A stretch of 64,000 nt of DNA from Pseudomonas fluorescens (GTDB taxonomy: Bacteria > Pseudomonadota > Gammaproteobacteria > Pseudomonadales > Pseudomonadaceae), in the NCBI RefSeq assembly GCF_902497775.2, contig NZ_OZ024668.1:2813826-2877825 (forward strand), written 5' to 3'. The notes below the pieces were generated by a model. It was given only the letters and a program-made list of their open reading frames with translations. It was not told the origin of the DNA and searched no databases. The first letter of the stretch is position 1. The number at the start of each line of letters is the position of its first letter. Positions 1-64,000 of the stretch are shown in pieces. Made by a program: the position numbers and the translations under genes.

Positions 1-617
1 AGGCCTTGTTCGAGCGGCGGATGTTTTTGCTGGTGACCTCCAACTACGCGCCGCAAGGCTTGTTGCCCAACCCGCTGTATCACCAGCGGTTCGAGCCGGT
101 TATCCGTTTAATCAACAGCCAGATGCAGGTGCTGGAAGTCGGCGGCGAACAGGACTTTCGCAGCCTGCCCAGCGCGGCTGGTCAGCAGCGGTTTACCCAG
201 GGGCACTACCTGTGGCCGGGCAGCCGCGAACAGCGCCAGGCCTTGCAGTTGCCTGAGCCAGGAGATACGCCGGTTTTACTGGAGGTTGGCAAGCGCAAAC
301 TGCGGGCACGCCTGAGCGAGCAACGCACGGTGGGGTTTGATTTTGTCGAACTCTGCGAACAACCCACGGCGGTGATCGACTACCTGGAACTGGCGCGGCG
401 TTTTGATCACTGGATCATCGACCGCCTGCCGAACCTTGAAGACTGCTCGATTGCCGCCCAGCAGCGCTTCATCAACCTGGTCGATGTGCTTTATGACCAG
501 GACAAGCACCTGGTGCTGATCGGCAGCCTGCCACTGGCCGCCAGCCTGGGCGGCAGCGCCAGCGACCTGGCCCGCACCCGTAGTCGGTTGGGGCAGTTGC
601 GTCAGGCTGGCGGCTGA
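1..617 (+). CDS. zapE: AFG1/ZapE-family ATPase, C-terminal part (5' end outside window)
   Basis: This is the C-terminal ~204 residues of an AFG1/ZapE-type P-loop ATPase; the open frame runs off the left edge (reading frame from base 3). Visible family hallmarks are the sensor-type stretch FLLVTSNYAPQGLLPNPLYH, then VGFDFVELCEQP and RFINLVDVLYD near the end. The Walker A and B motifs would lie upstream and cannot be checked. ZapE in gamma-proteobacteria is a division-associated ATPase that acts on the Z-ring; mitochondrial AFG1/LACE1 relatives act in protein quality control. Pseudomonads often carry more than one member, so this may be a paralogue. The stop is TGA at 615-617, followed by REP-like sequence. 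Confidence 0.8.
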   Translation, partial: ALFERRMFLLVTSNYAPQGLLPNPLYHQRFEPVIRLINSQMQVLEVGGEQDFRSLPSAAGQQRFTQGHYLWPGSREQRQALQLPEPGDTPVLLEVGKRKLRARLSEQRTVGFDFVELCEQPTAVIDYLELARRFDHWIIDRLPNLEDCSIAAQQRFINLVDVLYDQDKHLVLIGSLPLAASLGGSASDLARTRSRLGQLRQAGG

Positions 618-628
618 GACCTGAACTA

Positions 629-721
629 CGAGCGCTTCGCGCTCGATCGCCGGAAATGCCGGCTCCCACAGGATTGGCTGTGTTCTCAAGGTTGGTCCTG
701 TGGGCGGGCTTGACCCGCGAT
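629..721. repeat. REP-like palindromic spacer
   Basis: A small hairpin (CGAGCGC-TTC-GCGCTCG, 629-645) is followed by an imperfect inverted pair with CCCACAGGA facing TCCTGTGGG, ending in the Pseudomonas REP core 'gggcttgacccgcga'. It fills the gap between two convergent genes and may also stop transcription. Confidence 0.6.
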
Positions 722-728
722 GAAAGCC

Positions 729-2618
729 CTACCCAACCCGTGCCAGGCTCTCCAACACCGCCTCGATCTCCACCAACACCGCCGGATCATCCAGCGTCGA
801 AGGCGGGGTATACGGCTGCTGGTCGGCAATCTTGCGTAGCACTGCGCGCAAGATCTTGCCCGAACGGGTCTTGGGCAGGCGCTTGACCACCCGTACCTGG
901 TTAAAGCACGCCAAAGCGCCGATCTGCTCGCGCACGCTGGCCACCAGCTCGCTCTGCAACTGCGCCTCAGAAACTTCCTCGCCGTCCTTGAGCACCACCA
1001 GCGCCAGCGGCACCTGGCCTTTGATGTCGTCGTGCACGCCAATCACCGCGCATTCGGCCACCGCCGGATGGCGGGCCACCAGGTCTTCCATCTCGCCGGT
1101 GGACAGTCGATGGCCAGAGACGTTGATGACGTCATCGGTGCGGCCCATGATGTAGACAAAACCGTCTTCATCCAGATACCCGCCGTCACCGGTGTGGTAA
1201 TAGCCGGGATAGGTCTTCAGGTAGGCATCCAGGTAGCGCTGGTGATCGCCCCACAAGGTCTGGCTGCAACCGGGCGGCAGCGGCAAGGCGATGACAATCG
1301 AGCCTTGCTGGTTGGCGCCCAGCAGATGCCCGTCATCATCCAGCACCCGCACGTTGTAGCCCGGCACCGCCCGGTTGCTCGAACCCGGCCGCGCCGCACT
1401 GCCCTCCATGCCCACGCAAGGCGCGGTCACCGGCCAGCCGGTTTCGGTCTGCCACCAGTGGTCGTGCACGGTCTTGCCGCTGGTTGCCTCCAGCCATTGA
1501 TGGGTGCTGGAATCGAGTTTCTCACCGGCCAGAAACAGCTGGCGCAGGGAGCTCAGGTCATAGCGGCGCAGCAGCGCACCGTCGGGGTCTTCCTTGCGGA
1601 TCGCGCGCATGGCGGTGGGCGCGCAGAACAGGCCGTTGACCCGGTACTGCTCGACCACCCGCCAATAGGCACCAGCATCCGGGGTGCGGATCGGCTTGCC
1701 TTCGTAGAACACCGTGGTGCAGCCATTCATCAACGGCCCGTAGACGATCAGCGAATGGCCGACCACCCAACCGACATCGGAAATCCCCCACCACACGTCA
1801 CCCGCCTGCATGCCATAGATGTGGCGCATGGCAAAGCGCAGGGCCACGGCGTTACCGCCGTTCTCGCGGACGATCCCCTTGGGTTTGCCGGTGGTGCCGG
1901 AGGTGTACATGATGTACAGCGGGTCGGCGGCAGCCAGTTCCACCGGCGCCACCGGGCTGGCCGTGGCCAAGGCCTTGAGCCAGTCCAGGTCGCGGCCTGC
2001 GACCAGGGTTGCGGTGGCTTGCGGGCGTTGCAGCACCAGCACCTGGCGCGGCTGGTGCCTGGCCAGTTGCAAGGCGCGGTCCACCAGCGGCTTGTACTCG
2101 ATGACCCGGTCGAACTCCAGCCCGCACGAGGCGGTCAGCAGCAGCGTGGGCCGGGCATCGTCGATGCGCAGGGCCAGCTCGTTGGCGGCAAAGCCACCAA
2201 ACACCACCGAATGCACCGCACCGATGCGCGCACAGGCGAGCATGGCCATGGCCGCCTGGGGCACCATAGGCATGTAGATGATCACCCCGTCGCCCTTCTC
2301 GACCCCAAGGTCGCGCAACAGCCCGGCCAGGCGCGCCACTTCATCGCGCAGTTGGTTGTAGCTGAACTGCTGCTGGCTGCCGGTTACCGGCGAGTCGTAG
2401 ATCAGCGCAGTCTGCTCGCCACGGCCTTGCTCGATCTGATGATCAAGGGCCAGGTAGCAGCTATTGAGGCGGCCGTCGGCGAACCACTGGTGGGTGCCAT
2501 CGGCATTTTCAACAAGGGTTTGCAGGGGCTTGCGGTACCAGGCCAGGTGGTCGGCCTGTTCGGCCCAGAAGGCGGCAGGATCGGCGATGGAGCGGGCGTA
2601 GCTGTGCTGGTATGTCAT
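729..2618 (-). CDS. prpE: Propionyl-CoA synthetase (propionate--CoA ligase)
   Basis: An AMP-forming acyl-CoA synthetase of 629 residues, the length typical of PrpE. It activates propionate (and more weakly acetate) with ATP and CoA for the methylcitrate cycle in the cytoplasm. The adenylation P-loop YTSGTTGKPKGIV, the YHTGDGGYLDEDGFVYIMGRTDD hinge region and the C-terminal acylatable lysine in LPKTRSGKILRAVLRK are all present. The frame stays open further upstream, but the start at 2618 (MTYQHSYARS) is chosen because it begins the conserved PrpE N-terminus. No other methylcitrate-cycle gene lies beside it, so it is a stand-alone copy. It is divergent from the LRR kinase across ~140 bp. Acetyl-CoA synthetase is less likely given the prpE-like N-terminus. 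Confidence 0.88.
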   Translation of the reverse strand: MTYQHSYARSIADPAAFWAEQADHLAWYRKPLQTLVENADGTHQWFADGRLNSCYLALDHQIEQGRGEQTALIYDSPVTGSQQQFSYNQLRDEVARLAGLLRDLGVEKGDGVIIYMPMVPQAAMAMLACARIGAVHSVVFGGFAANELALRIDDARPTLLLTASCGLEFDRVIEYKPLVDRALQLARHQPRQVLVLQRPQATATLVAGRDLDWLKALATASPVAPVELAAADPLYIMYTSGTTGKPKGIVRENGGNAVALRFAMRHIYGMQAGDVWWGISDVGWVVGHSLIVYGPLMNGCTTVFYEGKPIRTPDAGAYWRVVEQYRVNGLFCAPTAMRAIRKEDPDGALLRRYDLSSLRQLFLAGEKLDSSTHQWLEATSGKTVHDHWWQTETGWPVTAPCVGMEGSAARPGSSNRAVPGYNVRVLDDDGHLLGANQQGSIVIALPLPPGCSQTLWGDHQRYLDAYLKTYPGYYHTGDGGYLDEDGFVYIMGRTDDVINVSGHRLSTGEMEDLVARHPAVAECAVIGVHDDIKGQVPLALVVLKDGEEVSEAQLQSELVASVREQIGALACFNQVRVVKRLPKTRSGKILRAVLRKIADQQPYTPPSTLDDPAVLVEIEAVLESLARVG

Positions 2619-2760
2619 CGAATGTAAAACCCTGAACTTGTTGTTATTAATAAAGGGCGAGCTTCGAGTATGGACCGCAGTTGTCAGTGTGCCATGGGAC
2701 TTAAGTCGCATCTTGCCGGTATGATGGGCGGCGATTATTGACGAGCCTGCCGTAGCCCCC

Positions 2761-4053
2761 ATGCATACCCTTGAAGACCTCAAAGCCGGCCGTCTGGCGG
2801 GCATTACCCGCCTCGACCTGGCCTGCGGGCTGGAACAGTTCCCACGGGAAATTTTCGACCTGGCCGACAGCCTGCAAGTGCTCAACCTGACCGGCAACCG
2901 CCTCAGCGACTTGCCTGGGGATCTCGGCCGCTTGCACCAACTCAAGGTGCTGTTCTGCTCGCAAAACCGCTTTCACCACCTGCCCGAAGGCATCGGCCAA
3001 TGCCCGATGCTGGAAATGGTCGGCTTCAAGAGCAACCAGATCGCGCAGGTCAGCGGCGCCGCGCTGCCACCCCGGCTGCGCGCCCTGGTGCTCACCGACA
3101 ACCACATCGAAACCTTGCCCGAGGCCTTGGGCGACTGCCCCGATCTGCAAAAGCTGATGCTCGCCGGCAACCGCCTGCGCGCGCTACCGGCGAGCCTCGC
3201 GCGCTGCACCAAGCTTGAACTGCTGCGCCTGTCGGCCAACCAACTGCCCGCTCTGCCCGACTGGCTGCTGCAGATGCCGCGCCTGGCCTGGCTGGCCTAC
3301 GCCGGCAACCCAATGGCGACGGGTTACTGCACACCGGAGGATCCTGGCCATTGCCAGGTGATTGACTGGCAGCAGATCAGCCTTGAACAGGTGTTGGGCC
3401 AGGGCGCGTCCGGGGTCATTCACCAGGCCCGCTGGCAGCAGCAGAGCGCGCCGGTGGCGGTCAAGCTATACAAAGGCGAGATCACCAGCGACGGCTTGCC
3501 GCTCAACGAAATGAGCGCCTGCATTGCGGCGGGCGATCACCCGCAACTGGTCCGCCTGGCCGGGCGCATTGACAACCACCCGCAGCACTTGCCGGCACTG
3601 GTGATGCAGTTGATCGAGCCGAGCTGGTTCAACCTGGCCGGGCCGCCGAGCCTGGACTCGTGCACCCGCGATTGTTATCCGCCCGAGCGACGCCTGAGCC
3701 TGGCCAGCGTGCAGCACCTGGCCAGCGCCATTGCTGCAGTGGGCGCGCACCTGCACGGGCACGGCATTACCCATGGCGACCTGTATGCGCACAATGTGCT
3801 GTGTGATGAGGCTGGCGACTGCTTGCTGGGGGATTTTGGCGCGGCGTCGTTTCACCCCCTGGATGGCAGTGTGGCGGCTGAAGCGTTGCAGCGGATCGAG
3901 GTATTGGCGTTTGGGGTTTTGCTAGGGGAATTGCTGGCGTGTTGCGAGGGGGATTGCGAGGGATTGAGGGCGGTGCAGCGGGGTTGTGTGCAGGCTGAGG
4001 TAATGCGTCGGCCAAGCTTCAACGAGGTCTGTCAGCAGCTTCGCGGTGTCTGA
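2761..4053 (+). CDS. Leucine-rich-repeat protein kinase-like protein
   Basis: A 430-residue protein with two parts. Residues ~15-175 form about seven leucine-rich repeats (pattern LxxLxLxxNxLxxLP). Residues ~195-430 form a protein-kinase fold: glycine loop GQGASG at 203-208, VAVK with K225, catalytic loop HGDLYAHN (D340, N345) and DFG at 358-360. HGD replaces the usual HRD, as in some small-molecule or atypical kinases, but the ATP- and metal-binding residues are intact, so activity is plausible. No signal peptide or membrane segment is visible, so it is probably cytoplasmic. No good ribosome site precedes the ATG at 2761. The next feature is a long perfect palindrome that can end transcription. 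Substrate and role are unknown. Confidence 0.82.
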   Translation: MHTLEDLKAGRLAGITRLDLACGLEQFPREIFDLADSLQVLNLTGNRLSDLPGDLGRLHQLKVLFCSQNRFHHLPEGIGQCPMLEMVGFKSNQIAQVSGAALPPRLRALVLTDNHIETLPEALGDCPDLQKLMLAGNRLRALPASLARCTKLELLRLSANQLPALPDWLLQMPRLAWLAYAGNPMATGYCTPEDPGHCQVIDWQQISLEQVLGQGASGVIHQARWQQQSAPVAVKLYKGEITSDGLPLNEMSACIAAGDHPQLVRLAGRIDNHPQHLPALVMQLIEPSWFNLAGPPSLDSCTRDCYPPERRLSLASVQHLASAIAAVGAHLHGHGITHGDLYAHNVLCDEAGDCLLGDFGAASFHPLDGSVAAEALQRIEVLAFGVLLGELLACCEGDCEGLRAVQRGCVQAEVMRRPSFNEVCQQLRGV

Positions 4054-4136
4054 ATCGCGGGGCAAGTCGAGGCGTCGCACCGCCGCTCCTACACACTGTG
4101 GGAGCGGCGGTGCGACGCCTCGACTTGCCCCGCGAT
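4054..4136. repeat. Long perfect palindrome (REP type), likely bidirectional terminator
   Basis: Two 36-bp arms (4054-4089 and 4101-4136) match perfectly around an 11-base loop. The arms begin 'atcgcggggcaagtc' and contain the sequence ggcgtcgcaccgccgctcc. It starts right at the stop codon of the kinase gene, which converges with the YebC-family gene, so it can serve both as a terminator. Confidence 0.8.
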
Positions 4137-4150
4137 GAGGCCCTGAAGGC

Positions 4151-4858
4151 TTAACCCGCCAGACCTACATAAACGTTCTGCACGTCATCGTTATCGTCGA
4201 TCGCCTGCAGGAAGGCTTCAACCTCTTCCATCTGCTCATCGCTCAGGGTGCTGACCGGGTTCTTCGGGGTGTAGCCGATTTTCGCCGAGACCACGGTGAA
4301 GTCTTGACCCGGCAAGGCTTTCTGCACGGCGTCGAGGTCGGTGGTGTCGGTGATGAACAGGGTCGCGCCCTCTTCTTCGCCTTCGGCAAAGTCCTGGGCG
4401 CCGGCTTCGATGGCGGCCATTTCCGGATCAGCGTCAGGGCTGTTCGGCGTGGCTTCGATCAGGCCGACGTGGTTGAAATCCCAGGCCACCGAGCCGGAAG
4501 CGCCCAGTTGACCCTTGCGGAACAGTACGCGGATCTGCGCCACGGTGCGGTTGACGTTGTCGGTCAGGCACTCGACGATCAGCGGCACCTGGTGCGGGGC
4601 AAAACCTTCATAGGTCACGGCGGTGTACTGCACCGCGTCGCCGTCCAGGCCGGCACCCTTGCGGATAGCACGCTCAAGGGTCTCGCGGGTCATCGAAGCC
4701 TTTTTGGCTTGCTCGATGGCCAGGCGCAGGCGCGGGTTCATGTCCGGGTCGGCGCCGGACTTGGCCGCGATCTGGATCTCTTTGGACAGCTTGCCCATGA
4801 TCTTGCCTTTGGCGTTGGCTGCTACTTCTCTATGCTTGGCTTTCCACTGTGCGCCCAT
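4151..4858 (-). CDS. YebC/PmpR-family regulator (YeeN-like paralogue)
   Basis: A 235-residue protein of the YebC/TACO1 family. It shows the N-terminal [19 protein letters not shown], the [22 protein letters not shown] segment and the acidic stretch [14 protein letters not shown] typical of the family. Members have been described as DNA-binding regulators (PmpR) and as factors that help ribosomes through difficult sequences. The version next to ruvC normally starts MAGHSKWANIKHRK; this start and the missing ruvABC neighbours point to the second, YeeN-like paralogue. The gene stands alone between the palindrome at 4054-4136 and the end of the oxidoreductase gene. No promoter was recognised. Confidence 0.85.
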
Positions 4859-4952
4859 CTCGACTCTCTTGTTTCAGGTGCCGGTTCAGGTAGCGACCGG
4901 CCAAAGTGGCAAGCAGTTTATACGCTCCGCAGGCCATCGACAAAAAAACCGG

Positions 4953-6344
4953 TCAGCCCTTGTCGGCCTTGCCCGCGGCAGCGGCAAATCGCGCCAGGCG
5001 CACATCGAAGTGGCGCGGGCGGCGACCGTTGTCTTCGGCCTGTTCCTTGCGACGGATGGCATTGCGCACCATCAGCGAGCCCAGGTAGCGGATCGGCTCC
5101 GGCGGGAAATAGCCCAGCGGGCCGTTGACCAGCGGCGAACGGGTCCATTGGTTGTCCAGGCCCAGGGCCAGTGATGAGAGTATCTGCCCGCCCATGTGGC
5201 AGGGGCCAACGCCGCTGCCGGAATAACCAAAGCCATAAAACACATTGCCCTGGCCGTTGAGCCTGCCGAAGAACGGCAAACCGGTCACCGAACGGTCCGA
5301 CGGCCCGTTCCAGGTCGCGGCGATCGGCACCTGGGTCAGCGCCGGGAAGAACTCGCCGAGGCTGCGGCGCAGCAACGGCTCGTAGGGCGACGGCTGGTCG
5401 AACACCGGCAGCATGCGCCCGCCATAGGCGAAAGTGTTGCCGCCCTTGCCGAGCATCAGCCGACCATCGCTGGTGTTGTGGTAGTAATGCACGAAGATCC
5501 GCGAATCGAGCACGCTGATGCCGCTGCTCAAGCCGATCTGTTCGAGCAACTGCGGTTGCGGCTCGGTGATGATCATGTCGCTGGAGACAATCGCCACGCT
5601 GCGTTCGAACTGCGGGAAGGCCCGCGCCATCCAGGCATTGAGGGCCAGCACCACGCGGCCGGCGCGGACAGTGCCAGTGACCGTCTCGACCAGCGCCTGC
5701 GGCCCTTCCTGCAAGCCGGTCATGGCCGTGCCTTCATGAATGCGCACACCCTTTTGCAAGGCAATCCGGCGCAGGCCGCGCACCAACTTGCCCGGCTGCA
5801 CCGTAGCCGCGGCCGGTGAGAACCAGCCCTCCAGGTGCTTGGCCGAGCCTGCCAGACGCTGCACCTGCTCCACCGCCAGGCGCCGGAACGAGTTGATACC
5901 CTGGCGCTCAAGCGCTGCGATCACGCCATCGGTTGCGCCGACCTGGGCGCGATTGGTGGCCGTGTACAGGGTGCCGTCCAGGCGATAGTCGGCGTTGATG
6001 CCATGGGCCTGGCAGAACTCGCCGATGGCGTAGATGCTCTGCTCCGAAGCCTTGACCAGGCGCACTGCCTCCTCCACCCCAAACAGCCGCTCAAGGGTGA
6101 AATACTTGGCCGACCAGGACAGCGCGCAACCGCCGTTGCGCCCGCTGGCACCGGCGCCGCAGATATCGGCTTCGATCAGCACGACATCCAACGCCGGGGC
6201 GTGCGCTTTGAGCATGAGCGCCGTCCACAGGCCGGTGTAACCACCACCGACAATGCACACCTGGCAGTCGATATCGCCCGCCAGCGGCGGGCACGCGGGT
6301 GCAACTTCCTGGTCCAGCGCCTGTTGTAGCCAGAACGGTCTCAT
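4953..6344 (-). CDS. FAD-dependent amine oxidoreductase (DAO family), possible aminophosphonate oxidase
   Basis: A 463-residue oxidoreductase of the D-amino-acid-oxidase fold. The dinucleotide motif GGGYTGLWTALML (G33-G38) lies near the N-terminus, followed by ASGRNGGCALSW, and the C-terminal FAD-contact region is FYGFGYSGSGVGPCHMGGQI. It resembles the gamma-glutamylputrescine oxidase (PuuB/OrdL) group and the putative aminophosphonate oxidoreductases. The start at 6344 has AAAAGGAA nine bases upstream. It lies 18 bp after an OPA-type MFS gene in an apparent operon, opposite a LysR gene that resembles the regulators of 2-aminoethylphosphonate catabolism. An aminophosphonate or N-alkylated analogue is therefore a reasonable substrate guess, but this is inference. 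Confidence 0.78.
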   Translation of the reverse strand: MRPFWLQQALDQEVAPACPPLAGDIDCQVCIVGGGYTGLWTALMLKAHAPALDVVLIEADICGAGASGRNGGCALSWSAKYFTLERLFGVEEAVRLVKASEQSIYAIGEFCQAHGINADYRLDGTLYTATNRAQVGATDGVIAALERQGINSFRRLAVEQVQRLAGSAKHLEGWFSPAAATVQPGKLVRGLRRIALQKGVRIHEGTAMTGLQEGPQALVETVTGTVRAGRVVLALNAWMARAFPQFERSVAIVSSDMIITEPQPQLLEQIGLSSGISVLDSRIFVHYYHNTSDGRLMLGKGGNTFAYGGRMLPVFDQPSPYEPLLRRSLGEFFPALTQVPIAATWNGPSDRSVTGLPFFGRLNGQGNVFYGFGYSGSGVGPCHMGGQILSSLALGLDNQWTRSPLVNGPLGYFPPEPIRYLGSLMVRNAIRRKEQAEDNGRRPRHFDVRLARFAAAAGKADKG

Positions 6345-6362
6345 GTGGGCTTCCTTTTAAGT

Positions 6363-7679
6363 TCAAGTACGCAGCGGTTTGATAGCCATGGCCGTGTTGG
6401 GGGCGACCGCCGGAGTGTGCTCGGCGCTGGCCGGGCGGCTGTTCCAGTGCGGCAGCAGCACCAGGGCGGAGAACAGCGCGCAGCCGGCAAAGACGATGAA
6501 CACCGTGACGCTGTCGAAGTAGCCCGGCAGCAGGCCACCGAGAATCGCCCCGACCGACCCGCAGCCGTTGACGAAGCCTGCCGCAGTGGCGCCGGCCTTG
6601 GCGGTGCCGAAGTCGATGGCCGCAGCGCCGCTGATCATCGAATCCGGCCCGTACAGGGTCAGGCCCATGACGAACAGCAAAGCCACCACCAGGATTACGC
6701 TGCCGGTATTGAGCGCGGCCATGAACAGCCCGAGGGTCACGGTCAGCACCACCAGGCTGATCACGCAGGCCGGCATGCGCCGGGCGCCGAAGAGTTTGTC
6801 TGACGCCAGGCCAATCATGATCGGGCCCAGCAAACCCGCCAGCTCGAAGGCGGTAGGGATGATCGCCGCACCGACCTTGCCCACCGAGGGCATCTGTTCG
6901 AAGACGATCACCGGGCCCCAGAGCAGAATCGCGTAGCGCGCCGGCTTGAGCAGAAAATACGCCAGGCCCAGGGTCAGCACCGTGCGGTTGCGCAGAATCT
7001 CGCGCAGCGGTGCCCAGATACTGCAAAGGCTCGAACCCGGGACCATGCTTTCAGGCTCCGGCTCCACGGCCGGCAAGCCGACGTCTTCGGGCTTGTTGCG
7101 CTGGAAGATGAAGAACAGCAGCGCCACCACTGCCACCACCGCCGCGCTGGAGATGAACGCCGCGTGCCAGCTGCCGATCAGGGTATAGGCCCACCAGCCG
7201 GCGAACGGCGACGCCACCAGGCCGCCGAAGGCATAGCATGAACTCCACAACCCCAGCACCCGCCCACGCTGTGACGAGGGGAAGAAGCTGCCGATGTTCT
7301 TGCACAGCCCGGCCCAGCCGGTCGACTGCGCCAGGCCCTGGACCAGCATGCAGGTGGCGAAGATCGGGAAGGTCGCGTAGCTGCCCATCACCACCGCTGC
7401 GGCGGCAGAGATCACCAGGCCACCGAGCACCACCACCCGCGGGCCAAAGCGGTCGGCGAGCATGCCCCAGGTAAACTGCCCGACTGCGTAGGCGGTCAGG
7501 TAGATGGCGTCGAGGTTGGCCATGGCCATTTTGTCGAGGGTAAAGCTTGGGTCTTCGGCGATGCCAAGCTTGGCCACCGAAAAGGCTTTGCGGGTGAAGT
7601 AGAACGCGGCGTAGGCCAGCCAGGTGATGGCAAAAATCTGCACGCGCCAACGTTTGATATCTGCGACGTAGTTGTTCAT
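6363..7679 (-). CDS. MFS transporter of the organophosphate:phosphate antiporter type
   Basis: A 438-residue major-facilitator protein with ~12 hydrophobic segments. The opening WLAYAAFYFTRKAFSVAKLGI and the region GLAQSTGWAGLCKNIGSFFPSSQRGRVLGLWSSCYAFGG are typical of the GlpT/UhpT/PgtP group, which exchange organophosphates for inorganic phosphate across the inner membrane. It sits 18 bp upstream of the FAD oxidoreductase, and the two are divergent from a LysR gene. Substrate is unknown; given its neighbours, a phosphonate or phosphate-ester amine is more likely than glycerol-3-phosphate. No glpD or uhpABC genes are nearby. Confidence 0.82.
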   Translation of the reverse strand: MNNYVADIKRWRVQIFAITWLAYAAFYFTRKAFSVAKLGIAEDPSFTLDKMAMANLDAIYLTAYAVGQFTWGMLADRFGPRVVVLGGLVISAAAAVVMGSYATFPIFATCMLVQGLAQSTGWAGLCKNIGSFFPSSQRGRVLGLWSSCYAFGGLVASPFAGWWAYTLIGSWHAAFISSAAVVAVVALLFFIFQRNKPEDVGLPAVEPEPESMVPGSSLCSIWAPLREILRNRTVLTLGLAYFLLKPARYAILLWGPVIVFEQMPSVGKVGAAIIPTAFELAGLLGPIMIGLASDKLFGARRMPACVISLVVLTVTLGLFMAALNTGSVILVVALLFVMGLTLYGPDSMISGAAAIDFGTAKAGATAAGFVNGCGSVGAILGGLLPGYFDSVTVFIVFAGCALFSALVLLPHWNSRPASAEHTPAVAPNTAMAIKPLRT

Positions 7680-7809
7680 GGTGGATCTGACCTCGGAAGC
7701 TGAGTGTGCCGGCAGAATTTGGAAAAAACGCCTGTTTTGTTGTTGTGTTGCGCACTGCGTGACGGCCGGTCGAACCCGTCACCTGCTCAGATGGAAACAA
7801 TTACTGACT

Positions 7810-7830
7810 GATAAATAAAATCGATTTATC
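7810..7830. promoter_or_regulatory. Candidate LysR operator (7-bp dyad)
   Basis: A perfect dyad, GATAAAT-N7-ATTTATC, lies about 130 bp upstream of the MFS start and 39 bp upstream of the LysR start. It is in AT-rich DNA between the divergent genes, the usual position of a LysR binding box. Assignment to this regulator is inferred. Confidence 0.5.
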
Positions 7831-7869
7831 GTATTTCACAAATAAGCTCAGCTTGTAACAGGTGCTGCG

Positions 7870-8739
7870 ATGTCGGTGTCCCATGCTCAGTTGAAGGCTT
7901 TCCACGCGGTTGCCGTACACGGCAACTTCACCCGCGCCGCCGAGCGGTTGTTTCTGACCCAGCCGGCGATCTCCGACCAGGTGCGCAAACTCGAAGAACG
8001 CTTCGGCGTATTGCTGTTTCACCGTAATAAACGTTCGGTGCAACTGACCGACCTGGGCGAGCGCCTGCTGGCGATCACTCAGCGCCTGTTCGTCTGCGAA
8101 GCTGAAGCCCATGAACTGCTGCAGGATTCGCGTGCCCTGCAGACCGGCACGCTGGTGCTGGCGGTGGATGCGCCGGTGCACGTGCTGCCGCAGATCGCCC
8201 GCTTCTGCCAGCAATACCCGGGGATCAGCGTCAAGATCGAAACCGGCAACACCGACGAGTCGCTGCTGCGGCTGTTCAACTATCAGGCCGACCTCGCCCT
8301 GCTCGGCCGAGATGTGGATGACGAGCGGCTACTGTGCGTGCCGATGCGCAGCGACCCGATGGTTGCCTTTGTGTCGCACCACCACCCGTGGGCCAGCCGC
8401 GGCTCAATCAGCCTGGCTGACCTGGACGACACGCCGATCGTGCTGCGTGAACCGGGCTCCGTAACCCGCCAGACGCTGGAAGAAGAAATGGCCCGCGCCG
8501 GCCTGCGCATCCGCGCGGCAATCCAGGTCGAAGGCCGGGAAGCGGCGCGCGAGGCGGTGGTGGTGGGGATTGGTGTGGGGGTGGTGTCGGCCGCCGAGTT
8601 CGGCGCCGATGCGCGGGTGTGTGCCTTGCCGATTGTCGATTGCCAGCGGCGTTTGACCGAAACCCTGGTGTGCTTGCGCGAGCAGAGCTCACGGCGGCTG
8701 GTGGCGACGTTTTTGCAGATGGTCCAGGACAGCCTTTAG
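7870..8739 (+). CDS. LysR-family regulator, aminoethylphosphonate-catabolism type
   Basis: A 289-residue LysR protein. The N-terminal winged helix covers residues ~3-62 (LKAFHAVAVHGNFTRAAERL, then LTQPAISDQVRKLEERFGV), and the rest is the periplasmic-binding-protein-like effector domain. The opening SHAQLKAFHAVA resembles the LysR subgroup found beside 2-aminoethylphosphonate genes. The ATG at 7870 follows AGGTG. It is transcribed away from the MFS/oxidoreductase operon and probably controls it. A REP element follows the stop. Confidence 0.83.
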   Translation: MSVSHAQLKAFHAVAVHGNFTRAAERLFLTQPAISDQVRKLEERFGVLLFHRNKRSVQLTDLGERLLAITQRLFVCEAEAHELLQDSRALQTGTLVLAVDAPVHVLPQIARFCQQYPGISVKIETGNTDESLLRLFNYQADLALLGRDVDDERLLCVPMRSDPMVAFVSHHHPWASRGSISLADLDDTPIVLREPGSVTRQTLEEEMARAGLRIRAAIQVEGREAAREAVVVGIGVGVVSAAEFGADARVCALPIVDCQRRLTETLVCLREQSSRRLVATFLQMVQDSL

Positions 8740-8743
8740 TCCC

Positions 8744-8851
8744 ATCGCGAGTCAAGCCCGCTCCCACATCCTGGGCTGCCCCAAAGGTTGGATTGGTGTC
8801 CAACTTCTTGGGGGCAGTCCATCTCCTGTGGGAGCGGGCTTGACCTGCGAT
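8744..8851. repeat. REP-type imperfect inverted repeat with nested stems
   Basis: Outer arms (gtcaagcccgctcccaca / tgtgggagcgggcttgac) enclose two nested stems, CTGCCCC facing GGGGCAG and GTTGGA facing TCCAAC. It separates the convergent LysR and amidohydrolase genes and could act as a shared terminator. Confidence 0.7.
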
Positions 8852-8856
8852 AGGCC

Positions 8857-10140
8857 CTAAGCCGCCTCCCTGCCCCGCGCCACCGCCTGCGCCGCCGCCA
8901 ACATCGAGCGCAACAGCACCGCGCAGCCATCGGCCAGGTCTTCAGGCGCGGCATTCTCGATTTCGTTATGACTGATCCCGCCTTCGCAGGGCACGAAGAT
9001 CATCCCCGCCGGCCCCAGTTCAGCGACGAAGATCGCGTCATGCCCGGCGCCACTGACGATATCCATGTGCGACAGCCCCAGGCCCTTGGCCGCGCTGCGC
9101 ACCGCCTCCACGCAGCCCTCGTCGAAGTACAGCGGGGGAAAGTCGGCGGTCGGCGTCAGGCTTTGGGTCAACCCATGCTGCTTACAGGTGCTGCTGATCA
9201 CCTCCTTGACCTGGGCAATCATCGAATCCAGCCGCGCCGGCTCCAGGTGACGGAAATCCAGGGTCATGCGCACCTCGCCAGGTATGACGTTGCGCGACCC
9301 CGGATAGGCCTGCAGGCAACCGACCGTGCCACACGCATGGGGCTGGTGCTCCAGGGCCACGCGGTTGACTGCTGCCACCACCGCGCTGGCGCCGACCAGG
9401 GCATCCTTGCGCAGGTGCATCGGCGTGGGCCCGGCATGCGCCTCGACGCCGCGCAGGGTCAGGTCGAACCACTTCTGCCCAAGCGCGCCGAGTACCACGC
9501 CGATGGTCTTGTGCTGGTCTTCAAGGATCGGCCCCTGTTCGATATGCGCCTCGAAATACGCGCCCACCGGATGGCCGCTGACCGCCCGCGGCCCGGCATA
9601 GCCAATGGCATTGAGCGCCGCGCCGACGGTGATGCCTTCGGCGTCGGTCTTGGCCAGGGTTTCGGCCAGGGTGAATTTCTCGGCAAACACCCCCGAGCCC
9701 ATCATGCACGGGGCAAAACGCGAGCCCTCTTCGTTGGTCCACACCACCACTTCCAGCGGCGCCTCGGTCTCGACCTTGAGGTCATTGAGGGTGCGCAGCA
9801 CTTCCAGCCCGGCCAGCACGCCAAAGCAGCCGTCGAACTTGCCGCCGGTGGGCTGGGTGTCGATATGGCTGCCGGTCATCACCGGCGGCAGTTGCGGGTT
9901 GCGCCCCGGGCGGCGGGCGAAGATGTTGCCGACGCCATCGATGCTCACCGTGCAACCGGCTTCCTGGGTCCATTTGACGAACAGGTCGCGGGCCTGACGA
10001 TCGAGATCGGTCAGGGCCAGGCGGCAGACGCCGCCCTTGACCGTGGCGCCCAGTTGGGCCAGCTCCATCAGCGACTGCCACAAGCGCTCGCCGTTGATAT
10101 GCCGTTGGGTCGATTGCAGAACGTCCTGAGCTGTTTGCAT
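8857..10140 (-). CDS. Beta-ureidopropionase / N-carbamoyl-beta-alanine amidohydrolase
   Basis: A 427-residue zinc-dependent amidohydrolase of the M20-like allantoate/N-carbamoyl amino acid family. It carries out the last step of reductive pyrimidine breakdown, N-carbamoyl-beta-alanine to beta-alanine, CO2 and ammonia. Metal-ligand motifs are visible: GSHIDTQPTGGKFDG (H92, D103) and TNEEGSRF (E137/E138), with SGAGHDAIFV near the end. The ATG at 10140 is preferred because AGGAG lies seven bases upstream; an in-frame ATG 18 bases earlier has no such site. It follows the NCS1 transporter gene by ~45 bp and sits in a cluster with all other pathway enzymes, which favours this activity over allantoate amidohydrolase. 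Confidence 0.86.
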   Translation of the reverse strand: MQTAQDVLQSTQRHINGERLWQSLMELAQLGATVKGGVCRLALTDLDRQARDLFVKWTQEAGCTVSIDGVGNIFARRPGRNPQLPPVMTGSHIDTQPTGGKFDGCFGVLAGLEVLRTLNDLKVETEAPLEVVVWTNEEGSRFAPCMMGSGVFAEKFTLAETLAKTDAEGITVGAALNAIGYAGPRAVSGHPVGAYFEAHIEQGPILEDQHKTIGVVLGALGQKWFDLTLRGVEAHAGPTPMHLRKDALVGASAVVAAVNRVALEHQPHACGTVGCLQAYPGSRNVIPGEVRMTLDFRHLEPARLDSMIAQVKEVISSTCKQHGLTQSLTPTADFPPLYFDEGCVEAVRSAAKGLGLSHMDIVSGAGHDAIFVAELGPAGMIFVPCEGGISHNEIENAAPEDLADGCAVLLRSMLAAAQAVARGREAA

Positions 10141-10185
10141 GGTGTTCTCCTGCATCACGTGTCTGGCCTCTGCGGGCCTTAAGGG

Positions 10186-11673
10186 TTACACGGTGGGTTT
10201 GAGGTTGGCGGTACGGGCCGCCCTGAGGCTGCCAAGGGCGAAGTAGATCAACCCGCCCAGCGCGGAGCCGGTGAACCAGCCAAAGTCGTAGAACCAGCTG
10301 AAGGCGGTGCTGTGCAACGACAGCAGGGTCAGCGCCACCGGTACGCCGAAAGCGATGAAGCCAGCGGCGTTCCAGGCCGGATAGACGTCGTCGCGGTACA
10401 GGCCGGCGAGGTCCAGGGTCTGTTTGCGGGTGATGAAGTAGTCCACCACCATGATCCCGGCAATCGGCCCGAGCAGGCTGGAATAGCCCAGCAGCCAGTT
10501 GGAATAGACGCTCTCCAGGCTCACGTCGCTGACGATCCAGCCGAGCTTTTTCAGAAGCTCATGGCCCATCAGCAGCAAGCCGACCAGGCCGGTCAGCAGT
10601 ACCGCCGTGGTGCGGCCGATCCATTTCGGCGCGAGGTTCTGGAAGTCGTTGGTCGGCGAGACGATGTTCGCTGCAGTGTTGGTCGACAGCGTGGCGATGA
10701 TGATCAGGGCCATGGCCAGCGCCACCCACATCGGGCTCTGGATATGGCCAATGAGACTGACCGGGTCGGACACGGTTTCGCCCACCAGCGAGGCGGAGGC
10801 GGCGGTCAGTACCACGCCGAGGGCGGCAAACAGGAACATGGTCAGCGGCAGGCCGAAGATCTGCCCGAGGATCTGGTCCTTCTGGCTTTTCGCGTAGCGG
10901 CTGAAGTCAGGGATGTTCAGCGACAAAGTGGCCCAGAAACCGACCATGGCGGTCAGCCCGGCAAAAAAGTAGCCGTACACGCTGGCGCCTTCCGAGCGCT
11001 TGGGCGGCTGGGCCATCAGCTCGCTGATCGAGACGTTGGGCAAGGCCCACACCAGCAGCCCGGCGCCCACCAGCACCAGCAACGGCGCCGACAGGGTTTC
11101 CAGCCACTTGATCGACTCGGCGCCGCGCAGCACCACCCACAGGTTCAGGCACCAGAACAGCATGAAGCCGATCACCTCGCCAGTGCCGCCGAGCGCCTTC
11201 CAGTCGGCTGACAACGATCCGAGAAACAGATGAATGGCCAGGCCGCCGAACATCGTCTGGATGCCAAACCAGCCGCAGGCCACCAGGGCGCGGATCAGGC
11301 ACGGCACGTTGGAGCCGAGGATGCCGAAGGACGAACGCAGCAGCACCGGAAAGGGAATGCCGTACTTGGTGCCGGGAAAGGCATTCAAGGTCAGCGGGAT
11401 CAATACCACGGTATTGGCCAGCAGGATCGCCAACAACGCCTCGCCCACGGTCAGGCCGAAATAGGCGGTGAGCACGCCGCCGAGGGTGTAGGTCGGCACG
11501 CAGATCGACATGCCGACCCACAGCGCGGTGATGTGCCATTTGTTCCAGGTGCGCTCGTGCACCTTGGTCGGGGCGATATCGTGGTTGTAGCGGGGGCTGT
11601 CGAGGACGTCGCTGCCGGCGTCGAGTTCATACAAGCCGTCGCGTTCGCTCACCTGCGATCTGGTCTGCTGCAT
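10186..11673 (-). CDS. NCS1-family nucleobase/dihydropyrimidine transporter
   Basis: A 495-residue inner-membrane permease of the NCS1 (Mhp1/PucI/FurE) family with about 12 hydrophobic segments. Recognisable parts include KWHITALWVGMSICVPTYTL, the first core helix region, and FPVLLRSSFGILGSNVPCLIRALVACGWFGIQT. The start at 11673 (MQQTRSQVSERDG) has GGAG five bases upstream; the frame extends 20 codons further without support. It is divergent from hydA and heads a two-gene unit with the amidohydrolase. Likely substrates are uracil, thymine, their dihydro forms or hydantoins. Confidence 0.87.
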   Translation of the reverse strand: MQQTRSQVSERDGLYELDAGSDVLDSPRYNHDIAPTKVHERTWNKWHITALWVGMSICVPTYTLGGVLTAYFGLTVGEALLAILLANTVVLIPLTLNAFPGTKYGIPFPVLLRSSFGILGSNVPCLIRALVACGWFGIQTMFGGLAIHLFLGSLSADWKALGGTGEVIGFMLFWCLNLWVVLRGAESIKWLETLSAPLLVLVGAGLLVWALPNVSISELMAQPPKRSEGASVYGYFFAGLTAMVGFWATLSLNIPDFSRYAKSQKDQILGQIFGLPLTMFLFAALGVVLTAASASLVGETVSDPVSLIGHIQSPMWVALAMALIIIATLSTNTAANIVSPTNDFQNLAPKWIGRTTAVLLTGLVGLLLMGHELLKKLGWIVSDVSLESVYSNWLLGYSSLLGPIAGIMVVDYFITRKQTLDLAGLYRDDVYPAWNAAGFIAFGVPVALTLLSLHSTAFSWFYDFGWFTGSALGGLIYFALGSLRAARTANLKPTV

Positions 11674-11771
11674 GGCCGCTCCACTGTTGTTGTGTTTTTG
11701 GGAGTTGGTTGCATTGCACTGGCATGTGGGCAATCACGGCTGCCCATGAGAAATCTTGACCATTTCCACAA

Positions 11772-11789
11772 CCTGTCAAGAACGACAGG
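11772..11789. promoter_or_regulatory. Operator candidate CCTGTC-N6-GACAGG, transporter-proximal copy
   Basis: A perfect 6-bp dyad with a 6-base spacer (aagaac), ~99 bp from the transporter start. A second copy with the same arms and spacing lies at 11915-11932. Confidence 0.65.
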
Positions 11790-11847
11790 ACCACTGGTCG
11801 TTTTCTCTTGTCACGCCAAAAAACATATAAACCTTATAAATCATCTA

Positions 11848-11870
11848 CTTATATTGAATATAAGCTTATA
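11848..11870. promoter_or_regulatory. Overlapping AT-rich palindromes in divergent promoter
   Basis: A 17-bp palindrome, CTTATATT-G-AATATAAG (11848-11864), overlaps the 12-bp palindrome TATAAGCTTATA (11859-11870). The surrounding 60 bp are strongly AT-rich, suggesting promoter elements or another protein site between the two CCTGTC dyads. Confidence 0.4.
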
Positions 11871-11914
11871 AATTAAATATTTGCCCTATCCAAAATCGCC
11901 AACTAGATTCAATT

Positions 11915-13449
<1,535 letters not shown>

Positions 13450-13453
13450 AGAG

Positions 13454-13505
13454 CATCGCGGGTCAAGCCCGCTCCCACATGTGGGAGCGGGCTTGACCCG
13501 CGATG
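13454..13505. repeat. Perfect 52-bp REP palindrome
   Basis: This is a loop-free palindrome centred on ctcccacatgtgggag with outer ends catcgcgggtcaag. It lies between hydA and preT, so it may form an attenuating hairpin in a shared message. Confidence 0.8.
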
Positions 13506-13551
13506 GAAGGCGAAGCCTTCCCAAAAAACAAGAAAAAAAGAGGAACCCACC

Positions 13552-14919
13552 GTGATCGATTCCCTCAACCACCTCCCCCGACCGTCCGAGAACAACGCCA
13601 CCCTCGCCGAGCACTTCAGCGACCTGGCACCGCCGTTGACCGCCCGCCAGGCCGAGCTGGAAGCCTCGCGCTGCCTGTACTGCTTTGATGCCCCGTGCGT
13701 CAACGCCTGCCCCAGCGAGATCGACATTCCCTCGTTCATCCGCAACATCCACCAGGAGAACGTCCAGGGCGCGGCGCAGAAGATCCTTTCGGCCAATATC
13801 CTCGGCGGCAGTTGTGCGCGGGTATGCCCCACCGAAGTCCTTTGCCAGCAGGCCTGCGTGCGCAACAACCACCAGGAATGCGCGCCGGTGCTGATCGGCC
13901 TGTTGCAGCGCTATGCCGTGGACCACGCCGAGTTTGCCCAGCACCCGTTCCAGCGCGCCGCCAGCACCGGTAAGCGCATTGCCGTAGTGGGTGCCGGCCC
14001 GGCAGGGCTTTCCTGCGCCCATCGGCTGGCCTGGCACGGCCATGACGTGGTGATTTTCGAAGCCCGGGAAAAAGCCGGCGGCCTCAATGAATACGGGATC
14101 GCCAAGTACAAGCTGGTGGACGACTTCGCCCAGCGCGAGGTGGATTTCGTCCTGCAGATCGGCGGCATCGAAATCCGCCACGGCCAGGTGCTGGGCGACA
14201 ACCTCAGCCTGGCCGAGCTGCAACAGCAGTTCGACGCGGTGTTCCTCGGTCTGGGCCTGAATGCCGTACGCCAGTTGGGCCTTACCAACGAAGCGGCGCC
14301 GGGCATGCTCGCCGCCACCGAGTACATCCGCGAACTGCGCCAGGCCGATGACCTCAGCGCCCTGCCCGTGGCCGGCCGCTGCATCGTCCTCGGCGCCGGC
14401 AACACCGCCATCGACATGGCCGTGCAGATGGCCCGTCTCGGTGCCCGCGACGTCAACCTGGTGTACCGCCGTGGCGTCGAGGACATGGGCGCCACCGAAC
14501 ACGAGCAACACATCGCCAAGGAGAACCAGGTACGCCTGCTGACCTGGGCCCAACCTGAGGAAGTATTGCTCGACGATCAGGGCCGGGTGCGCGGCATGCG
14601 TTTTGCCCGCACGTATCTGCTTGATGGCCGCCTGCAGCCAACCGGGGAAACCTTCGAGCTGGCCGCCGACGCGATCTTCAAAGCCATCGGCCAGGTGTTC
14701 GATGACAGCGCCCTGAGCGACAGCAGCGGGCAGCAACTGGCCCGCGACGGCGAGCGCATTCGCGTTGACGAACAGCTGCGCACCAGCCTGCCCGGCGTCT
14801 ATGCCGGCGGCGATTGCACCCAGCTCGGCCAGGACCTCACCGTCCAGGCCGTGCAGCACGGCAAGCTGGCCGCCGAGGCCATGCATGCGCACCTGATGCT
14901 CAATGTGGAGGCTGCATAA
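13552..14919 (+). CDS. preT: NAD-dependent dihydropyrimidine dehydrogenase subunit PreT (PydX)
   Basis: A 455-residue flavin/iron-sulphur subunit that passes electrons between NAD(P)H and PreA for reduction of uracil and thymine. The N-terminus has the Cys-rich Fe-S region (CLYCFDAPCVNACPSEIDIP, then CARVCPTEVLCQQAC). Next come an FAD fold, VVGAGPAGLSCAHRLA (~residue 145), and an NAD(P) fold, VLGAGNTAIDMAVQMARLGA. It resembles the GltD family. The start is GTG at 13552, supported by AGAGGA seven bases before it. Its stop overlaps the PreA start by one base (taATG), implying translational coupling. Confidence 0.9.
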   Translation: MIDSLNHLPRPSENNATLAEHFSDLAPPLTARQAELEASRCLYCFDAPCVNACPSEIDIPSFIRNIHQENVQGAAQKILSANILGGSCARVCPTEVLCQQACVRNNHQECAPVLIGLLQRYAVDHAEFAQHPFQRAASTGKRIAVVGAGPAGLSCAHRLAWHGHDVVIFEAREKAGGLNEYGIAKYKLVDDFAQREVDFVLQIGGIEIRHGQVLGDNLSLAELQQQFDAVFLGLGLNAVRQLGLTNEAAPGMLAATEYIRELRQADDLSALPVAGRCIVLGAGNTAIDMAVQMARLGARDVNLVYRRGVEDMGATEHEQHIAKENQVRLLTWAQPEEVLLDDQGRVRGMRFARTYLLDGRLQPTGETFELAADAIFKAIGQVFDDSALSDSSGQQLARDGERIRVDEQLRTSLPGVYAGGDCTQLGQDLTVQAVQHGKLAAEAMHAHLMLNVEAA

Positions 14920-16193
14920 TGGCTGACCTGTCGATCGAATTCGCTGGCATCAAGGCGCCCAACCCGTTCTGGCTGGCCTCCGCACCGCCCACCGACAAGG
15001 CCTACAACGTGGTCCGCGCCTACCAGGCCGGCTGGGGTGGCGTAGTCTGGAAAACCCTGGGCGAAGACCCCGCCGCGGTCAACGTCTCGTCGCGCTATTC
15101 GGCGCACTACGGGGTCAACCGCGAAGTCATGGGCATCAACAACATCGAACTGATCACCGACCGCTCCCTGGAGATCAACCTGCGCGAAATCACCCAGGTG
15201 AAAAAGGACTGGCCTGACCGCGCGCTGATCGTGTCGCTGATGGTGCCCTGCGTCGAAGAGTCGTGGAAAGCCATCCTGCCGCTGGTCGAAGCCACCGGCG
15301 CCGACGGCATCGAACTCAACTTCGGCTGCCCCCACGGCATGCCCGAACGCGGCATGGGCGCGGCGGTCGGCCAGGTTCCCGAGTACGTCGAACAGGTCAC
15401 CCGCTGGTGCAAGACCTACTGCTCGCTGCCGGTGATCGTCAAGCTGACGCCGAACATCACCGACATCCGCCAGTCGGCCCGCGCCGCCCATCGCGGTGGC
15501 GCCGACGCGGTGTCGCTGATCAACACCATCAACTCGATCACCAGCGTCGACCTTGAACGCATGGTCGCCCTGCCCATCGTCGGCGACATGAGCACCCACG
15601 GCGGCTACTGCGGCTCGGCGGTCAAGCCGATCGCCCTGAACATGGTCGCCGAAATCGCCCGCGACCCGGCCACCCACGGCCTGCCGATCTGCGGTATTGG
15701 CGGCATTGGCAGCTGGCGTGACGCCGCCGAATTCGTCGCCCTCGGCTGCGGCGCGGTGCAGGTGTGCACGGCGGCGATGCTGCATGGTTTTCGCATCGTC
15801 GACGAAATGAAGGACGGCCTTTCGCGCTGGATGGACAGCCAGGGCTACCGCAGCCTCAAGGAATTCCAGGGCCGCGCCGTGAGCCACACCACCGACTGGA
15901 AGTACCTGGACATCAACTACCAGGTGGTGGCCAAGATCGACCAGGCAGCGTGCATCGGTTGCGGCCGCTGCCACATCGCCTGTGAAGACACCTCGCACCA
16001 GGCCATCGCCAACCTCAAGCAGGCCGACGGCAGCCACCGCTACGAGGTGATCGACGCCGAATGCGTGGGCTGCAACCTGTGCCAGATCACCTGCCCGGTG
16101 CAGGACTGCATCGAGATGGTCCCGCAGGACACCGGCAAGCCGTTCCTCGACTGGCTGCATGACCCGCGCAACCCGTATTGCGAAGCGTCCTGA
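14919..16193 (+). CDS. preA: NAD-dependent dihydropyrimidine dehydrogenase subunit PreA (PydA)
   Basis: A 424-residue catalytic subunit. An FMN-binding TIM barrel like dihydroorotate dehydrogenase covers residues ~1-310 (GIELNFGCPHGM, VGDMSTHGGYCGSAVKPIAL, GIGGIGSW). A C-terminal two-cluster ferredoxin domain follows (C345/C348/C351/C355 and C382/C385/C388/C392). It reduces uracil and thymine to the 5,6-dihydro forms using electrons from PreT. The ATG overlaps the preT stop. The gene is followed by a strong bidirectional hairpin, so it ends the operon. Confidence 0.92.
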   Translation: MADLSIEFAGIKAPNPFWLASAPPTDKAYNVVRAYQAGWGGVVWKTLGEDPAAVNVSSRYSAHYGVNREVMGINNIELITDRSLEINLREITQVKKDWPDRALIVSLMVPCVEESWKAILPLVEATGADGIELNFGCPHGMPERGMGAAVGQVPEYVEQVTRWCKTYCSLPVIVKLTPNITDIRQSARAAHRGGADAVSLINTINSITSVDLERMVALPIVGDMSTHGGYCGSAVKPIALNMVAEIARDPATHGLPICGIGGIGSWRDAAEFVALGCGAVQVCTAAMLHGFRIVDEMKDGLSRWMDSQGYRSLKEFQGRAVSHTTDWKYLDINYQVVAKIDQAACIGCGRCHIACEDTSHQAIANLKQADGSHRYEVIDAECVGCNLCQITCPVQDCIEMVPQDTGKPFLDWLHDPRNPYCEAS

Positions 16194-16202
16194 GGCAGAG
16201 GG

Positions 16203-16246
16203 TAAAAACAGCGAGGGAGGCTCATTGAGCCTCCCTCGCCTGTTTG
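16203..16246. terminator. Bidirectional rho-independent terminator
   Basis: The GC-rich stem GCGAGGGAGGCTCA / TGAGCCTCCCTCGC is flanked by an A run on the left and TGTTT on the right. It lies between the converging preA and LysE genes and can terminate both. Confidence 0.85.
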
Positions 16247-16249
16247 CCC

Positions 16250-16879
16250 TCAGCGCAGTTCACTGCGCCGGTACAGGCTCAAGCCCACCGCCAGCGCCGC
16301 CAGCATGCCGGCGCAACTGCGGTTGATCCACTGCAGGGTGCGCGCCGAAAAGCGCCGCATGGCGTGACGCCCGCCATAGGCGTAGACGGCCATCATCACC
16401 CCGTCGATCGCCGCGCTGGTGATCGCCAGCACCAGGTACTGCTCGGCCACCGGTTGTTCAGGGCGAATGAACTGCGGCAGGAACGCCGAGAAGAACAGCA
16501 AGCCCTTGGGGTTGGACAAACCCACGAACAAGGCCCGCAAGAACGCCGAACGCCCGCTGGCGCCAGCGCTCACCGCGCTACGTTGCAAAGCGCTGCTCGG
16601 CGCCCGCCAAAGCACCCAGGCCAGGTACAGCAGGTACACCGCGCCCACCCACTTGACCACACTGAACAGCTGTTCCGAGGCTTGCAGCAAGGCGCCCAGG
16701 CCGCAGCCCACCGCGGCGATCAACAGCAGGTCGGAGAGCATCGCCCCGGCCATGCCGAACCCCGCCACGCGCATGCCATGGGAAGCGCCATTATTCAGGG
16801 CCAGGAGCATGGCCGGGCCGGGGGTGATCATCACCGCGCTGGCGGCGATAACATAGAGCAGCAGGGTCGAGGCTTCCAT
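16250..16879 (-). CDS. LysE/RhtB-family exporter
   Basis: A 209-residue inner-membrane protein with the LysE/RhtB pattern: ITPGPAMLLALNNGASHGMRVAGFGMAGA at the N-terminus, YLLYLAWVLWRAPS in the middle, GLSNPKGLLFFSAFLPQF near residue 120. Six hydrophobic segments are expected. The family exports amino acids or homoserine-lactone-like compounds. No enzyme beside it indicates a substrate. It converges on preA and shares the terminator at 16203-16246. Confidence 0.85.
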   Translation of the reverse strand: MEASTLLLYVIAASAVMITPGPAMLLALNNGASHGMRVAGFGMAGAMLSDLLLIAAVGCGLGALLQASEQLFSVVKWVGAVYLLYLAWVLWRAPSSALQRSAVSAGASGRSAFLRALFVGLSNPKGLLFFSAFLPQFIRPEQPVAEQYLVLAITSAAIDGVMMAVYAYGGRHAMRRFSARTLQWINRSCAGMLAALAVGLSLYRRSELR

Positions 16880-17007
16880 GGCGGGCTCCGCGGGCAGAAA
16901 GGCCCCAGCATGCCTCGGCCAGGCGGTTCATGGCAATCGTACCGACCCACGAATGCCTATATCATGGTGACTACAGGAAAATCCCCCCCCCCGAGGAAGG
17001 AATCGTC

Positions 17008-17391
17008 ATGCTTTACCGCCTGGGCGCCGATGGTCTGGTGCTGTTTCACTTGTGTTTCATTCTGTTCGTGCTGTTTGGCGGTTTGCTGGTACTCAAATGG
17101 CGCGGCGCGATGTGGTGGCACCTGCCGGCGGTGTGCTGGGGGACGGCCGTGGAGTTCTTTCACCTCACCTGCCCGCTCACCGAATGGGAAAACCGCCTGC
17201 GCCAGGCCTCGGGCCTGGCCGGTTACGAAGGCGGTTTCATCGAGCACTACATCTGGCCGATCATCTACCCGGCCGGGCTGACACCAAGCATCCAACTGGT
17301 GCTCGGCGCGGTGGTGGTGCTGGTCAACGGCCTGGTCTACCTGCGCGTGTTGCGCCAGTGGCAGGCGCGCCGCCAGCAACGCATCGCTTAA
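17008..17391 (+). CDS. DUF2784 membrane protein
   Basis: A 127-residue hydrophobic protein of the DUF2784 family. Segments start at ~10 (VLFHLCFILFVLFGGLLVL), ~35 (MWWHLPAVCWGTAVEF) and near the end (SIQLVLGAVVVLVNGLVYL), with the conserved CPLTEWENRLRQASG and FIEHYIWPIIYP between them. The ATG at 17008 is chosen because GAGGAAGGAA precedes it; the frame is open 26 codons further upstream. Function is unknown. Its 3' end overlaps the converging tam gene by 4 bp. Confidence 0.82.
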   Translation: MLYRLGADGLVLFHLCFILFVLFGGLLVLKWRGAMWWHLPAVCWGTAVEFFHLTCPLTEWENRLRQASGLAGYEGGFIEHYIWPIIYPAGLTPSIQLVLGAVVVLVNGLVYLRVLRQWQARRQQRIA

Positions 17392-18152
17392 CGGGTTGCA
17401 ACGATAAACAGCCGCGGGAATGGCAACAGCACCGTGCCATCGGCCGCCAGCGGATAAGCCTGCTCCATGGCCTGCAGGTAGTACTGTAAAAAGTCTGCCT
17501 GCTCCTGGGCATCCAGCGCCGCCAGATACGGCCGCAGCGCCGATCCCTTGAACCACTCCACCACTGCCGGCGCGCCGCCTGCCAGCGGGTGGTAATAGGT
17601 GGTGCGCCAGACATCGACCCGCCGGCAATGGGGGCTGAGCACATCGTAGTAATAGGCGGCGGTGTGCCGTGGCGGCAACTGCAGGTCACCGACCTTGCCG
17701 GCCCAGCTACCCAGCCTTGCGATCTCGCGAATCTGCCGGTGGGCCGGTTCATCGAGGTTGTCCGGGGTCTGGATGGCCAGGCTGCCACCGGCCGTCAGCT
17801 GACGCACCAGGTGCGGGTACAGCAGCGCGTGGTCGGGCAACCACTGCAGCGAGGCGTTGGCGAGGATCACATCGACGCCCTGTTCGGCGCTCCAGTTGCC
17901 GATATCACCGACTTCGAACGCCAGTTGCGGCAAGCGCTGGCGGGCCGCGGCGATCATGTCTTCGGAACTGTCGACGCCTGTGACCTGCGCCTCGGAGTAG
18001 CGGCTGGCGAGCACTTGCGTGGAGTTGCCCGGACCGCAGCCAAGGTCCACGGCGCGGGCAACCGTCTGGTTGGGCAACGCCGCCACCAGATCGCGCACCG
18101 GGCGCGTGCGTTCGTTCTCGAAGGTGCTGTACTGCGCGGCGGACCAGGTCAT
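17388..18152 (-). CDS. tam: Trans-aconitate 2-methyltransferase
   Basis: A 254-residue SAM-dependent methyltransferase, nearly the length of E. coli Tam and sharing its landmarks: VDLGCGPGNSTQVL for SAM binding, ANASLQWLPDHALLYPHL, DVWRTTYYHPL and the C-terminal LLPFPRLFIVATR. The enzyme methylates trans-aconitate, an aconitase by-product, to relieve inhibition of the citrate cycle. It is monocistronic and divergent from the GNAT gene. Confidence 0.9.
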   Translation of the reverse strand: MTWSAAQYSTFENERTRPVRDLVAALPNQTVARAVDLGCGPGNSTQVLASRYSEAQVTGVDSSEDMIAAARQRLPQLAFEVGDIGNWSAEQGVDVILANASLQWLPDHALLYPHLVRQLTAGGSLAIQTPDNLDEPAHRQIREIARLGSWAGKVGDLQLPPRHTAAYYYDVLSPHCRRVDVWRTTYYHPLAGGAPAVVEWFKGSALRPYLAALDAQEQADFLQYYLQAMEQAYPLAADGTVLLPFPRLFIVATR

Positions 18153-18268
18153 CGCAGGTTCCTTTAGTGGCCTTGGGAATTCGAGCGTGGCCCTAGCATG
18201 CCGTGCGCTAACACTGATGACCAGTTCCCGCTAACATGGGCGGCTCCTTTACTTGCCGGAAGCCTGCC

Positions 18269-18748
18269 ATGAGCCTGACCATCCGCCCCGCCCGGCGCGA
18301 CGACGCCGCCCAGATCCTCGCCTTCATCACCGAACTTGCCGACTACGAACGCGCCGTCCACGAGGTGATCGCCTCCCAGGCCGATATCGAGCGCACCCTG
18401 TTCGACGACGGCGCCAAGGCCCTGAGCCTGATCTGCGAGCGCGATGGCCAGGCCATCGGCTATGCGGTGTACTTCTACAGCTACTCGACCTGGCTTGGGC
18501 GCAACGGCATCTACCTCGAAGACCTGTACATCACCCCTGAGCAACGCGGTGGCGGCGCCGGCAAGCAGCTGCTGCGCCATATCGCCATCGAAGCCTGCGA
18601 GAACGGCTGCGGGCGCCTGGAGTGGAGCGTGCTCGACTGGAACGAGCCGGCCATCCAGTTCTATAAGTCCCTGGGCGCCCTGCCCCAGGATGAATGGGTG
18701 CGCTACCGTCTTGAAGGCGCCGGCCTTGAGGCTTTCGCCCGCGGTTGA
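18269..18748 (+). CDS. GNAT N-acetyltransferase, diamine/polyamine (SSAT-like) type
   Basis: A 159-residue GNAT enzyme. The acetyl-CoA loop is visible as YITPEQRGGGAGKQLL (motif A), followed by WSVLDWNEPAIQFYKSLGA (motif B). The run YSTWLGRNGIYLEDLYI and the WNEPAIQFY segment are shared with spermidine/spermine N1-acetyltransferase-like proteins, so an amine substrate is likely. The ATG at 18269 starts the conserved SLTIRPA; the 11 extra upstream codons look non-coding. Confidence 0.82.
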   Translation: MSLTIRPARRDDAAQILAFITELADYERAVHEVIASQADIERTLFDDGAKALSLICERDGQAIGYAVYFYSYSTWLGRNGIYLEDLYITPEQRGGGAGKQLLRHIAIEACENGCGRLEWSVLDWNEPAIQFYKSLGALPQDEWVRYRLEGAGLEAFARG

Positions 18749-18825
18749 GTGGCTGGGCAAAGGTGGCGCGATCGGCTAAGGTGCGCGCCTTGCCCTACTC
18801 TCGCCTTGCCAAGGAATGCACTGAA

Positions 18826-19647
18826 TTGAAGGCTTTACTTCGCTCCCTCCCGGTACTGTGCCTGGGACTTGCCCTGACCGGCTGCAGCCTCACCCCCGCC
18901 GACCCGGTGAGTTTCAAAGAAAATGGCCTGTATGGCTTTAAAGACGCCAGCGGCAAGGTCATCGTGGCGCCCTCCATCGACCTGCAACCGACCTTCCACG
19001 AAGGCATGGCCGCCGTGCGCATCAACAACAAATGGGGCTTCATGGATCGCAACGGGAAGCTGGTCATCCCGACGATCTACACGCGCCCCGGGCATTTCAA
19101 AGATGGCCTGGCAGGCGTCTGCCTGTCGTCTTCCGAATGTGGCTACATCGATGCCCAGGGGCGCACCGTGATCCCCTTCGATTATGACTGGGTAGAGAGT
19201 TTCAGTGACGCCCAGGACGGTTTGGCGGTGGTCGCCAAGAACAACCGGTACGGCATGATCAACCGCAAGGGCAAGCAGGTTATCCCCCTGCGTTTCAGCT
19301 CCCGGCCCCTCACCGATAAGGGCCTAGTGTTGCTAAACGACAGTGACAGCGACAAAAGCGGCCTGATGAACACCGCCGGCAAAGTCGTGCTGCCCTTCGA
19401 ATACGACGCCATCGCCTACAATACCTGGGGCGGGCGGCTGGTCAACGACGGTCTGCTGAGCGTGGCCAAGGAAGGTAAATGGGGCTTCGTCGATCTCTCC
19501 GGCAAGCTGGTGCTACCGTATATCTACGACAGCCGGGCCTTCTTCCGTGACGGCCAGGCCATCGTAAAACGTGACGGCAAGCATTACCGGATTGACCGCA
19601 AGGGCAATGAAACGCCCTTGGAATACGAGCCGTTGAAGCTACCCTGA
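18826..19647 (+). CDS. WG-repeat lipoprotein
   Basis: A 273-residue secreted lipoprotein. Starting at TTG 18826, the N-terminus KALLRSLPVLCLGLALTGCS is a standard lipoprotein signal with lipobox LTGC (C20). The mature part is built of about six WG/KWG-type beta repeats (NGLYGFKDASGKVIV, NKWGFMDRNGKLVI, SECGYIDAQGRTVI, NRYGMINRKGKQVI, GKWGFVDLSGKLVL). AAGGA lies ~10 bases upstream of the TTG; longer in-frame starts would bury the signal peptide. WG-repeat proteins are common but of unknown function. The gene precedes the gluzincin/MBL pair by ~45 bp and could be expressed with it. Confidence 0.8.
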   Translation: MKALLRSLPVLCLGLALTGCSLTPADPVSFKENGLYGFKDASGKVIVAPSIDLQPTFHEGMAAVRINNKWGFMDRNGKLVIPTIYTRPGHFKDGLAGVCLSSSECGYIDAQGRTVIPFDYDWVESFSDAQDGLAVVAKNNRYGMINRKGKQVIPLRFSSRPLTDKGLVLLNDSDSDKSGLMNTAGKVVLPFEYDAIAYNTWGGRLVNDGLLSVAKEGKWGFVDLSGKLVLPYIYDSRAFFRDGQAIVKRDGKHYRIDRKGNETPLEYEPLKLP

Positions 19648-19691
19648 CTGCAGTTCCGCTGATGTAAGCCTGGTGCACAGGAGCGTTGCCC

Positions 19692-21425
19692 ATGGTCGTG
19701 AAAGCCAACACCCAGACCTTCACCATCCTCGCCCAGGACCCGGCGGTACGTAATGCCCGCGGCGAGCTGCTGTTCGCCCGGGTCAGCGTGCCGCTGGAAA
19801 CCCTCGGCCTGGGCCCCACCGGCTACCGCCTGAAGGTGGTCGACTTCGATGCCTCGCGCAACCAGCTGTACCACGCCCACGCCTACCAGCAGGACGCCAC
19901 CAGTGGTGCGATGGTCGACCCCTTCGATCCGCCCGGCGAGGCGCTGCTGGGCAATCCGGCATTTCATTGCCAGCACGTCTACGCGGTGGTCATGCGTACC
20001 CTGGCGCGCTTCGAGATGGCCTTGGGGCGCCGGGTTGGCTGGGGCTTCGAAGGGCATCAGTTGCACGTGGTGCCGCACGCCTTCGTCGAGGCCAACGCCT
20101 TTTATTCACGGGCTGATCGCGCCTTGATGTTCGGCTACTTCAAGGGCCTGGACGGCCAGCACGTGTTCACCTGCCTGTCCCACGACATCGTCGCCCACGA
20201 GGCCACCCACGCGATTCTCGATGGCTTGCGCGGCGGCTTCATGAATGCCTCGGGGCCGGATCAGGCCGCCTTCCACGAAGGCTTTGCCGACGTGGTGGCG
20301 CTGCTGTCGGTGTTTTCCCTGCGCGAAATCATCGAGTTCGCCCTGACCAATGGCGAACGCATCGAGCTGACCGTGCAGGGCGAGCGCCGGCTGCTCAATG
20401 GCGATCAACTGAGCCCACAGAACCTCGCCGAATCGCTGCTGTTCGGCATCGGCGAAGAGTTCGGCCAACAGCTTGAAGGCCTGCGCGCCAATGCCCTGCG
20501 CCGCTCAGTGATGCTGGCGCCGTCGGCCGATTACTTGAGCGACGAGCAGTTTGCCCAAGCCCACAACCGCGGCGAAATCTTCGCCGCCGCCATGCTGCGC
20601 AGCATGCTCGCCCTGTGGGTGGCGCGCCTGGGCGAGCTGGGCAATTTTGGCGACAACCTGTACAACCTGCGTGAAGTGGTCGAGGAAGGCGCCAAGGCCG
20701 CCGACCAGCTGCTGACCATCGCCATCCGCGCCCTGGACTACTGCCCGCCGCTGGACCTGGAGTTCGGCGACTACCTGGCCGCCCTGCTCACCGTCGACGC
20801 CCAGGTGGCTCCGGACGATTCGCGCTACGACTACCGGCTGATCATCCGCACCACCTTCGAGGCCTTCGGCATCGTCCCGCCAGCGGCGCGCACCGACAGC
20901 GACGGTTGCTGGCACGGCTTTGCCGACAACGGCCAGGTGCAGTACCGCAACAGCCATTTCGACTCGATGCTGCGCGACGACGAAGAGGTGTTTCGTTTTC
21001 TCTGGGAGAACCGCGCGGCGCTGGGTATCGACGAGCGCGCCTACACCGAGGTGGTGTCAGTGCGCCCGAGTATCCGCCTGGGCACCGACGGCCTGCTGCT
21101 GCGCGAAAGCGTCTGTGAATACATCATGAAGGCCAACATTTTTGGCGCCGAACTCAAGAGCGTGTGCAACATCAGCCCGCGTCCGGCCTGGATCAAGACC
21201 ACCGACGCCCTCACCGTGTATGGCGCCGGTACGCTGATTTTCGATCAGTACGGGCGCATCAAGTACCACGTCCAGCGCCCGCTCAATGACGGCCAGTGGC
21301 AGCTGCGCCGCTTGAGCTACCTGGCCGGCCTGGAAACCAGCGAGCTAGACCTGCGCAACCCGCTGGCCCAGTTGCATCGCCAGCGCGCCTGGCAGGTTGG
21401 GCCACTGCGCGAGGAGCAAGCATGA
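19692..21425 (+). CDS. Gluzincin (thermolysin-like) metallopeptidase
   Basis: A 577-residue protein with a zinc-peptidase core: HEATH at 169-173 (zinc ligands H169, H173; general base E170) and FHEGFADVVAL at 194-204, where E196 is the likely third ligand, as in thermolysin and M36-type gluzincins. There is no signal peptide or propeptide, so it is probably cytoplasmic. Residues ~390-577 form an extra domain of unknown kind. The ATG at 19692 is supported by AGGAG eight bases upstream. Its stop overlaps the ATG of the MBL gene (ATGA), so the two are translationally coupled and likely form one functional unit. Substrate unknown. Confidence 0.8.
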   Translation: MVVKANTQTFTILAQDPAVRNARGELLFARVSVPLETLGLGPTGYRLKVVDFDASRNQLYHAHAYQQDATSGAMVDPFDPPGEALLGNPAFHCQHVYAVVMRTLARFEMALGRRVGWGFEGHQLHVVPHAFVEANAFYSRADRALMFGYFKGLDGQHVFTCLSHDIVAHEATHAILDGLRGGFMNASGPDQAAFHEGFADVVALLSVFSLREIIEFALTNGERIELTVQGERRLLNGDQLSPQNLAESLLFGIGEEFGQQLEGLRANALRRSVMLAPSADYLSDEQFAQAHNRGEIFAAAMLRSMLALWVARLGELGNFGDNLYNLREVVEEGAKAADQLLTIAIRALDYCPPLDLEFGDYLAALLTVDAQVAPDDSRYDYRLIIRTTFEAFGIVPPAARTDSDGCWHGFADNGQVQYRNSHFDSMLRDDEEVFRFLWENRAALGIDERAYTEVVSVRPSIRLGTDGLLLRESVCEYIMKANIFGAELKSVCNISPRPAWIKTTDALTVYGAGTLIFDQYGRIKYHVQRPLNDGQWQLRRLSYLAGLETSELDLRNPLAQLHRQRAWQVGPLREEQA

Positions 21426-22708
21426 ACCCGACCAGCCTGACCCTCTATGCCTACCAGGTCGGTTTTGGCGACTGCTTCCTGCTGCGCTTCAACTACCCAG
21501 GCGGGGTGCGCCGCCACGTGCTGATCGATTTCGGGTCCATGGGCATGCCCAAGGGCGTCACCCAGGGCCAGCGCCTGCTGGCGATTGCCCAGGACATTGA
21601 AGCCAAGTGCGCGGGCAAGCTCGATGCGGTGGTCGCGACCCACCGCCATGCCGACCATATCAGCGGCTTTGCCCGCAACCGCGCCGGCACCGCCAGCGGC
21701 GATGTGATTCGCCGCCTGGCGCCGCAGTTGGTGCTGCAACCCTGGACCGAACAGCTGGAGCTCGCTGAAGACGCCAGCGCCCCCGAGCAACCCGGCCTGC
21801 GCGGTGCACGCAGCATGGCCCAGACCCTGCAGAGCATGAATGCCCTGGCCAGCGCCGTGGTCAAACTGCTCGACCAAGGCAGGCATGGGCTGTCCGAGGA
21901 ACTGGCCAGGCGCCTGGGGTTTATCGGCGAAGACAACATCTCCAACGCCAGCGCCGTGAACAACCTGGCGAGCATGGGCACACGCAACGCCTATGCCTTC
22001 TTCGGCAGCGAGGATGCCCTGGCTGAGCTGTTGCCCGGTGTGCGCACGCATATCCTCGGCCCGCCCACGGTCGAGCAAAGCGCTTCGATCCGCAAGCAGC
22101 GCAGCCGCGACCCGGCCGAGTTCTGGCACCTGCACCGGCAGTTGCTCGATGCCCAGGTCAACCCACCGGACGATGACCCGGGGCCCTTTGCCGACTACCC
22201 GGCGACCCGTGGCAGCAAGCTGCCGATGAGCACCCGCTGGATCGCCCGGCGGGTGCGCGAAGCCCGTGGCGAGCAACTGCTGCAGATCGTCACGGCGCTG
22301 GACAAGGCCATGAACAACACCAGCCTGATCCTGCTGTTCGAGGTGGCAGGCAAGAAGCTGCTGTTCCCGGGCGATGCGCAGATCGAAAACTGGAGTTATG
22401 CCCTGAGCCACCCGGAAATTCGCGCGCTGCTGGCGGACGTCGACCTGTACAAGGTCGGCCACCATGGCAGCCTCAATGCCACGCCGAAAAGCCTCTGGGG
22501 CGGCTTCAGCAAGCGCGGCAAGGCCGGTACGCCGCAGCGCCTGACCAGTGTGCTGTCGACCATGCCCGGCAAGCACGGCAACCCCGAGGCCGGCACCGAA
22601 GTACCGCGGCGGCCATTGCTGGAAGCGCTGGGCAAGGAGAGCGAGTTGCACAGCACCGATGGCTTGGGCGCCGGGGTGTTGTGTGAGGAGATCGAGATCA
22701 GCTTTTGA
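21422..22708 (+). CDS. MBL-fold hydrolase (ComEC-like metallo-beta-lactamase domain)
   Basis: A 428-residue metallo-beta-lactamase-fold protein. The metal motif THRHADH is at 73-79, with the later GDAQIENW and KVGHHGS motifs typical of the ComEC-type beta-lactamase subgroup. No membrane segments are present, so only the soluble hydrolase domain exists. The middle (~130-290) is a family-specific insertion. Such domains often act on phosphodiesters or nucleic acids, but the substrate here is unknown. It overlaps the peptidase gene by 4 bp. A fragment of a diverged copy of codons ~321-337 lies at 26583-26632. Confidence 0.8.
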   Translation: MNPTSLTLYAYQVGFGDCFLLRFNYPGGVRRHVLIDFGSMGMPKGVTQGQRLLAIAQDIEAKCAGKLDAVVATHRHADHISGFARNRAGTASGDVIRRLAPQLVLQPWTEQLELAEDASAPEQPGLRGARSMAQTLQSMNALASAVVKLLDQGRHGLSEELARRLGFIGEDNISNASAVNNLASMGTRNAYAFFGSEDALAELLPGVRTHILGPPTVEQSASIRKQRSRDPAEFWHLHRQLLDAQVNPPDDDPGPFADYPATRGSKLPMSTRWIARRVREARGEQLLQIVTALDKAMNNTSLILLFEVAGKKLLFPGDAQIENWSYALSHPEIRALLADVDLYKVGHHGSLNATPKSLWGGFSKRGKAGTPQRLTSVLSTMPGKHGNPEAGTEVPRRPLLEALGKESELHSTDGLGAGVLCEEIEISF

Positions 22709-22752
22709 TCTGCGGGGTTTTATCTCGGGTCAAGTTGGTCGTAGTCCAAGCG

Positions 22753-22832
22753 CTTTTTGCTACCATCGTGCTTCCCGCTCACTTACGGCCCTTGCTCATG
22801 TCGCCTGCCGCGCCCCCGGAAAAGCCCATCCT
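22753..22832 (+). pseudogene. Remnant of the AraC-gene 5' end (duplicated)
   Basis: This stretch matches the promoter region and first codons of the AraC gene at 26694-26762. Both begin ctttttgctaccatcg and continue through cttcccgctca, the ATG (22798 versus 26737) and ccggaaaa-cccatcct. Small indels separate the copies. After ~12 codons homology ends and the frame continues as unrelated sequence, so this is a truncated copy. Confidence 0.75.
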
Positions 22833-22865
22833 TAAATCGCGAGGCGTCCTGAGGTGTAAGGGCCA

Positions 22866-22882
22866 GGGGCGGACACCGCCCC
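22866..22882. terminator. Hairpin downstream of the RCC1-like gene
   Basis: The stem GGGGCGG-ACA-CCGCCCC lies 16 bp past the stop of the minus-strand gene. No clear T run follows, so terminator function is uncertain. Confidence 0.35.
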
Positions 22883-22897
22883 CGGCTGGGTGCAGGG

Positions 22898-25800
22898 TCA
22901 GGTGGGTTGTGGAGTCTCCTGAACGGCCTGCTCAGACAGCTGGCTCAACTGCGCCTGGCTGGCGGGGGTGGAGTAGGTGAGTTGGCCGTTGAGGCTGGGG
23001 GGAGCATTTCCGCCATACAGTGAATTGCCCCAGGCAACTACGCGCTTATCTGCAGTCAGTGCTGCGAACCCGAAGAAATTAGCGTACACAGCCTGCACGT
23101 TAACCAACTGTCCGACAAGCGTTGGCGGAATAGCTCCACCTAGATGGGCGGCTCCCCAACTGCGAACCTGACCATCGCTGAGCAGCACAGTAAAAGCGCC
23201 TAGGGAGGCAACCAGTTGAACAATATTCTTCAAGCTGGCGATCTCGTCCGGCAAGATTCCCCCAGCGACCCTCCCCCATGCTTTTACACTGCCATCACTG
23301 CGCACTGCAGCAAAGGCTACGCCCGCTCCTCGTATGTCGATAAAGTCATTGATTGGAACCAGTTCAACGGGCAAGCCTATCCCCCACGACTGGACTTGGC
23401 CGTTCGCGCGTAAAACGGCGAATCCATGACCTGCGGCCGCGACCCGAACAACGTCGGTCAACCGAGCAATATCTTCCGGCAAAATGCCGCCATAGTCAGC
23501 GGCCCCCCAAGCCCTCACCTGGCCAGTACGACGCAAGGCTGCAAACGCAAGTCCATTGGCACACACATCGACAATATCGGTCAATTGGGCGATGTCTGCA
23601 GGTACGTCGCCATAATATCCCCAACCCACAACATGACCACTAGCTCTTCGTGCCGCAAAAGATGCCCGTCCGCCGTACAACTCCACCACATCCGTGAGCG
23701 CAACAATGGGGGCAGGTGGTAGATCTCTACCCCAAGCCTGTATCTTGCGTTGCGCTGTTAAAGCAGCCATGCCGTAGTATGTGCCAATGGCCTGAGTGAA
23801 GTTACCACTCAAACTAAGTGGGTTGCTCCCCCAGGTAACCAGCGCCCCATTAGCACGTCGAGCAACCATCGCCCAGTCCCCCCCCACCACCGCCACCGCA
23901 TCACGTACCTGAGCCGCCACAGGCGAAAGCACGCCACCGTTTAATGGAGCACCCCAGGCGATCATCGAACCGCTATCGGTGATTGCAGTATATGAATAGG
24001 GATTGGCTCCAATATTGGAGCGATTGACCAACGTGAGAGAACCTGCAGTTTCCGTCCATACGTACAGCAGCCGCGAAGGTGCCTGATCAAGGAAATGCAT
24101 GCCCACCTGCGGTTCAGTGTCCCCGTCATAGCGCCAACGCGCTTCAATGGGTTGCAATGAAACAGTATCCACTGCAACCAGCAGACGTTTCATGCTGTAA
24201 CCCCAGTCGACACCGCCAGAACCACTCCGCGCCCCCATCACCTTGGGAATCCCGCTCGCAATCAACTTACCTACGTTGAACCCACGCACCGCCGACTCAA
24301 ACACCTCGCCATCACGCTCGACCGTATAATCCAGGGTCACACTGCCCTCCTGATTGAGCAGCACCACCTCCCGCTCGATCGTCTCCCGGTAAACCTCACC
24401 CACTTCATCTGTCCGTACCGTGCGGCTCTTGCTCACTGAGCCAGCCCCTTCAGCACCGCGCCAGTACACCGTGACCACATCATTCACACGCAAGCCGGCC
24501 TCCACCCCAATGGTGATCGTCGCGCCACTGGGGACATTGATCGGATCAAGCCCGTCGCCCTCGGCCTCGACAATACCAGGGGCGGGAAAGCGCAATCCTG
24601 CCTCGCCGATGTACAGGGTCAAGGTGTCGGAATAGCGGGGACGCTGGTTATCCTCGACGACCGAGTAACTGATCTGGACCTCGTCGCCCAGGCTGGGGAG
24701 GATTTCGCTTACCGGCACAGTAAAGACTACTTCAGGCACTACTTCGGGAACGGTGATCTCGTCGGTATAACTGCCCCAGGCCAGGACCAATTTCTGCCCC
24801 TGGCGCATGCCGTCGTAGAGGAAAATGCGCACCGTGGCCACCAGCCGTCCTTCGGGGTCCCACGCACCGTTGTCGACATCGTCCACGCTCGGCGCCGCCA
24901 GTTCCGCCACCGCCTCACCGACGTACAGGCCCAGCCGTTGCGACTCTTGGTATTGGCCGCTGGAGTAGATGACCCGGTAGAACACTTCAAGCGTACCGCC
25001 ATCGAGCAGGGCTATATGATCTGCCTTCACCTCCACCACCAGCGGCTGACCTAGCTGGTTGTTATTGCTGATCAAGCGATGCGCTTCATGTAGGTACGGC
25101 CGCTGATCCGCACGTATGCCATGCCAGACCACCACCACCCGCTGCCCGACCGCCATGCCGGCATAGGCCGGCACAATCACATGCGCCCGGGGCAGGTCGG
25201 CAGGTAGATGCTGCTCCACCGCCTCGGCCACGGTCGGGGCGGCCAGCCCCAGGTTCACGCCCCTGACCCCGACCGTGGTGCGCTTGGAAGGAATCACGCC
25301 CCCCACCCCTTTGTCCAGTTCATAGGACACAAAGGCCATGCCTTGGGCAATCGCTGCAACGACAGCATTGGGAATACTGAACGGTGCCAGATGAGGGAGT
25401 CGCGTAAGGATGAAAGGCTCCGGTTCAAACGGCGCTATACCACTCCCCTCTTCGGTAAACCCTCGCCACTTGACCTGGATCCGGTCGTTCACGGCAAAAC
25501 CGGTTGCCCGTGAGGCGTAGACCTGCACCGTCACATCCGCCCCCTCCAGTTGCGCCAGATCGACGTAACCTTCATCGTCGGCTTCTGCGATCAGTGGCGG
25601 ATCGAGGCGAAAGCCACCCGCCTCCACCTGCGCATGGCTGTGTAGCGACCAGCCATCCGAAAAGTTACCGACCTCATCGAGCAACTGGTACACCACCGCC
25701 AGCTCATCGGAGTCGCCCGCTTCAATGATGGTGTCGTAATCGACGACGATCTCGATCAGCTTGCCCACTTCCTGCGCCTGGACTTCATGGCCCACGATCA

Positions 25801-26428
25801 CTCCACCCCAGCTCAAGCGTACGGTGTCGCGCACGGCCATGTTCAGCCAAGGGAAGATATACACCTCCACGCCGCGCCGGGCGTACTCTTCATCGATGAG
25901 CTCGACCGGTACATCCGGCGGGACCAGCCCGTAATGACCTTCCAGGTCGGGCCGGGGGTCCGGCCCGCCTGGCAGCGCGCGCTTGGTCTTGAGCAGCAGG
26001 CGTCCCGAGTCGGCTTCATCGCCACTCAGTGCCTTGACCTGAAACCAGACCTGCGCGACGCCATTCGGGATGTTTTGTGCTGGCACGTAGAGGTACAGCA
26101 ACTTATTCAGGTCGTCCCGTTGCACCACATAGGGAACAGGTGTGGCCGCCTGCTCCGGATCGCCCCAGAATACGCGTACTTCATCGCCTGGGGCCATTTG
26201 CAGGTACGGCTCCACCAGTACCAGCAAACCATTGGGGTTGGTTTGCAACACGGCAGCAGTGATCCCGCCATCCAAACCGTCCGGGTGATCGAACAACTCG
26301 GTCATGTAGGGAATGCGAACATGACTGTTTACGATCGACTGGATCTGCTCAACGCGCAGGTACCAGGGGCTGGGATCTTCGTCGGGGAGCAGTGGCGTAA
26401 CAGCTGGGAACGGCGAGTCCTGATTCAT
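22898..26428 (-). CDS. Large beta-rich protein with RCC1-like C-terminal repeats
   Basis: A 1,176-residue protein without a visible signal peptide. Residues ~30-770 consist of about six tandem ~110-120-residue Ig-like/beta units sharing patterns such as VPAYAGMAVGQRVVVVWHG, FPWLNMAVRDTVRLSWGG and FLYDGMRQGQKLVLAWG. From ~830 to 1150 come seven to eight RCC1-like ~45-residue units ending in WG (ALRRTGQVRAWG, VLRANGQVQSWG, AVRSDGSVKAWG, LLSDGQVRSWG). Related repeat proteins occur scattered in fluorescent pseudomonads; function is unknown, with surface or secreted effector roles possible. The RCC1 half is visibly less GC-rich than its neighbours. The gene lies between broken copies of flanking genes, a sign of insertion. 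Confidence 0.75.
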   Translation of the reverse strand: MNQDSPFPAVTPLLPDEDPSPWYLRVEQIQSIVNSHVRIPYMTELFDHPDGLDGGITAAVLQTNPNGLLVLVEPYLQMAPGDEVRVFWGDPEQAATPVPYVVQRDDLNKLLYLYVPAQNIPNGVAQVWFQVKALSGDEADSGRLLLKTKRALPGGPDPRPDLEGHYGLVPPDVPVELIDEEYARRGVEVYIFPWLNMAVRDTVRLSWGGVIVGHEVQAQEVGKLIEIVVDYDTIIEAGDSDELAVVYQLLDEVGNFSDGWSLHSHAQVEAGGFRLDPPLIAEADDEGYVDLAQLEGADVTVQVYASRATGFAVNDRIQVKWRGFTEEGSGIAPFEPEPFILTRLPHLAPFSIPNAVVAAIAQGMAFVSYELDKGVGGVIPSKRTTVGVRGVNLGLAAPTVAEAVEQHLPADLPRAHVIVPAYAGMAVGQRVVVVWHGIRADQRPYLHEAHRLISNNNQLGQPLVVEVKADHIALLDGGTLEVFYRVIYSSGQYQESQRLGLYVGEAVAELAAPSVDDVDNGAWDPEGRLVATVRIFLYDGMRQGQKLVLAWGSYTDEITVPEVVPEVVFTVPVSEILPSLGDEVQISYSVVEDNQRPRYSDTLTLYIGEAGLRFPAPGIVEAEGDGLDPINVPSGATITIGVEAGLRVNDVVTVYWRGAEGAGSVSKSRTVRTDEVGEVYRETIEREVVLLNQEGSVTLDYTVERDGEVFESAVRGFNVGKLIASGIPKVMGARSGSGGVDWGYSMKRLLVAVDTVSLQPIEARWRYDGDTEPQVGMHFLDQAPSRLLYVWTETAGSLTLVNRSNIGANPYSYTAITDSGSMIAWGAPLNGGVLSPVAAQVRDAVAVVGGDWAMVARRANGALVTWGSNPLSLSGNFTQAIGTYYGMAALTAQRKIQAWGRDLPPAPIVALTDVVELYGGRASFAARRASGHVVGWGYYGDVPADIAQLTDIVDVCANGLAFAALRRTGQVRAWGAADYGGILPEDIARLTDVVRVAAAGHGFAVLRANGQVQSWGIGLPVELVPINDFIDIRGAGVAFAAVRSDGSVKAWGRVAGGILPDEIASLKNIVQLVASLGAFTVLLSDGQVRSWGAAHLGGAIPPTLVGQLVNVQAVYANFFGFAALTADKRVVAWGNSLYGGNAPPSLNGQLTYSTPASQAQLSQLSEQAVQETPQPT

Positions 26429-26582
26429 GGGGGTACCCTGGTGTCGATGGCAGAAGGCGCGTTCCCGTCGAGAACGCCGGTCGACCCTTATTCAATACCT
26501 CGATACGCCGTGCCGCTACTGACAAAAATGCCAGGTCGCGCGGATTCGACAGGGGCATTCATGGCCAGGAGCAAAACCTAAT

Positions 26583-26632
26583 ATCGATAACTGGAGTTAT
26601 GCACTGAGCCATCCGGACATTCGCGCGCTGCT
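26583..26632 (+). pseudogene. Remnant of the MBL hydrolase gene (duplicated fragment)
   Basis: Fifty bases match 22382-22431 inside the MBL gene with four mismatches (core aactggagttatgc). They would encode IDNWSYALSHPDIRALL instead of IENWSYALSHPEIRALL. Similarity stops abruptly on both sides. With the AraC remnant at 22753 it frames the RCC1-like gene. Confidence 0.75.
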
Positions 26633-26736
26633 CCCACAATGCAATTGCGTGCACCGCCCCTGAAGCTGGCTTGCCAGCGAACAGAGTGCCCCCCTTTTTG
26701 CTACCATCGCGCTTCCCGCTCAACACGGCCCTGCTC

Positions 26737-27510
26737 ATGTCGCCCCCGGAAAAACCCATCCTCACCCTGGCCGAAAACTACCGCCACGGCGAACGCATTG
26801 CGGCCCACTGTCACAATCGCGCGCAGTTGATCCACGCCCTCAGCGGGGTGATCACGGTCAACTCGCTGCAGGGCAGTTGGGTGGTGCCGCCGGGGCGTGG
26901 GGTGTGGGTACCGACGGCGGTCGAGCACGACTTGAAGATGGCCGGCGCCGTACGCATGCGCACCCTGTTCATCGACCAGAAAGCCCGCACCGACCTGCCG
27001 CAGGATTGCCAGGTGGTCGACATCTCGCCACTGCTGCGCCAGTTGATCATCAGTGCCATGGACATACCCGCCGACTACCCACCAGGCGGGCGCGACGAAC
27101 GGTTGATGCAGCTGATCCTCGATGAAATCCGTGTGCTGCCGATCCTGGCCCTGCATGTACCCACGCCGCGCGACCCGCAACTGGCCGAGCTGTGCCAGGC
27201 CCTGCGCGATGCGCCCAGCGAAGACTGGAACCTGGCACGCGCCGGCCGCCTGCTCGGCACCAGCGCCCGCACCCTGACCCGGGCCTTTCAGCGCGAGACC
27301 GGCCTGAGCTTCATCCAGTGGCTGCGGCGCATGCGCCTGCTGGCCAGCCTCGACTCCCTGGCCGCCGGGCATCCGATCCTCGATGTGGCGCTGGACCTGG
27401 GCTACGACAGCCCCAGCGCCTTCAGCGCCATGTTCCGCCGCACCCTCGGGGTATCGCCCTCGGCCTACTTCGGCAAGGCCCAGGCCTATGGCGCGGCGCA
27501 GACCGACTGA
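26737..27510 (+). CDS. AraC-family regulator with cupin N-terminus (NimR-like)
   Basis: A 257-residue regulator. The N-terminal cupin-like part (RHGERIAAHCHNRAQLIHALSGV, PPGRGVWVPTAVEHDL) is followed by two helix-turn-helix units (ARAGRLLGTSARTLTRAFQRETG and ILDVALDLGYDSPSAFSAMFRRTLG). The arrangement matches the NimR/YdeO-like group, which often control adjacent efflux pumps. It converges directly on the DHA2 pump gene, with no base between the stops. ATG 26737 begins the conserved SPPEKPIL; the ribosome site is poor. A truncated copy of its 5' end is at 22753-22832. Confidence 0.85.
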   Translation: MSPPEKPILTLAENYRHGERIAAHCHNRAQLIHALSGVITVNSLQGSWVVPPGRGVWVPTAVEHDLKMAGAVRMRTLFIDQKARTDLPQDCQVVDISPLLRQLIISAMDIPADYPPGGRDERLMQLILDEIRVLPILALHVPTPRDPQLAELCQALRDAPSEDWNLARAGRLLGTSARTLTRAFQRETGLSFIQWLRRMRLLASLDSLAAGHPILDVALDLGYDSPSAFSAMFRRTLGVSPSAYFGKAQAYGAAQTD

Positions 27511-29025
27511 TCAGCCGTCCTTCTGGCGCAGCAGCAACGACGCCAGGGCGCAGGCGGCCAGGGCCAGGCAGGACAGGTAGAAGGCATCCGAATAGGCCAT
27601 CAGGTAGGCCTGCTGGCGCACACTGTGGTCGATCAGGTCCAGCGTCTGCACCACTGCCGGCGACTGCACATCCACCAGCCCGCCCGGCAGGCGCTGCTGC
27701 ACGGCGCCATCGAACATCGTCAAGCCCTCGCCGATACGCTCGGAATGAAAGCGCTCACGCTGGGACACCAGTTGCGTGAGCAAGGCCGTGCCCACTGCGC
27801 CACCGAGGTTGCGCAGCATCGAGATCAGCGCCGAGGCGGAGCCTGCCTGGGCCTTGTCCAGGCCTTTGACCGCCAGCACCGAGAGCGCCACCATGATCAG
27901 TGGCTGGCCGATGCCGCGGACCACGGTCGAGGGGATGATCACGTTGGCGGCGGCATCATCCGACAGGTGTGCCCCCAGCCAGCACCCCAGGGCCATGATC
28001 GCAAAGCCACTGGCCACCAGCAGTTTGGCGTTGAGCCAGCGCATCAGCCGTGGCAGCAACGGCGCCAGCAGCAATTGAACCAGGCCATAGGCAATCAGGC
28101 TGACACCGATCTCGCGGGCGTTGTAGCCCTGTACCAGCGACAGGTAGTTGGGCACCAGAAACACCAGGCCGAAGGTCGCCGCGCCGAACACCGCCATGGC
28201 CAGGCTGGCAACGCCGAAGTTGTAACTGGCCAGCAGCCGCAGATTGATGAACGGCCGGTCGCCCCACAGCTGGCGCTGGATGAACAGCGCCAGGGCAAAA
28301 CCGGCCACCAGGCTGAAGCCGACAATGAACGAGGAGTCGAACCACTCCTTGCGCCCGCCCTCTTCCAGCACGATCTGCAAGGCCCCCAGGCCCAGGGCCA
28401 TGGCGGCGATGCCCAGCCAGTCGGCCTGGCGCAACTTGCGTCGGTCACCCTCCTTTGCACCAATCGACCAGGCCACGGCCGCGATCAGGGCGATACCCGG
28501 CAGCAACTGCAAGAGGAAGATCCAGCGCCATGAATACGCATCGGTCAGCCAGCCGCCAATCGATGGCCCGGCCGCTTGGGCGACGCTGTTGGACAGGCTG
28601 AACAAGGCCATGCCCAAGGGGATTTTGCTCGCTGGAAGCTCGGTGATGATCAACTGCATCGACAGCGGAATCAGCACCGCCCCCGAGGCGCCCTGGATCA
28701 CCCGGATGGCGATCATTGCCTGCAGGCTCGGCGCCAGGGCGCAACTGACCGAACTGAGCAGAAACACCACCGAGCCCACCAGCATCACCCGCCGCAGGGA
28801 GAACACCTGCACCAGCCAGGCGGTGAGCGGGATCATGGTGATTTCGGCGACCAGGTAGGCTGTCGAGATCCACGAGCCTTCCTCGAAACTGGCCCCCAGC
28901 GCCCCTTCGATCTCCGGCAAGGCAGCGCTGGTGACGTGCACGTTCATCCCGGCCATGAAGCAGCCGAACAATCCGCCGATCACCGCCACCCAGGCGCGCA
29001 GCGAGACTTTGTCTTCAACGGCCAT
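27511..29025 (-). CDS. DHA2-type MFS efflux pump (EmrB-like)
   Basis: A 504-residue inner-membrane drug:proton antiporter with ~14 hydrophobic segments. It shows LTAWLVQVFSLRRVMLVGSVVFLLSS (motif A region), IRVIQGASGAVLIPLSMQLI and AQAAGPSIGGWLTDAYSWRWIFLLQLLPG (motif C). It is the third gene of an OMF-HlyD-MFS operon on the minus strand and overlaps the HlyD gene by 11 bp. With its partners it should export drugs or toxic acids directly to the medium. Substrate unknown. Confidence 0.88.
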   Translation of the reverse strand: MAVEDKVSLRAWVAVIGGLFGCFMAGMNVHVTSAALPEIEGALGASFEEGSWISTAYLVAEITMIPLTAWLVQVFSLRRVMLVGSVVFLLSSVSCALAPSLQAMIAIRVIQGASGAVLIPLSMQLIITELPASKIPLGMALFSLSNSVAQAAGPSIGGWLTDAYSWRWIFLLQLLPGIALIAAVAWSIGAKEGDRRKLRQADWLGIAAMALGLGALQIVLEEGGRKEWFDSSFIVGFSLVAGFALALFIQRQLWGDRPFINLRLLASYNFGVASLAMAVFGAATFGLVFLVPNYLSLVQGYNAREIGVSLIAYGLVQLLLAPLLPRLMRWLNAKLLVASGFAIMALGCWLGAHLSDDAAANVIIPSTVVRGIGQPLIMVALSVLAVKGLDKAQAGSASALISMLRNLGGAVGTALLTQLVSQRERFHSERIGEGLTMFDGAVQQRLPGGLVDVQSPAVVQTLDLIDHSVRQQAYLMAYSDAFYLSCLALAACALASLLLRQKDG

Positions 29026-30142
29026 GCCGGGCCTCCCGGGTGTCGACCGTGGCGATCACCGACATGCCGGGCAGCAGTTGCGCTTCACCGGCGGCCGACG
29101 GATCGAGCTGGATGCGCACCGGGAAGCGCTGGACGATCTTGGTGAAATTGCCGGTGGCGTTGTCCGGCGGCAGCAATGCGAACACCGCGCCGGAGCCAGG
29201 CGACACGCTGTCGACCGTGCCCTGCCAGTGACGGCCAAATGTGTCGACGTCCAGGGTGACCCGCTGGCCAGGGCGCAGGTGCTCAAGCTGGGTTTCCTTG
29301 TAGTTGGCGATCACATAGGCCTGGGCCACCGGCACCACCGCCAGCAACGGCAAACCGGGGCTGACGTACTGCTGCTGGCGTACTTTGCGCTGGCCGACCA
29401 CGCCATCGAAAGGCGCGCGAATTTCGGTGTCGGCCAGGGCGTTTTCAGCCAGGCCCAACTGCGCCTCGGCCTCTTCCAGGGCCGCCTGACGCGATGCCAG
29501 ATCGGCCTGGGCCTGTTGCCGTTGGCTGCTCAGCACCCGTTGCCGCGCCTGCTGGCGCTCAAGTTCTGCGGCAGCTGCACGTAACAGCGCCTGCGCTTTG
29601 ACCCGGCTGGCGGTGGCGCTTTCCAGGCGCTGGGCGCTGGCGGCCTGTTGCCCGGCCAACTGCCGGTAGCGCTGCCAGTCGAGCTGCGCGCGCCGGGCTT
29701 CGCCTTCACTGGCGGCGTGCTCGGCCTGGGCCCGGGCGATGGCCTGGCGCTGCTCGTCAAGCTGCGCGCTGAAGGTGGCCAGGCGCGCCTGTTGAGCCTG
29801 CACCGCGGCGGCGCTGGCAGCCTGTTGGGCACGGGCCTGGCGCAGGCGCTGCTGGTAGTCGCGAGGGTCCAGGCGCACCAGCACCTCACCGGCCTTGACC
29901 CGTGCGTTGTCGGCCACGCGCACCTCGGCGACATAACCGGCCACCCGCGCGCTGATCGGCGCCCAGTCGGCACGCACGTAGGCGTCGTCGGTCTGCTCGA
30001 AGAAACGCGCGCTGCTCCACCAGTAACCGCCATAGGCCAGCAGCGCCAACAGCCCGGCGGCGCCCAGCACGTAGCTGGCCTGGCGGCGACGGGTCAATGG
30101 CCGGGTGGCAATCTGCGGATCAGGGCTAACGGCCTGGTTCAT
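29015..30142 (-). CDS. HlyD-family periplasmic adaptor (EmrA-like)
   Basis: A 375-residue membrane-fusion protein. One N-terminal membrane anchor (~22-44) is followed by the lipoyl half-motif FEQTDDAYVRADWAPISARVAGYVAEVRV, a long Ala/Gln-rich coiled coil (~85-235), and IRAPFDGVVGQRKVRQQQYVSPG closing the lipoyl domain. It links the DHA2 pump to the outer-membrane channel. It overlaps both neighbours (4 bp upstream, 11 bp downstream), so the three subunits are translationally coupled. Confidence 0.88.
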   Translation of the reverse strand: MNQAVSPDPQIATRPLTRRRQASYVLGAAGLLALLAYGGYWWSSARFFEQTDDAYVRADWAPISARVAGYVAEVRVADNARVKAGEVLVRLDPRDYQQRLRQARAQQAASAAAVQAQQARLATFSAQLDEQRQAIARAQAEHAASEGEARRAQLDWQRYRQLAGQQAASAQRLESATASRVKAQALLRAAAAELERQQARQRVLSSQRQQAQADLASRQAALEEAEAQLGLAENALADTEIRAPFDGVVGQRKVRQQQYVSPGLPLLAVVPVAQAYVIANYKETQLEHLRPGQRVTLDVDTFGRHWQGTVDSVSPGSGAVFALLPPDNATGNFTKIVQRFPVRIQLDPSAAGEAQLLPGMSVIATVDTREARHGR

Positions 30143-31596
30143 GGGCGGGCTCCGGTGTGCAAGGCAAGGGCTTGAGGGGTGTTGCTACGCTGCCAGCCGC
30201 CACCCAGGGCGCGGAACAGCGCGACCTGACGCTCCAGCAGGCGCAGGTCGGCTTCGGCCAGTTCGGCCTGTTGGCGGACCAGGGTGCGTTGACTGTCGAG
30301 CAGCTCCAGGCCGTCCGCGGCGCCGGCCTCCAGGTTCAGCCGGACCCGTTCGAAGGCACGCAGGCTTTGCCCCGTGGCTCGCGCCAGCGCCGCCCGTTGC
30401 TGGCGTTCGCCGGCGTACAGCGCCAAGGCTTGCTCGACATCGCGCAAGGCGCTCAGTACCACGCTGTCGAAATGCGCCAGGGCTCCGGCGCTGCTCGCTT
30501 GCGCTTGCTCGACCCGGGCATGGGCCTGCTCGCGGTTGGGCAAGCGCCAACTGATCAACGGGCCGATGGCAAAGGTCAGCGCCTTGCTGTCACCCATGGC
30601 GCCAATCGTTGCCGCTGACGACTCCAGCGCCGCGCCAAAATGCACCTGCGGATACAGCTCGGCGTTGGCCGTGTCGATCCGGGCGCGGGCGGCGAACAAC
30701 TGGCGTTCGGCCTGGCGGATGTCCGGACGGCGTTGCAACAGGCTCCAGGCATCGCCCACCGGCAATGGCCGGGCAATGCTGGGCAAACGCTGACAGCGGC
30801 TGGCGTGTTCATCGACCTGTTGCGGCGGCTGGCCACTGAGCACCGCCAGCTCGAACAAGGCGGCCTGACGCTGGCCCTGCAACCAGGGCAAAAGCGCGCG
30901 GGTCTGCTCCAGCAGGCTTTGCTGGCGGCTGACATCCAGTTCGGTGAGTACCCCGGCAGCGCGTTGCTGGCGAGTCAGGGCCAGGCTGTTTTGCAACAGC
31001 GCCACCGACTGTTGCTGCACCTCGCGGCGAGCGCCCAGGGCGCAGATGCGCAAGTAGGCCCGGGTGGTTTGTGCCGCCACGCTGACCCGCAACTGGTCAC
31101 TGGCGGCCTGCGCCGCTTCAGCATCGGCGCGGGCGGCAACGATACCGGCGGCAACCCGGCCCCACAGGTCCAGCTCGTAGTCCAGGCCCACCTGCGCTTC
31201 ATGCTGCCACTGGCTGTCGGCATGGCTGTCGGTGGCTTGGGCCAGGGTCTGGTCATCACCATCGCGGCCATATCGGTAGCCATAACCCACCAGGGTGCTT
31301 GGCCAACGGCCGGCGGCGGCACCGCGCAGGCCGCCAAGCAGTACCTGGGCGTTCGCCTGAGCGGCGGCCAGGTCATGGTTGTATGCCAGGGCTGCGCTCA
31401 CCAGTCGGTTCAGTTGCGGGTCCTGGTACAGTGACCACCAATCCTGCGCCAGTGCATCCGCACGGGTACCTGCGGTGCGGCTCAGCTCCACCTCCGGCCG
31501 CTGCGCCGGTGTCAGTGCCCGGTCCTGGTCAAAATGGCTGCACGCCCCGCTCAGCACTACCCCTGCGCACAGCAACGGCCAACGCGCCTGTCCCAT
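30139..31596 (-). CDS. NodT-family outer-membrane efflux lipoprotein
   Basis: A 485-residue outer-membrane factor, first gene of the pump operon. The N-terminus GQARWPLLCAGVVLSGACS carries a lipobox with C19. Two TolC-type repeats follow, with WWSLYQDPQLNRLVSAALAYNHDLAAAQAN and RRPDIRQAERQLFAARARIDTANAELYPQV as the usual landmarks. The ATG at 31596 follows AGGAG by seven bases. It forms the exit duct for the HlyD/DHA2 pair. Confidence 0.88.
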   Translation of the reverse strand: MGQARWPLLCAGVVLSGACSHFDQDRALTPAQRPEVELSRTAGTRADALAQDWWSLYQDPQLNRLVSAALAYNHDLAAAQANAQVLLGGLRGAAAGRWPSTLVGYGYRYGRDGDDQTLAQATDSHADSQWQHEAQVGLDYELDLWGRVAAGIVAARADAEAAQAASDQLRVSVAAQTTRAYLRICALGARREVQQQSVALLQNSLALTRQQRAAGVLTELDVSRQQSLLEQTRALLPWLQGQRQAALFELAVLSGQPPQQVDEHASRCQRLPSIARPLPVGDAWSLLQRRPDIRQAERQLFAARARIDTANAELYPQVHFGAALESSAATIGAMGDSKALTFAIGPLISWRLPNREQAHARVEQAQASSAGALAHFDSVVLSALRDVEQALALYAGERQQRAALARATGQSLRAFERVRLNLEAGAADGLELLDSQRTLVRQQAELAEADLRLLERQVALFRALGGGWQRSNTPQALALHTGARP

Positions 31597-31701
31597 GCTG
31601 CTTCTCCTGTTGTTGTCATTGGAGCAGCAGCTTAGGCAAAGGCGCGGTGTCGTTCGCTCGCGATAAGGTCAGCTATCGTCGCAAAATGGACAACAGCCGT
31701 A

Positions 31702-32574
31702 TCAACCCAGCAGAAAGGCCTCGACCTGCTGGCTGCAGGCCGCCGGATCTTCCTGCATGAAGCAGTGACCGCCCGGCACCTGAGTCGCGTTGACGTGACG
31801 GTTGCCCTCGGCCCAGCGCTGTACCGACTGGGGCACGAAGGGATAGGTGGACTCGCCATACAGCACCAGGCTCGGGGTGCTCACCTGGGTCAGTGAGGCC
31901 CACATGCGCCGGGGGAAGGAGCTGAAGATTTCCACCTCGCGGCTGGGCCGGCACTTGAGCACCACGCCCTCGCCGCAATCGCCGATGGCGTGTTCGATAT
32001 AGGACTGCAACGCCGATTCGCTCCAGCCCTTGAAGATCCCCCGCCCCTCCAGCGACGCTCGCGCCGCGTTGCGGTCCGGCCAGTGGCTGCGGCGGCTGGC
32101 GGCCTTGCGGGCCAGGGCGTGGCGACGGTGCAGGCCGACCAGGGCCGCAGCGCCCATGATGCCCATCATGGCGCGGCTGAACAGCACCGGGTCGAGCAGC
32201 ACCGCGCGCTGGAACAGCTGTGGCTGCTGGGCCAGCATCAAGCCGGTGAGCACCCCGCCAAAGCTGTGGCCGACGGCAAACCGCGGCACGTCGCCGTACT
32301 CGCCGCGGCCCGCGTCGAAGGCCTCGATGGCCAGCTGCGCGGTGCGGTTCCAGCCGGCGAACGGGCCGCCATGGTCGCTGTCGCCATGGCCCTGGACATC
32401 GCACAACCACAGGTCGAACTGTTCGGCCAGGCGCGCCAGCAACGGCTGGTAGACCAGGCAGCAAAAGCCGTTGCCGTGAAGAAAATGCAGCAGCGGTTTG
32501 CCACTGGCTGGGGAGCGCCAGCCGCGCAGGGTGAAGCCAGCACTTGTGTCATGGGACCAGGGAATCAACTGCAT
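31702..32574 (-). CDS. Alpha/beta hydrolase
   Basis: A ~290-residue alpha/beta-hydrolase-fold protein. The oxyanion region is HFLHGNGFCCLVY, the nucleophile elbow is GHSFGG, and the likely catalytic histidine is in PGGHCFMQEDP. The ATG at 32574 is used; a GTG 12 bases earlier is also possible and neither has a clear ribosome site. It lies 17 bp after the LysE-type exporter gene on the same strand, so the pair is probably co-transcribed. Substrate is unknown. Confidence 0.78.
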   Translation of the reverse strand: MQLIPWSHDTSAGFTLRGWRSPASGKPLLHFLHGNGFCCLVYQPLLARLAEQFDLWLCDVQGHGDSDHGGPFAGWNRTAQLAIEAFDAGRGEYGDVPRFAVGHSFGGVLTGLMLAQQPQLFQRAVLLDPVLFSRAMMGIMGAAALVGLHRRHALARKAASRRSHWPDRNAARASLEGRGIFKGWSESALQSYIEHAIGDCGEGVVLKCRPSREVEIFSSFPRRMWASLTQVSTPSLVLYGESTYPFVPQSVQRWAEGNRHVNATQVPGGHCFMQEDPAACSQQVEAFLLG

Positions 32575-32591
32575 GTACCAGCGCACTCACG

Positions 32592-33212
32592 TCAGGAAAA
32601 GCTCGATTCTACAAACAGCAAGGGGTACAGGGATATCACCAGCAGCACGGCCATGAGCAGATTGAACAGCATCAGCCAGCGCGGGTTCTGCAGCACCGTG
32701 CGCAAGGCACTGCCAAACATCACCCAGACGCACACGCTGGGCAGGTTGACCAGGGCGAACACGGCGGCAATGACGATGACGTTGGTGACGTAGCCCTGGG
32801 CCGGGGTGTAGGTGGTAATCGCGCCCACGGCCATCACCCAGGCTTTTGGGTTGACCCACTGGAATGCCGCCGCGCCCCAGAAGCCCAGGGGCTTGCGGCT
32901 GGCCGAATCGCTGACCGACAGCGGCCCGGACGTGGCGATCTTGTACGCCAGGTACAACAGGTAGGCAGCGCCGACATAACGCAGCACGGTGTAGATCGGT
33001 GGGTAGGCCTTGAACACCTCGCCCAGGCCAAAGCCCACCGCCAGGACCATGACCATGAAACCCACGCTGATGCCCAGCGCATGAGGGATCGAACGGCGCA
33101 CGCCGAAGTTCACCCCGGAGGCCAGCAACATGGTGTTGTTGGGCCCCGGGGTGATCGAGGAGACGAACGCGAACAACACGAAGGCAGTGATCAGGTCCAG
33201 TGAGCTGAGCAT
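32592..33212 (-). CDS. LysE/RhtB-family exporter
   Basis: A 206-residue inner-membrane protein of the LysE/RhtB family, with SSITPGPNNTMLLASGVNFGVRRSIPHALGISVGF, YLLYLAYKIATSGP and FQWVNPKAWVMAVGAITTY as family marks. The start at 33212 (MLSSLDL) is preferred because GGAT precedes it at a fair distance; an ATG three codons earlier is possible. It likely forms an operon with the alpha/beta hydrolase. The substrate is not indicated. Confidence 0.84.
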   Translation of the reverse strand: MLSSLDLITAFVLFAFVSSITPGPNNTMLLASGVNFGVRRSIPHALGISVGFMVMVLAVGFGLGEVFKAYPPIYTVLRYVGAAYLLYLAYKIATSGPLSVSDSASRKPLGFWGAAAFQWVNPKAWVMAVGAITTYTPAQGYVTNVIVIAAVFALVNLPSVCVWVMFGSALRTVLQNPRWLMLFNLLMAVLLVISLYPLLFVESSFS

Positions 33213-33300
33213 GGCAGGCATCCAGTTTTTTTATTGGGCTGCGCTGACACTAACGGAGTCCTGATCCGCCTCGACCATACAGTTAGGGAAAATAATGCCG

Positions 33301-33909
33301 CTACACTTGACTGTCCTGCTCCGCCAGCGCCTCGACGACGAACTCCAGGCGGTCCTGACCGAAGAACATCTGCTCGCCGACAAAGCAGGTCGGTGCGCCA
33401 AACACGCCGCGGCGCACCGCCTCTTCGGTGGTGTCCTTGAGCGCGGCCTTGACCTCGGGATCGGCGCTCCAGGCCTGGTATTGCTCAGGGTCGAAACCGG
33501 TCTCTTGCAGCACCGCCGCCAGCACCTGCAGGTCAGCCAGATTCCGCTGGCGCACCCACATAGCCTGGAACACTGCACTCAGGTAGGCCTCGAAACGCTC
33601 CGGCTGATAACGCTGCACGGCAACGGTGCCGCGCATCAGGCCCAAGGTATTGATCGGAAAGCCTGGCGGCAACGCCAGGGTCACGCCATAGCGCTTGGCA
33701 TAGCGCTGAAAGTCGACGAACACATGCCGGGCCTTGGCCGGCACCATCACCGGCGAAGCGTTGCCGGTGGCCTGGAACACCCCGCCCAGCAGCATCGGCC
33801 GGTACACAAGCTGCGCAGCGTGTTGGGCGCAGAGTCGTGGCAGTTGGGTCCAGGCCAGGTAGCTGGCCGGGCTACCCAGGTCAAAGAAGAATTCGACAGT
33901 TTTGCTCAT
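33301..33909 (-). CDS. DsbA-like 2-hydroxychromene-2-carboxylate isomerase family protein
   Basis: A 202-residue thioredoxin-fold protein of the HCCA isomerase/kappa-GST group. The active region is FFFDLGSPASYLAW, with serine (S13) where DsbA has cysteine, and GVFGAPTCFVGEQMFFGQDRLEFV near the end. Members isomerise 2-hydroxychromene-2-carboxylate in naphthalene breakdown (NahD) or act as glutathione transferases. No other aromatic pathway gene is near, so the true substrate is open. The ATG at 33909 has AAGGAA nine bases upstream. It follows the SDR gene by 34 bp in an operon divergent from TetR. Confidence 0.82.
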   Translation of the reverse strand: MSKTVEFFFDLGSPASYLAWTQLPRLCAQHAAQLVYRPMLLGGVFQATGNASPVMVPAKARHVFVDFQRYAKRYGVTLALPPGFPINTLGLMRGTVAVQRYQPERFEAYLSAVFQAMWVRQRNLADLQVLAAVLQETGFDPEQYQAWSADPEVKAALKDTTEEAVRRGVFGAPTCFVGEQMFFGQDRLEFVVEALAEQDSQV

Positions 33910-33943
33910 CTGCAGCGGTTCCTTTTTTGTTGTTGTGAGTGAC

Positions 33944-34675
33944 TTACCAGCGCTCCATCCACGGCCGCAGGTCGAGCTCGAAGGTCCAGGCATCGCGCGG
34001 CTGGCTGTGCAGGAACCAGTAGCTGTCGGCGATGTGCTGCGGGTCGAGAATGCCGTCCTGGTCCTTGAGCGCATAACGCTCGGGGAAGCTGTCGCGGATG
34101 AACGCGGTATCGATCGCCCCGTCCACTACCACATGGGCGACATGAATATTGCGCGGTCCCAGCTCGCGGGCCATGCTCTGGGCCAGGGCGCGAATACCAT
34201 GCTTGGCGCCGGCAAAGGCGGCAAACCCGGCAGCGCCGCGCAAGCCGGCGGTGGCACCGGTGAACAGGATAGTCCCGCGCTCGCGGGTGACCATACGCCG
34301 GGCGACCGCCTGGCCGGTCAGGAAGCCGGCGAAACACGCCATTTCCCAGATCTTGAAGTACTTGCGCGCGGTCTCGTCGAGAATGCTGCATGGCACGTTG
34401 GCACCGATATTGAAGACAAAGGCTTCGATCGGGCCAATGCTGCTTTCGATCTCCTCGACCAGCGCTGCCACCTCCTCTTCCTTGCGCGCGTCCGAGGCAA
34501 AGCCGTGGGCCTCGCCACCGGCGGCGCGAATCTCGTCCACCAGCGGCTGCAGCTTGTCGGCGCTGCGCCGGGTCATGCAGGCCACATAACCCTCGCGGGC
34601 AAAACGGCTGGCAATCGCGCCGCCGGTTGCATCGCCGGCCCCTACCACCAGTACCACCTTCTTGCCTTGGGTCAT
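33944..34675 (-). CDS. Short-chain dehydrogenase/reductase
   Basis: A 243-residue SDR. The nucleotide motif is VVGAGDATGGAIASRFA (GxGxxxGxA-like). The usual catalytic Tyr-x-x-x-Lys is altered: FAAFAGAKHGIRALAQSMARELG has no tyrosine four residues before the lysine, so classical oxidoreductase activity is doubtful. The start at 34675 is supported by GGAGG six bases upstream. It is first in an operon with the isomerase-like gene and diverges from a TetR gene, its likely repressor. Confidence 0.78.
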   Translation of the reverse strand: MTQGKKVVLVVGAGDATGGAIASRFAREGYVACMTRRSADKLQPLVDEIRAAGGEAHGFASDARKEEEVAALVEEIESSIGPIEAFVFNIGANVPCSILDETARKYFKIWEMACFAGFLTGQAVARRMVTRERGTILFTGATAGLRGAAGFAAFAGAKHGIRALAQSMARELGPRNIHVAHVVVDGAIDTAFIRDSFPERYALKDQDGILDPQHIADSYWFLHSQPRDAWTFELDLRPWMERW

Positions 34676-34690
34676 GTCTCGCCTCCATTG

Positions 34691-34713
34691 GTAAACGATC
34701 ATTTAGTAAACGA
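34691..34713. promoter_or_regulatory. Candidate TetR operator (repeated GTAAACGA)
   Basis: Two direct copies of GTAAACGA start 15 bp apart (34691 and 34706), with an imperfect TTTAGTAAA dyad between them. The block lies between the divergent SDR and TetR genes and close to the SDR start. Confidence 0.5.
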
Positions 34714-34766
34714 ACGCTATGCTATGATCCAGCTCTCGTCAAGCCAGCCCTAGGGAGCGTATCGGC

Positions 34767-35321
34767 GTGCGCTATTCGACCAACCACAAAGAACAAACCC
34801 GGCAAAAGTTGCTGGAAAGCAGCGGCGCCCTGGCCAAGCGCGGTGGCTTCGCGGCCACCGGCGTGGCCGGGCTGATGAAGGCCATCGGCCTGACCGGTGG
34901 TGCCTTCTACAACCACTTCCCGTCCAAGGACGACCTGTTCACCGAAGTGGTGCGCCGCGAGCTGTGCAACAGCCCGATTGCCCAGCGACCCATGAGCCGC
35001 GCGCGGCTGGAGCGCTGCCTGGACCAGTACCTGAGCATGGCCCATCTGCACAATGTCGAAGGCGGTTGCGCGCTCCCGACCCTGGGCGCAGAAATCGCCC
35101 GTGCTGAGCAACCGGTGCGGGCAGAAGCCGAACACTGGCTGTGCAGCCTGCAACAGGCCTGGGCGCAGACCCTGGAAGACCCGGCCCTGGCCTGGGCGCT
35201 GATCAGCCAGTGCGTGGGCGCGCTGGTGATTGCGCGCATGCTGGCCAACGAGCCGACCCAGCAAGAGGTGCTCAAGGCCTCCCGCGACTTCATTGCCGGG
35301 GCCATGCATGAAGCCCCTTGA
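34767..35321 (+). CDS. TetR-family repressor
   Basis: A 184-residue TetR protein. The helix-turn-helix is within ~12-57 (FAATGVAGLMKAIGLTGGAFYNHFPSKDDLFTEVV), and the ligand domain has the TetR_C_16/NemR-like GGCALPTLGAEIARAEQPVR. GTG at 34767 follows GGGAG. It is divergent from the SDR/isomerase operon, which it probably represses, and its 3' end overlaps the next gene by 14 bp. Confidence 0.85.
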   Translation: MRYSTNHKEQTRQKLLESSGALAKRGGFAATGVAGLMKAIGLTGGAFYNHFPSKDDLFTEVVRRELCNSPIAQRPMSRARLERCLDQYLSMAHLHNVEGGCALPTLGAEIARAEQPVRAEAEHWLCSLQQAWAQTLEDPALAWALISQCVGALVIARMLANEPTQQEVLKASRDFIAGAMHEAP

Positions 35322-35904
35322 GTCGCTGCTGCTGAGCCTTGCCCTGGCTGCCCCGCTTGGCGCCCTCGCTGCCTGCCCGGTCGGCCAGTACGAAATCTGC
35401 CTGGGCAGTTGCATCTGCTCCCCTATCGACCCCGGCCAGGCCGGCACCGTGCTCGACGATCTCGGGCGCATGGCCAGCAGCTCCCTGGCCCTCGCCTTGC
35501 AGCAGGCGCGCGACAGCGCGGCGGCCGGCACGGTGCTGCCGATCCCCCTGCACATCCGCGCCCAACTTGAGCCGTTCTATGACTTCCAGGTGCTTGATGC
35601 AGCGCGCTACAAGGTCGGCGACCAACAAGCCCTGGACAGCGCCAATGCCCTGCTGCAGAACCCCGACGTCAATGCCGTGACCCTGATCGACATCATCGTT
35701 TTTCGCAACGACGCCGATGCCCAGGACAACGTCGCGCTCTGGGCCCACGAACTGCAGCATGTGCAGCAGTACCAGCAATGGGGCGTGGAGGAATTCGCCC
35801 GGCGCTACTCGCGTGACTTCGACGCTGTCGAAGCCCCGGCCTACGCGATCCAGGCGAAAGTAAGCAAGGCCTTGCGCGAGCGGGCCTCAGGGCAGGCGCG
35901 CTGA
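35308..35904 (+). CDS. Secreted HEXXH protein (DUF4157-like)
   Basis: A 198-residue protein with an N-terminal signal peptide (KPLESLLLSLALAAPLGALA) and then a Cys-rich stretch with four cysteines (CPVGQYEICLGSCIC). A metallopeptidase-like HELQH is at 147-151 inside WAHELQHVQQYQQWG, followed by RDFDAVEAPAYAIQAK, similar to DUF4157. The zinc site may be active or vestigial. Its start overlaps the end of the TetR gene by 14 bp, so it is co-transcribed and translationally coupled. Function is unknown; the protein is likely periplasmic or secreted. Confidence 0.72.
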   Translation: MKPLESLLLSLALAAPLGALAACPVGQYEICLGSCICSPIDPGQAGTVLDDLGRMASSSLALALQQARDSAAAGTVLPIPLHIRAQLEPFYDFQVLDAARYKVGDQQALDSANALLQNPDVNAVTLIDIIVFRNDADAQDNVALWAHELQHVQQYQQWGVEEFARRYSRDFDAVEAPAYAIQAKVSKALRERASGQAR

Positions 35905-35905
35905 G

Positions 35906-36517
35906 TCAGGCCCGGGCCGCGCGCAGTGCGCTCAACGCCGGTTTGATCATCGCCTGCAGGCGCGGTGCGTCAATGCCATCGCGGGCCTGAATGGCAATGC
36001 CGTGCAGCAAGGTGGCGAACAGGTCGCCCAGGGCCTCAGGGTCGGCATCAGCCTGGAGTTCGCCACGGCCGTGGGCCTGGCGCAGCAGGTCGATGATCGA
36101 CTGGGTGCGCTGACGGCGCAGCTCGCTCATCCAGTCGAGCACGCCAGTGATATCCGGCCCGCCACTGGCGGTCGATGACACCGCCAGACAGCCGCGTGGG
36201 CCATCCGCTGCGGTGTAGGTAGCGATGGCATCCAGCAGGATCTGCTCCACCGCCTGGCACACCGGCAGGCCACGACTGATGACCCGCTCGGCAAAGCCGC
36301 CCTGCTCGGCCAGGTACAGCGCCACCACTTCGCGAAACAACTGCTCCTTGCTGCCAAAGGCGGCGTAGATGCGCGCCGAGGCAATGCCCAGAGCACTGAC
36401 CAGCAAGGCCATTGAAGTGCCTTCGTAACCGTACTGCCAGAAGGTTGCCAGGGCCTTGTGCAGGGCCTGGTCGCGATCAAATTCCCGGGGACGTCCGGCC
36501 ATGGGTTGTGTGTCCAT
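35906..36517 (-). CDS. TetR-family repressor
   Basis: A ~203-residue TetR protein starting MDTQPMAGRPREFDRD, with the helix-turn-helix in GTSMALLVSALGIASARIYAAFGSKEQLFREVV and a TetR_C ligand domain containing PRGCLAVSSTASGGPD. ATG 36517 is a best guess; 36502 is also possible. It is divergent from the TIM-barrel/hydrolase operon across a perfect 30-bp palindrome that is probably its operator. It converges on the DUF4157-like gene with one base between the stops. Confidence 0.83.
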   Translation of the reverse strand: MDTQPMAGRPREFDRDQALHKALATFWQYGYEGTSMALLVSALGIASARIYAAFGSKEQLFREVVALYLAEQGGFAERVISRGLPVCQAVEQILLDAIATYTAADGPRGCLAVSSTASGGPDITGVLDWMSELRRQRTQSIIDLLRQAHGRGELQADADPEALGDLFATLLHGIAIQARDGIDAPRLQAMIKPALSALRAARA

Positions 36518-36574
36518 CAAATCAGGTGTGGCGGATTCTACCCTGCAAGACAGTTGACGCAAGCCCGTTGCCGC

Positions 36575-36604
36575 CCTATTGTTTGTCGATCGACAAACAA
36601 TAGG
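36575..36604. promoter_or_regulatory. Perfect 30-bp palindrome, likely TetR operator
   Basis: The two 15-bp halves, CCTATTGTTTGTCGA and its exact complement TCGACAAACAATAGG, meet without a spacer. The site ends nine bases before the ATG of the TIM-barrel gene and 58 bp from the TetR start, so a bound repressor would block both promoters and the ribosome site. Confidence 0.85.
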
Positions 36605-36612
36605 AAGTCAGC

Positions 36613-37668
36613 ATGCGTACCCTCAAAGGCCCCAGCCTGCACCTGGCCCAGTTCAGCGCCGAGCAAGCACCGTTCAACAGCCTCCCAGAGATCGCCCGCT
36701 GGGCGGCCGGCCATGGTTTCAAGGCGTTGCAGGTGCCGGCCTGGGACCGGCGCCTGTTCGACCTGGAGCTGGCCGCCGAAAGCCAGACTTACTGCGATGA
36801 GCTGCGCGGCATGCTTGCCGAACACGGCCTGCAGGTCAGCGAGCTGAGCACCCACCTGCTCGGCCAACTGGTGGCGGTACACCCGGCCTACGACGCCCTG
36901 TGCGACAACTTCGCCCCGCCAGCGCTGCACGGCAAACCCAAGGCGCGCACGGCCTGGGCGCTGGAGCAGCTGCACCTGGCAATCAAGGCCTCGCAACGCC
37001 TGGGCCTGACCGACATGGGCACCTTCTCAGGCTCCCTGGCCTGGCCTTACCTGTTCCCCTTCCCGCAACGACCGGCGGGCTTGATCGAGACGGCCTTCGA
37101 GGAGCTGGCACGACGCTGGCGGCCCATCCTCGATGCCTGCGAGGAGCACGGCATCAACCTCTGCTACGAAATCCACCCCAGCGAAGACCTGCACGACGGC
37201 AGCAGCTTCGAACGCTTCCTCGACCTGGTCGATCAGCACCCGCGCTGCAACCTGCTGTTCGACCCCAGTCATTTCGTCCTGCAGCAACTGAACTACCTCG
37301 ACTACCTGGACATTTACCACACGCGCATCCGCATGTTTCACGTCAAGGATGCCGAGTTCAATCCCACCGGCCGCCAGGGGACCTACGGCGGGTACTGCGA
37401 CTGGAGCGAACGGGCTGGACGTTTCCGCTCGCTGGGCGACGGCCAGGTCGATTTCAAGGCGATCTTCTCCAAGCTCGCCCAATACGACTTCCCCGGCTGG
37501 GCCACGCTGGAATGGGAGTGCTGCCTCAAGGACCAGGAAGACGGCGCCCGCGAAGGTGCGGCGTTCATCGGTGAGCACATCATCCAGGTCACCACCCGCA
37601 CCTTCGACGACTTCGCCGGCGCACCGGTCGACCCGCAACAGATCCAGACCCTGCTGGGCCTGGCTTGA
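36613..37668 (+). CDS. Sugar-phosphate isomerase/epimerase-like TIM-barrel protein
   Basis: A 351-residue protein of the AP-endonuclease-2/xylose-isomerase-like TIM-barrel family. Likely metal ligands are seen in order: CYEIHPSEDLHDG (E/H), FDPSHFVLQQ (D, H), MFHVKDAEF (H, D) and ATLEWECC (E). Such proteins isomerise, epimerise or dehydrate sugars and inositols. AGGAAG precedes the ATG. The gene is followed 27 bp later by an alpha/beta hydrolase, and the pair is controlled by the facing TetR. Substrate is unknown. Confidence 0.82.
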   Translation: MRTLKGPSLHLAQFSAEQAPFNSLPEIARWAAGHGFKALQVPAWDRRLFDLELAAESQTYCDELRGMLAEHGLQVSELSTHLLGQLVAVHPAYDALCDNFAPPALHGKPKARTAWALEQLHLAIKASQRLGLTDMGTFSGSLAWPYLFPFPQRPAGLIETAFEELARRWRPILDACEEHGINLCYEIHPSEDLHDGSSFERFLDLVDQHPRCNLLFDPSHFVLQQLNYLDYLDIYHTRIRMFHVKDAEFNPTGRQGTYGGYCDWSERAGRFRSLGDGQVDFKAIFSKLAQYDFPGWATLEWECCLKDQEDGAREGAAFIGEHIIQVTTRTFDDFAGAPVDPQQIQTLLGLA

Positions 37669-37695
37669 ATGCCCTTTTCACATGGAGCGCAACAG

Positions 37696-38562
37696 ATGTC
37701 AGCAAGCCCCGAAGCCAACTTCGAACATCGCTATTTGATCCTGGAACCCGGCCGTCGCCTGCATTGCGTGCAACTGGGCAGCGGCCAGCCGGTGCTGCTG
37801 ATCCCCGGCTGGCCGCAGACCTGGTACGCCTGGCGGCACGTGATGAGCGCCCTGGCCCGCCAGGGTTACCAGGCCATCGCCGTCGACCTGCCGGGCACCG
37901 GCCTGTCCGACCCGGCCGCCGAAGGACATGACACCGGCAACATCGCCGCGCTGCTGCACCGGGCCATGGGCCAACTGGGCCATCAACGCTACCGGCTGGC
38001 CGGGCATGACGTGGGCATGTGGGTCGGCTATGCGCTGGCCAGCGACTACCCCGACGCGGTCAGCCAACTGGTGCTCAGCGAGGCGGTGATTCCGGGCCTG
38101 GCCGAGGCGCCACCGATCTTCGTCAGCACCGAGCAGAACATCTTCATCTGGCACTTTTTGTTCAATCAGTTGCAGGACTTGCCCGAGGCCTTGATCACCG
38201 GCCGCGAGGACCGCTACCTGACGTTCATGTTCGAGCGCTGGGCGCATCATGTTGACCGCGTAGCGGTCGACACCTACATCAAGGCCTACAGCAAGCCCGG
38301 AGGCCTCAGTGGCGGGCTGGCCTATTACCGCTCGATCAGCCAGACCATCGCCCAGAACCGCCAGCGCGCCGGCAAACGCCTGGGCATGCCGGTACTGGCC
38401 ATCGGCGCCGAGCATGCTACCGCCGAGGTGCCGCTGCAGACCCTGCAGGCCCATGCCGACAATCTGCGCGGCAGCGTCATCGCCGACTGCGGGCACTTCG
38501 TCATGGAAGAAGCGGACGAAGCGTTCAGCGCGCAAGTGCTGGCGTTCTTCGAAGCGAACTAG
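37696..38562 (+). CDS. Alpha/beta hydrolase (epoxide-hydrolase/haloalkane-dehalogenase-like)
   Basis: A 288-residue alpha/beta hydrolase. The segment LLIPGWPQTWYAWRHVM matches the HGxPxxxxxW oxyanion region, AGHDVGMWVGYALA is the nucleophile elbow with aspartate (as in epoxide hydrolases), and the C-terminal histidine is in DCGHFVMEEADE. The aspartate nucleophile argues against a simple esterase. ATG 37696 follows GGAG by eight bases. It probably forms an operon with the TIM-barrel gene, which suggests a small catabolic pair. Confidence 0.8.
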   Translation: MSASPEANFEHRYLILEPGRRLHCVQLGSGQPVLLIPGWPQTWYAWRHVMSALARQGYQAIAVDLPGTGLSDPAAEGHDTGNIAALLHRAMGQLGHQRYRLAGHDVGMWVGYALASDYPDAVSQLVLSEAVIPGLAEAPPIFVSTEQNIFIWHFLFNQLQDLPEALITGREDRYLTFMFERWAHHVDRVAVDTYIKAYSKPGGLSGGLAYYRSISQTIAQNRQRAGKRLGMPVLAIGAEHATAEVPLQTLQAHADNLRGSVIADCGHFVMEEADEAFSAQVLAFFEAN

Positions 38563-38654
38563 ACTTAAAAATTGCCCCCCGCAACACATTGGCCCGAGGT
38601 TGCCGGCCCGCCGGCAACCGCGTTGACGTAGGACTTCGCACAGGAGCACACGCA

Positions 38655-39701
38655 ATGGACGAAGCCAGGCTTAACGACTTCATGGGCAAGCTGGTGTCCG
38701 ACATGGGCGCCGCCGCCATGCTTGCCAACCTGATTCTTGGCGATGAGCTCGGTTTGTACCGGGCCATGGCCGACAGCCAATTCATCAGCCCCGAACAACT
38801 GGCCGACAAGACCGGCTGCAATACCCGCCTGCTGCGCGAATGGCTGAGCGCCCAGGCCGCTTCCGGTTACATGGAACACAGCGACGGGCGTTTTCGCCTG
38901 CCGGAAGAACAGGCCATGGCCCTGGCCATCGAAGACTCTCCGGTGTATGTGGCCGGTGGCGCTTCGGTGATCGCCGCGCTGTTTCATGACAAAGACAAAC
39001 TGGTTGCCGCCATGCGCGGCGATGGCGCCCTGGCCTGGGGCGATCATCACCCGTGCATGTTCAGTGGCACCGAGCGTTTCTTCCGCCCCGGTTACCGTGC
39101 CCATCTGGTGGCCGAATGGCTGCCGAGCCTGACCGGGGTGATCGACAAACTGCAGGCCGGGGCCAAGGTCGCCGATATTGGCTGCGGCCATGGCGCCTCG
39201 ACGGTGATCATGGCCCAGGCCTTCCCCGCCTCGCGCTTCAGTGGCTTTGACTACCATGGCCCGTCCATCACTATCGCCAGCGAACGGGCTGCCGAAGGCG
39301 GGGTGGCCGAGCGCACGCAGTTCGTCCAGGCCAGCGCCAAGAACTTCCCCGGCAACGACTACGACCTGATCTGCTATTTCGACTGCCTGCACGACATGGG
39401 CGACCCGGTCGGCGCCGCCCGGCATGCCTACGACACACTCAAACCCGACGGTACGGTGCTGTTGGTCGAGCCCTATGCCAACGACACCCTGGATGAAAAC
39501 AGCACGCCGGTCGGGCGACTGTTCTATGCCGCCTCGACCTTTATCTGCACGCCCAACTCGCTGTCCCAGGAAGTCGGCCTCGGGCTGGGTGCCCAGGCGG
39601 GGGAAGCGAGGCTGCGGGCAGTGTTTGAAGAGGCCGGGTTCAAGCGCTTTCGCCGGGCCACCGAAACACCGTTCAATTTGATTCTTGAAGCGCGCAAGTA
39701 G
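38655..39701 (+). CDS. SAM-dependent methyltransferase
   Basis: A 348-residue class I methyltransferase. A winged-helix-like N-terminal part (EQLADKTGCNTRLLREWLSAQAASGYMEH) precedes the SAM domain (KVADIGCGHGASTVIMAQAFP, FDCLHDMGDPVGAARHAYDTLKPDG). This is the layout of O-methyltransferase-like and ubiE-like enzymes with helix-turn-helix dimerisation domains. AGGAG stands eight bases before ATG 38655. It lies ~90 bp after the hydrolase gene and may or may not be in that operon. A REP follows. Confidence 0.82.
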   Translation: MDEARLNDFMGKLVSDMGAAAMLANLILGDELGLYRAMADSQFISPEQLADKTGCNTRLLREWLSAQAASGYMEHSDGRFRLPEEQAMALAIEDSPVYVAGGASVIAALFHDKDKLVAAMRGDGALAWGDHHPCMFSGTERFFRPGYRAHLVAEWLPSLTGVIDKLQAGAKVADIGCGHGASTVIMAQAFPASRFSGFDYHGPSITIASERAAEGGVAERTQFVQASAKNFPGNDYDLICYFDCLHDMGDPVGAARHAYDTLKPDGTVLLVEPYANDTLDENSTPVGRLFYAASTFICTPNSLSQEVGLGLGAQAGEARLRAVFEEAGFKRFRRATETPFNLILEARK

Positions 39702-39708
39702 TCCCCCT

Positions 39709-39774
39709 ATCGCGGGTCAAGCCCGCTCCTACAAGGTTATCTGAACCTCTGTGGGAGCAGGCTTGACCCGCGAT
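39709..39774. repeat. REP inverted repeat
   Basis: The arms atcgcgggtcaagcccgctcc and their near-exact complement (one mismatch) flank a ~20-base loop. It lies between the methyltransferase gene and the next operon. Confidence 0.75.
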
Positions 39775-39839
39775 GCTGTACATCCCCACCCGTCCCCCGA
39801 GCAGAGAAATTTGCAGGAAGCACTTGCACGCCAAATATT

Positions 39840-39851
39840 ATGGTATACCAT
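39840..39851. promoter_or_regulatory. GTATAC-type operator ATGGTATACCAT
   Basis: A perfect 12-bp palindrome 39 bp before the first gene of the operon. The GT-AT-AC core fits GntR-family sites and recurs at 45139, 50599, 56521 and 62012. Confidence 0.7.
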
Positions 39852-39890
39852 CAGACAACAAGACCAACCCATCCTGCACGGGAGCAGCCC

Positions 39891-40481
39891 ATGAGTTTCG
39901 AAATCCGCAAGATCGTCACCTACAGCGAACAAACCCTGATTGAAGGCGGCAAGGCCACGGACAAGCCAGTGACCATGGTCGGCCTGGCTGTGGTGCTCAA
40001 GAACCCATGGCTGGGTCGTGGTTTTGTCGAGGACTTGAAGCCCGAAATCCGCGCCAACTGCTCGGACCTGGGTGCGCAAATGGTCGAGCGCCTGTGCGCG
40101 GCCATCGGTGGTGCCGAGAAGATCGAGGCTTATGGCAAGGCTGCGGTGGTCGGTGCCGATGGCGAGATCGAACACGCCTCGGCGGTGATCCATACCTTGC
40201 GTTTTGGCAACCACTACCGCGAGGCGGTCCAGGCCAAGAGCTACCTGAGCTTCACCAACAAGCGCGGCGGCCCGGGGACCTCGATCCAGATCCCGATGAT
40301 GCACAAGGACGACGAAGGCCTGCGCTCGCACTACATCACCCTGGAAATGCAGATCGAAGACGCCCCGCGTGCCGACGAGATCGTCGTGGTGCTCGGCTGC
40401 GCCGACGGTGGCCGCCTGCACCCGCGCATCGGCAACCGCTACATCGACCTGGAAGAGCTGGCCGCTGAAAAAGCGCAATAA
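39891..40481 (+). CDS. Amino acid synthesis family protein (DUF1185)
   Basis: A 196-residue protein of the DUF1185/'AA_synth' family (EIRKIVTYSEQTLIEGG, KNPWLGRGFVEDL, GKAAVVGADGEIEHASAVIHTLRFGNHYREAV). Members are thought to bind small molecules and usually occur in catabolic operons; the enzymatic role is not established. ATG 39891 has GGGAG six bases upstream. It heads a six-gene operon ending in a GntR gene and is preceded by a GTATAC palindrome, the probable repressor site. Confidence 0.83.
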   Translation: MSFEIRKIVTYSEQTLIEGGKATDKPVTMVGLAVVLKNPWLGRGFVEDLKPEIRANCSDLGAQMVERLCAAIGGAEKIEAYGKAAVVGADGEIEHASAVIHTLRFGNHYREAVQAKSYLSFTNKRGGPGTSIQIPMMHKDDEGLRSHYITLEMQIEDAPRADEIVVVLGCADGGRLHPRIGNRYIDLEELAAEKAQ

Positions 40482-40507
40482 CAATAATTACGCCCTAGGA
40501 GCGACCG

Positions 40508-41341
40508 ATGATTCAGCCTGCTGCTGAACGCACCCCGGCCGGCACCAGTTACCTGGCGACCGGCCAAGGCCACCCCGTGGTGTTGATCCACGGGGTGGGC
40601 CTGAACAAAGAAATGTGGGGCGGGCAGATCGTTGGCTTGGCCTGCGACTACCAGGTGATTGCCTACGACATGCTCGGCCACGGCCAGAGCCCGCGTCCGG
40701 CCGCCGGCACCGGCCTGCCCGGCTATGCCGCGCAACTGACCGAGCTGCTCGAGCACCTGCAAGTGCCGCAGGCAACCATCATCGGCTTCTCCATGGGCGG
40801 CCTGGTGGCGCGCGCCTTCGCCCTGCACTACCCACAGCGCCTGGCTGCGCTGGTGGTACTCAACAGCGTGTTCAACCGCAGCGCCGAACAGCGCGCCGGG
40901 GTGATAGCGCGTACCGCCCAGGCTGCCGAGCACGGCCCCGACGCCAACGCCGAAGCGGCCCTGGCACGCTGGTTCAGCCGCGAGTACCAGGCGGCGAATC
41001 CAGCGCAGATCGCGGCCATTCGCCAGACCCTGGCCAGCAACGATCCGCAGGGCTACCTGACCACCTATGAACTGTTCGCCACCCAGGACATGTACCGCGC
41101 CGATGACCTGGCCAGTATCCAGGTGCCGACCCTGATCGCCACCGGTGAATGGGACCTGGGCTCGACCCCGGCCATGACCGAGCAACTGGCCCAGCGCATT
41201 CCCGGCGCCCAGAGCGTGGTGCTGGCCGAGCAACGGCATATGATGCCGGTAGAGTCGCCGCGCCTGGTCAACCAGATGCTCCTGGACTTTCTCGGGCACG
41301 CCCGAACCCTCTGCGATTCAGCCAAGGGGATCGTTGCATGA
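40508..41341 (+). CDS. Alpha/beta hydrolase
   Basis: A 277-residue alpha/beta hydrolase with VLIHGVGLNKEMWGGQI (oxyanion region), GFSMGGLVARAFAL (nucleophile serine), ATGEWDLGSTPAMT (acid) and AEQRHMMPVESP (histidine). This is the 3-oxoadipate enol-lactonase/amidohydrolase-like branch. In this operon it may hydrolyse an amide or lactone before the aldehyde dehydrogenase step. Its stop overlaps the next start (ATGA). Confidence 0.82.
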   Translation: MIQPAAERTPAGTSYLATGQGHPVVLIHGVGLNKEMWGGQIVGLACDYQVIAYDMLGHGQSPRPAAGTGLPGYAAQLTELLEHLQVPQATIIGFSMGGLVARAFALHYPQRLAALVVLNSVFNRSAEQRAGVIARTAQAAEHGPDANAEAALARWFSREYQAANPAQIAAIRQTLASNDPQGYLTTYELFATQDMYRADDLASIQVPTLIATGEWDLGSTPAMTEQLAQRIPGAQSVVLAEQRHMMPVESPRLVNQMLLDFLGHARTLCDSAKGIVA

Positions 41342-42819
41342 CACTCGTATCCTTCCAGATGTGCATCGACGGCCAGTGGCTCGATGCCGTCAGCGGCAAG
41401 ACCTTCGACAGCCTCGACCCGTCCACCGCGCAAGCCTGGGCGCAACTGCCCGATGCCGATCAAGCGGATGTCGAACGGGCGGTACAGGCCGCGCAAACAG
41501 CCTTTGACAACCCGGTCTGGCGCGGTCTCAGCGCCACTGCCCGGGGCAAGCTGCTGCGCCGCCTCGGCGACCTGATCAGCGCCAACAAAGAGCACCTGGC
41601 CCAACTGGAAAGCCGCGACAACGGCAAGCTGATCCGCGAGACCCGCGGCCAGGTCGGCTACCTGCCGGAGTTTTTCCACTACACCGCAGGCCTTGCCGAC
41701 AAGCTCGAAGGCGGCACGCTGCCGCTGGACAAGCCCGACCTGTTTGCCTACACCGTGCACGAGCCAATCGGCGTGGTGGCGGCGATCATTCCCTGGAACA
41801 GCCCGCTGTACCTCACCGCGATCAAGCTGGCGCCAGCGCTGGCGGCCGGCAACACCATCGTCATCAAACCCTCCGAGCACGCCTCGGCGACCATCCTGGA
41901 GCTTGCGCGGCTGGCCCTTGAAGCCGGCTTCCCCCCAGGGGTGGTCAACGTCGTCACCGGTTATGGCCCAAGCACCGGCGCCGCGCTGACCCGCCACCCG
42001 CTGGTGCGCAAGATCGCCTTCACCGGCGGCGCCGCCACCGCCCGCCACGTAGTGCGCAGCAGCGCCGAGAATTTCGCCAAGCTGTCGCTGGAGCTGGGCG
42101 GCAAATCGCCGAACATCATCTTCGCCGACGCCGACCTGGACAGCGCCATCAATGGCGCGGTGGCCGGCATCTACGCCGCCTCCGGGCAGAGCTGCGTGGC
42201 AGGTTCGCGCCTGCTGGTGCAGGAGGAGATTTTCGATGAGTTCGTCGAGCGCCTGATCGAGCGGGCCAAACGCATCAAGATCGGCAACCCGCAGGATGAA
42301 AGCAGCGAAATGGGCCCGATGGCCACCGCCCAGCAACTGGCGGTGGTCGAAAGCCTGGTGGCCGCGGCCAAGGCCGAAGGCGCCAAACTGCGCCTGGGCG
42401 GCCAGCGCGCCGAGGTCGAAGGCAATGGCTGGTACTACCAGCCGACCCTGTTCGAATGCGACAGCCATTCGCTGAAGATCATGCAGGAAGAAGTCTTTGG
42501 CCCGGTGGCGGCAGTCATCCGCTTCAAGACCGAGGCCCAGGCGCTGGCCATGGCCAATGACTCGCAGTTTGGCCTGGCCGCCGGTATCTGGACCCGCGAC
42601 CTGGGCCGTGCCCATCGCCTGGCCCGGGACGTGCGCTCGGGGATCATCTGGGTCAACACCTACCGCGCGGTGTCGGCCATGGCGCCGATCGGCGGCTTCA
42701 AGAACAGCGGCTACGGCCGTGAAAGCGGCATCGATTCGGTGCTGGCGTATACCGAGCTGAAAACGGTGTGGATCAACCTCTCCACCGCGCCCATGCCCGA
42801 CCCCTTTGTCATGCGTTAG
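41338..42819 (+). CDS. NAD(P)-dependent aldehyde dehydrogenase
   Basis: A 493-residue ALDH. The conserved IIPWNSPLYLTAIKLAPALAAGN, general-base LELGGKSPN and catalytic cysteine in ASGQSCVAGSRLL are all present, and EEVFGPVAAVIRF lies near the C-terminus. The start ATG 41338 overlaps the hydrolase stop by four bases, with AAGGGGA upstream; the much longer open frame is not used. It should oxidise a semialdehyde produced in this pathway, but the compound is unknown. Confidence 0.86.
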   Translation: MTLVSFQMCIDGQWLDAVSGKTFDSLDPSTAQAWAQLPDADQADVERAVQAAQTAFDNPVWRGLSATARGKLLRRLGDLISANKEHLAQLESRDNGKLIRETRGQVGYLPEFFHYTAGLADKLEGGTLPLDKPDLFAYTVHEPIGVVAAIIPWNSPLYLTAIKLAPALAAGNTIVIKPSEHASATILELARLALEAGFPPGVVNVVTGYGPSTGAALTRHPLVRKIAFTGGAATARHVVRSSAENFAKLSLELGGKSPNIIFADADLDSAINGAVAGIYAASGQSCVAGSRLLVQEEIFDEFVERLIERAKRIKIGNPQDESSEMGPMATAQQLAVVESLVAAAKAEGAKLRLGGQRAEVEGNGWYYQPTLFECDSHSLKIMQEEVFGPVAAVIRFKTEAQALAMANDSQFGLAAGIWTRDLGRAHRLARDVRSGIIWVNTYRAVSAMAPIGGFKNSGYGRESGIDSVLAYTELKTVWINLSTAPMPDPFVMR

Positions 42820-42831
42820 GAGCGCCAGTCC

Positions 42832-43317
42832 ATGATCGAACCCGGCATTTACAAAGACGTGATGGGCTCCTTCCCGTCCGGCGTCACGGTGGTCACCACC
42901 CTGGACGCCGACGGCGCCATCGTCGGCATCACCGCCAGTGCCTTCAGTGCACTGTCGATCGACCCGGCGCTGGTGCTGTTCTGTCCCAATTACGCCTCCG
43001 ACACCTACCCGATCCTGCGCGACAGCAAGCAGTTCGCCATTCACCTGCTGGCCGCCGGGCAAACCGCCGAAGCCTATGCCTTTGCCGGCAAGGGCAAAGA
43101 CAAGGCCAAGGGTATCGACTGGCACCTGAGCGAGCTGGGCAACCCGCTGCTGCGCAACGCTACGGCGATCATCGAGTGCGAGTTGTGGCGCGAGTACGAC
43201 GGTGGCGACCACGCCATCATCGTTGGCGCGGTCAAGCACCTGATCCTGCCCGAGCAACCGGCAACACCGATGATCTACCACAAAGGCAAGCTCGGCGCCC
43301 TGCCGCCGCTGGCCTGA
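42832..43317 (+). CDS. Flavin reductase (HpaC/NtaB-like)
   Basis: A 161-residue FMN-binding flavin reductase of the DIM6/NTAB family (MGSFPSGVTVVTT, GITASAFSALSIDPALVLFCPN, IIVGAVKHLILPE). Such enzymes supply reduced flavin to a two-component monooxygenase. No oxygenase gene lies in this operon, which is unusual; it may be encoded elsewhere. AGGAGCG precedes ATG 42832, 12 bp after the ALDH stop. Confidence 0.85.
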   Translation: MIEPGIYKDVMGSFPSGVTVVTTLDADGAIVGITASAFSALSIDPALVLFCPNYASDTYPILRDSKQFAIHLLAAGQTAEAYAFAGKGKDKAKGIDWHLSELGNPLLRNATAIIECELWREYDGGDHAIIVGAVKHLILPEQPATPMIYHKGKLGALPPLA

Positions 43318-43335
43318 TTGATTCGGAGCGCAGCG

Positions 43336-43725
43336 ATGAACAACGAGAAGTACGAAAAAGGCCTGCAGATCCGCACCCAGGTGCTGGGCCAGGACTACGT
43401 CAACCAATCGATCAAGAACGCCGACGACTTCAACAGGCCCTTGCAGGAGCTGGTCACCGAGTACTGCTGGGGGCATGTCTGGGGCCGCGACGGCTTGTCG
43501 CTCAAGGAACGCAGCATGATCAACCTGGCGATGATTTCCGCGCTCAATCGCCCTCACGAACTCAAGCTGCATATACGTGGCGCCTTGCGTAACGGTCTGA
43601 GTCGTGAGCAAATACGCGAAATCCTGCTTCAAGTCGGTATCTATTGCGGTGTGCCCGCAGCCGTGGACAGTTTCCGGCTGGCCCGCGAAGCCTTCGCCGA
43701 GGCCGACTCGGAGCCCACCCGATAA
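43336..43725 (+). CDS. Carboxymuconolactone decarboxylase family protein
   Basis: A 129-residue protein of the PcaC/AhpD-like family (VTEYCWGHVWGRDGLSLKERSMINLAMISALNRPHELKLHIRGALRNG, EILLQVGIYCGVPAAVDSF). The residues align with gamma-carboxymuconolactone decarboxylase, and no CxxC of AhpD is present. ATG 43336 follows CGGAG. It may decarboxylate or isomerise a lactone intermediate, but the pathway is not one of the known protocatechuate clusters. Confidence 0.82.
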   Translation: MNNEKYEKGLQIRTQVLGQDYVNQSIKNADDFNRPLQELVTEYCWGHVWGRDGLSLKERSMINLAMISALNRPHELKLHIRGALRNGLSREQIREILLQVGIYCGVPAAVDSFRLAREAFAEADSEPTR

Positions 43726-43766
43726 CGACGGGCTGTTCACCTGCAACAGCCCTCAGCAGAGCACCG

Positions 43767-44522
43767 ATGATGAAACGCCAGCCTCTCGACGACAGCTTCA
43801 AGGTCAACCGCAACCCCGTCACCCTGCGTGAAATCGTCCTCGACAAACTGCGCGGGGCGATCATGAGCTTCCAGCTGCTGCCGGGCGATCGCCTGGTCGA
43901 GCGCGACCTCTGCGACCGCCTCGGCGTCAGCCGTACCTCGGTACGCGAAGCCCTGCGCCACCTGGAGTCCGAAGGCCTGGTGGAGTTCGCCGATGCCAAG
44001 GGCCCGCGCGTCGCGATCATCACCCTCGAAGACGCCCGCGACATCTACGAGCTGCGTTGCGTGCTCGAAGGCCTGATCGTCCAGCTGTTCACCTTGAACG
44101 CCAAGGCCAAGGATATCCGCGCCCTGGAAAAAGCTCTGGAAGTGAACCGCAAATCCCTCGAAGAAGGCGAACTGCAACAGGTGATCGATTCGGTGCAGGG
44201 CTTCTACGACGTGCTGCTCGAAGGCTCGGGCAACCACGTGGCCGCGACCCAGCTGCGCCAGTTGCAGGCGCGCATCAGCTACCTTCGCGCGACCTCGGTG
44301 TCCCAGGAAAACCGCCGCGGCGCCAGCAACCAGGAAATGGAAAAGATCGTCGCGGCGATCAAGACCGGTGACCCGCTGGCCGCTCACCAGGCCTCGGTCG
44401 ATCACGTACGCGCCGCCGCCAAAGTGGCGCTGGACTACCTGCGCCTGAAACAGAACGACAACAGCAAGGTGCGCGACATCGCCGCGCCCATTGCCCTCAA
44501 AGAACCCCGCATAGGCCGCTGA
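43767..44522 (+). CDS. GntR-family regulator, FadR/FCD type
   Basis: A 251-residue GntR regulator. The winged helix is at ~20-85 (REIVLDKLRGAIMSFQLLPGDRLVERDLCDRLGVSRTSVREALRHLESEGLVEF) and the FCD ligand domain follows (DIYELRCVLEGLIVQLF). It closes the 39.9-44.5 kb operon and is separated from the NUDIX gene by two bases. It may bind the GTATAC palindrome at 39840. Two adjacent ATGs are available; the first is listed. Confidence 0.85.
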   Translation: MMKRQPLDDSFKVNRNPVTLREIVLDKLRGAIMSFQLLPGDRLVERDLCDRLGVSRTSVREALRHLESEGLVEFADAKGPRVAIITLEDARDIYELRCVLEGLIVQLFTLNAKAKDIRALEKALEVNRKSLEEGELQQVIDSVQGFYDVLLEGSGNHVAATQLRQLQARISYLRATSVSQENRRGASNQEMEKIVAAIKTGDPLAAHQASVDHVRAAAKVALDYLRLKQNDNSKVRDIAAPIALKEPRIGR

Positions 44523-44524
44523 CC

Positions 44525-45088
44525 ATGCCCGCCGTCCCGCGTTACTGCCCGCATTGCACTGCCGAGCTGCACCAGGGACGGCCCAGCGGCGACACCCACG
44601 AGCGCTTGCTGTGCAGCGCCTGTGGCTATGTTCACTACGTGAACCCGAAGATCATCGCCGGCTGCATCATCGAGCAGGACGGCAAGTACCTGCTGTGCCA
44701 GCGGGCGATCCCGCCGCGCCCGGGCACCTGGACGTTGCCGGCAGGCTTCATGGAAAGCGGCGAGACCACTGAACAGGCGGCGCTGCGTGAGGTCTGGGAA
44801 GAAAGCGGTGTGCGCGGCGAGATCATCTCGCCCTACTCGATCTTCAGCGTGCCGACCATCAGCGAGGTGTACATCATCTTTCGCGCCATCGCCCTGGAGA
44901 TTACCGGCCAGTATGGGCCCGAGACCCTCGACTATCGCTTCTTCGCCCCCGAAGACATCCCCTGGGACGAGATCTACTACCCGGCGATCCGGCAGATTCT
45001 CGAGCGTTACATCGAAGAGCGCCAGGCCGGGGTGTACGGGATCTACATGGGCAACGATGACACCGGCAAGGTGCACTTCATCCGTTAA
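44525..45088 (+). CDS. NUDIX hydrolase with N-terminal zinc ribbon
   Basis: A 187-residue NUDIX protein. An N-terminal zinc ribbon (CPHC...CSAC spacing) precedes the Nudix box GFMESGETTEQAALREVWEESGV. This arrangement is shared with NudC-like and ADP-ribose/NADH pyrophosphatases, but the length matches a separate short family. It is located two bases after the GntR stop and is almost certainly co-transcribed with it. Substrate unknown; a link to cofactor repair or nucleotide signalling is possible. Confidence 0.83.
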   Translation: MPAVPRYCPHCTAELHQGRPSGDTHERLLCSACGYVHYVNPKIIAGCIIEQDGKYLLCQRAIPPRPGTWTLPAGFMESGETTEQAALREVWEESGVRGEIISPYSIFSVPTISEVYIIFRAIALEITGQYGPETLDYRFFAPEDIPWDEIYYPAIRQILERYIEERQAGVYGIYMGNDDTGKVHFIR

Positions 45089-45138
45089 CCCGCCCCCAGC
45101 GCTGTGCGTCGGGCATGTCTGGCGCCATGCCCGGATAG

Positions 45139-45153
45139 TTTCGTATACCATAT
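45139..45153. promoter_or_regulatory. GTATAC-type operator before the second GntR gene
   Basis: TTTCGTATACCATAT lies 28 bp before the GTG start at 45181. One half resembles the 39840 site and the other half the 50599 and 56521 sites. It suggests autoregulation. Confidence 0.65.
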
Positions 45154-45180
45154 CCAGAAATAACTTCGGACGACGCCACC

Positions 45181-45852
45181 GTGACCGTACCCCGCCTCAA
45201 TGCCCCGGACCTGGGCAACACGCCTTCGACTTCGGAAATCATCACCCGTCACCTGCGCGATGCGATCATTGCCGGGCACTTCGCCGAAGACGAACCGATC
45301 CGCCAGGACGATATCGCCCGCCAGTTCAACGTCAGCAAGATCCCCGTGCGCGAGGCGCTCAAGCGCCTGGAGGCCGAAGGCCTGGTGATGTTCCAGCGCA
45401 ATCGCGGGGCGATGGTCACGCGCATGTCCGAATCAGAGCTGGCGCAGATGTTCGAAGTGCGCATGCTGCTCGAAGACAAGGCCCTGCGCCTGGCCATCCC
45501 GAACATGACCGAAGCGACCTTCGCCCGCGCCGAACGCATCTGCCAGGAGTTCGTCGGCGAGAACGACGTCGGCCGTTGGGCCGAGCTTAACTGGGAGTTG
45601 CACGCCTGCCTGTACGAACCGGCGCAGCGACCCTTCCTGGTCAATATGATCCGCTCGGTGAACGACAAGCTGGAGCGCTACCTGCGCATGCAGATGAGCC
45701 TGTCGGCAGGTAAGGATCGCGCCGATCACGAACACCGCGACATCCTCGACGCCTGCCGGGCCAAGGATGTCGAGCTGGCGGTCAGGCTGCTCGACGAACA
45801 CATCGCCGGCGTCTGCAAGACCCTCTTCGAGCACCTGCCTCCCACCAAATAA
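45181..45852 (+). CDS. GntR-family regulator, FCD type
   Basis: A 223-residue GntR regulator. Its winged helix is at ~18-80 ([53 protein letters not shown]), followed by an FCD ligand domain ([45 protein letters not shown]). GTG start with only weak ribosome-site support. It stands immediately upstream of the hydroxyproline island, and a GTATAC dyad precedes it, so it is the best candidate for the repressor acting at 50599 and 56521. Confidence 0.84.
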
Positions 45853-45866
45853 TGGCAACCTGGTGG

Positions 45867-45979
45867 ACCTGTGGGAGCGGGCTTGCCCCGCGATCGAGCG
45901 CGAAGCGCTCGCCATCCAGGCGCCAGCTGTTGTGTTGGATGGACTGGCCTCTTCGCGGGGCAAGCCCGCTCCTACAGGT
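45867..45979. repeat. REP pair (REPIN-like)
   Basis: Two 27-bp REP arms (45867-45893 and 45953-45979) match in inverted orientation with one mismatch, around a ~60-base loop containing a small GAGCGC-GAA-GCGCTC hairpin. This is the two-REP arrangement of mobile REPINs. The rest of the gap to 46087 shows nothing else. Confidence 0.75.
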
Positions 45980-46087
45980 TCCGCCGCTGTGCCGATTTCG
46001 TCATGGGCGTGGCGTAAAGGCATCAAGCCTGCGCACTGGGGGACACGCCACTCTGTCGTTCACTTCCCTGAACGGACGCGGCCTCCC

Positions 46088-47020
46088 ATGAAACGCATTA
46101 CCGTGATCGACTCGCATACCGGCGGCGAACCGACCCGCCTGGTCACCGACGGCTTCCCTGAACTGGGCAACGGCAGCATGGCTCAGCGCCGCCAGCGCCT
46201 TGCCGAGGAGCACGATCAATGGCGCACGGCCTGCATGCTGGAGCCGCGCGGCAGCGATGTACTGGTCGGCGCGCTGCTGTGCCAACCGGTGGACCCGAGC
46301 GCCTGCGCCGGGGTGATCTTCTTCAACAACAGCGGTTACCTGGGCATGTGCGGCCACGGCACCATTGGCCTGGTGGTGTCGCTGGCCCACCTTGGGCGGA
46401 TCGGGCCGGGCGTGCACCGCATCGAAACCCCGGTCGGCACCGTGCAGGCGACCCTGCACGAGGATCACTCGGTCAGTGTGCGCAACGTGCCGGCCTACCG
46501 TTACCGCAAGGACCTGGCGCTGGACGTGCAGGGCTTAGGCCGGGTGGTGGGCGATGTGGCCTGGGGCGGCAACTGGTTCTTTTTGATCGCCGACCACGGC
46601 CAGCAGGTCGCCGGTGACAACATCGAGGCGCTGACCGCCTACACCTACGCCGTGCAGCAAGCCTTGGAGGATCAGGGCATCCGTGGCGAGGACGGTGGCC
46701 TGATCGACCATATCGAACTGTTCGCCGACGACCCCGACGCCGACAGCCGCAACTTCGTGCTCTGTCCCGGCAAGGCCTACGACCGCTCGCCCTGCGGCAC
46801 CGGCACCAGCGCCAAGCTCGCCTGCCTTGCCGCCGACGGCAAGCTGCAGCCGGGTCAGCACTGGCGCCAGGCCAGCGTGATCGGCAGCACCTTCGAGGGC
46901 TCGTTCGAAGCCGACGGCGAGCGGATCATCCCGACCATTCGCGGCCGTGCGCACATCAGCGCCGAAGCCACGCTCATTCTGCAGGAAGACGACCCGTTCG
47001 CCTGGGGCATTCGCCCGTGA
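46088..47020 (+). CDS. lhpA: 4-Hydroxyproline 2-epimerase
   Basis: A 310-residue member of the proline racemase family. Both catalytic cysteines are present: C88 in MCGHGTIG and C236 in [11 protein letters not shown], positions that match the P. putida enzyme. It converts trans-4-hydroxy-L-proline to cis-4-hydroxy-D-proline, the first step of the pathway. It starts at ATG 46088 and overlaps lhpB by four bases (GTGA). The three following genes encode the D-hydroxyproline dehydrogenase, which supports this call over proline racemase. Confidence 0.92.
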
Positions 47021-48132
47021 GCGGCGCTGCCGTGGCCGATGTAATCGTGATCGGTGCCGGTATCATCGGCGCGGCCTGCGCCCAGGCGCTGGCCGCCCGT
47101 GGCTTGCGTGTATTGGTGCTGGACGCCGGGCTGCATGGCGCCACCGCCGCCGGCATGGGCCACCTGCTGGTGCTCGACGACAACCCTGCGGAACTGGCAC
47201 TGAGCCAATATTCGCTGCAACGCTGGCGCGAACTGGCGCCGCAATTGCCAGAGGCCTGCGCCTACCGCAGCAACGGCACGCTGTGGCTGGCGGCCAACGG
47301 CGAAGAAATGGCCGTGGCCGAACACAAATTCAACCTACTGCAAGCACAGGGTGTGACCTGCGAGCTGGTCGCCGGACGCGCCTTGCGCCAGCGCGAACCG
47401 GCCCTGCGCGAGGGGCTCGAAGGCGGCTTGCTGATCAACGGCGACGGCATCCTCTACGCCCCGGCCACTGCCGGCTGGATGCTGCAATCGCCAGGGATCG
47501 AGCAGCGTCGGGCGCGGGTCAGCGCAGTGCAAGGCAAGCGCGTGCGGCTGGACAATGGCCAGTGGCTGAGCGCCGAAGCCGTGGTGCTGGCCAACGGCAT
47601 CCAGGCCGTTGACCTGTGCCCGGAGCTGCCCATCGAGCCGAAGAAAGGCCACCTGCTGATCACCGACCGCTACCCCGGCACCGTCACCCACACCCTGGTA
47701 GAGCTGGGCTACGTGACCAGCGCGCACACTGCCAGTGGCCCGTCCACCGCCTGCAACATCCAGCCGCGCCCGACCGGTCAGCTGTTCATCGGCGCCTCGC
47801 GCCAGTTCGGCACCACCGACCCAGCCGTGGAAGGCTGGATGCTCGCGCGCATGCTCAAGCGCGCGACCGAGTACATGCCGGACCTGGCCAACCTCAACGG
47901 CATCCGCGCCTGGACCGGCTTTCGCGCCGCCAGCCCCGACGGCCTGCCGCTGGTGGGCCGCCATCCGCAGCAGGACGGCCTGTGGCTGGCGGTCGGCCAC
48001 GAAGGGTTGGGGGTCACCACCGCGCCGGCAACTGCCGACCTCTTGAGCGCCCAACTGTTCGACGAAACGCCGCCGCTGGCGGCCATCCCCTACCTGCCAG
48101 ATCGCTTCCTCGGAGCACTCGCCCATGCCTGA
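47017..48132 (+). CDS. lhpB: D-hydroxyproline dehydrogenase, FAD (DAO-type) subunit
   Basis: A 371-residue D-amino-acid-oxidase-fold flavoprotein. [28 protein letters not shown] forms the dinucleotide site, and [38 protein letters not shown] is the C-terminal FAD contact. It is the substrate-oxidising subunit for cis-4-hydroxy-D-proline, working with the LhpF and LhpE proteins. GTG start overlapping the lhpA stop; it overlaps lhpF by 8 bp. Confidence 0.88.
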
Positions 48133-48361
48133 CCTGACCCTCGATGGCCGCCCGCTGCACGTGGCCGACGGCACCAGTGTGGCCGCCGCCCTGGCCCTGG
48201 GTGGCGATGGCTGCGCGCGCACCTCGGTCAGCGGCCACCGCCGTGCACCGCTGTGCGGCATGGGCATTTGCCAGGAATGCCGGGTGACCATCGACGGCCG
48301 TCGACGCCTGGCCTGCCAGACCCAGTGCCGCGACGGCATGCAGGTGGAGACCCACGCATGA
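48125..48361 (+). CDS. lhpF: D-hydroxyproline dehydrogenase, small [2Fe-2S] subunit
   Basis: A 78-residue 2Fe-2S protein of the SoxD/HcnA type. The cysteine pattern CGMGICQEC...C is clear (APLCGMGICQECRVTIDGRRRLACQTQCRDGM). It is the gamma subunit that joins the two flavin subunits. It overlaps both neighbours (8 bp and 4 bp), an arrangement typical of heterotrimeric hydroxyproline or cyanide-producing dehydrogenases. Confidence 0.87.
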   Translation: MPDLTLDGRPLHVADGTSVAAALALGGDGCARTSVSGHRRAPLCGMGICQECRVTIDGRRRLACQTQCRDGMQVETHA

Positions 48362-49614
48362 ACGAACAGACCAACCTGCTGATCATTGGCGCCGGCCCCG
48401 CCGGGCTGGCTGCGGCACTGGCCGCTGCGCCCCGGGCCGCGCGCATCGTGCTGCTCGACGACAACCCGTTGCCGGGCGGGCAGATCTGGCGCGACGGGCC
48501 CCAGGCCAAGGTGCCCGCCCAGGCGCGCCGGCTGCGCGAGCAGGTGCTGGCCTGCACCAATGTGCACTGGCACAGCGGCACACGGGTGATCGCCAACCCC
48601 GGCCCGAATACCTTGCTGGTGGAGAACGCCGAGCGCGGCTGGCAGATCCACTACGAGCGCTTGATCCTCTGTACCGGCGCCCGCGAGCTGCTGCTGCCGT
48701 TCCCCGGCTGGACGCTGTCTGGGGTGAGCGGTGCCGGTGGCTTGCAGGCGCTGATCAAGGGCGGCATGCCGGTGCGCGATGAGCGCATCGTCATCGCCGG
48801 CAGCGGCCCTTTGCTGCTGGCCAGCGCTGCCACCGCCAGAGAACACGGCGCCCGGGTCCTGCGCATTGCTGAACAAGCTTCGCGCGCGGCCGTCGCAGGC
48901 TTTGCCGCGCAGTTGCCGCGCTGGCCGCACAAGCTGCTGCAATCGATCGGTCTGTTCGACCGCCAGTACCGCACCGCCAGCCATGTCCTGGCCGCACTGG
49001 GCACTGACCGGCTCGAAGGCGTGCGCCTGCGTCAGCAGGGCCAGGTGGTGGAAATTGCCTGCGATCGACTGGCCTGCGGCTTCGGCCTGATCCCCAACAT
49101 CCAGCTGGGCCAGGCCCTGGGCTGCGCCGTGCAGCAGCAGGCGATTACCGTGGACGCCTGGCAGGCGACCTCGCAGCCCGGCGTCTACGCGGCAGGCGAA
49201 TGCACAGGTTTTGGCGGCAGCGAGCGGGCCTTGGTCGAAGGTGCTATTGCCGGAAATGCTGCGACCGGCAACAGCCAGGCGGCGCAGCGGCTGTGGCGCC
49301 GGCGCGCCCGCTGGCACGCGTTTGCCAGGGCGCTGCATAACGCCTTCGCCCTGGACCCTGCGCTAAAATCGCTGGCCGCTGCCGACACCCTGGTGTGCCG
49401 CTGCGAAGACGTCCCCTATGCCGCCCTCACCGGGCATAGCGACTGGCGCCAGGCCAAGCTCGCCAGCCGTTGCGGCATGGGCGCCTGCCAGGGCCGGGTG
49501 TGCGGCGCGGCCACGCAGTACCTGTTCGGCTGGCAACCCTCGGCGCCACGCCCGCCGTTCAGCCCGGCGCGCATCGACACCCTGCTGTGCCTTGAGCAAA
49601 CCAGCGACGCTTGA
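48358..49614 (+). CDS. lhpE: D-hydroxyproline dehydrogenase, large flavin/Fe-S subunit
   Basis: A 418-residue subunit. An N-terminal FAD domain (LLIIGAGPAGLAAALAAA) is followed by a second dinucleotide motif (RIVIAGSGPLLLASAATARE) and a C-terminal BFD-like [2Fe-2S] domain with CRCEDVPYAAL and CGMGACQGRVCG. It accepts electrons from LhpB for transfer to the respiratory chain. The start at 48358 overlaps the lhpF stop by four bases. Confidence 0.88.
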   Translation: MNEQTNLLIIGAGPAGLAAALAAAPRAARIVLLDDNPLPGGQIWRDGPQAKVPAQARRLREQVLACTNVHWHSGTRVIANPGPNTLLVENAERGWQIHYERLILCTGARELLLPFPGWTLSGVSGAGGLQALIKGGMPVRDERIVIAGSGPLLLASAATAREHGARVLRIAEQASRAAVAGFAAQLPRWPHKLLQSIGLFDRQYRTASHVLAALGTDRLEGVRLRQQGQVVEIACDRLACGFGLIPNIQLGQALGCAVQQQAITVDAWQATSQPGVYAAGECTGFGGSERALVEGAIAGNAATGNSQAAQRLWRRRARWHAFARALHNAFALDPALKSLAAADTLVCRCEDVPYAALTGHSDWRQAKLASRCGMGACQGRVCGAATQYLFGWQPSAPRPPFSPARIDTLLCLEQTSDA

Positions 49615-49670
49615 GATAAATACCGGGGGCGCTCTATGATCCCGACGATCGCCCCCGGAACGTCAGCGCC

Positions 49671-50420
49671 ATGCACGCCACGCTCAACCACTTCGCGCCC
49701 TGCGACCTGCCGACCCTGCTCAGCAACCTGCAGCCCATCGCGCCGCTGCTCGACACGCTCAACGATGTGGTGTTCTTCATCAAGGACCGCCAGGCGCGCT
49801 ACGCCTTCGTCAACCAGACCCTGGCCCGGCGCTGCGGGCGCAAGCACCGCGAAGAGCTGCTCGGGCTCACCGCCGAGCACGTATTCCCCGCCCGCTTCGG
49901 CCCGCTCTACACCGAGCAGGACCGCCGCGTGCTCAGCAGCGGCCGGGAACTGACCGACCAGCTCGAGCTGCACCTTTACTACGGCAACCAGCCCATCTGG
50001 TGCCTGACCCACAAACGTGCGCTCAAAGACGCCGAGGGCAATATTGTCGGGCTCGCCGGTATTTCCCGCGACCTGCAATTGCCCCAGTCCAACCACCCGG
50101 CGTTCCACAAGCTTGCCGCGGTCGACGCGCATATCCGCGCCCACTTCACCCGCCCTGTCAGCCTCGCCGAACTGACTGCTATTGCAGGCCTCTCGATAGC
50201 GCAACTGGAACGCCACTGCAAACGCATCTTCCAACTCACGCCGCGGCAGATGATCCACAAGGCGCGGCTGGAAGAAGCCTCGCGCCTGCTGCAAGACCTT
50301 GACCTGCCCATCACCGACATCGCCCTGCGCTGCGGTTACACCGACCACAGTGCCTTCAGCCGGCAGTTTCGCGCCCTCACCGGGCTTTCACCGAGCCAGT
50401 ACCGCGACAGCCAGCGCTGA
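49671..50420 (+). CDS. AraC-family regulator with PAS domain, hydroxyproline cluster
   Basis: A 249-residue regulator. A PAS domain (~22-135: DVVFFIKDRQARYAFVNQTLARRCG, GIVGLAGISRDL-like end) precedes an AraC DNA-binding domain (VSLAELTAIAGLSIAQLERHCKRIF, ITDIALRCGYTDHSAFSRQFRALTG). This layout matches the hydroxyproline activator LhpR. It begins 56 bp after lhpE and ends 242 bp before the binding-protein gene. It may sense a pathway intermediate and act on either side. Confidence 0.83.
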   Translation: MHATLNHFAPCDLPTLLSNLQPIAPLLDTLNDVVFFIKDRQARYAFVNQTLARRCGRKHREELLGLTAEHVFPARFGPLYTEQDRRVLSSGRELTDQLELHLYYGNQPIWCLTHKRALKDAEGNIVGLAGISRDLQLPQSNHPAFHKLAAVDAHIRAHFTRPVSLAELTAIAGLSIAQLERHCKRIFQLTPRQMIHKARLEEASRLLQDLDLPITDIALRCGYTDHSAFSRQFRALTGLSPSQYRDSQR

Positions 50421-50598
50421 GTGTTCCTTTAGCGGGCGCCGCGCGCCAGCAGTGCTCCGATATGTAACACCTGCGTAGCGCCCGTTGAGTTGCGGTGAAA
50501 CCACCGACAACACCCCGCCTTTGCTGCAGGCGCCCTAGCGCACGGGCCGCAGGATTATTCCTACACCCACAATAAAACAGGCACGGCCATTGCACTAA

Positions 50599-50631
50599 AA
50601 AATATCGTATACGAAATCTCCAATACGATAT
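50599..50631. promoter_or_regulatory. GTATAC-type operator before the ABC/AcnX operon
   Basis: The 19-mer AAAATATCGTATACGAAAT (50599-50617) occurs again, identical, at 56521-56539. An extra half-site, ATACGATAT (50623-50631), is the inverse of ATATCGTAT (50602-50610). It lies ~32 bp before the ATG of the binding-protein gene. The rest of the 242-bp gap (from 50421) holds no other recognised feature. Confidence 0.8.
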
Positions 50632-50662
50632 CTAACAGCACTTATCCGACCACGAGGCACCT

Positions 50663-51481
50663 ATGAAAAACCGCACATTTGCCGTAGCCCTCGGCGCTGT
50701 TCTCAGTACCGCCTGCATTGCCAACGCCCAGGCCGACAAGCTCGACGACATCATCGGCTCCGGCAAGCTGCGCTGCGCCGTGACCCTGGACTTCCCGCCC
50801 ATGGGCTTTCGCGATGAAGCCAACAAACCCGCCGGCTTCGACGTGGACTACTGCAGCGACCTGGCGAAGGTGCTGGGGGTCGAGCCAGAAGTGGTCGAAA
50901 CACCCTTCCCCGACCGCATCCCGGCCCTGGTCTCCGGCCGCGCCGACGTGATCGTGGCATCCACCTCCGACACCCTTGAGCGGGCCAAGACCGTCGGCCT
51001 TACCGTGCCCTACTTCGCCTTCCAGATGGTGGTACTGACCCGCGACAACACCGGCATCAACAGCTTCGACGACCTCAAGGGCAAAGCACTGGGCAACACC
51101 AGCGGCACCTATGAAGCCATCGCCCTGGAAAAAGACGTGAAGAGCTGGGGCAGCGGCACCTTCCGCGCCTACCAGTCGCAGAACGACACCCTGCTGGCGG
51201 TCGCCCAGGGGCACATCGACGCCACCGTGGTCACCAACACCGTCGCCGCGGCCACCCTCAAGTCCGGCAAGTACAAGAACCTCAAGGTCGCCGGCAACGC
51301 CCCCTACGTGATCGATTACGTGTCGCTGGGCGCCAAGCGCAATGAATACGGCCTGCTGCGCTACCTGGACCTGTTCGTCAACCAGCAGGTACGCACCGGG
51401 CGCTACAAGGAGCTGTTCACCAAGTGGGTGGGCACTGAAATCGCCCCGACCGACCTGACCGTGCCACAGGTCTACTACTGA
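50663..51481 (+). CDS. ABC transporter substrate-binding protein (SBP_bac_3 family)
   Basis: A 272-residue periplasmic binding protein with a signal peptide (KNRTFAVALGAVLSTACIANAQA) and SBP3 motifs (GKLRCAVTLDFPPMGFRDEANKPAGFDVDYCSDLAKVLG, GRADVIVASTSDTLERAK). It belongs with the two permeases and ATPase encoded at 53.3-55.3 kb. The likely ligands are hydroxyprolines or similar imino acids, because the operon also carries the aconitase-X gene. GAGG lies five bases before the ATG. Confidence 0.86.
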   Translation: MKNRTFAVALGAVLSTACIANAQADKLDDIIGSGKLRCAVTLDFPPMGFRDEANKPAGFDVDYCSDLAKVLGVEPEVVETPFPDRIPALVSGRADVIVASTSDTLERAKTVGLTVPYFAFQMVVLTRDNTGINSFDDLKGKALGNTSGTYEAIALEKDVKSWGSGTFRAYQSQNDTLLAVAQGHIDATVVTNTVAAATLKSGKYKNLKVAGNAPYVIDYVSLGAKRNEYGLLRYLDLFVNQQVRTGRYKELFTKWVGTEIAPTDLTVPQVYY

Positions 51482-51491
51482 GGTGGGCAGC

Positions 51492-53273
51492 ATGACCAGC
51501 ACACCCATCCCCCTGACCGGGCGCAGCCTGGTCGAGGGCGCGGCCCAGGGCCCCTTGCTGTTCGCCGATACCGGGCTGAGCTTCTGGGGTGGGGTTGACC
51601 CCGCCAGCGGCGAAGTCATCGACCATCATCATCCACTGAGCGGCCAGTGCATCGCCGGGCGCGTACTGGCGATTCCCAGCGGGCGCGGCTCGTGCACCGG
51701 CAGCAGCGTGATGATGGAACTGATCAGCAACGGCCACGCCCCGGCGGCGCTGGTGCTGGCCGAAGCCGACGAGATCCTCACCCTCGGCGTGCTGGTCGCG
51801 CAGACGTTGTTCCAACGCTCCCTGCCGGTGCTGTGCATCGGCAAGGAGGCCTTCGCCAACTTGCGTGGTGCAGGCTGGGCGCGGGTCGAAGGCGAGCGCC
51901 TGAGCCTGTATGCCCGGGCACCCACCGATCACTGGCAGGCCGCGCCTTTTAACCAGGGCGCCCGGCCGTTTAGCACGGGTCTGAAGCTGCAAGCACAGGA
52001 CCAGGCGCTGCTCGACGGCAGCCACGGCAAGGCTGCGCAGATGGCCATGCAGATCGTCCTGCGCATGGCCGAGCTGCAAGGCGCCGAGCAGTTGCTGGAC
52101 GTGACCCAGGCGCATATCGACGGCTGCATCTACACCGGCCCCGCCAGCCTCGGTTTCGCCGAACGACTGCTGCGCTGGGGCGCGAAGGTGCGGGTGCCGA
52201 CCACGCTCAATGCCATCTCGGTCGACCAGCGCCGCTGGCGCGAGCTGGGCATCGACCCGGCACTGGGCGAACCGGCCAGCGCCCTGGGCGATGCCTATAT
52301 GGCCATGGGTGCGCAGATGAGCTTCACCTGCGCGCCTTACCTGCTCGACAGCGCGCCGACCCAGGGCGAACAGATCGTCTGGGCTGAATCCAACGCCGTG
52401 GTCTTCGCCAACAGCGTGCTGGGTGCGCGCACCCTCAAGTACCCCGACTACCTCGATATCTGCATCGCCCTGACCGGCCGCGCGCCACGCATCGGCTGTC
52501 ACCTGGACAGCCAGCGCAAGGCGCAGTTGCTGGTGCAGGTGCCGGCGCTGCAGCCGCTGGACGACAGCTTCTACCCCCTGCTCGGCTATCACATCGGCGC
52601 CCTGGCCGGCTCGCGGATCCCCCTGGTATACGGGCTGGAACAGGCGCAGCCGAGCCTGGACGACCTCAAGGCCTTCGGCGCCGCCTTTGCCACCACCTCG
52701 GCCGCGCCGCTGTTTCATATCGCCGGGGTCACTCCCGAAGCCCTGGACCCGGCGCAGGTCCTCGAACCCGGCGCCAGCCTGACCAGCGAGCATATTGAAC
52801 TGCACAACTTGCTGCACAGCTGGCGCGCGCTCAACAGTGCCCACGAGCCTCAGGTGGATGTGGTGTCGCTGGGCAACCCGCACTTTTCCTTCAGCGAATT
52901 CGCGGCGCTCGCACAGCTGTGCCAGGGTCGGCGCAAGCACCCCGAGGTGGTCGTGGCCATCACCTGCGGTCGCGCGGTGCTCGAACAAGCCCGCGCCGCC
53001 GGGTTGATCGCCGGGCTTGAACGCTTCGGCGTCACCCTGGTGACCGACACCTGCTGGTGCATGCTCGGTGAGCCGGTGATCCCGCCAGCGGCGCGCACGC
53101 TGATGACCAATTCCGGCAAATATGCCCACTACGGACCGGGCCTGGCCGGTCGCCCGGTGCATTTCGCCAGCCTCGCCGAATGCGTCGAGTCGGCCTGCAG
53201 CGGCCAGGCCAGTGGCCACTTGCCGGCCTGGCTGCAACCTGCCGGGTGCACGGAGGGCCGCGCGCATGTTTGA
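51492..53273 (+). CDS. Fused aconitase X (AcnX type I), probable cis-3-hydroxy-L-proline dehydratase
   Basis: A 593-residue fusion of the small swivel part (DUF126, ~1-150: GRGSCTGSSVMMELISNGHAPAALVLAEADEILTLG) and the large catalytic part (DUF521, ~160-590: IDGCIYTGPASLGFAE, VVFANSVLGARTLKYPDYLDICIALTGR, TDTCWCMLGEPV). Bacterial fused AcnX proteins are known to dehydrate cis-3-hydroxy-L-proline to pyrroline-2-carboxylate. It is inserted between the binding-protein and permease genes of an ABC importer, which implies the importer brings in the same substrate. ATG 51492 follows GAGGTG; it overlaps the next gene by 8 bp. Confidence 0.85.
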   Translation: MTSTPIPLTGRSLVEGAAQGPLLFADTGLSFWGGVDPASGEVIDHHHPLSGQCIAGRVLAIPSGRGSCTGSSVMMELISNGHAPAALVLAEADEILTLGVLVAQTLFQRSLPVLCIGKEAFANLRGAGWARVEGERLSLYARAPTDHWQAAPFNQGARPFSTGLKLQAQDQALLDGSHGKAAQMAMQIVLRMAELQGAEQLLDVTQAHIDGCIYTGPASLGFAERLLRWGAKVRVPTTLNAISVDQRRWRELGIDPALGEPASALGDAYMAMGAQMSFTCAPYLLDSAPTQGEQIVWAESNAVVFANSVLGARTLKYPDYLDICIALTGRAPRIGCHLDSQRKAQLLVQVPALQPLDDSFYPLLGYHIGALAGSRIPLVYGLEQAQPSLDDLKAFGAAFATTSAAPLFHIAGVTPEALDPAQVLEPGASLTSEHIELHNLLHSWRALNSAHEPQVDVVSLGNPHFSFSEFAALAQLCQGRRKHPEVVVAITCGRAVLEQARAAGLIAGLERFGVTLVTDTCWCMLGEPVIPPAARTLMTNSGKYAHYGPGLAGRPVHFASLAECVESACSGQASGHLPAWLQPAGCTEGRAHV

Positions 53274-53937
53274 CTTTGACTACACCTTCCAGTGGCGCTC
53301 GGCCCTGCGCGCGCTGCCCGACATGCTGGCCGGTGCCTGGGTGACCTTCGAGACCGCCGCACTGTCGATGATCTTCGGGGTGCTGATCGCCCTGGCCCTG
53401 ACCGTGATGCGCGAAGGCAAGCAGCCGCTGCTGCGCGGCGTTGCCAATGGCTGGGTGTCGATTGCGCGCAACACGCCGTCGCTGTTCCAGATCTACATCC
53501 TGTACTTCGGCCTGGGCTCGCTGGGGCTGCACGTCAGTTCCTGGATCGCCCTGCTGGCCGGGATCACCTTCAACAACGCCGGGTACCTGGCGGAGAACTT
53601 TCGCGGCGGCCTCAAGGCCGTGCCGACCACGCAAATGCGGGCGGCGCGCTCGCTGGGCATGAGCGCCTTTCAGACCTACCGGATGATCGTCATCCCGCAA
53701 CTGTTGCGGGTGGTGTTCTACCCCTTGACCAACCAGATGGTCTGGGCAGTGCTGATGACGTCGCTGGGGGTGATCGTGGGCCTGAACAACGACCTGACCG
53801 GCGTGACCCAGGACTACAACGTCAAGACCTTCCGCACCTTCGAATACTTCGCCCTGGCGGCGGCGCTGTACTACGTGATTGCCAAGGCAATCGTCGCGCT
53901 GGCCCGGCTGATGGCCTGGCGGCTGTTCCGTTACTGA
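53266..53937 (+). CDS. Amino-acid ABC transporter permease (HisM/GltK type)
   Basis: A 223-residue inner-membrane permease of the polar amino-acid family, with five hydrophobic segments. The conserved loop EAA-like region is NNAGYLAENFRGGLKAVPTTQMRAARSLGMSAFQTYRMIVIPQ. The start overlaps the AcnX stop by 8 bp. It pairs with the next permease. Confidence 0.87.
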   Translation: MFDFDYTFQWRSALRALPDMLAGAWVTFETAALSMIFGVLIALALTVMREGKQPLLRGVANGWVSIARNTPSLFQIYILYFGLGSLGLHVSSWIALLAGITFNNAGYLAENFRGGLKAVPTTQMRAARSLGMSAFQTYRMIVIPQLLRVVFYPLTNQMVWAVLMTSLGVIVGLNNDLTGVTQDYNVKTFRTFEYFALAAALYYVIAKAIVALARLMAWRLFRY

Positions 53938-53947
53938 GGAGCTCGGC

Positions 53948-54598
53948 ATGTTTTCCACCGGTTTTACCTGGAACGACTTGGTGTTCCTGCTCGACGGGGC
54001 GCGCATCACCTTGCAGCTGACCTTCTGGGCCATCCTGCTGGGCACTTTCGCCGGGCTGCTGTTCGGCCTGGCCCGGGCCCTGTGGCCACGGCTGAGCCTG
54101 CCGCTGGCGTGGGTGCTGGATGTGTTTCGCAGCGTGCCGCTGCTGATCCAGTTCGTGCTGTTCAACTCGTTCAAGAGCATCGTCGGCCTCGACATCAGCG
54201 CCTTCAGCGTCGGCTGCATCGTGCTGGGGGTCTACACCGCCGCGTACTTCACCGAGATCGTCCGTGGCGGCGTCCTGGCGGTGTCGCTGAGCGTGCGCCG
54301 GGCCAGCCGCTCGCTGGGCATGAGCTACCTGCAGGACCTGCGCTGGATCGTCCTGCCGATGGCCACCCGGGTGGCGTTTCCCGGCTGGCTGAACCTGGTG
54401 CTGGGGGTGATGAAAGACACGGCGCTGGTGATGTGGATCGGCATCGTCGAACTGCTGCGCGCCTCGCAGACCATCGTTACGCGGATTCAGGAACCCCTGC
54501 TGGTGCTGTGCATCGCAGGCCTCATCTACTACGTCATGAGCCTGGTGGTTGCCCGCCTGGGCGCCCGTCTGGAAAGAAGGTGGCAGGAAAATGATTGA
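53948..54598 (+). CDS. Amino-acid ABC transporter permease, second subunit
   Basis: A 216-residue permease of the same family. The EAA-like loop is YFTEIVRGGVLAVSLSVRRASRSLGMSYLQDLRWIVLPM. GAGGAGC precedes its ATG. Its 3' end overlaps the ATPase gene by 8 bp, so all subunits are made together. Confidence 0.87.
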   Translation: MFSTGFTWNDLVFLLDGARITLQLTFWAILLGTFAGLLFGLARALWPRLSLPLAWVLDVFRSVPLLIQFVLFNSFKSIVGLDISAFSVGCIVLGVYTAAYFTEIVRGGVLAVSLSVRRASRSLGMSYLQDLRWIVLPMATRVAFPGWLNLVLGVMKDTALVMWIGIVELLRASQTIVTRIQEPLLVLCIAGLIYYVMSLVVARLGARLERRWQEND

Positions 54599-55313
54599 GA
54601 TCGAGAACGTACACAAATCCTTCGGCGACCTGGAAGTGGTCAAGGGCGTGAGCCTGACCGTGAACAAGGGCGAAGTGGTGTCGATCATCGGCGGCTCGGG
54701 CTCGGGCAAGTCGACCTTGCTGATGTGCATCAACGGCCTGGAACCGATCCAGAAAGGCAACATCCGCGTCGACGGCGTCGAGGTCCACCACCGGGCCACC
54801 GACCTCAACCGCCTGCGCCAGAAGATCGGCATTGTCTTCCAGCAGTGGAATGCCTTCCCGCACCTGACGGTGCTGGAAAACGTCATGCTCGCGCCGCGCA
54901 AGGTGCTCGGCAAAGACAAGCACGATGCCGAAGCGCTGGCCGTCAAGCAACTGACCCACGTGGGCCTGGGCGACAAGCTCAAGACCTTCCCCGGCAAGCT
55001 CTCGGGCGGGCAGCAGCAACGCATGGCAATTGCCCGGGCGCTGGCCATGTCGCCGGACTACATGCTGTTCGACGAGGCCACCTCGGCGCTCGACCCGCAG
55101 CTGGTGGGCGAGGTGCTCGACACCATGCGCATGCTCGCCGAGGACGGCATGACCATGGTCCTGGTGACCCACGAGATACGTTTTGCCCGGGATGTGTCGG
55201 ACCGGGTGGCGTTCTTCCGTAACGGCCTGGTGCACGAAATCGGCTCGCCGGACCAGGTGATCGGCAACCCGTTGCAACCGGAGACGGCGGCGTTCTTGAA
55301 GTCGGTGAAATAG
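54591..55313 (+). CDS. Amino-acid ABC transporter ATP-binding protein (GlnQ type)
   Basis: A 240-residue ATPase with Walker A GGSGSGKST, Q-loop QQWNAFPHLTV, signature LSGGQQQRMAIARALA and Walker B MLFDEATSALDP. It energises the importer with the two permeases and binding protein. The start is ATG 54591, inside the end of the second permease gene. A REP palindrome follows its stop and probably ends the operon. Confidence 0.9.
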   Translation: MIEIENVHKSFGDLEVVKGVSLTVNKGEVVSIIGGSGSGKSTLLMCINGLEPIQKGNIRVDGVEVHHRATDLNRLRQKIGIVFQQWNAFPHLTVLENVMLAPRKVLGKDKHDAEALAVKQLTHVGLGDKLKTFPGKLSGGQQQRMAIARALAMSPDYMLFDEATSALDPQLVGEVLDTMRMLAEDGMTMVLVTHEIRFARDVSDRVAFFRNGLVHEIGSPDQVIGNPLQPETAAFLKSVK

Positions 55314-55317
55314 AAGC

Positions 55318-55375
55318 ATCGCAGGGCAAGCCCGCTCCTACAGAGATCTCTGTAGGAGCGGGCTTGCCCCGCGAT
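55318..55375. repeat. REP palindrome (58 bp)
   Basis: A loop-free inverted repeat centred on agagatctct with arms gcaagcccgctcctac; there is one mismatched pair. It lies between the ABC operon and the racemase-like gene. Confidence 0.78.
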
Positions 55376-55409
55376 AAGGCCTGCCCTAACAACACAAGGA
55401 GTCCTGTGA

Positions 55410-56438
55410 ATGCGCTCATCGAAAATAGTCCACATCGTCAACTGCCACGCCGAAGGCGAAGTCGGCGACGTCATCGTCGGCGGTGTCGCCCCGCCACCGG
55501 GCGCCACCGTCTGGGAGCAATCGCGCTGGATCGCCCAGGACCAGACCCTGCGCAACTTCGTTCTCAACGAACCGCGCGGCGGCGTGTTTCGCCACGTCAA
55601 CCTGCTGGTCCCGCCCAAGGACCCGCGCGCGCAAATGGCCTGGATCATCATGGAGCCGGCCGATACTCCGCCGATGTCCGGTTCCAACTCGCTGTGCGTG
55701 TCGACGGTGCTGCTCGACAGCGGCATCCTGCCGATGACCGAGCCCGAGACGCGCCTGGTGCTCGAAGCCCCCGGCGGCCTGATCGAGGCCGTCGCCCAAT
55801 GCCGCGACGGCAAGGTGCAGCGGGTGGAAGTGAAGAACGTGCCATCCTTCGCCGACCGCCTCGACGCCTGGATCGAGGTCGAAGGCTACGGCTCGCTGCA
55901 GGTCGACACCGCCTATGGTGGCGACAGCTTCGTCATCGCCGATGCCCGGCAACTGGGCTTTGCGATACACCCCGACGAAGCCAGGGAGATCGTCGAGATC
56001 GGCCTTAAAATCACCCGCGCCGCCAACGAGCAACTGGGTTTCAGCCACCCGCTGAACCCGGACTGGGCGCACATTTCCTTCTGCCAGATCGCCGCGCCCA
56101 TCGAGTATGAGGATGGCGTCGCCAGCGGCGCCAACGCCGTGGTCATCCGCCCCGGCAAGATCGACCGCTCGCCCTGCGGCACCGGTTGTTCGGCACGCAT
56201 GGCGGTGCTGCAGGCCAAAGGTCTGATGAAAGTCGGCGATCGTTTCATCGGCCGCTCGATCATCGGTTCGCGGTTCGACTGCCGCATCGAATCACTGACC
56301 GAAATCGCCGGCCGCCCGGCCATCTACCCGTGCATTTCCGGCCGTGCCTGGATCACTGGCACCCATCAATTGCTGCTCGATCCAAGCGATCCCTGGCCAC
56401 AAGGCTACCGGTTGTCGGACACCTGGCCCGGCGCCTGA
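55410..56438 (+). CDS. Proline racemase family protein, Ser/Cys type (candidate 3-hydroxyproline epimerase)
   Basis: A 342-residue homologue of LhpA. The first catalytic cysteine is replaced: the motif reads [10 protein letters not shown] (S90) instead of MCGH, while the second, C256 in [11 protein letters not shown], is kept. Within this family the Cys/Cys pair marks 4-hydroxyproline epimerases and proline racemases, Cys/Thr marks trans-3-hydroxyproline dehydratase, and Ser/Cys has been linked to 3-hydroxyproline epimerase. With the AcnX gene four genes away, a 3-hydroxyproline role is likely. AAGGAG lies eight bases before the ATG. Confidence 0.8.
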
Positions 56439-56520
56439 AACCTAACCCGTTGATTTCGCGACACCCTTGAAAACCGATCAGCCCTAACCGTGAAAAAACG
56501 CTGGTCGATTTTAACCACTT

Positions 56521-56539
56521 AAAATATCGTATACGAAAT
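56521..56539. promoter_or_regulatory. GTATAC-type operator before lhpC
   Basis: This 19-mer (AAAATATCGTATACGAAAT) is identical to the one at 50599-50617. It is 24 bp before the lhpC start, placed to block transcription of the lhpC-MHS-lhpG unit. Confidence 0.8.
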
Positions 56540-56562
56540 ACAATAAACAACCGGAGAACACC

Positions 56563-57480
56563 ATGAGCAAGTACGTAAACTGGAGCGGCGTCTTCCCTGC
56601 GGTCACCACTCAATTCAACGACGACTTCTCGATCAACCTGGAAAAGACCCACGAGGTGATTTCCAATGTGATCCGTGACGGCGTCTCGGGCCTGGTGGTC
56701 TGTGGTTCGGTGGGTGAGAACACTTCGCTGAGCGCCGAAGAGAAAATCGCCGTCACCGAGGTCGCCGTCGATGCCTCCCGCGGCCGGGTTCCGGTGATCT
56801 GCGGCGTCGCCGAGTTCACTAGCGTGCAGGCCGCCAAAGTGGCCAATGCGGTGCGCCAGGTCGGCGTCGACGGGGTGATGCTGATGCCGGCGCTGGTCTA
56901 CGGCTCCAAGCCGTTCGAGACCGCCGAGCACTACCGTTACGTGGCCAAGCACACCGACGTGCCGCTGATGGTCTACAACAACCCGCCGATCTACAAAAAC
57001 GACGTCACCCCGGACATCCTGATTTCCCTGGCCGACTGCGACAACGTGGTGTGCTTCAAGGACTCCTCCGGCGACACCCGCCGCTTCATCGACGTGCGCA
57101 ACGAAGTCGGCGACCGCTTCGTACTGTTCGCGGGCCTGGACGACGTGGTCCTGGAAAGCATCGCGGTCGGCGCCCAGGGCTGGGTCTCGGGCATGTCCAA
57201 CGTGTTCCCCAAAGAGGGCGAGACGATCTTCCGCCTGGCCAAGGCCGGGCGCTTCGCCGAGGCCATGCCGATCTACGAATGGCTGATGCCGATCCTGCAC
57301 CTGGACGCCCGCGCGGACCTGGTGCAGTGCATCAAGCTGTGCGAAGCCATCGCCGGTCGCGGCAGCGCGCTGACCCGCCCGCCACGCCTGGCCCTGCCGG
57401 AAGCTGATCGCGTCTACGTCGAGCAGATCATGGCCAAGGCCCTGGCCAACCGTCCGCAGCTGCCGGACGTCGGCCTCTGA
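56563..57480 (+). CDS. lhpC: Pyrroline-4-hydroxy-2-carboxylate deaminase
   Basis: A 305-residue member of the DapA/N-acetylneuraminate lyase superfamily. The Schiff-base lysine is K166 in NVVCFKDSSGD and the catalytic tyrosine is Y138 in MVYNNPP; CGSVGENTSLSAEEK is the substrate-carboxylate loop. In this island it converts pyrroline-4-hydroxy-2-carboxylate to 2-oxoglutarate semialdehyde and ammonia. It is the first gene after the GTATAC site, followed 70 bp later by the MHS permease. Confidence 0.9.
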   Translation: MSKYVNWSGVFPAVTTQFNDDFSINLEKTHEVISNVIRDGVSGLVVCGSVGENTSLSAEEKIAVTEVAVDASRGRVPVICGVAEFTSVQAAKVANAVRQVGVDGVMLMPALVYGSKPFETAEHYRYVAKHTDVPLMVYNNPPIYKNDVTPDILISLADCDNVVCFKDSSGDTRRFIDVRNEVGDRFVLFAGLDDVVLESIAVGAQGWVSGMSNVFPKEGETIFRLAKAGRFAEAMPIYEWLMPILHLDARADLVQCIKLCEAIAGRGSALTRPPRLALPEADRVYVEQIMAKALANRPQLPDVGL

Positions 57481-57549
57481 GTGATTGCCGGGCCGGCTCC
57501 GTCCTGGAGACCGGCCTGCCTGTTTTGCGCCCATACAGGAAATGCCAGC

Positions 57550-58932
57550 ATGTCCAGTCACCCTTCCAGCGCAACCAGCCCTTCGGGATTGAAACGTGTC
57601 GTGGCCGCGGCCATGGCCGGCACCGTCGCCGAATGGTATGAGTTCTTCCTCTACGGCACCGCCTCGGCACTGGTCTTCGGCCAGCTGTTCTTTCGCCAGA
57701 CCGACAGCCCTGTCGACGGCATCATCGCCGCCTTCGCCCTCTACGCCGTGGGCTTTCTGGCCCGCCCGCTGGGCGGTCTGGTGTTTGGTCACTACGGTGA
57801 CAAATTCGGCCGCAAGCGCTTGCTGCAACTGAGCCTGGTGGTGGTCGGCATCACCACCTTCCTGATGGGTTGCCTGCCGGGCTTCGACACCATCGGCTAT
57901 GCCGCGCCGGTGTTGTTGGTGCTGCTGCGGCTGATTCAGGGTTTTGCCTTCGGTGGCGAATGGGGTGGCGCCATCCTGCTGGTGTCCGAGCACTGCCCGG
58001 ACAACCGCCGCGGTTTCTGGGCCAGTTGGCCGCAAGCCGGGGTGCCGGCCGGCAACCTGGTGGCGACCGTCGCCTTGCTGCTGTTGTCGAGTAACCTCTC
58101 GGAAGAACAATTCCTGGCCTGGGGCTGGCGTGTGGCGTTCTGGTTCTCGGCGGTGGTGGTCTTGATTGGCTACTGGATCCGCACCAGCGTCGACGACGCG
58201 CCGATCTTCAAGGAGGCTCAGGCTCGCCAGGCGCAGAAAACCGAGCAGCAACTGGGCGTGGTCGAAGTGTTGCGCCATCACTGGCGCGCGGTGCTGGTGG
58301 GGATCGGCGCACGCTTTGCCGAGAACATCCTTTACTACACCGTGGTGACCTTCTCCATCACCTACCTCAAGCTGGTGGTGCACAAGGACACCTCGCAGAT
58401 CCTCCTGCTGATGTTTGGCGCGCACCTGCTGCACTTTTTCATGATTCCGTTGATGGGTTACCTGTCCGACCTGGTCGGGCGCAAGCCGGTGTACCTGACC
58501 GGCGCGGTGCTCACGGCGTTCTGGGGCTTCGTCGGCTTCCCGCTGATGGACACCGGCAACAACTGGCTGATCATGGCCGCTATCACCCTGGGCCTGGCCA
58601 TCGAGTCGATGACCTACGCGCCCTACTCGGCACTGATGGCCGAGCTGTTCCCGACCCATGTGCGCTACACCGCGCTGTCGCTGTGCTACCAGGTGGCGCC
58701 GATTTTCGCCGGTTCCCTGGCCCCGCTGATCGCCATCAGCCTGCTCAATGAGTTCCACAGCTCGACGCCGATTGCCTGGTACCTGGTCGGTGCTGCGCTG
58801 ATCTCGATCGTCGCCGTCGGCCTGACCCGCGAAACCCGCGGCAAGTCGCTGCACCAGGTAGACGCCGAAGCCGCCGCGCGCATCGCCGCCGGGCACGCTG
58901 CGCCTGTTCGCCAGGGCAGTTCGCTGGCCTGA
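57550..58932 (+). CDS. MHS-family MFS transporter
   Basis: A 460-residue metabolite:H+ symporter (ProP/KgtP/ShiA group) with ~12 hydrophobic segments. Landmarks are [40 protein letters not shown] (motif A) and [22 protein letters not shown] 57550 follows AGGAAA; the frame runs further upstream without support. Located between lhpC and lhpG, it is probably a hydroxyproline or 2-oxoglutarate importer, a second uptake route beside the ABC system. Confidence 0.86.
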
Positions 58933-58958
58933 CCCCAACCTTTTTTCAGGAGTGTTCC

Positions 58959-60539
58959 ATGGCGGCTATCATCGGCCACAACTACATCGGCGGCACGCGC
59001 AGCGCCGCTGGCAACCTCACCCTGCTCAGCCACGACGCGACCAGCGGCGAGGCTTTGCCCTATCAATTTCACCAGGCTACGGCCGAAGAAGTGGATGCCG
59101 CCGCCAAGGCCGCTGCCCACGCTTACCCGGTGTTGCGCAGCCTGTCGCCAGAGCGGCGAGCGCAGTTTCTTGAGGCCATCGCCGCGCAACTGGAGGCCCT
59201 GGGCGATGATTTCATCACCCTGGTGAGCCGTGAAACGGCTTTGCCAGCGGCGCGGATCCTCGGCGAGCGCGGGCGCACCAGCGGGCAGATGCGCCTGTTC
59301 GCCCAGGTACTGCGCCGGGGCGATTTTCTCGGCGCGAGGATCGACCGCGCGCAGCCGGATCGCCAACCGCTGCCCCGTGCCGACCTGCGCCAGTACCGCC
59401 TGGGCGTCGGCCCGGTCGCGGTGTTCGGCGCCAGCAACTTTGCGCTGGCTTTCTCCACCGCCGGTGGCGACACCGCCGCTGCGCTGGCCGCCGGCTGCCC
59501 GGTGGTGTTCAAGGCTCACAGCGGCCACATGGCCACGGCCGAACGGGTCGCCGATGCGATCATCCGCGCGGCCGAACTCACCGGCATGCCCAAAGGCGTG
59601 TTCAACATGATCTACGGCGCCGGCGTCGGTGAAGCGCTGGTCAAGCATCCGGCGATCCAGGCTGTGGGCTTTACCGGCTCGCTCAAGGGCGGCCGGGCGT
59701 TATGCGACATGGCGGCCGCGCGGGCCCAACCGATCCCGGTATTCGCCGAAATGAGCAGTATCAACCCGGTGCTGATACTGCCCCAGGCACTGACCCAACG
59801 TAGCGAGCAGATCGCCCGCGAGCTGGCTGCCTCAGTAGTGCTCGGCTGCGGGCAGTTCTGTACCAATCCGGGGCTGGTCATCGGCCTGCGCTCGCAGGCT
59901 TTCAGCGCATTTACCGAGCAACTGACGGCGCAACTGGCCGAGCAACCGGCACAAACCATGCTCAATGCCGGCACCCTTACCAGTTACCGCAAGGGCGTCG
60001 AGGCGCTACGCGCGCATCCTCGCATCAGCCACCTGGCCGGGCAGCCGCAACAAGGCAACCAGGCGCAGCCGCAACTGTTCAAGGCCGATGCGAGCCTGCT
60101 GCTCGAGGGCGATGCGCTGTTGCAGGAAGAGGTCTTCGGGCCGGCCACCGTGCTGGTCGAGGTGGCCGACAACGACCAACTGCAGCAGGCACTGAACGGC
60201 CTGCACGGTCAACTCACCGCCACCCTGATCGCCGAAGCTGCGGACCTGCAAGCCCACGCCGAGCTGCTGCCGCTGCTGGAGCAGAAAGTGGGTCGCGTGC
60301 TGTTCAACGGCTACCCGACAGGCGTTGAAGTCTGTGATGCGATGGTGCACGGCGGGCCCTACCCGGCCACCTCGGATGCCCGCGGGACCTCGGTCGGCAG
60401 CCTTGCCATCGACCGCTTCCTGCGTCCGGTGTGTTACCAGAACTGCCCGGATGCGCTGTTGCCGCCGGCCCTGCAGAACGCCAACCCACTGGGCATCGCT
60501 CGCCTGGTCGACGGCCAGAGCAGCCGCGCCGCCTTCTAG
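58959..60539 (+). CDS. lhpG: 2-Oxoglutarate semialdehyde dehydrogenase (NADP+)
   Basis: A 526-residue ALDH of the NADP-dependent ketoglutarate-semialdehyde group. It has VGPVAVFGASNFALAFSTAGGDTAAALAAGCPVVFKAHSGH, EMSSINPVLILPQAL (base) and LGCGQFCTNPGLV (catalytic cysteine). It oxidises the semialdehyde from LhpC to 2-oxoglutarate, feeding the citrate cycle. It begins 26 bp after the MHS gene. Confidence 0.88.
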   Translation: MAAIIGHNYIGGTRSAAGNLTLLSHDATSGEALPYQFHQATAEEVDAAAKAAAHAYPVLRSLSPERRAQFLEAIAAQLEALGDDFITLVSRETALPAARILGERGRTSGQMRLFAQVLRRGDFLGARIDRAQPDRQPLPRADLRQYRLGVGPVAVFGASNFALAFSTAGGDTAAALAAGCPVVFKAHSGHMATAERVADAIIRAAELTGMPKGVFNMIYGAGVGEALVKHPAIQAVGFTGSLKGGRALCDMAAARAQPIPVFAEMSSINPVLILPQALTQRSEQIARELAASVVLGCGQFCTNPGLVIGLRSQAFSAFTEQLTAQLAEQPAQTMLNAGTLTSYRKGVEALRAHPRISHLAGQPQQGNQAQPQLFKADASLLLEGDALLQEEVFGPATVLVEVADNDQLQQALNGLHGQLTATLIAEAADLQAHAELLPLLEQKVGRVLFNGYPTGVEVCDAMVHGGPYPATSDARGTSVGSLAIDRFLRPVCYQNCPDALLPPALQNANPLGIARLVDGQSSRAAF

Positions 60540-60559
60540 GCGCAGCCCGCTCCTGCAGC

Positions 60560-61567
60560 TTATGCCAGCAGCGCCTTGAGATCGTTGTACAAGGCCTGCG
60601 GTATCTCCACCCCCTCCACCAGGCTGCGCGCGCGTGCTGCATAGCGGCGCGCAGACGGCAGCCGCGCGCCCTGCCCCTCGATGCTCTCGAATACCACCTC
60701 GGCCCGGGCCAGGTGCTGATCGGCGGCATCACCCAGAAACCGCCGCGGGTCCAGGGCGATCAGCAATTCGCCATGGTACGGCGAGGCCTTGCTGCCGTCG
60801 GCATGGGCCAGGGACTCGGCACTGGTCAAGTCGCCGATCAAGGGCCCGGCAATCAGCTCGACCATCGCCGCCAGCGCCGAACCCTTGTGCCCGCCGAAGG
60901 TCAGCATCGCGCCGCGGTCCAGGACCACGTTGGGGTCGGTGCTGGGCTGGCCATGCTGGTCAACGCCCCAACCTTCGGGAATGGCCTTGCCCGCCCGCCG
61001 ATGCAGTTCGATATCACCCCGGGCGATGGCACTGGTGGCGAAGTCGAATACATAGGGATGCTTGCCCGCCCGCGGCCAGCCGAAGGCGATCGGGTTGGTG
61101 CCGAACACCGGCCGATGGCCGCCGGCCGGCGCCACCCAGGCATGGCTGGGGGTAAACGCCAGGGCGACCAGCCCAGCCTCGGCCAGTTGCTCGATCTCGA
61201 CCCACAATGCGGAAAAGTGCACACAGCGGTTGATCGCCAGCGCGGCGATGCCGTTGCTGCGGGCCTTGGCTTGCAACATCGGCAGGCCGGCCTGGAACGC
61301 CAGTTGGGAGAACCCGCCACCGGCGTCCACGCGCACGATCGAGGGCGCCTGGTCTATGACTTCGGGACGGGCATCGGCGACCACCTTGCCGGCCTTGAGC
61401 GAACTGACGCAGCCCAGCACCCGATACAGGCCATGGGAGGCGCAGCCATCGCGCTCGCCGGCGACGATGGTGTCGCTCACCGCCTGGGCGTGGTCGGCGC
61501 AAAAACCGTTATGCAAGAGGATTGAATAGGCCAGCGAATGGGCTTCGGACAGGGTCAGGCGGGTCAT
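60560..61567 (-). CDS. Ldh-family imine reductase, probable pyrroline-2-carboxylate reductase
   Basis: A 335-residue protein of the malate/L-lactate dehydrogenase (YlbC/DpkA) family. Motifs include AEAHSLAYSIL-type N-terminus, CASHGLYRV, HFSALWVEIEQLAEAGLVALAFTPSHAWVAPAGGHRPVFGTNPIAFG and GAMLTFGGHKGSALAAMVELIAGPLIG. The second ATG, at 61567, lies six bases after AAGGAG and is preferred. DpkA-type enzymes reduce pyrroline-2-carboxylate to L-proline with NAD(P)H. That would complete the 3-hydroxyproline branch after the AcnX dehydratase. It converges on lhpG. Confidence 0.8.
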   Translation of the reverse strand: MTRLTLSEAHSLAYSILLHNGFCADHAQAVSDTIVAGERDGCASHGLYRVLGCVSSLKAGKVVADARPEVIDQAPSIVRVDAGGGFSQLAFQAGLPMLQAKARSNGIAALAINRCVHFSALWVEIEQLAEAGLVALAFTPSHAWVAPAGGHRPVFGTNPIAFGWPRAGKHPYVFDFATSAIARGDIELHRRAGKAIPEGWGVDQHGQPSTDPNVVLDRGAMLTFGGHKGSALAAMVELIAGPLIGDLTSAESLAHADGSKASPYHGELLIALDPRRFLGDAADQHLARAEVVFESIEGQGARLPSARRYAARARSLVEGVEIPQALYNDLKALLA

Positions 61568-61691
61568 GGTCATCTCCTTGGGCTGACTGTCCAGCCTGCC
61601 TCAAGTCCCGGTGCGACGACTTGATCGCTTTAGCCCCCGGCGATGACGAACTCGGCACAGTGGGAGCGGCGCGCGATGCTTCGCCCTGCCC

Positions 61692-61979
61692 TCACACCCC
61701 CTCGACGATAATCACCTCGGCCCTCGCCACCCCCTGCCTGAACGCGCACGCCTGCTGATACGCGTCTGACCGATAGCAGGCCAATGCCCGTTCGTAGGAT
61801 TCAAACTCGATCACCACGCTGCGCTGCGGTGTCGCCCTGCCCTCCATGGCCTCACTGCGCCCGCCACGGGCCAGCAGCTTGCCGCCAAACGCGGCAAACG
61901 CCGCTGGGGCCCGCTGGGTGTATTGCTGATACTGCTCAAGGTCGCTGACATCGACATGGGCAATCCAGTAAGCCTTCAT
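61692..61979 (-). CDS. DUF1330 family protein
   Basis: A 95-residue ferredoxin-like-fold protein of the DUF1330 family (KAYWIAHVDVSDLEQYQQYTQRAPAAFAAFGGKLLARGG, RSVVIEFESYERALACYRSDAYQQA). Such proteins are small dimeric alpha+beta barrels of unknown function, often stress- or catabolism-associated. ATG 61979 has GGGAGCG upstream. It is divergent from the RibBA paralogue and shares its GTATAC site. Confidence 0.83.
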   Translation of the reverse strand: MKAYWIAHVDVSDLEQYQQYTQRAPAAFAAFGGKLLARGGRSEAMEGRATPQRSVVIEFESYERALACYRSDAYQQACAFRQGVARAEVIIVEGV

Positions 61980-62011
61980 TGCGCGCTCCCACTTCAGGTA
62001 GTTTTGTATTA

Positions 62012-62021
62012 TGGTATACCA
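62012..62021. promoter_or_regulatory. GTATAC-type operator between DUF1330 and the ribBA paralogue
   Basis: The core TGGTATACCA is flanked by TTTTGT and ACAAAA as an outer inverted repeat. It lies in a 74-bp divergent gap, so one bound protein could control both genes. Confidence 0.65.
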
Positions 62022-62053
62022 CAAAATCCAACCCGGACAGCGAGCACGCCGCA

Positions 62054-63175
62054 ATGCCCTTCAACAGCATCGAAGATATCCTCGAGGACTACCGCCAGGG
62101 CAAGATGGTCCTGCTGGTGGACGACGAAGACCGCGAAAACGAAGGCGACCTGCTGATCGCCGCTGAACGCTGCGACGCCCAGGCCATCAGCTTCATGGCC
62201 CGCGAAGCCCGCGGCCTGATCTGCCTGACGTTGAGCGACGAGCACTGCCAGCGCCTGGGCCTTGAGCAGATGGTGCCGGCCAACGGCAGCGCCTTCAGCA
62301 CTGCCTTTACCGTGTCGATCGAGGCGGCGCGCGGGGTGACCACCGGCATATCCGCCGCTGATCGCGCCTGCACGGTCGCCGCAGCCGTGGCACCCGCTGC
62401 CCGCGCCGAAGACCTGGTGCAACCCGGGCATATCTTCCCCCTGCGCGCCCGCGAAGGCGGCGTGCTGACCCGCGCCGGGCACACTGAAGCCGGTTGCGAC
62501 CTGGCGCGCCTGGCCGGCTTCAGCCCGGCCTCGGTCATCGTCGAAGTGCTCAACGACGACGGCAGCATGGCCCGGCGCCCGGACCTGGAGGTGTTCGCCG
62601 CCCGTCACGGGATCAAGATCGGGACCATCGCCGACCTGATTCATTACCGCCTGAGCACGGAGCAGACGGTCAAGCGCATCGGCGAGCGCGAGCTGCCCAC
62701 GGTGCACGGCGTGTTTCGCCTGGTGACCTATGAGGATTGCATCGAAGGCGGCGTGCACATGGCCATGGTCATGGTCATGGGTGACATCCGCCGTGAACAA
62801 CCGACCCTGGTGCGGGTGCATGTGATCGACCCGCTGCGCGACCTGGTCGGTGCCGAGTACAGCGGGCCGGCCAACTGGACCCTGTGGGCGGCGCTGCAGA
62901 AAGTGGCCGATGAAGGCTGCGGGGTGGTGGTGATTCTGGCCAATCATGAGTCGTCGCAGGCGCTGCTGGAACGCGTGCCGCACCTGACCCAGCCACCAAG
63001 GCCCTACCAGCGCGGGCAATCACGCACGTACTCGGAAGTGGGCACCGGCGCGCAGATTCTTCAGGACCTGGGCGTGGGCAAACTGCGTCACCTGGGCCCG
63101 CCACTGAAATACGCCGGCCTTACCGGCTATGACCTGGAGGTGGTACAGAGCATTGCATTCAGCACTGCCTTGTAG
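62054..63175 (+). CDS. DHBP synthase (RibB) with degenerate GTP cyclohydrolase II domain
   Basis: A 373-residue RibBA-like protein. The N-terminal 3,4-dihydroxy-2-butanone-4-phosphate synthase domain is intact: [24 protein letters not shown] and [13 protein letters not shown]. The C-terminal GTP cyclohydrolase II domain keeps its outline ([32 protein letters not shown]) but lacks the zinc-binding Cys cluster: [15 protein letters not shown] stands where the family has its GD-GS-RCDC motif. It can make the riboflavin precursor but probably not hydrolyse GTP. It is far from a rib cluster and under a GTATAC site, so it is a regulated paralogue. Confidence 0.83.
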
Positions 63176-63180
63176 GGCCT

Positions 63181-63232
63181 ATTGCGGGTCAAGCCCGTTC
63201 CCACGGATGTGGGAACGGGCTTGACCCGCGAT
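63181..63232. repeat. REP inverted repeat
   Basis: The 24-bp arms gcgggtcaagcccgttcccac and complement pair with one wobble around a GGAT loop. It lies between the convergent ribBA paralogue and the small gene at 63240. Confidence 0.78.
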
Positions 63233-63239
63233 CCCCTGC

Positions 63240-63428
63240 CTACTCCTCAGCCTCGGGAAAATGGCGGCAGCTCTTGCGCTCGGCCAGCTCCTTGTCGGTA
63301 GGACGCTGCTCGACGAACACCGCGCGGCCATCCTTGTAGATCTCCAGATAACCCCATTCCAGATCCTGTTCGTGCTGACCAGGCTTGGGCGGATTACGCC
63401 ACCAGGGCTCGCGACTGATCAACTGCAT
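63240..63428 (-). CDS. Small hypothetical protein
   Basis: A 62-residue charged protein (QLISREPWWRNPPKPGQHEQ, EWGYLEIYKDGRAVFVEQ, ERKSCRHFPE). It has no signal, membrane segment or recognised domain. ATG 63428 is listed with GAGAG upstream; a GTG eight codons earlier is possible. Codon use looks like a real gene, and the tryptophan-rich start suggests a fold. It converges on the RibBA paralogue across a REP. Confidence 0.5.
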   Translation of the reverse strand: MQLISREPWWRNPPKPGQHEQDLEWGYLEIYKDGRAVFVEQRPTDKELAERKSCRHFPEAEE

Positions 63429-63547
63429 GGCAATGGCTCTCGCTTGAAACACAATACTTCACTATAGACGGTAGACCGCGAGGGCTCTGCCTCGGGCATC
63501 CGCGCCTGCGCAGCGGTGCCGGGTGATAGCCGGTAGCGGGCAGGCTC

Positions 63548-63580
63548 TTGTCAAAAACTTGGAATACCATAATATGATAT
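63548..63580 (+). promoter_or_regulatory. Promoter with overlapping 17-bp dyad upstream of the binding-protein gene
   Basis: TTGTCA (63548-63553) and TAATAT (63570-63575) form a sigma-70-like promoter with a 16-bp spacer. The near-palindrome ATACCATA-A-TATGATAT (63564-63580) covers the -10 box, as a repressor site would. It resembles the GTATAC dyads but has one mismatch pair and a longer centre. Confidence 0.55.
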
Positions 63581-63667
63581 CCCGTAGACCTAAAAACGTT
63601 TGATGCTCCCCACTACAAGGCGGGCAATACAAAGCCCGCTCAAAACACAAGAAATGAGGGCGTACCT

Positions 63668-64000
63668 ATGCTGTTCTCCAAACGCGCAAGCGCAGTGCTG
63701 GCTGCCAGCCTGCTGACATTGACCTGCCAGGCTGCCCTGGCCGCCGACAGCCTGAACTTCGTCAGCTGGGGCGGCACCACCCAGGATGCGCAAAAGCAGG
63801 CCTGGGCCGAGCCCTTCACTGCCAGCAGCAAGATTCGCGTAGTCCAGGACGGCCCCACCGACTACGGCAAGCTCAAGGCCATGGTCGAAAGCGGCAACGT
63901 GCAGTGGGATGTGGTCGATGTCGAGGCGGACTTCGCCCTGCGTGCAGCCAGCGAAGGCCTGCTCGAGCCGCTGGACTTCAACACCATCAAGCGTGATCGC
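63668..64000 (+). CDS. Polyamine-type ABC transporter substrate-binding protein, N-terminal part
   Basis: The first 111 residues of a periplasmic binding protein; the gene runs off the right edge. A signal peptide (MLFSKRASAVLAASLLTLTC) is followed by LNFVSWGGTTQDAQKQAW and VQWDVVDVEADFALRAASEGLLEPLDF, typical of the PotD/PotF polyamine or opine group. GAGGG precedes ATG 63668. An amine import operon probably continues to the right. Confidence 0.8.
   Translation, partial: MLFSKRASAVLAASLLTLTCQAALAADSLNFVSWGGTTQDAQKQAWAEPFTASSKIRVVQDGPTDYGKLKAMVESGNVQWDVVDVEADFALRAASEGLLEPLDFNTIKRDR

Follow-up and report, generated by a model that had tools for sequence, protein, structure and literature searches.

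Gated MBL pro-nucleases that are opened by trypsin-like proteases or caspases are described by Tuck et al. (2025; PMC12799240). The trypsin-type pairs set out there are HamM/protease-HamA (Hachiman), Avs1a/Avs1b (AVAST) and pairs in Lamassu and DRT. These protease-MBL pairs act through activation, and their gate or cleavage residues are reported as isoleucines in the trypsin-type pairs and glycine in Canu. Proteases are already known as partners of gated MBL pro-nucleases; the locus described here differs in that the partner is a metalloprotease. The initial annotation recognized no known system of such a composition. In our literature search no title or abstract described the combination of a gluzincin and a gated-type MBL; the partnership of a protease with a gated pro-nuclease as such is known.

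The window, i.e., the whole stretch of 64,000 nt of the Pseudomonas fluorescens contig NZ_OZ024668.1 that was analyzed, contains a thermolysin-type (gluzincin) metallopeptidase gene followed by a ComEC-like MBL gene (Table 1), and the stop of the former and the start of the latter share 4 bp, ATGA (21422-21425). This overlap and the intact HEATH/E196 and THRHADH motifs are present as first annotated, and the catalytic residues are invariant among relatives: H169, E170, H173, E196 and H291 in 37/37 related peptidases, and T73, H74, H76, D78, H79, D318, H347 and H348 in 28/28 non-redundant MBL partners (the rows of the alignment, from which the split genes of L055 and L065 had been dropped beforehand). 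We take His291 to occupy the position of the second catalytic His of thermolysin. A secretion signal had been denied to both proteins, and by crude hydropathy alone no signal peptide was evident in either (1.13 and 1.05, vs 2.03 for the WG-repeat lipoprotein). Both genes are under purifying selection in comparison with P. donghuensis (dN/dS of 0.067 for the peptidase and 0.107 for the MBL protein). The WG-repeat lipoprotein gene was considered as a third component and rejected: it is placed outside the module because it is unlinked from the pair in L025 (pair without the WG gene) and L123 (WG gene without the pair), and no WG matches (E 1e-8) were found in the other pair loci searched.

Table 1. 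Features of the gene pair and its upstream neighbor (positions in the window).
Feature	Position	Strand	Details
WG-repeat lipoprotein gene, not in the module	18745-19647	+	ends 44 bp upstream of the peptidase gene
Shine-Dalgarno-like AGGAG	19679-19683	+	5' of the peptidase start
Thermolysin-type (gluzincin) metallopeptidase gene	19692-21425	+	ATG 19692, open frame, 577 aa
HEATH zinc motif, peptidase residues 169-173	20196-20210	+	sequence
Glu196 in HEGFAD, presumed third zinc ligand	20277-20279	+	kept 37/37
His291 of the peptidase	20562-20564	+	kept 37/37
Shine-Dalgarno-like GAGGAG	21411-21416	+	within the peptidase gene, 5' of the MBL start
ComEC-like MBL-fold hydrolase gene, proposed gated pro-nuclease	21422-22708	+	ATG 21422, open frame, 428 aa
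THRHADH, MBL motif 2, residues 73-79	21638-21658	+	T73, H74, H76, D78, H79 kept 28/28
Insertion 1 of the MBL relative to ComEC, ~residues 113-206, with Phe167 and Tyr191	21758-22039	+	alignment
Insertion 2 of the MBL relative to ComEC, ~residues 215-292	22064-22297	+	alignment
Pro255-Phe256, insertion 2, candidate cleavage/plug/anchor site	22184-22189	+	P 27/27, F 26/26 (ungapped rows at each position, of 28)
GDA, MBL motif 4, Asp318	22370-22378	+	D kept 28/28
HHGS, MBL motif 5, His347-His348	22460-22471	+	both His kept 28/28

The peptidase is a gluzincin by its HExxH and downstream Glu ligand, seen in 37/37 relatives, and shares these and a second conserved His with the families M4 and M36 (thermolysin, fungalysin). 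It differs from them in lacking an evident signal peptide, in scoring below the Pfam gathering scores (M36: E 4e-4, 20.2 bits vs 23.3; M4: E 0.01, 16.7 bits vs 22.4) and in its C-terminal 178 aa, which matched no Pfam family when searched alone. The PADLOC and NCBIfam models gave no match to the peptidase (P0001). In the MBL protein, the HxHxDH motif, D318 and H348 of the ComEC-like domain of gated pro-nucleases are present in 28/28 partners. Its matches to the Avs1a model NF041809 (48.8 bits, curated cut-off 420) and to ComEC/Rec2 TIGR00361 (20.8 bits, cut-off 190; the MBL part alone matched, the protein having 428 aa) remained below threshold. Its top PADLOC match was a model labeled LmuA (E 4e-17), on which Canu-type nucleases score 206-231 bits. 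A sequence-profile search of solved structures gave nothing convincing (best E 0.05 for the MBL and 0.14 for the peptidase), and the AlphaFold models of the two proteins, made with L003 and L004 as sole relatives, had mean pLDDT values of 35.4 and 36.0, too low for the models to be of use.

The MBL protein carries two insertions between motif 2 and motif 4, as judged against a single ComEC-like protein as reference. Two Canu-type nucleases have insertions at these two positions as well, and those here are longer than the ones in L116 and L117, the loci of Canu gene order. From motif 2 to NxxS, ten partners have 188-270 aa, as against 145 and 161 for the two Canu-type nucleases and 62 for the ComEC-like protein of the P. 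fluorescens genome itself. Nucleases with a trypsin-like or caspase partner are not alone in carrying such insertions: this stretch has 143 and 147 residues in the two MBL proteins flanking an E2-ThiF-JAB gene (L118), and 99, 147 and 164 in three further ComEC-like MBL proteins. Near-invariant residues, as candidate cut sites, are F167/Y191 in insertion 1 and P255-F256 in insertion 2, in which W273 is also conserved. Between the window and L003, dN/dS is lower in the insertions than in the MBL core (0.06 vs 0.14), a slower evolution that gives no hint of loops that are freely disordered.

With the HamM, Avs1a, Lamassu and DRT pairs, as presented in Tuck et al. (2025), our locus has in common a ComEC-like MBL with two insertions, an adjoining protease gene and mobility between loci and defense contexts. 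In those pairs the protease is trypsin-like and fused to a core defense protein, whereas the protease here is a thermolysin-type zinc metalloprotease, with weak M36/M4 matches only and no such fusion; furthermore, the protease gene comes first, conserved aromatic residues stand in place of the reported isoleucines, and the pair holds no recognized sensor protein. No recognized sensor gene is constant among the loci. Canu (CanABC; PMC12799240) is similar in having a stand-alone protease gene upstream of a two-insertion MBL nuclease, but in our pair one gluzincin replaces the caspase and CanB, there are two genes only, and the conserved candidate gate residues differ from the reported Gly. Caspase-like CanA/CanB are absent beside the nuclease in the window, where the partner is the gluzincin and the flanking genes scanned encode WG-repeat and RCC1-repeat proteins. 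The E2-ThiF-JAB genes that accompany MBL genes (PADLOC label PDC-M48B; L118) also place an insertion-bearing MBL beside a predicted metallopeptidase domain, which there is of the JAB type and lies within a ubiquitin-like conjugation protein. PDC-M48B was considered as a sign of an M48 peptidase partner and discarded, the model matching an MBL beside the E2-ThiF-JAB gene; since an L118 MBL itself scores 514 bits, we read the name as a candidate-series label and not as peptidase family M48.

We propose that the pair is a mobile module of abortive-infection-type defense, in which the metalloprotease opens a gated MBL nuclease during phage infection, a reading to which we give an even chance; the cutting and gating of the MBL, its activity as a DNase, the trigger and the protection against phage are what we infer. 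The MBL protein would be made as a pro-nuclease with its active site covered by the two long insertions. A signal of infection would activate the co-made cytoplasmic metalloprotease, perhaps via its C-terminal region, and the protease would then cut the insertions. Thermolysin-type enzymes favor bulky hydrophobic residues after the cut, which makes cutting at the conserved aromatic residues plausible. The freed ComEC-like DNase would destroy phage and host DNA.

The association of the two genes is conserved. The MBL gene lies next downstream on the same strand at 34/37 peptidase-family loci, which are not a random sample. Among 31 loci with an assigned MBL start, 30 start -10 to +13 nt from the peptidase stop and 19 overlap, values biased to small spacing because the start was chosen as the nearest to the stop, with ATG preferred. 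The two proteins co-diverge (r = 0.88, n = 27; 0/5,000 permutations as high). In one sub-clade (L062, L073, L074) the MBL partner of the peptidase is missing. Weak matches were left out of the 37 (L068-L072, L076, L077, L087-L089, the viral L091, L092, L094 and L095); they are not accompanied by an MBL and do not group with the pair clade. Also uncounted are the G130 pair (3.2-kb contig) and duplicate loci (L026 = L003). The pair was found in Pseudomonadota, Planctomycetota, Bacteroidota and Deinococcota. The initial annotation would have been undermined by adjacency limited to close relatives or by homologues that mostly stand alone in housekeeping surroundings. Neither is what we see: the trees and the co-divergence show adjacency across genera and phyla, and many plasmid relatives have defense genes around them.

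The pair is real and old, and it moves between very different bacteria. The peptidase profile (P0001) matched 81 plasmid records; all 30 records matching the MBL profile (P0002) also match P0001, with the best places ≤5 kb apart on one strand in 29/30. In 24 of the 81 that were examined, the pair was present in 20 and absent from four (L062, L087-L089). Only 7/149 Pseudomonas genomes carry it, three distant ones at other loci, and an empty site was seen in one relative. Among viral contigs, the MBL profile had no match and the peptidase profile matched five (two identical in the compared stretch), all remote homologues without MBL. One of 50,697 phage records, L061, matches P0001 and holds the pair, which we do not count as a phage gene because its neighbors look bacterial by eye.

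Many plasmid relatives lie near defense genes, including CBASS, Gabija-like and Hachiman genes (L078 has HamA and HamB upstream, and CBASS cyclases occur at L051 and L056). In a rough comparison, where the tally is of families rather than genes and related models match the same gene, 238 PADLOC families were matched among 141 neighbors of the pair vs 8 among 63 control proteins. The neighbors were hand-picked annotated genes from 17 plasmid loci, and the controls were genes lying elsewhere on two of these plasmids; 143 neighbors were first listed, one was removed for an internal stop and one more was omitted, and cut genes, some short genes and one very long gene were not included. In the window itself the neighbors, as far as inspected by eye, are not defense genes; the flanks look housekeeping, and the flanking genes scanned encode a WG-repeat and an RCC1-repeat protein. 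Some relatives, e.g., L082, are likewise without defense neighbors. The location in defense islands, which the initial annotation named as a check, holds for many plasmid relatives and, as far as inspected, not for the window's own neighborhood, and its reading as a conflict system gains partial support, from the genomic context of the relatives. Its closed two-gene unit applies to the window; elsewhere other genes lie nearby, such as those for a Tle1-like lipase (L051), a patatin (L056) and an amidase-patatin (L022).

The same adjacency and neighborhood data also fit two parallel effectors with a common trigger and no mutual cleavage, the peptidase cutting host or phage proteins and the MBL cutting nucleic acid or a nucleotide signal. 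Some loci do add further hydrolases (among the 141 neighbors, four Tle1-like lipases, three patatins and two S1/P1 nucleases), but none of them is constant, whereas the MBL is, and the insertion architecture is readily explained through cleavage; we regard this alternative as unlikely, though it is the strongest. At several loci, nearby genes for a Tle1-like lipase, an amidase, a patatin or a cell-wall hydrolase resemble secreted effector sets, which might suggest antibacterial effectors for export, e.g., by a type VI secretion system, instead of cell-internal defense. This is improbable given that no signal peptide was evident, that VgrG, PAAR and Hcp are absent from the 25 most frequent of the 116 neighbor Pfam families, and that no constant third gene was seen as a possible immunity gene. 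The small spacing and peptidase-first order would suit a peptidase that restrains the MBL by antitoxin-like turnover, its lost activity freeing the nuclease, but the conserved insertion sites would then be needless and the published pairs (PMC12799240) work by activation, so that we consider it very improbable. An ordinary role of the cytosolic peptidase and its ComEC-like neighbor in metabolism or DNA uptake, to which the flanks in the window and the commonness of gluzincin-superfamily peptidases might point, is the least probable, given the rarity of the pair and its varying loci in Pseudomonas, the empty site, the relatives on plasmids and the presence in the genome of another ComEC-like frame, of 749 aa (recognized by eye).

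In 9/37 relatives the peptidase is joined to a subtilisin-type domain. We entertain, as a long shot, that a bacterial proteolytic cascade is centered on the gluzincin: in some branches the N-terminally fused subtilisin-type protease would sense infection and switch on the gluzincin, which would open the MBL nuclease first and then the neighboring amidase, patatin or Tle1-like lipase where present. Bacteria would then possess a multi-step death pathway driven by a metalloprotease, running in parallel with those of trypsin and caspase but distinct from them.

The conserved insertion sites make a direct test of the proposed gating possible. If it is right, this module of two genes, with no evident sensor, would offer a compact setting in which to study the sensing of infection, the C-terminal region of the peptidase being the first place to look. 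Zinc metalloproteases would then be the third protease class, after trypsin-like proteases and caspases, recruited to switch on a gated DNase, and this would support the view of the gated nuclease as a general plug-in of bacterial immunity.

The peptidase and MBL genes of the pair (products P0001 and P0002, respectively) lie in a genome that is a single contig of 5.97 Mb. Their open reading frames overlap by ATGA, as the initial annotation had claimed, and each is preceded by a ribosome-binding-like sequence. The peptidase matched the Pfam families M36 (E 4e-4) and M4 (E 0.01) below their gathering scores, and the MBL protein matched Lactamase_B_2 (E 2e-5) below threshold; the C-terminal 178 residues of the peptidase had no Pfam match, and no sensor domain was recognised in the pair. 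The metal motifs, previously described as intact, are conserved throughout the family: H169, E170, H173, E196 and H291 of the peptidase in 37 of 37 relatives and the motif residues of the MBL protein in all 28 non-redundant partners. Comparison with the P. donghuensis locus (L003) indicated purifying selection on the peptidase and MBL genes (dN/dS 0.067 and 0.107, respectively). One scan gave two named relatives, P. donghuensis HYS and P. wadenswilerensis CCOS 864, with peptidases at 97% identity.

In a tree of 51 peptidase-like proteins, the 37 with profile scores above 150 bits formed one clade (support 100/97). Pseudomonas genomes contributed 7 of these sequences, plasmids 21 and other genomes 8; the remaining one is locus L061. 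This sample is not random (three loci belong to species that are almost identical, and those on plasmids were mostly picked among the better matches); within it, the MBL gene was the next one downstream of the peptidase gene on the same strand in 34 of the 37 loci, and the adjacency holds across genera, with hosts in several phyla. The MBL start lay -10 to +13 nt from the peptidase stop in 30/31 cases, with overlap in 19/31, although these counts are favourable because the assigned start was the one nearest to the stop, with ATG preferred. Family distances of the two proteins were correlated (r = 0.88, 27 loci; none of 5,000 permutations as high), to which shared species history contributes. 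The three MBL-less loci (L062, L073, L074) form one sub-clade (support 100/100). Two of them, L062 and L074, have an N-acetylmuramoyl-L-alanine amidase gene upstream, fused in L062 to a caspase domain, so that this peptidase family may have a second kind of partner. Four loci have a gene split over two frames, reflecting either decay or sequencing errors.

The peptidase was found in 7 of 149 Pseudomonas genomes, all with an MBL match; an eighth (G004) had a weak MBL match only. Of these peptidases, four are close (69–100% identity); the other three are distant (40–41%) and have other neighbours. Counting the window's own genome, the peptidase profile matched 1/244 genomes at the order level (that genome only), 5/369 at the class level and 13/398 at the phylum level, the last figure also including ordinary M4-like enzymes. 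P0001 matched 81 plasmid records and P0002 matched 30, all within the 81; their best places were less than 5 kb apart on one strand in 29/30. In NZ_CP006879.1, where each query had two places, the best ones were separated by 32 kb. Among 24 of the 81 records examined, the pair was present in 20 and absent in 4. Its hosts include Rhizobium, Agrobacterium, Bradyrhizobium, Methylorubrum, Paraburkholderia, an Isosphaeraceae planctomycete, Hymenobacter and Deinococcus.

Coordinates and loci of the features discussed
Feature	Locus	Position	Strand
Gene 1, peptidase, open reading frame	window	19692-21425	+
Gene 2, MBL, open reading frame	window	21422-22708	+
RCC1-repeat gene	window	22898-26428	-
Duplicated scrap, MBL gene piece	window	22382-22431 / 26583-26632	
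Duplicated scrap, upstream of AraC-family gene	window	22753-22832 / 26694-26762	
Split MBL gene	L055	9595-11126	
Split MBL gene	L065	10892-12653	
Split peptidase gene	L062	7797-9723	
Split peptidase gene	L067	8815-10583	
Amidase and MBL-less peptidase	L062	4490-9723	
Amidase and MBL-less peptidase	L074	343-5103	
Caspase-like gene, middle gene, MBL	L116	8076-11907	
Caspase-like gene, middle gene, MBL	L117	9564-12956	
HamA, HamB, S1/P1 nuclease, pair	L078	3831-10987	
Pair, three nuclease and protease genes	L085	7869-13817	
Pair, two downstream genes	L022	8179-14516	
CBASS cyclases near pair	L051, L056		
GajB-like helicase near pair	L052		
SIR2 proteins near pair	L058		
E2-ThiF-JAB near pair	L060		
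HamA and HamB near pair	L078		

In L003, a GNAT and a TetR gene enclose the lipoprotein gene and the pair; the match ends of these two flanking genes are 4,056 bp apart there and 107 bp apart in another genome (G089, L124). In G096 (L123) only the lipoprotein gene stands behind the GNAT gene, the pair being absent, and in G009 (L025) the pair stands there and the lipoprotein is missing. The site behind the GNAT gene, which is carried by 96/99 Pseudomonas genomes, is therefore a variable slot, in which the lipoprotein travels separately and is not a component of the pair. The 1176-aa RCC1-repeat gene beyond the pair has lower G+C (0.57–0.62 in 1-kb windows versus about 0.65), is flanked by two duplicated scraps (the piece of the MBL gene, 92% over 50 bp, and the sequence upstream of the AraC-family gene, 81% over 80 bp), and has the look of an insertion accompanied by duplication; the P. 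donghuensis and P. wadenswilerensis stretches compared gave no RCC1 match.

Many plasmid relatives of the pair have defence genes within 8 kb. In a rough comparison at E 1e-10, 238 PADLOC models were matched among 141 neighbours versus 8 among 63 control proteins. A defence-island setting is supported for many plasmid relatives, but in the window itself no defence neighbour was seen by eye; none was found in some other loci either, e.g., L082, beside cytochrome oxidase genes. On a Rhizobium plasmid (L078), one strand carries, in order, HamA, HamB, an S1/P1 nuclease gene and a divergent peptidase-MBL pair, which may together be a variant of Hachiman equipped with a metalloprotease and a nuclease. 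In L085, a divergent pair is followed by genes for an S1/P1 nuclease, a trypsin-like protease and a DNA/RNA non-specific endonuclease, and in a Pseudomonas species (L022) two genes lie 3' of the pair on the same strand, the first for a 261-aa protein of unknown family, the second for a fusion of amidase and patatin. Viral contigs (L091–L095) carry remote MBL-less peptidase homologues (66–92 bits), whose adjoining genes look common to several contigs.

The PADLOC ranking of P0002 was headed by an LmuA-labelled model (E 4e-17), followed by Avs1a, RTasMBL and PDC-M48B. The same model matched the MBL proteins of L116 and L117 (206–231 bits), two loci of Pseudomonas species in which a caspase-like gene, a middle gene and the MBL gene follow the order published for Canu (Tuck et al., 2025; PMC12799240); Canu-type here denotes this gene order, and the Pfam caspase match exceeds the gathering score in L117 and falls just below it in L116. 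The distance from motif 2 to the NxxS strand was 188–270 residues in ten pair MBLs, 145 and 161 in the Canu-type proteins, 99–164 in five other ComEC-like MBL proteins, and 62 in the genome's own ComEC-like protein. The extra sequence of the Canu-type proteins forms two blocks, as in the pair MBLs. In the alignment of the latter, only five columns of the blocks reached at least 80% identity: F167 (23/27) and Y191 (25/28; aromatic in 28/28) in block 1, and P255 (27/27), F256 (26/26) and W273 (23/28) in block 2; in a smaller alignment, the PF of L061 failed to align. In the systems described by Tuck et al. (2025), both insertions contain a conserved Ile, behind which the protease partner cleaves to release a DNase; the Canu insertions have a conserved Gly at that place. 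By this close analogy the conserved residues are candidate cleavage sites, and the Pro-Phe could just as well serve as a plug or an anchor. Because the insertions change slowly between closely related sequences and also occur in MBLs with other partners, their presence by itself is no proof of gating by proteolysis.

The earlier statement that no known system of this composition was recognised holds in that our search of a paper library with limited coverage of subscription journals found no description of the combination in titles or abstract starts, but it needs qualifying in view of the published gated MBL nucleases. The main text of PMC12799240 does not contain “metalloprotease,” “thermolysin” or “M48”; it points to other protease families in a figure and a supplement.

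The MBL-less sub-clade and the lack of a constant sensor speak against the proposed mechanism. Under the gating proposal, the two proteins would be co-translated, as the overlap and spacing suggest, and the architecture of the MBL protein is consistent with masking by its insertions. Infection would then activate the peptidase. In a motif screen, 9/37 relatives had a subtilisin-type domain N-terminal to the peptidase (Pfam S8, E 1e-23, in L023; S8 annotation in four more). On the published precedent, the activated peptidase would cut the insertions, and the DNase activity may kill or arrest the cell.
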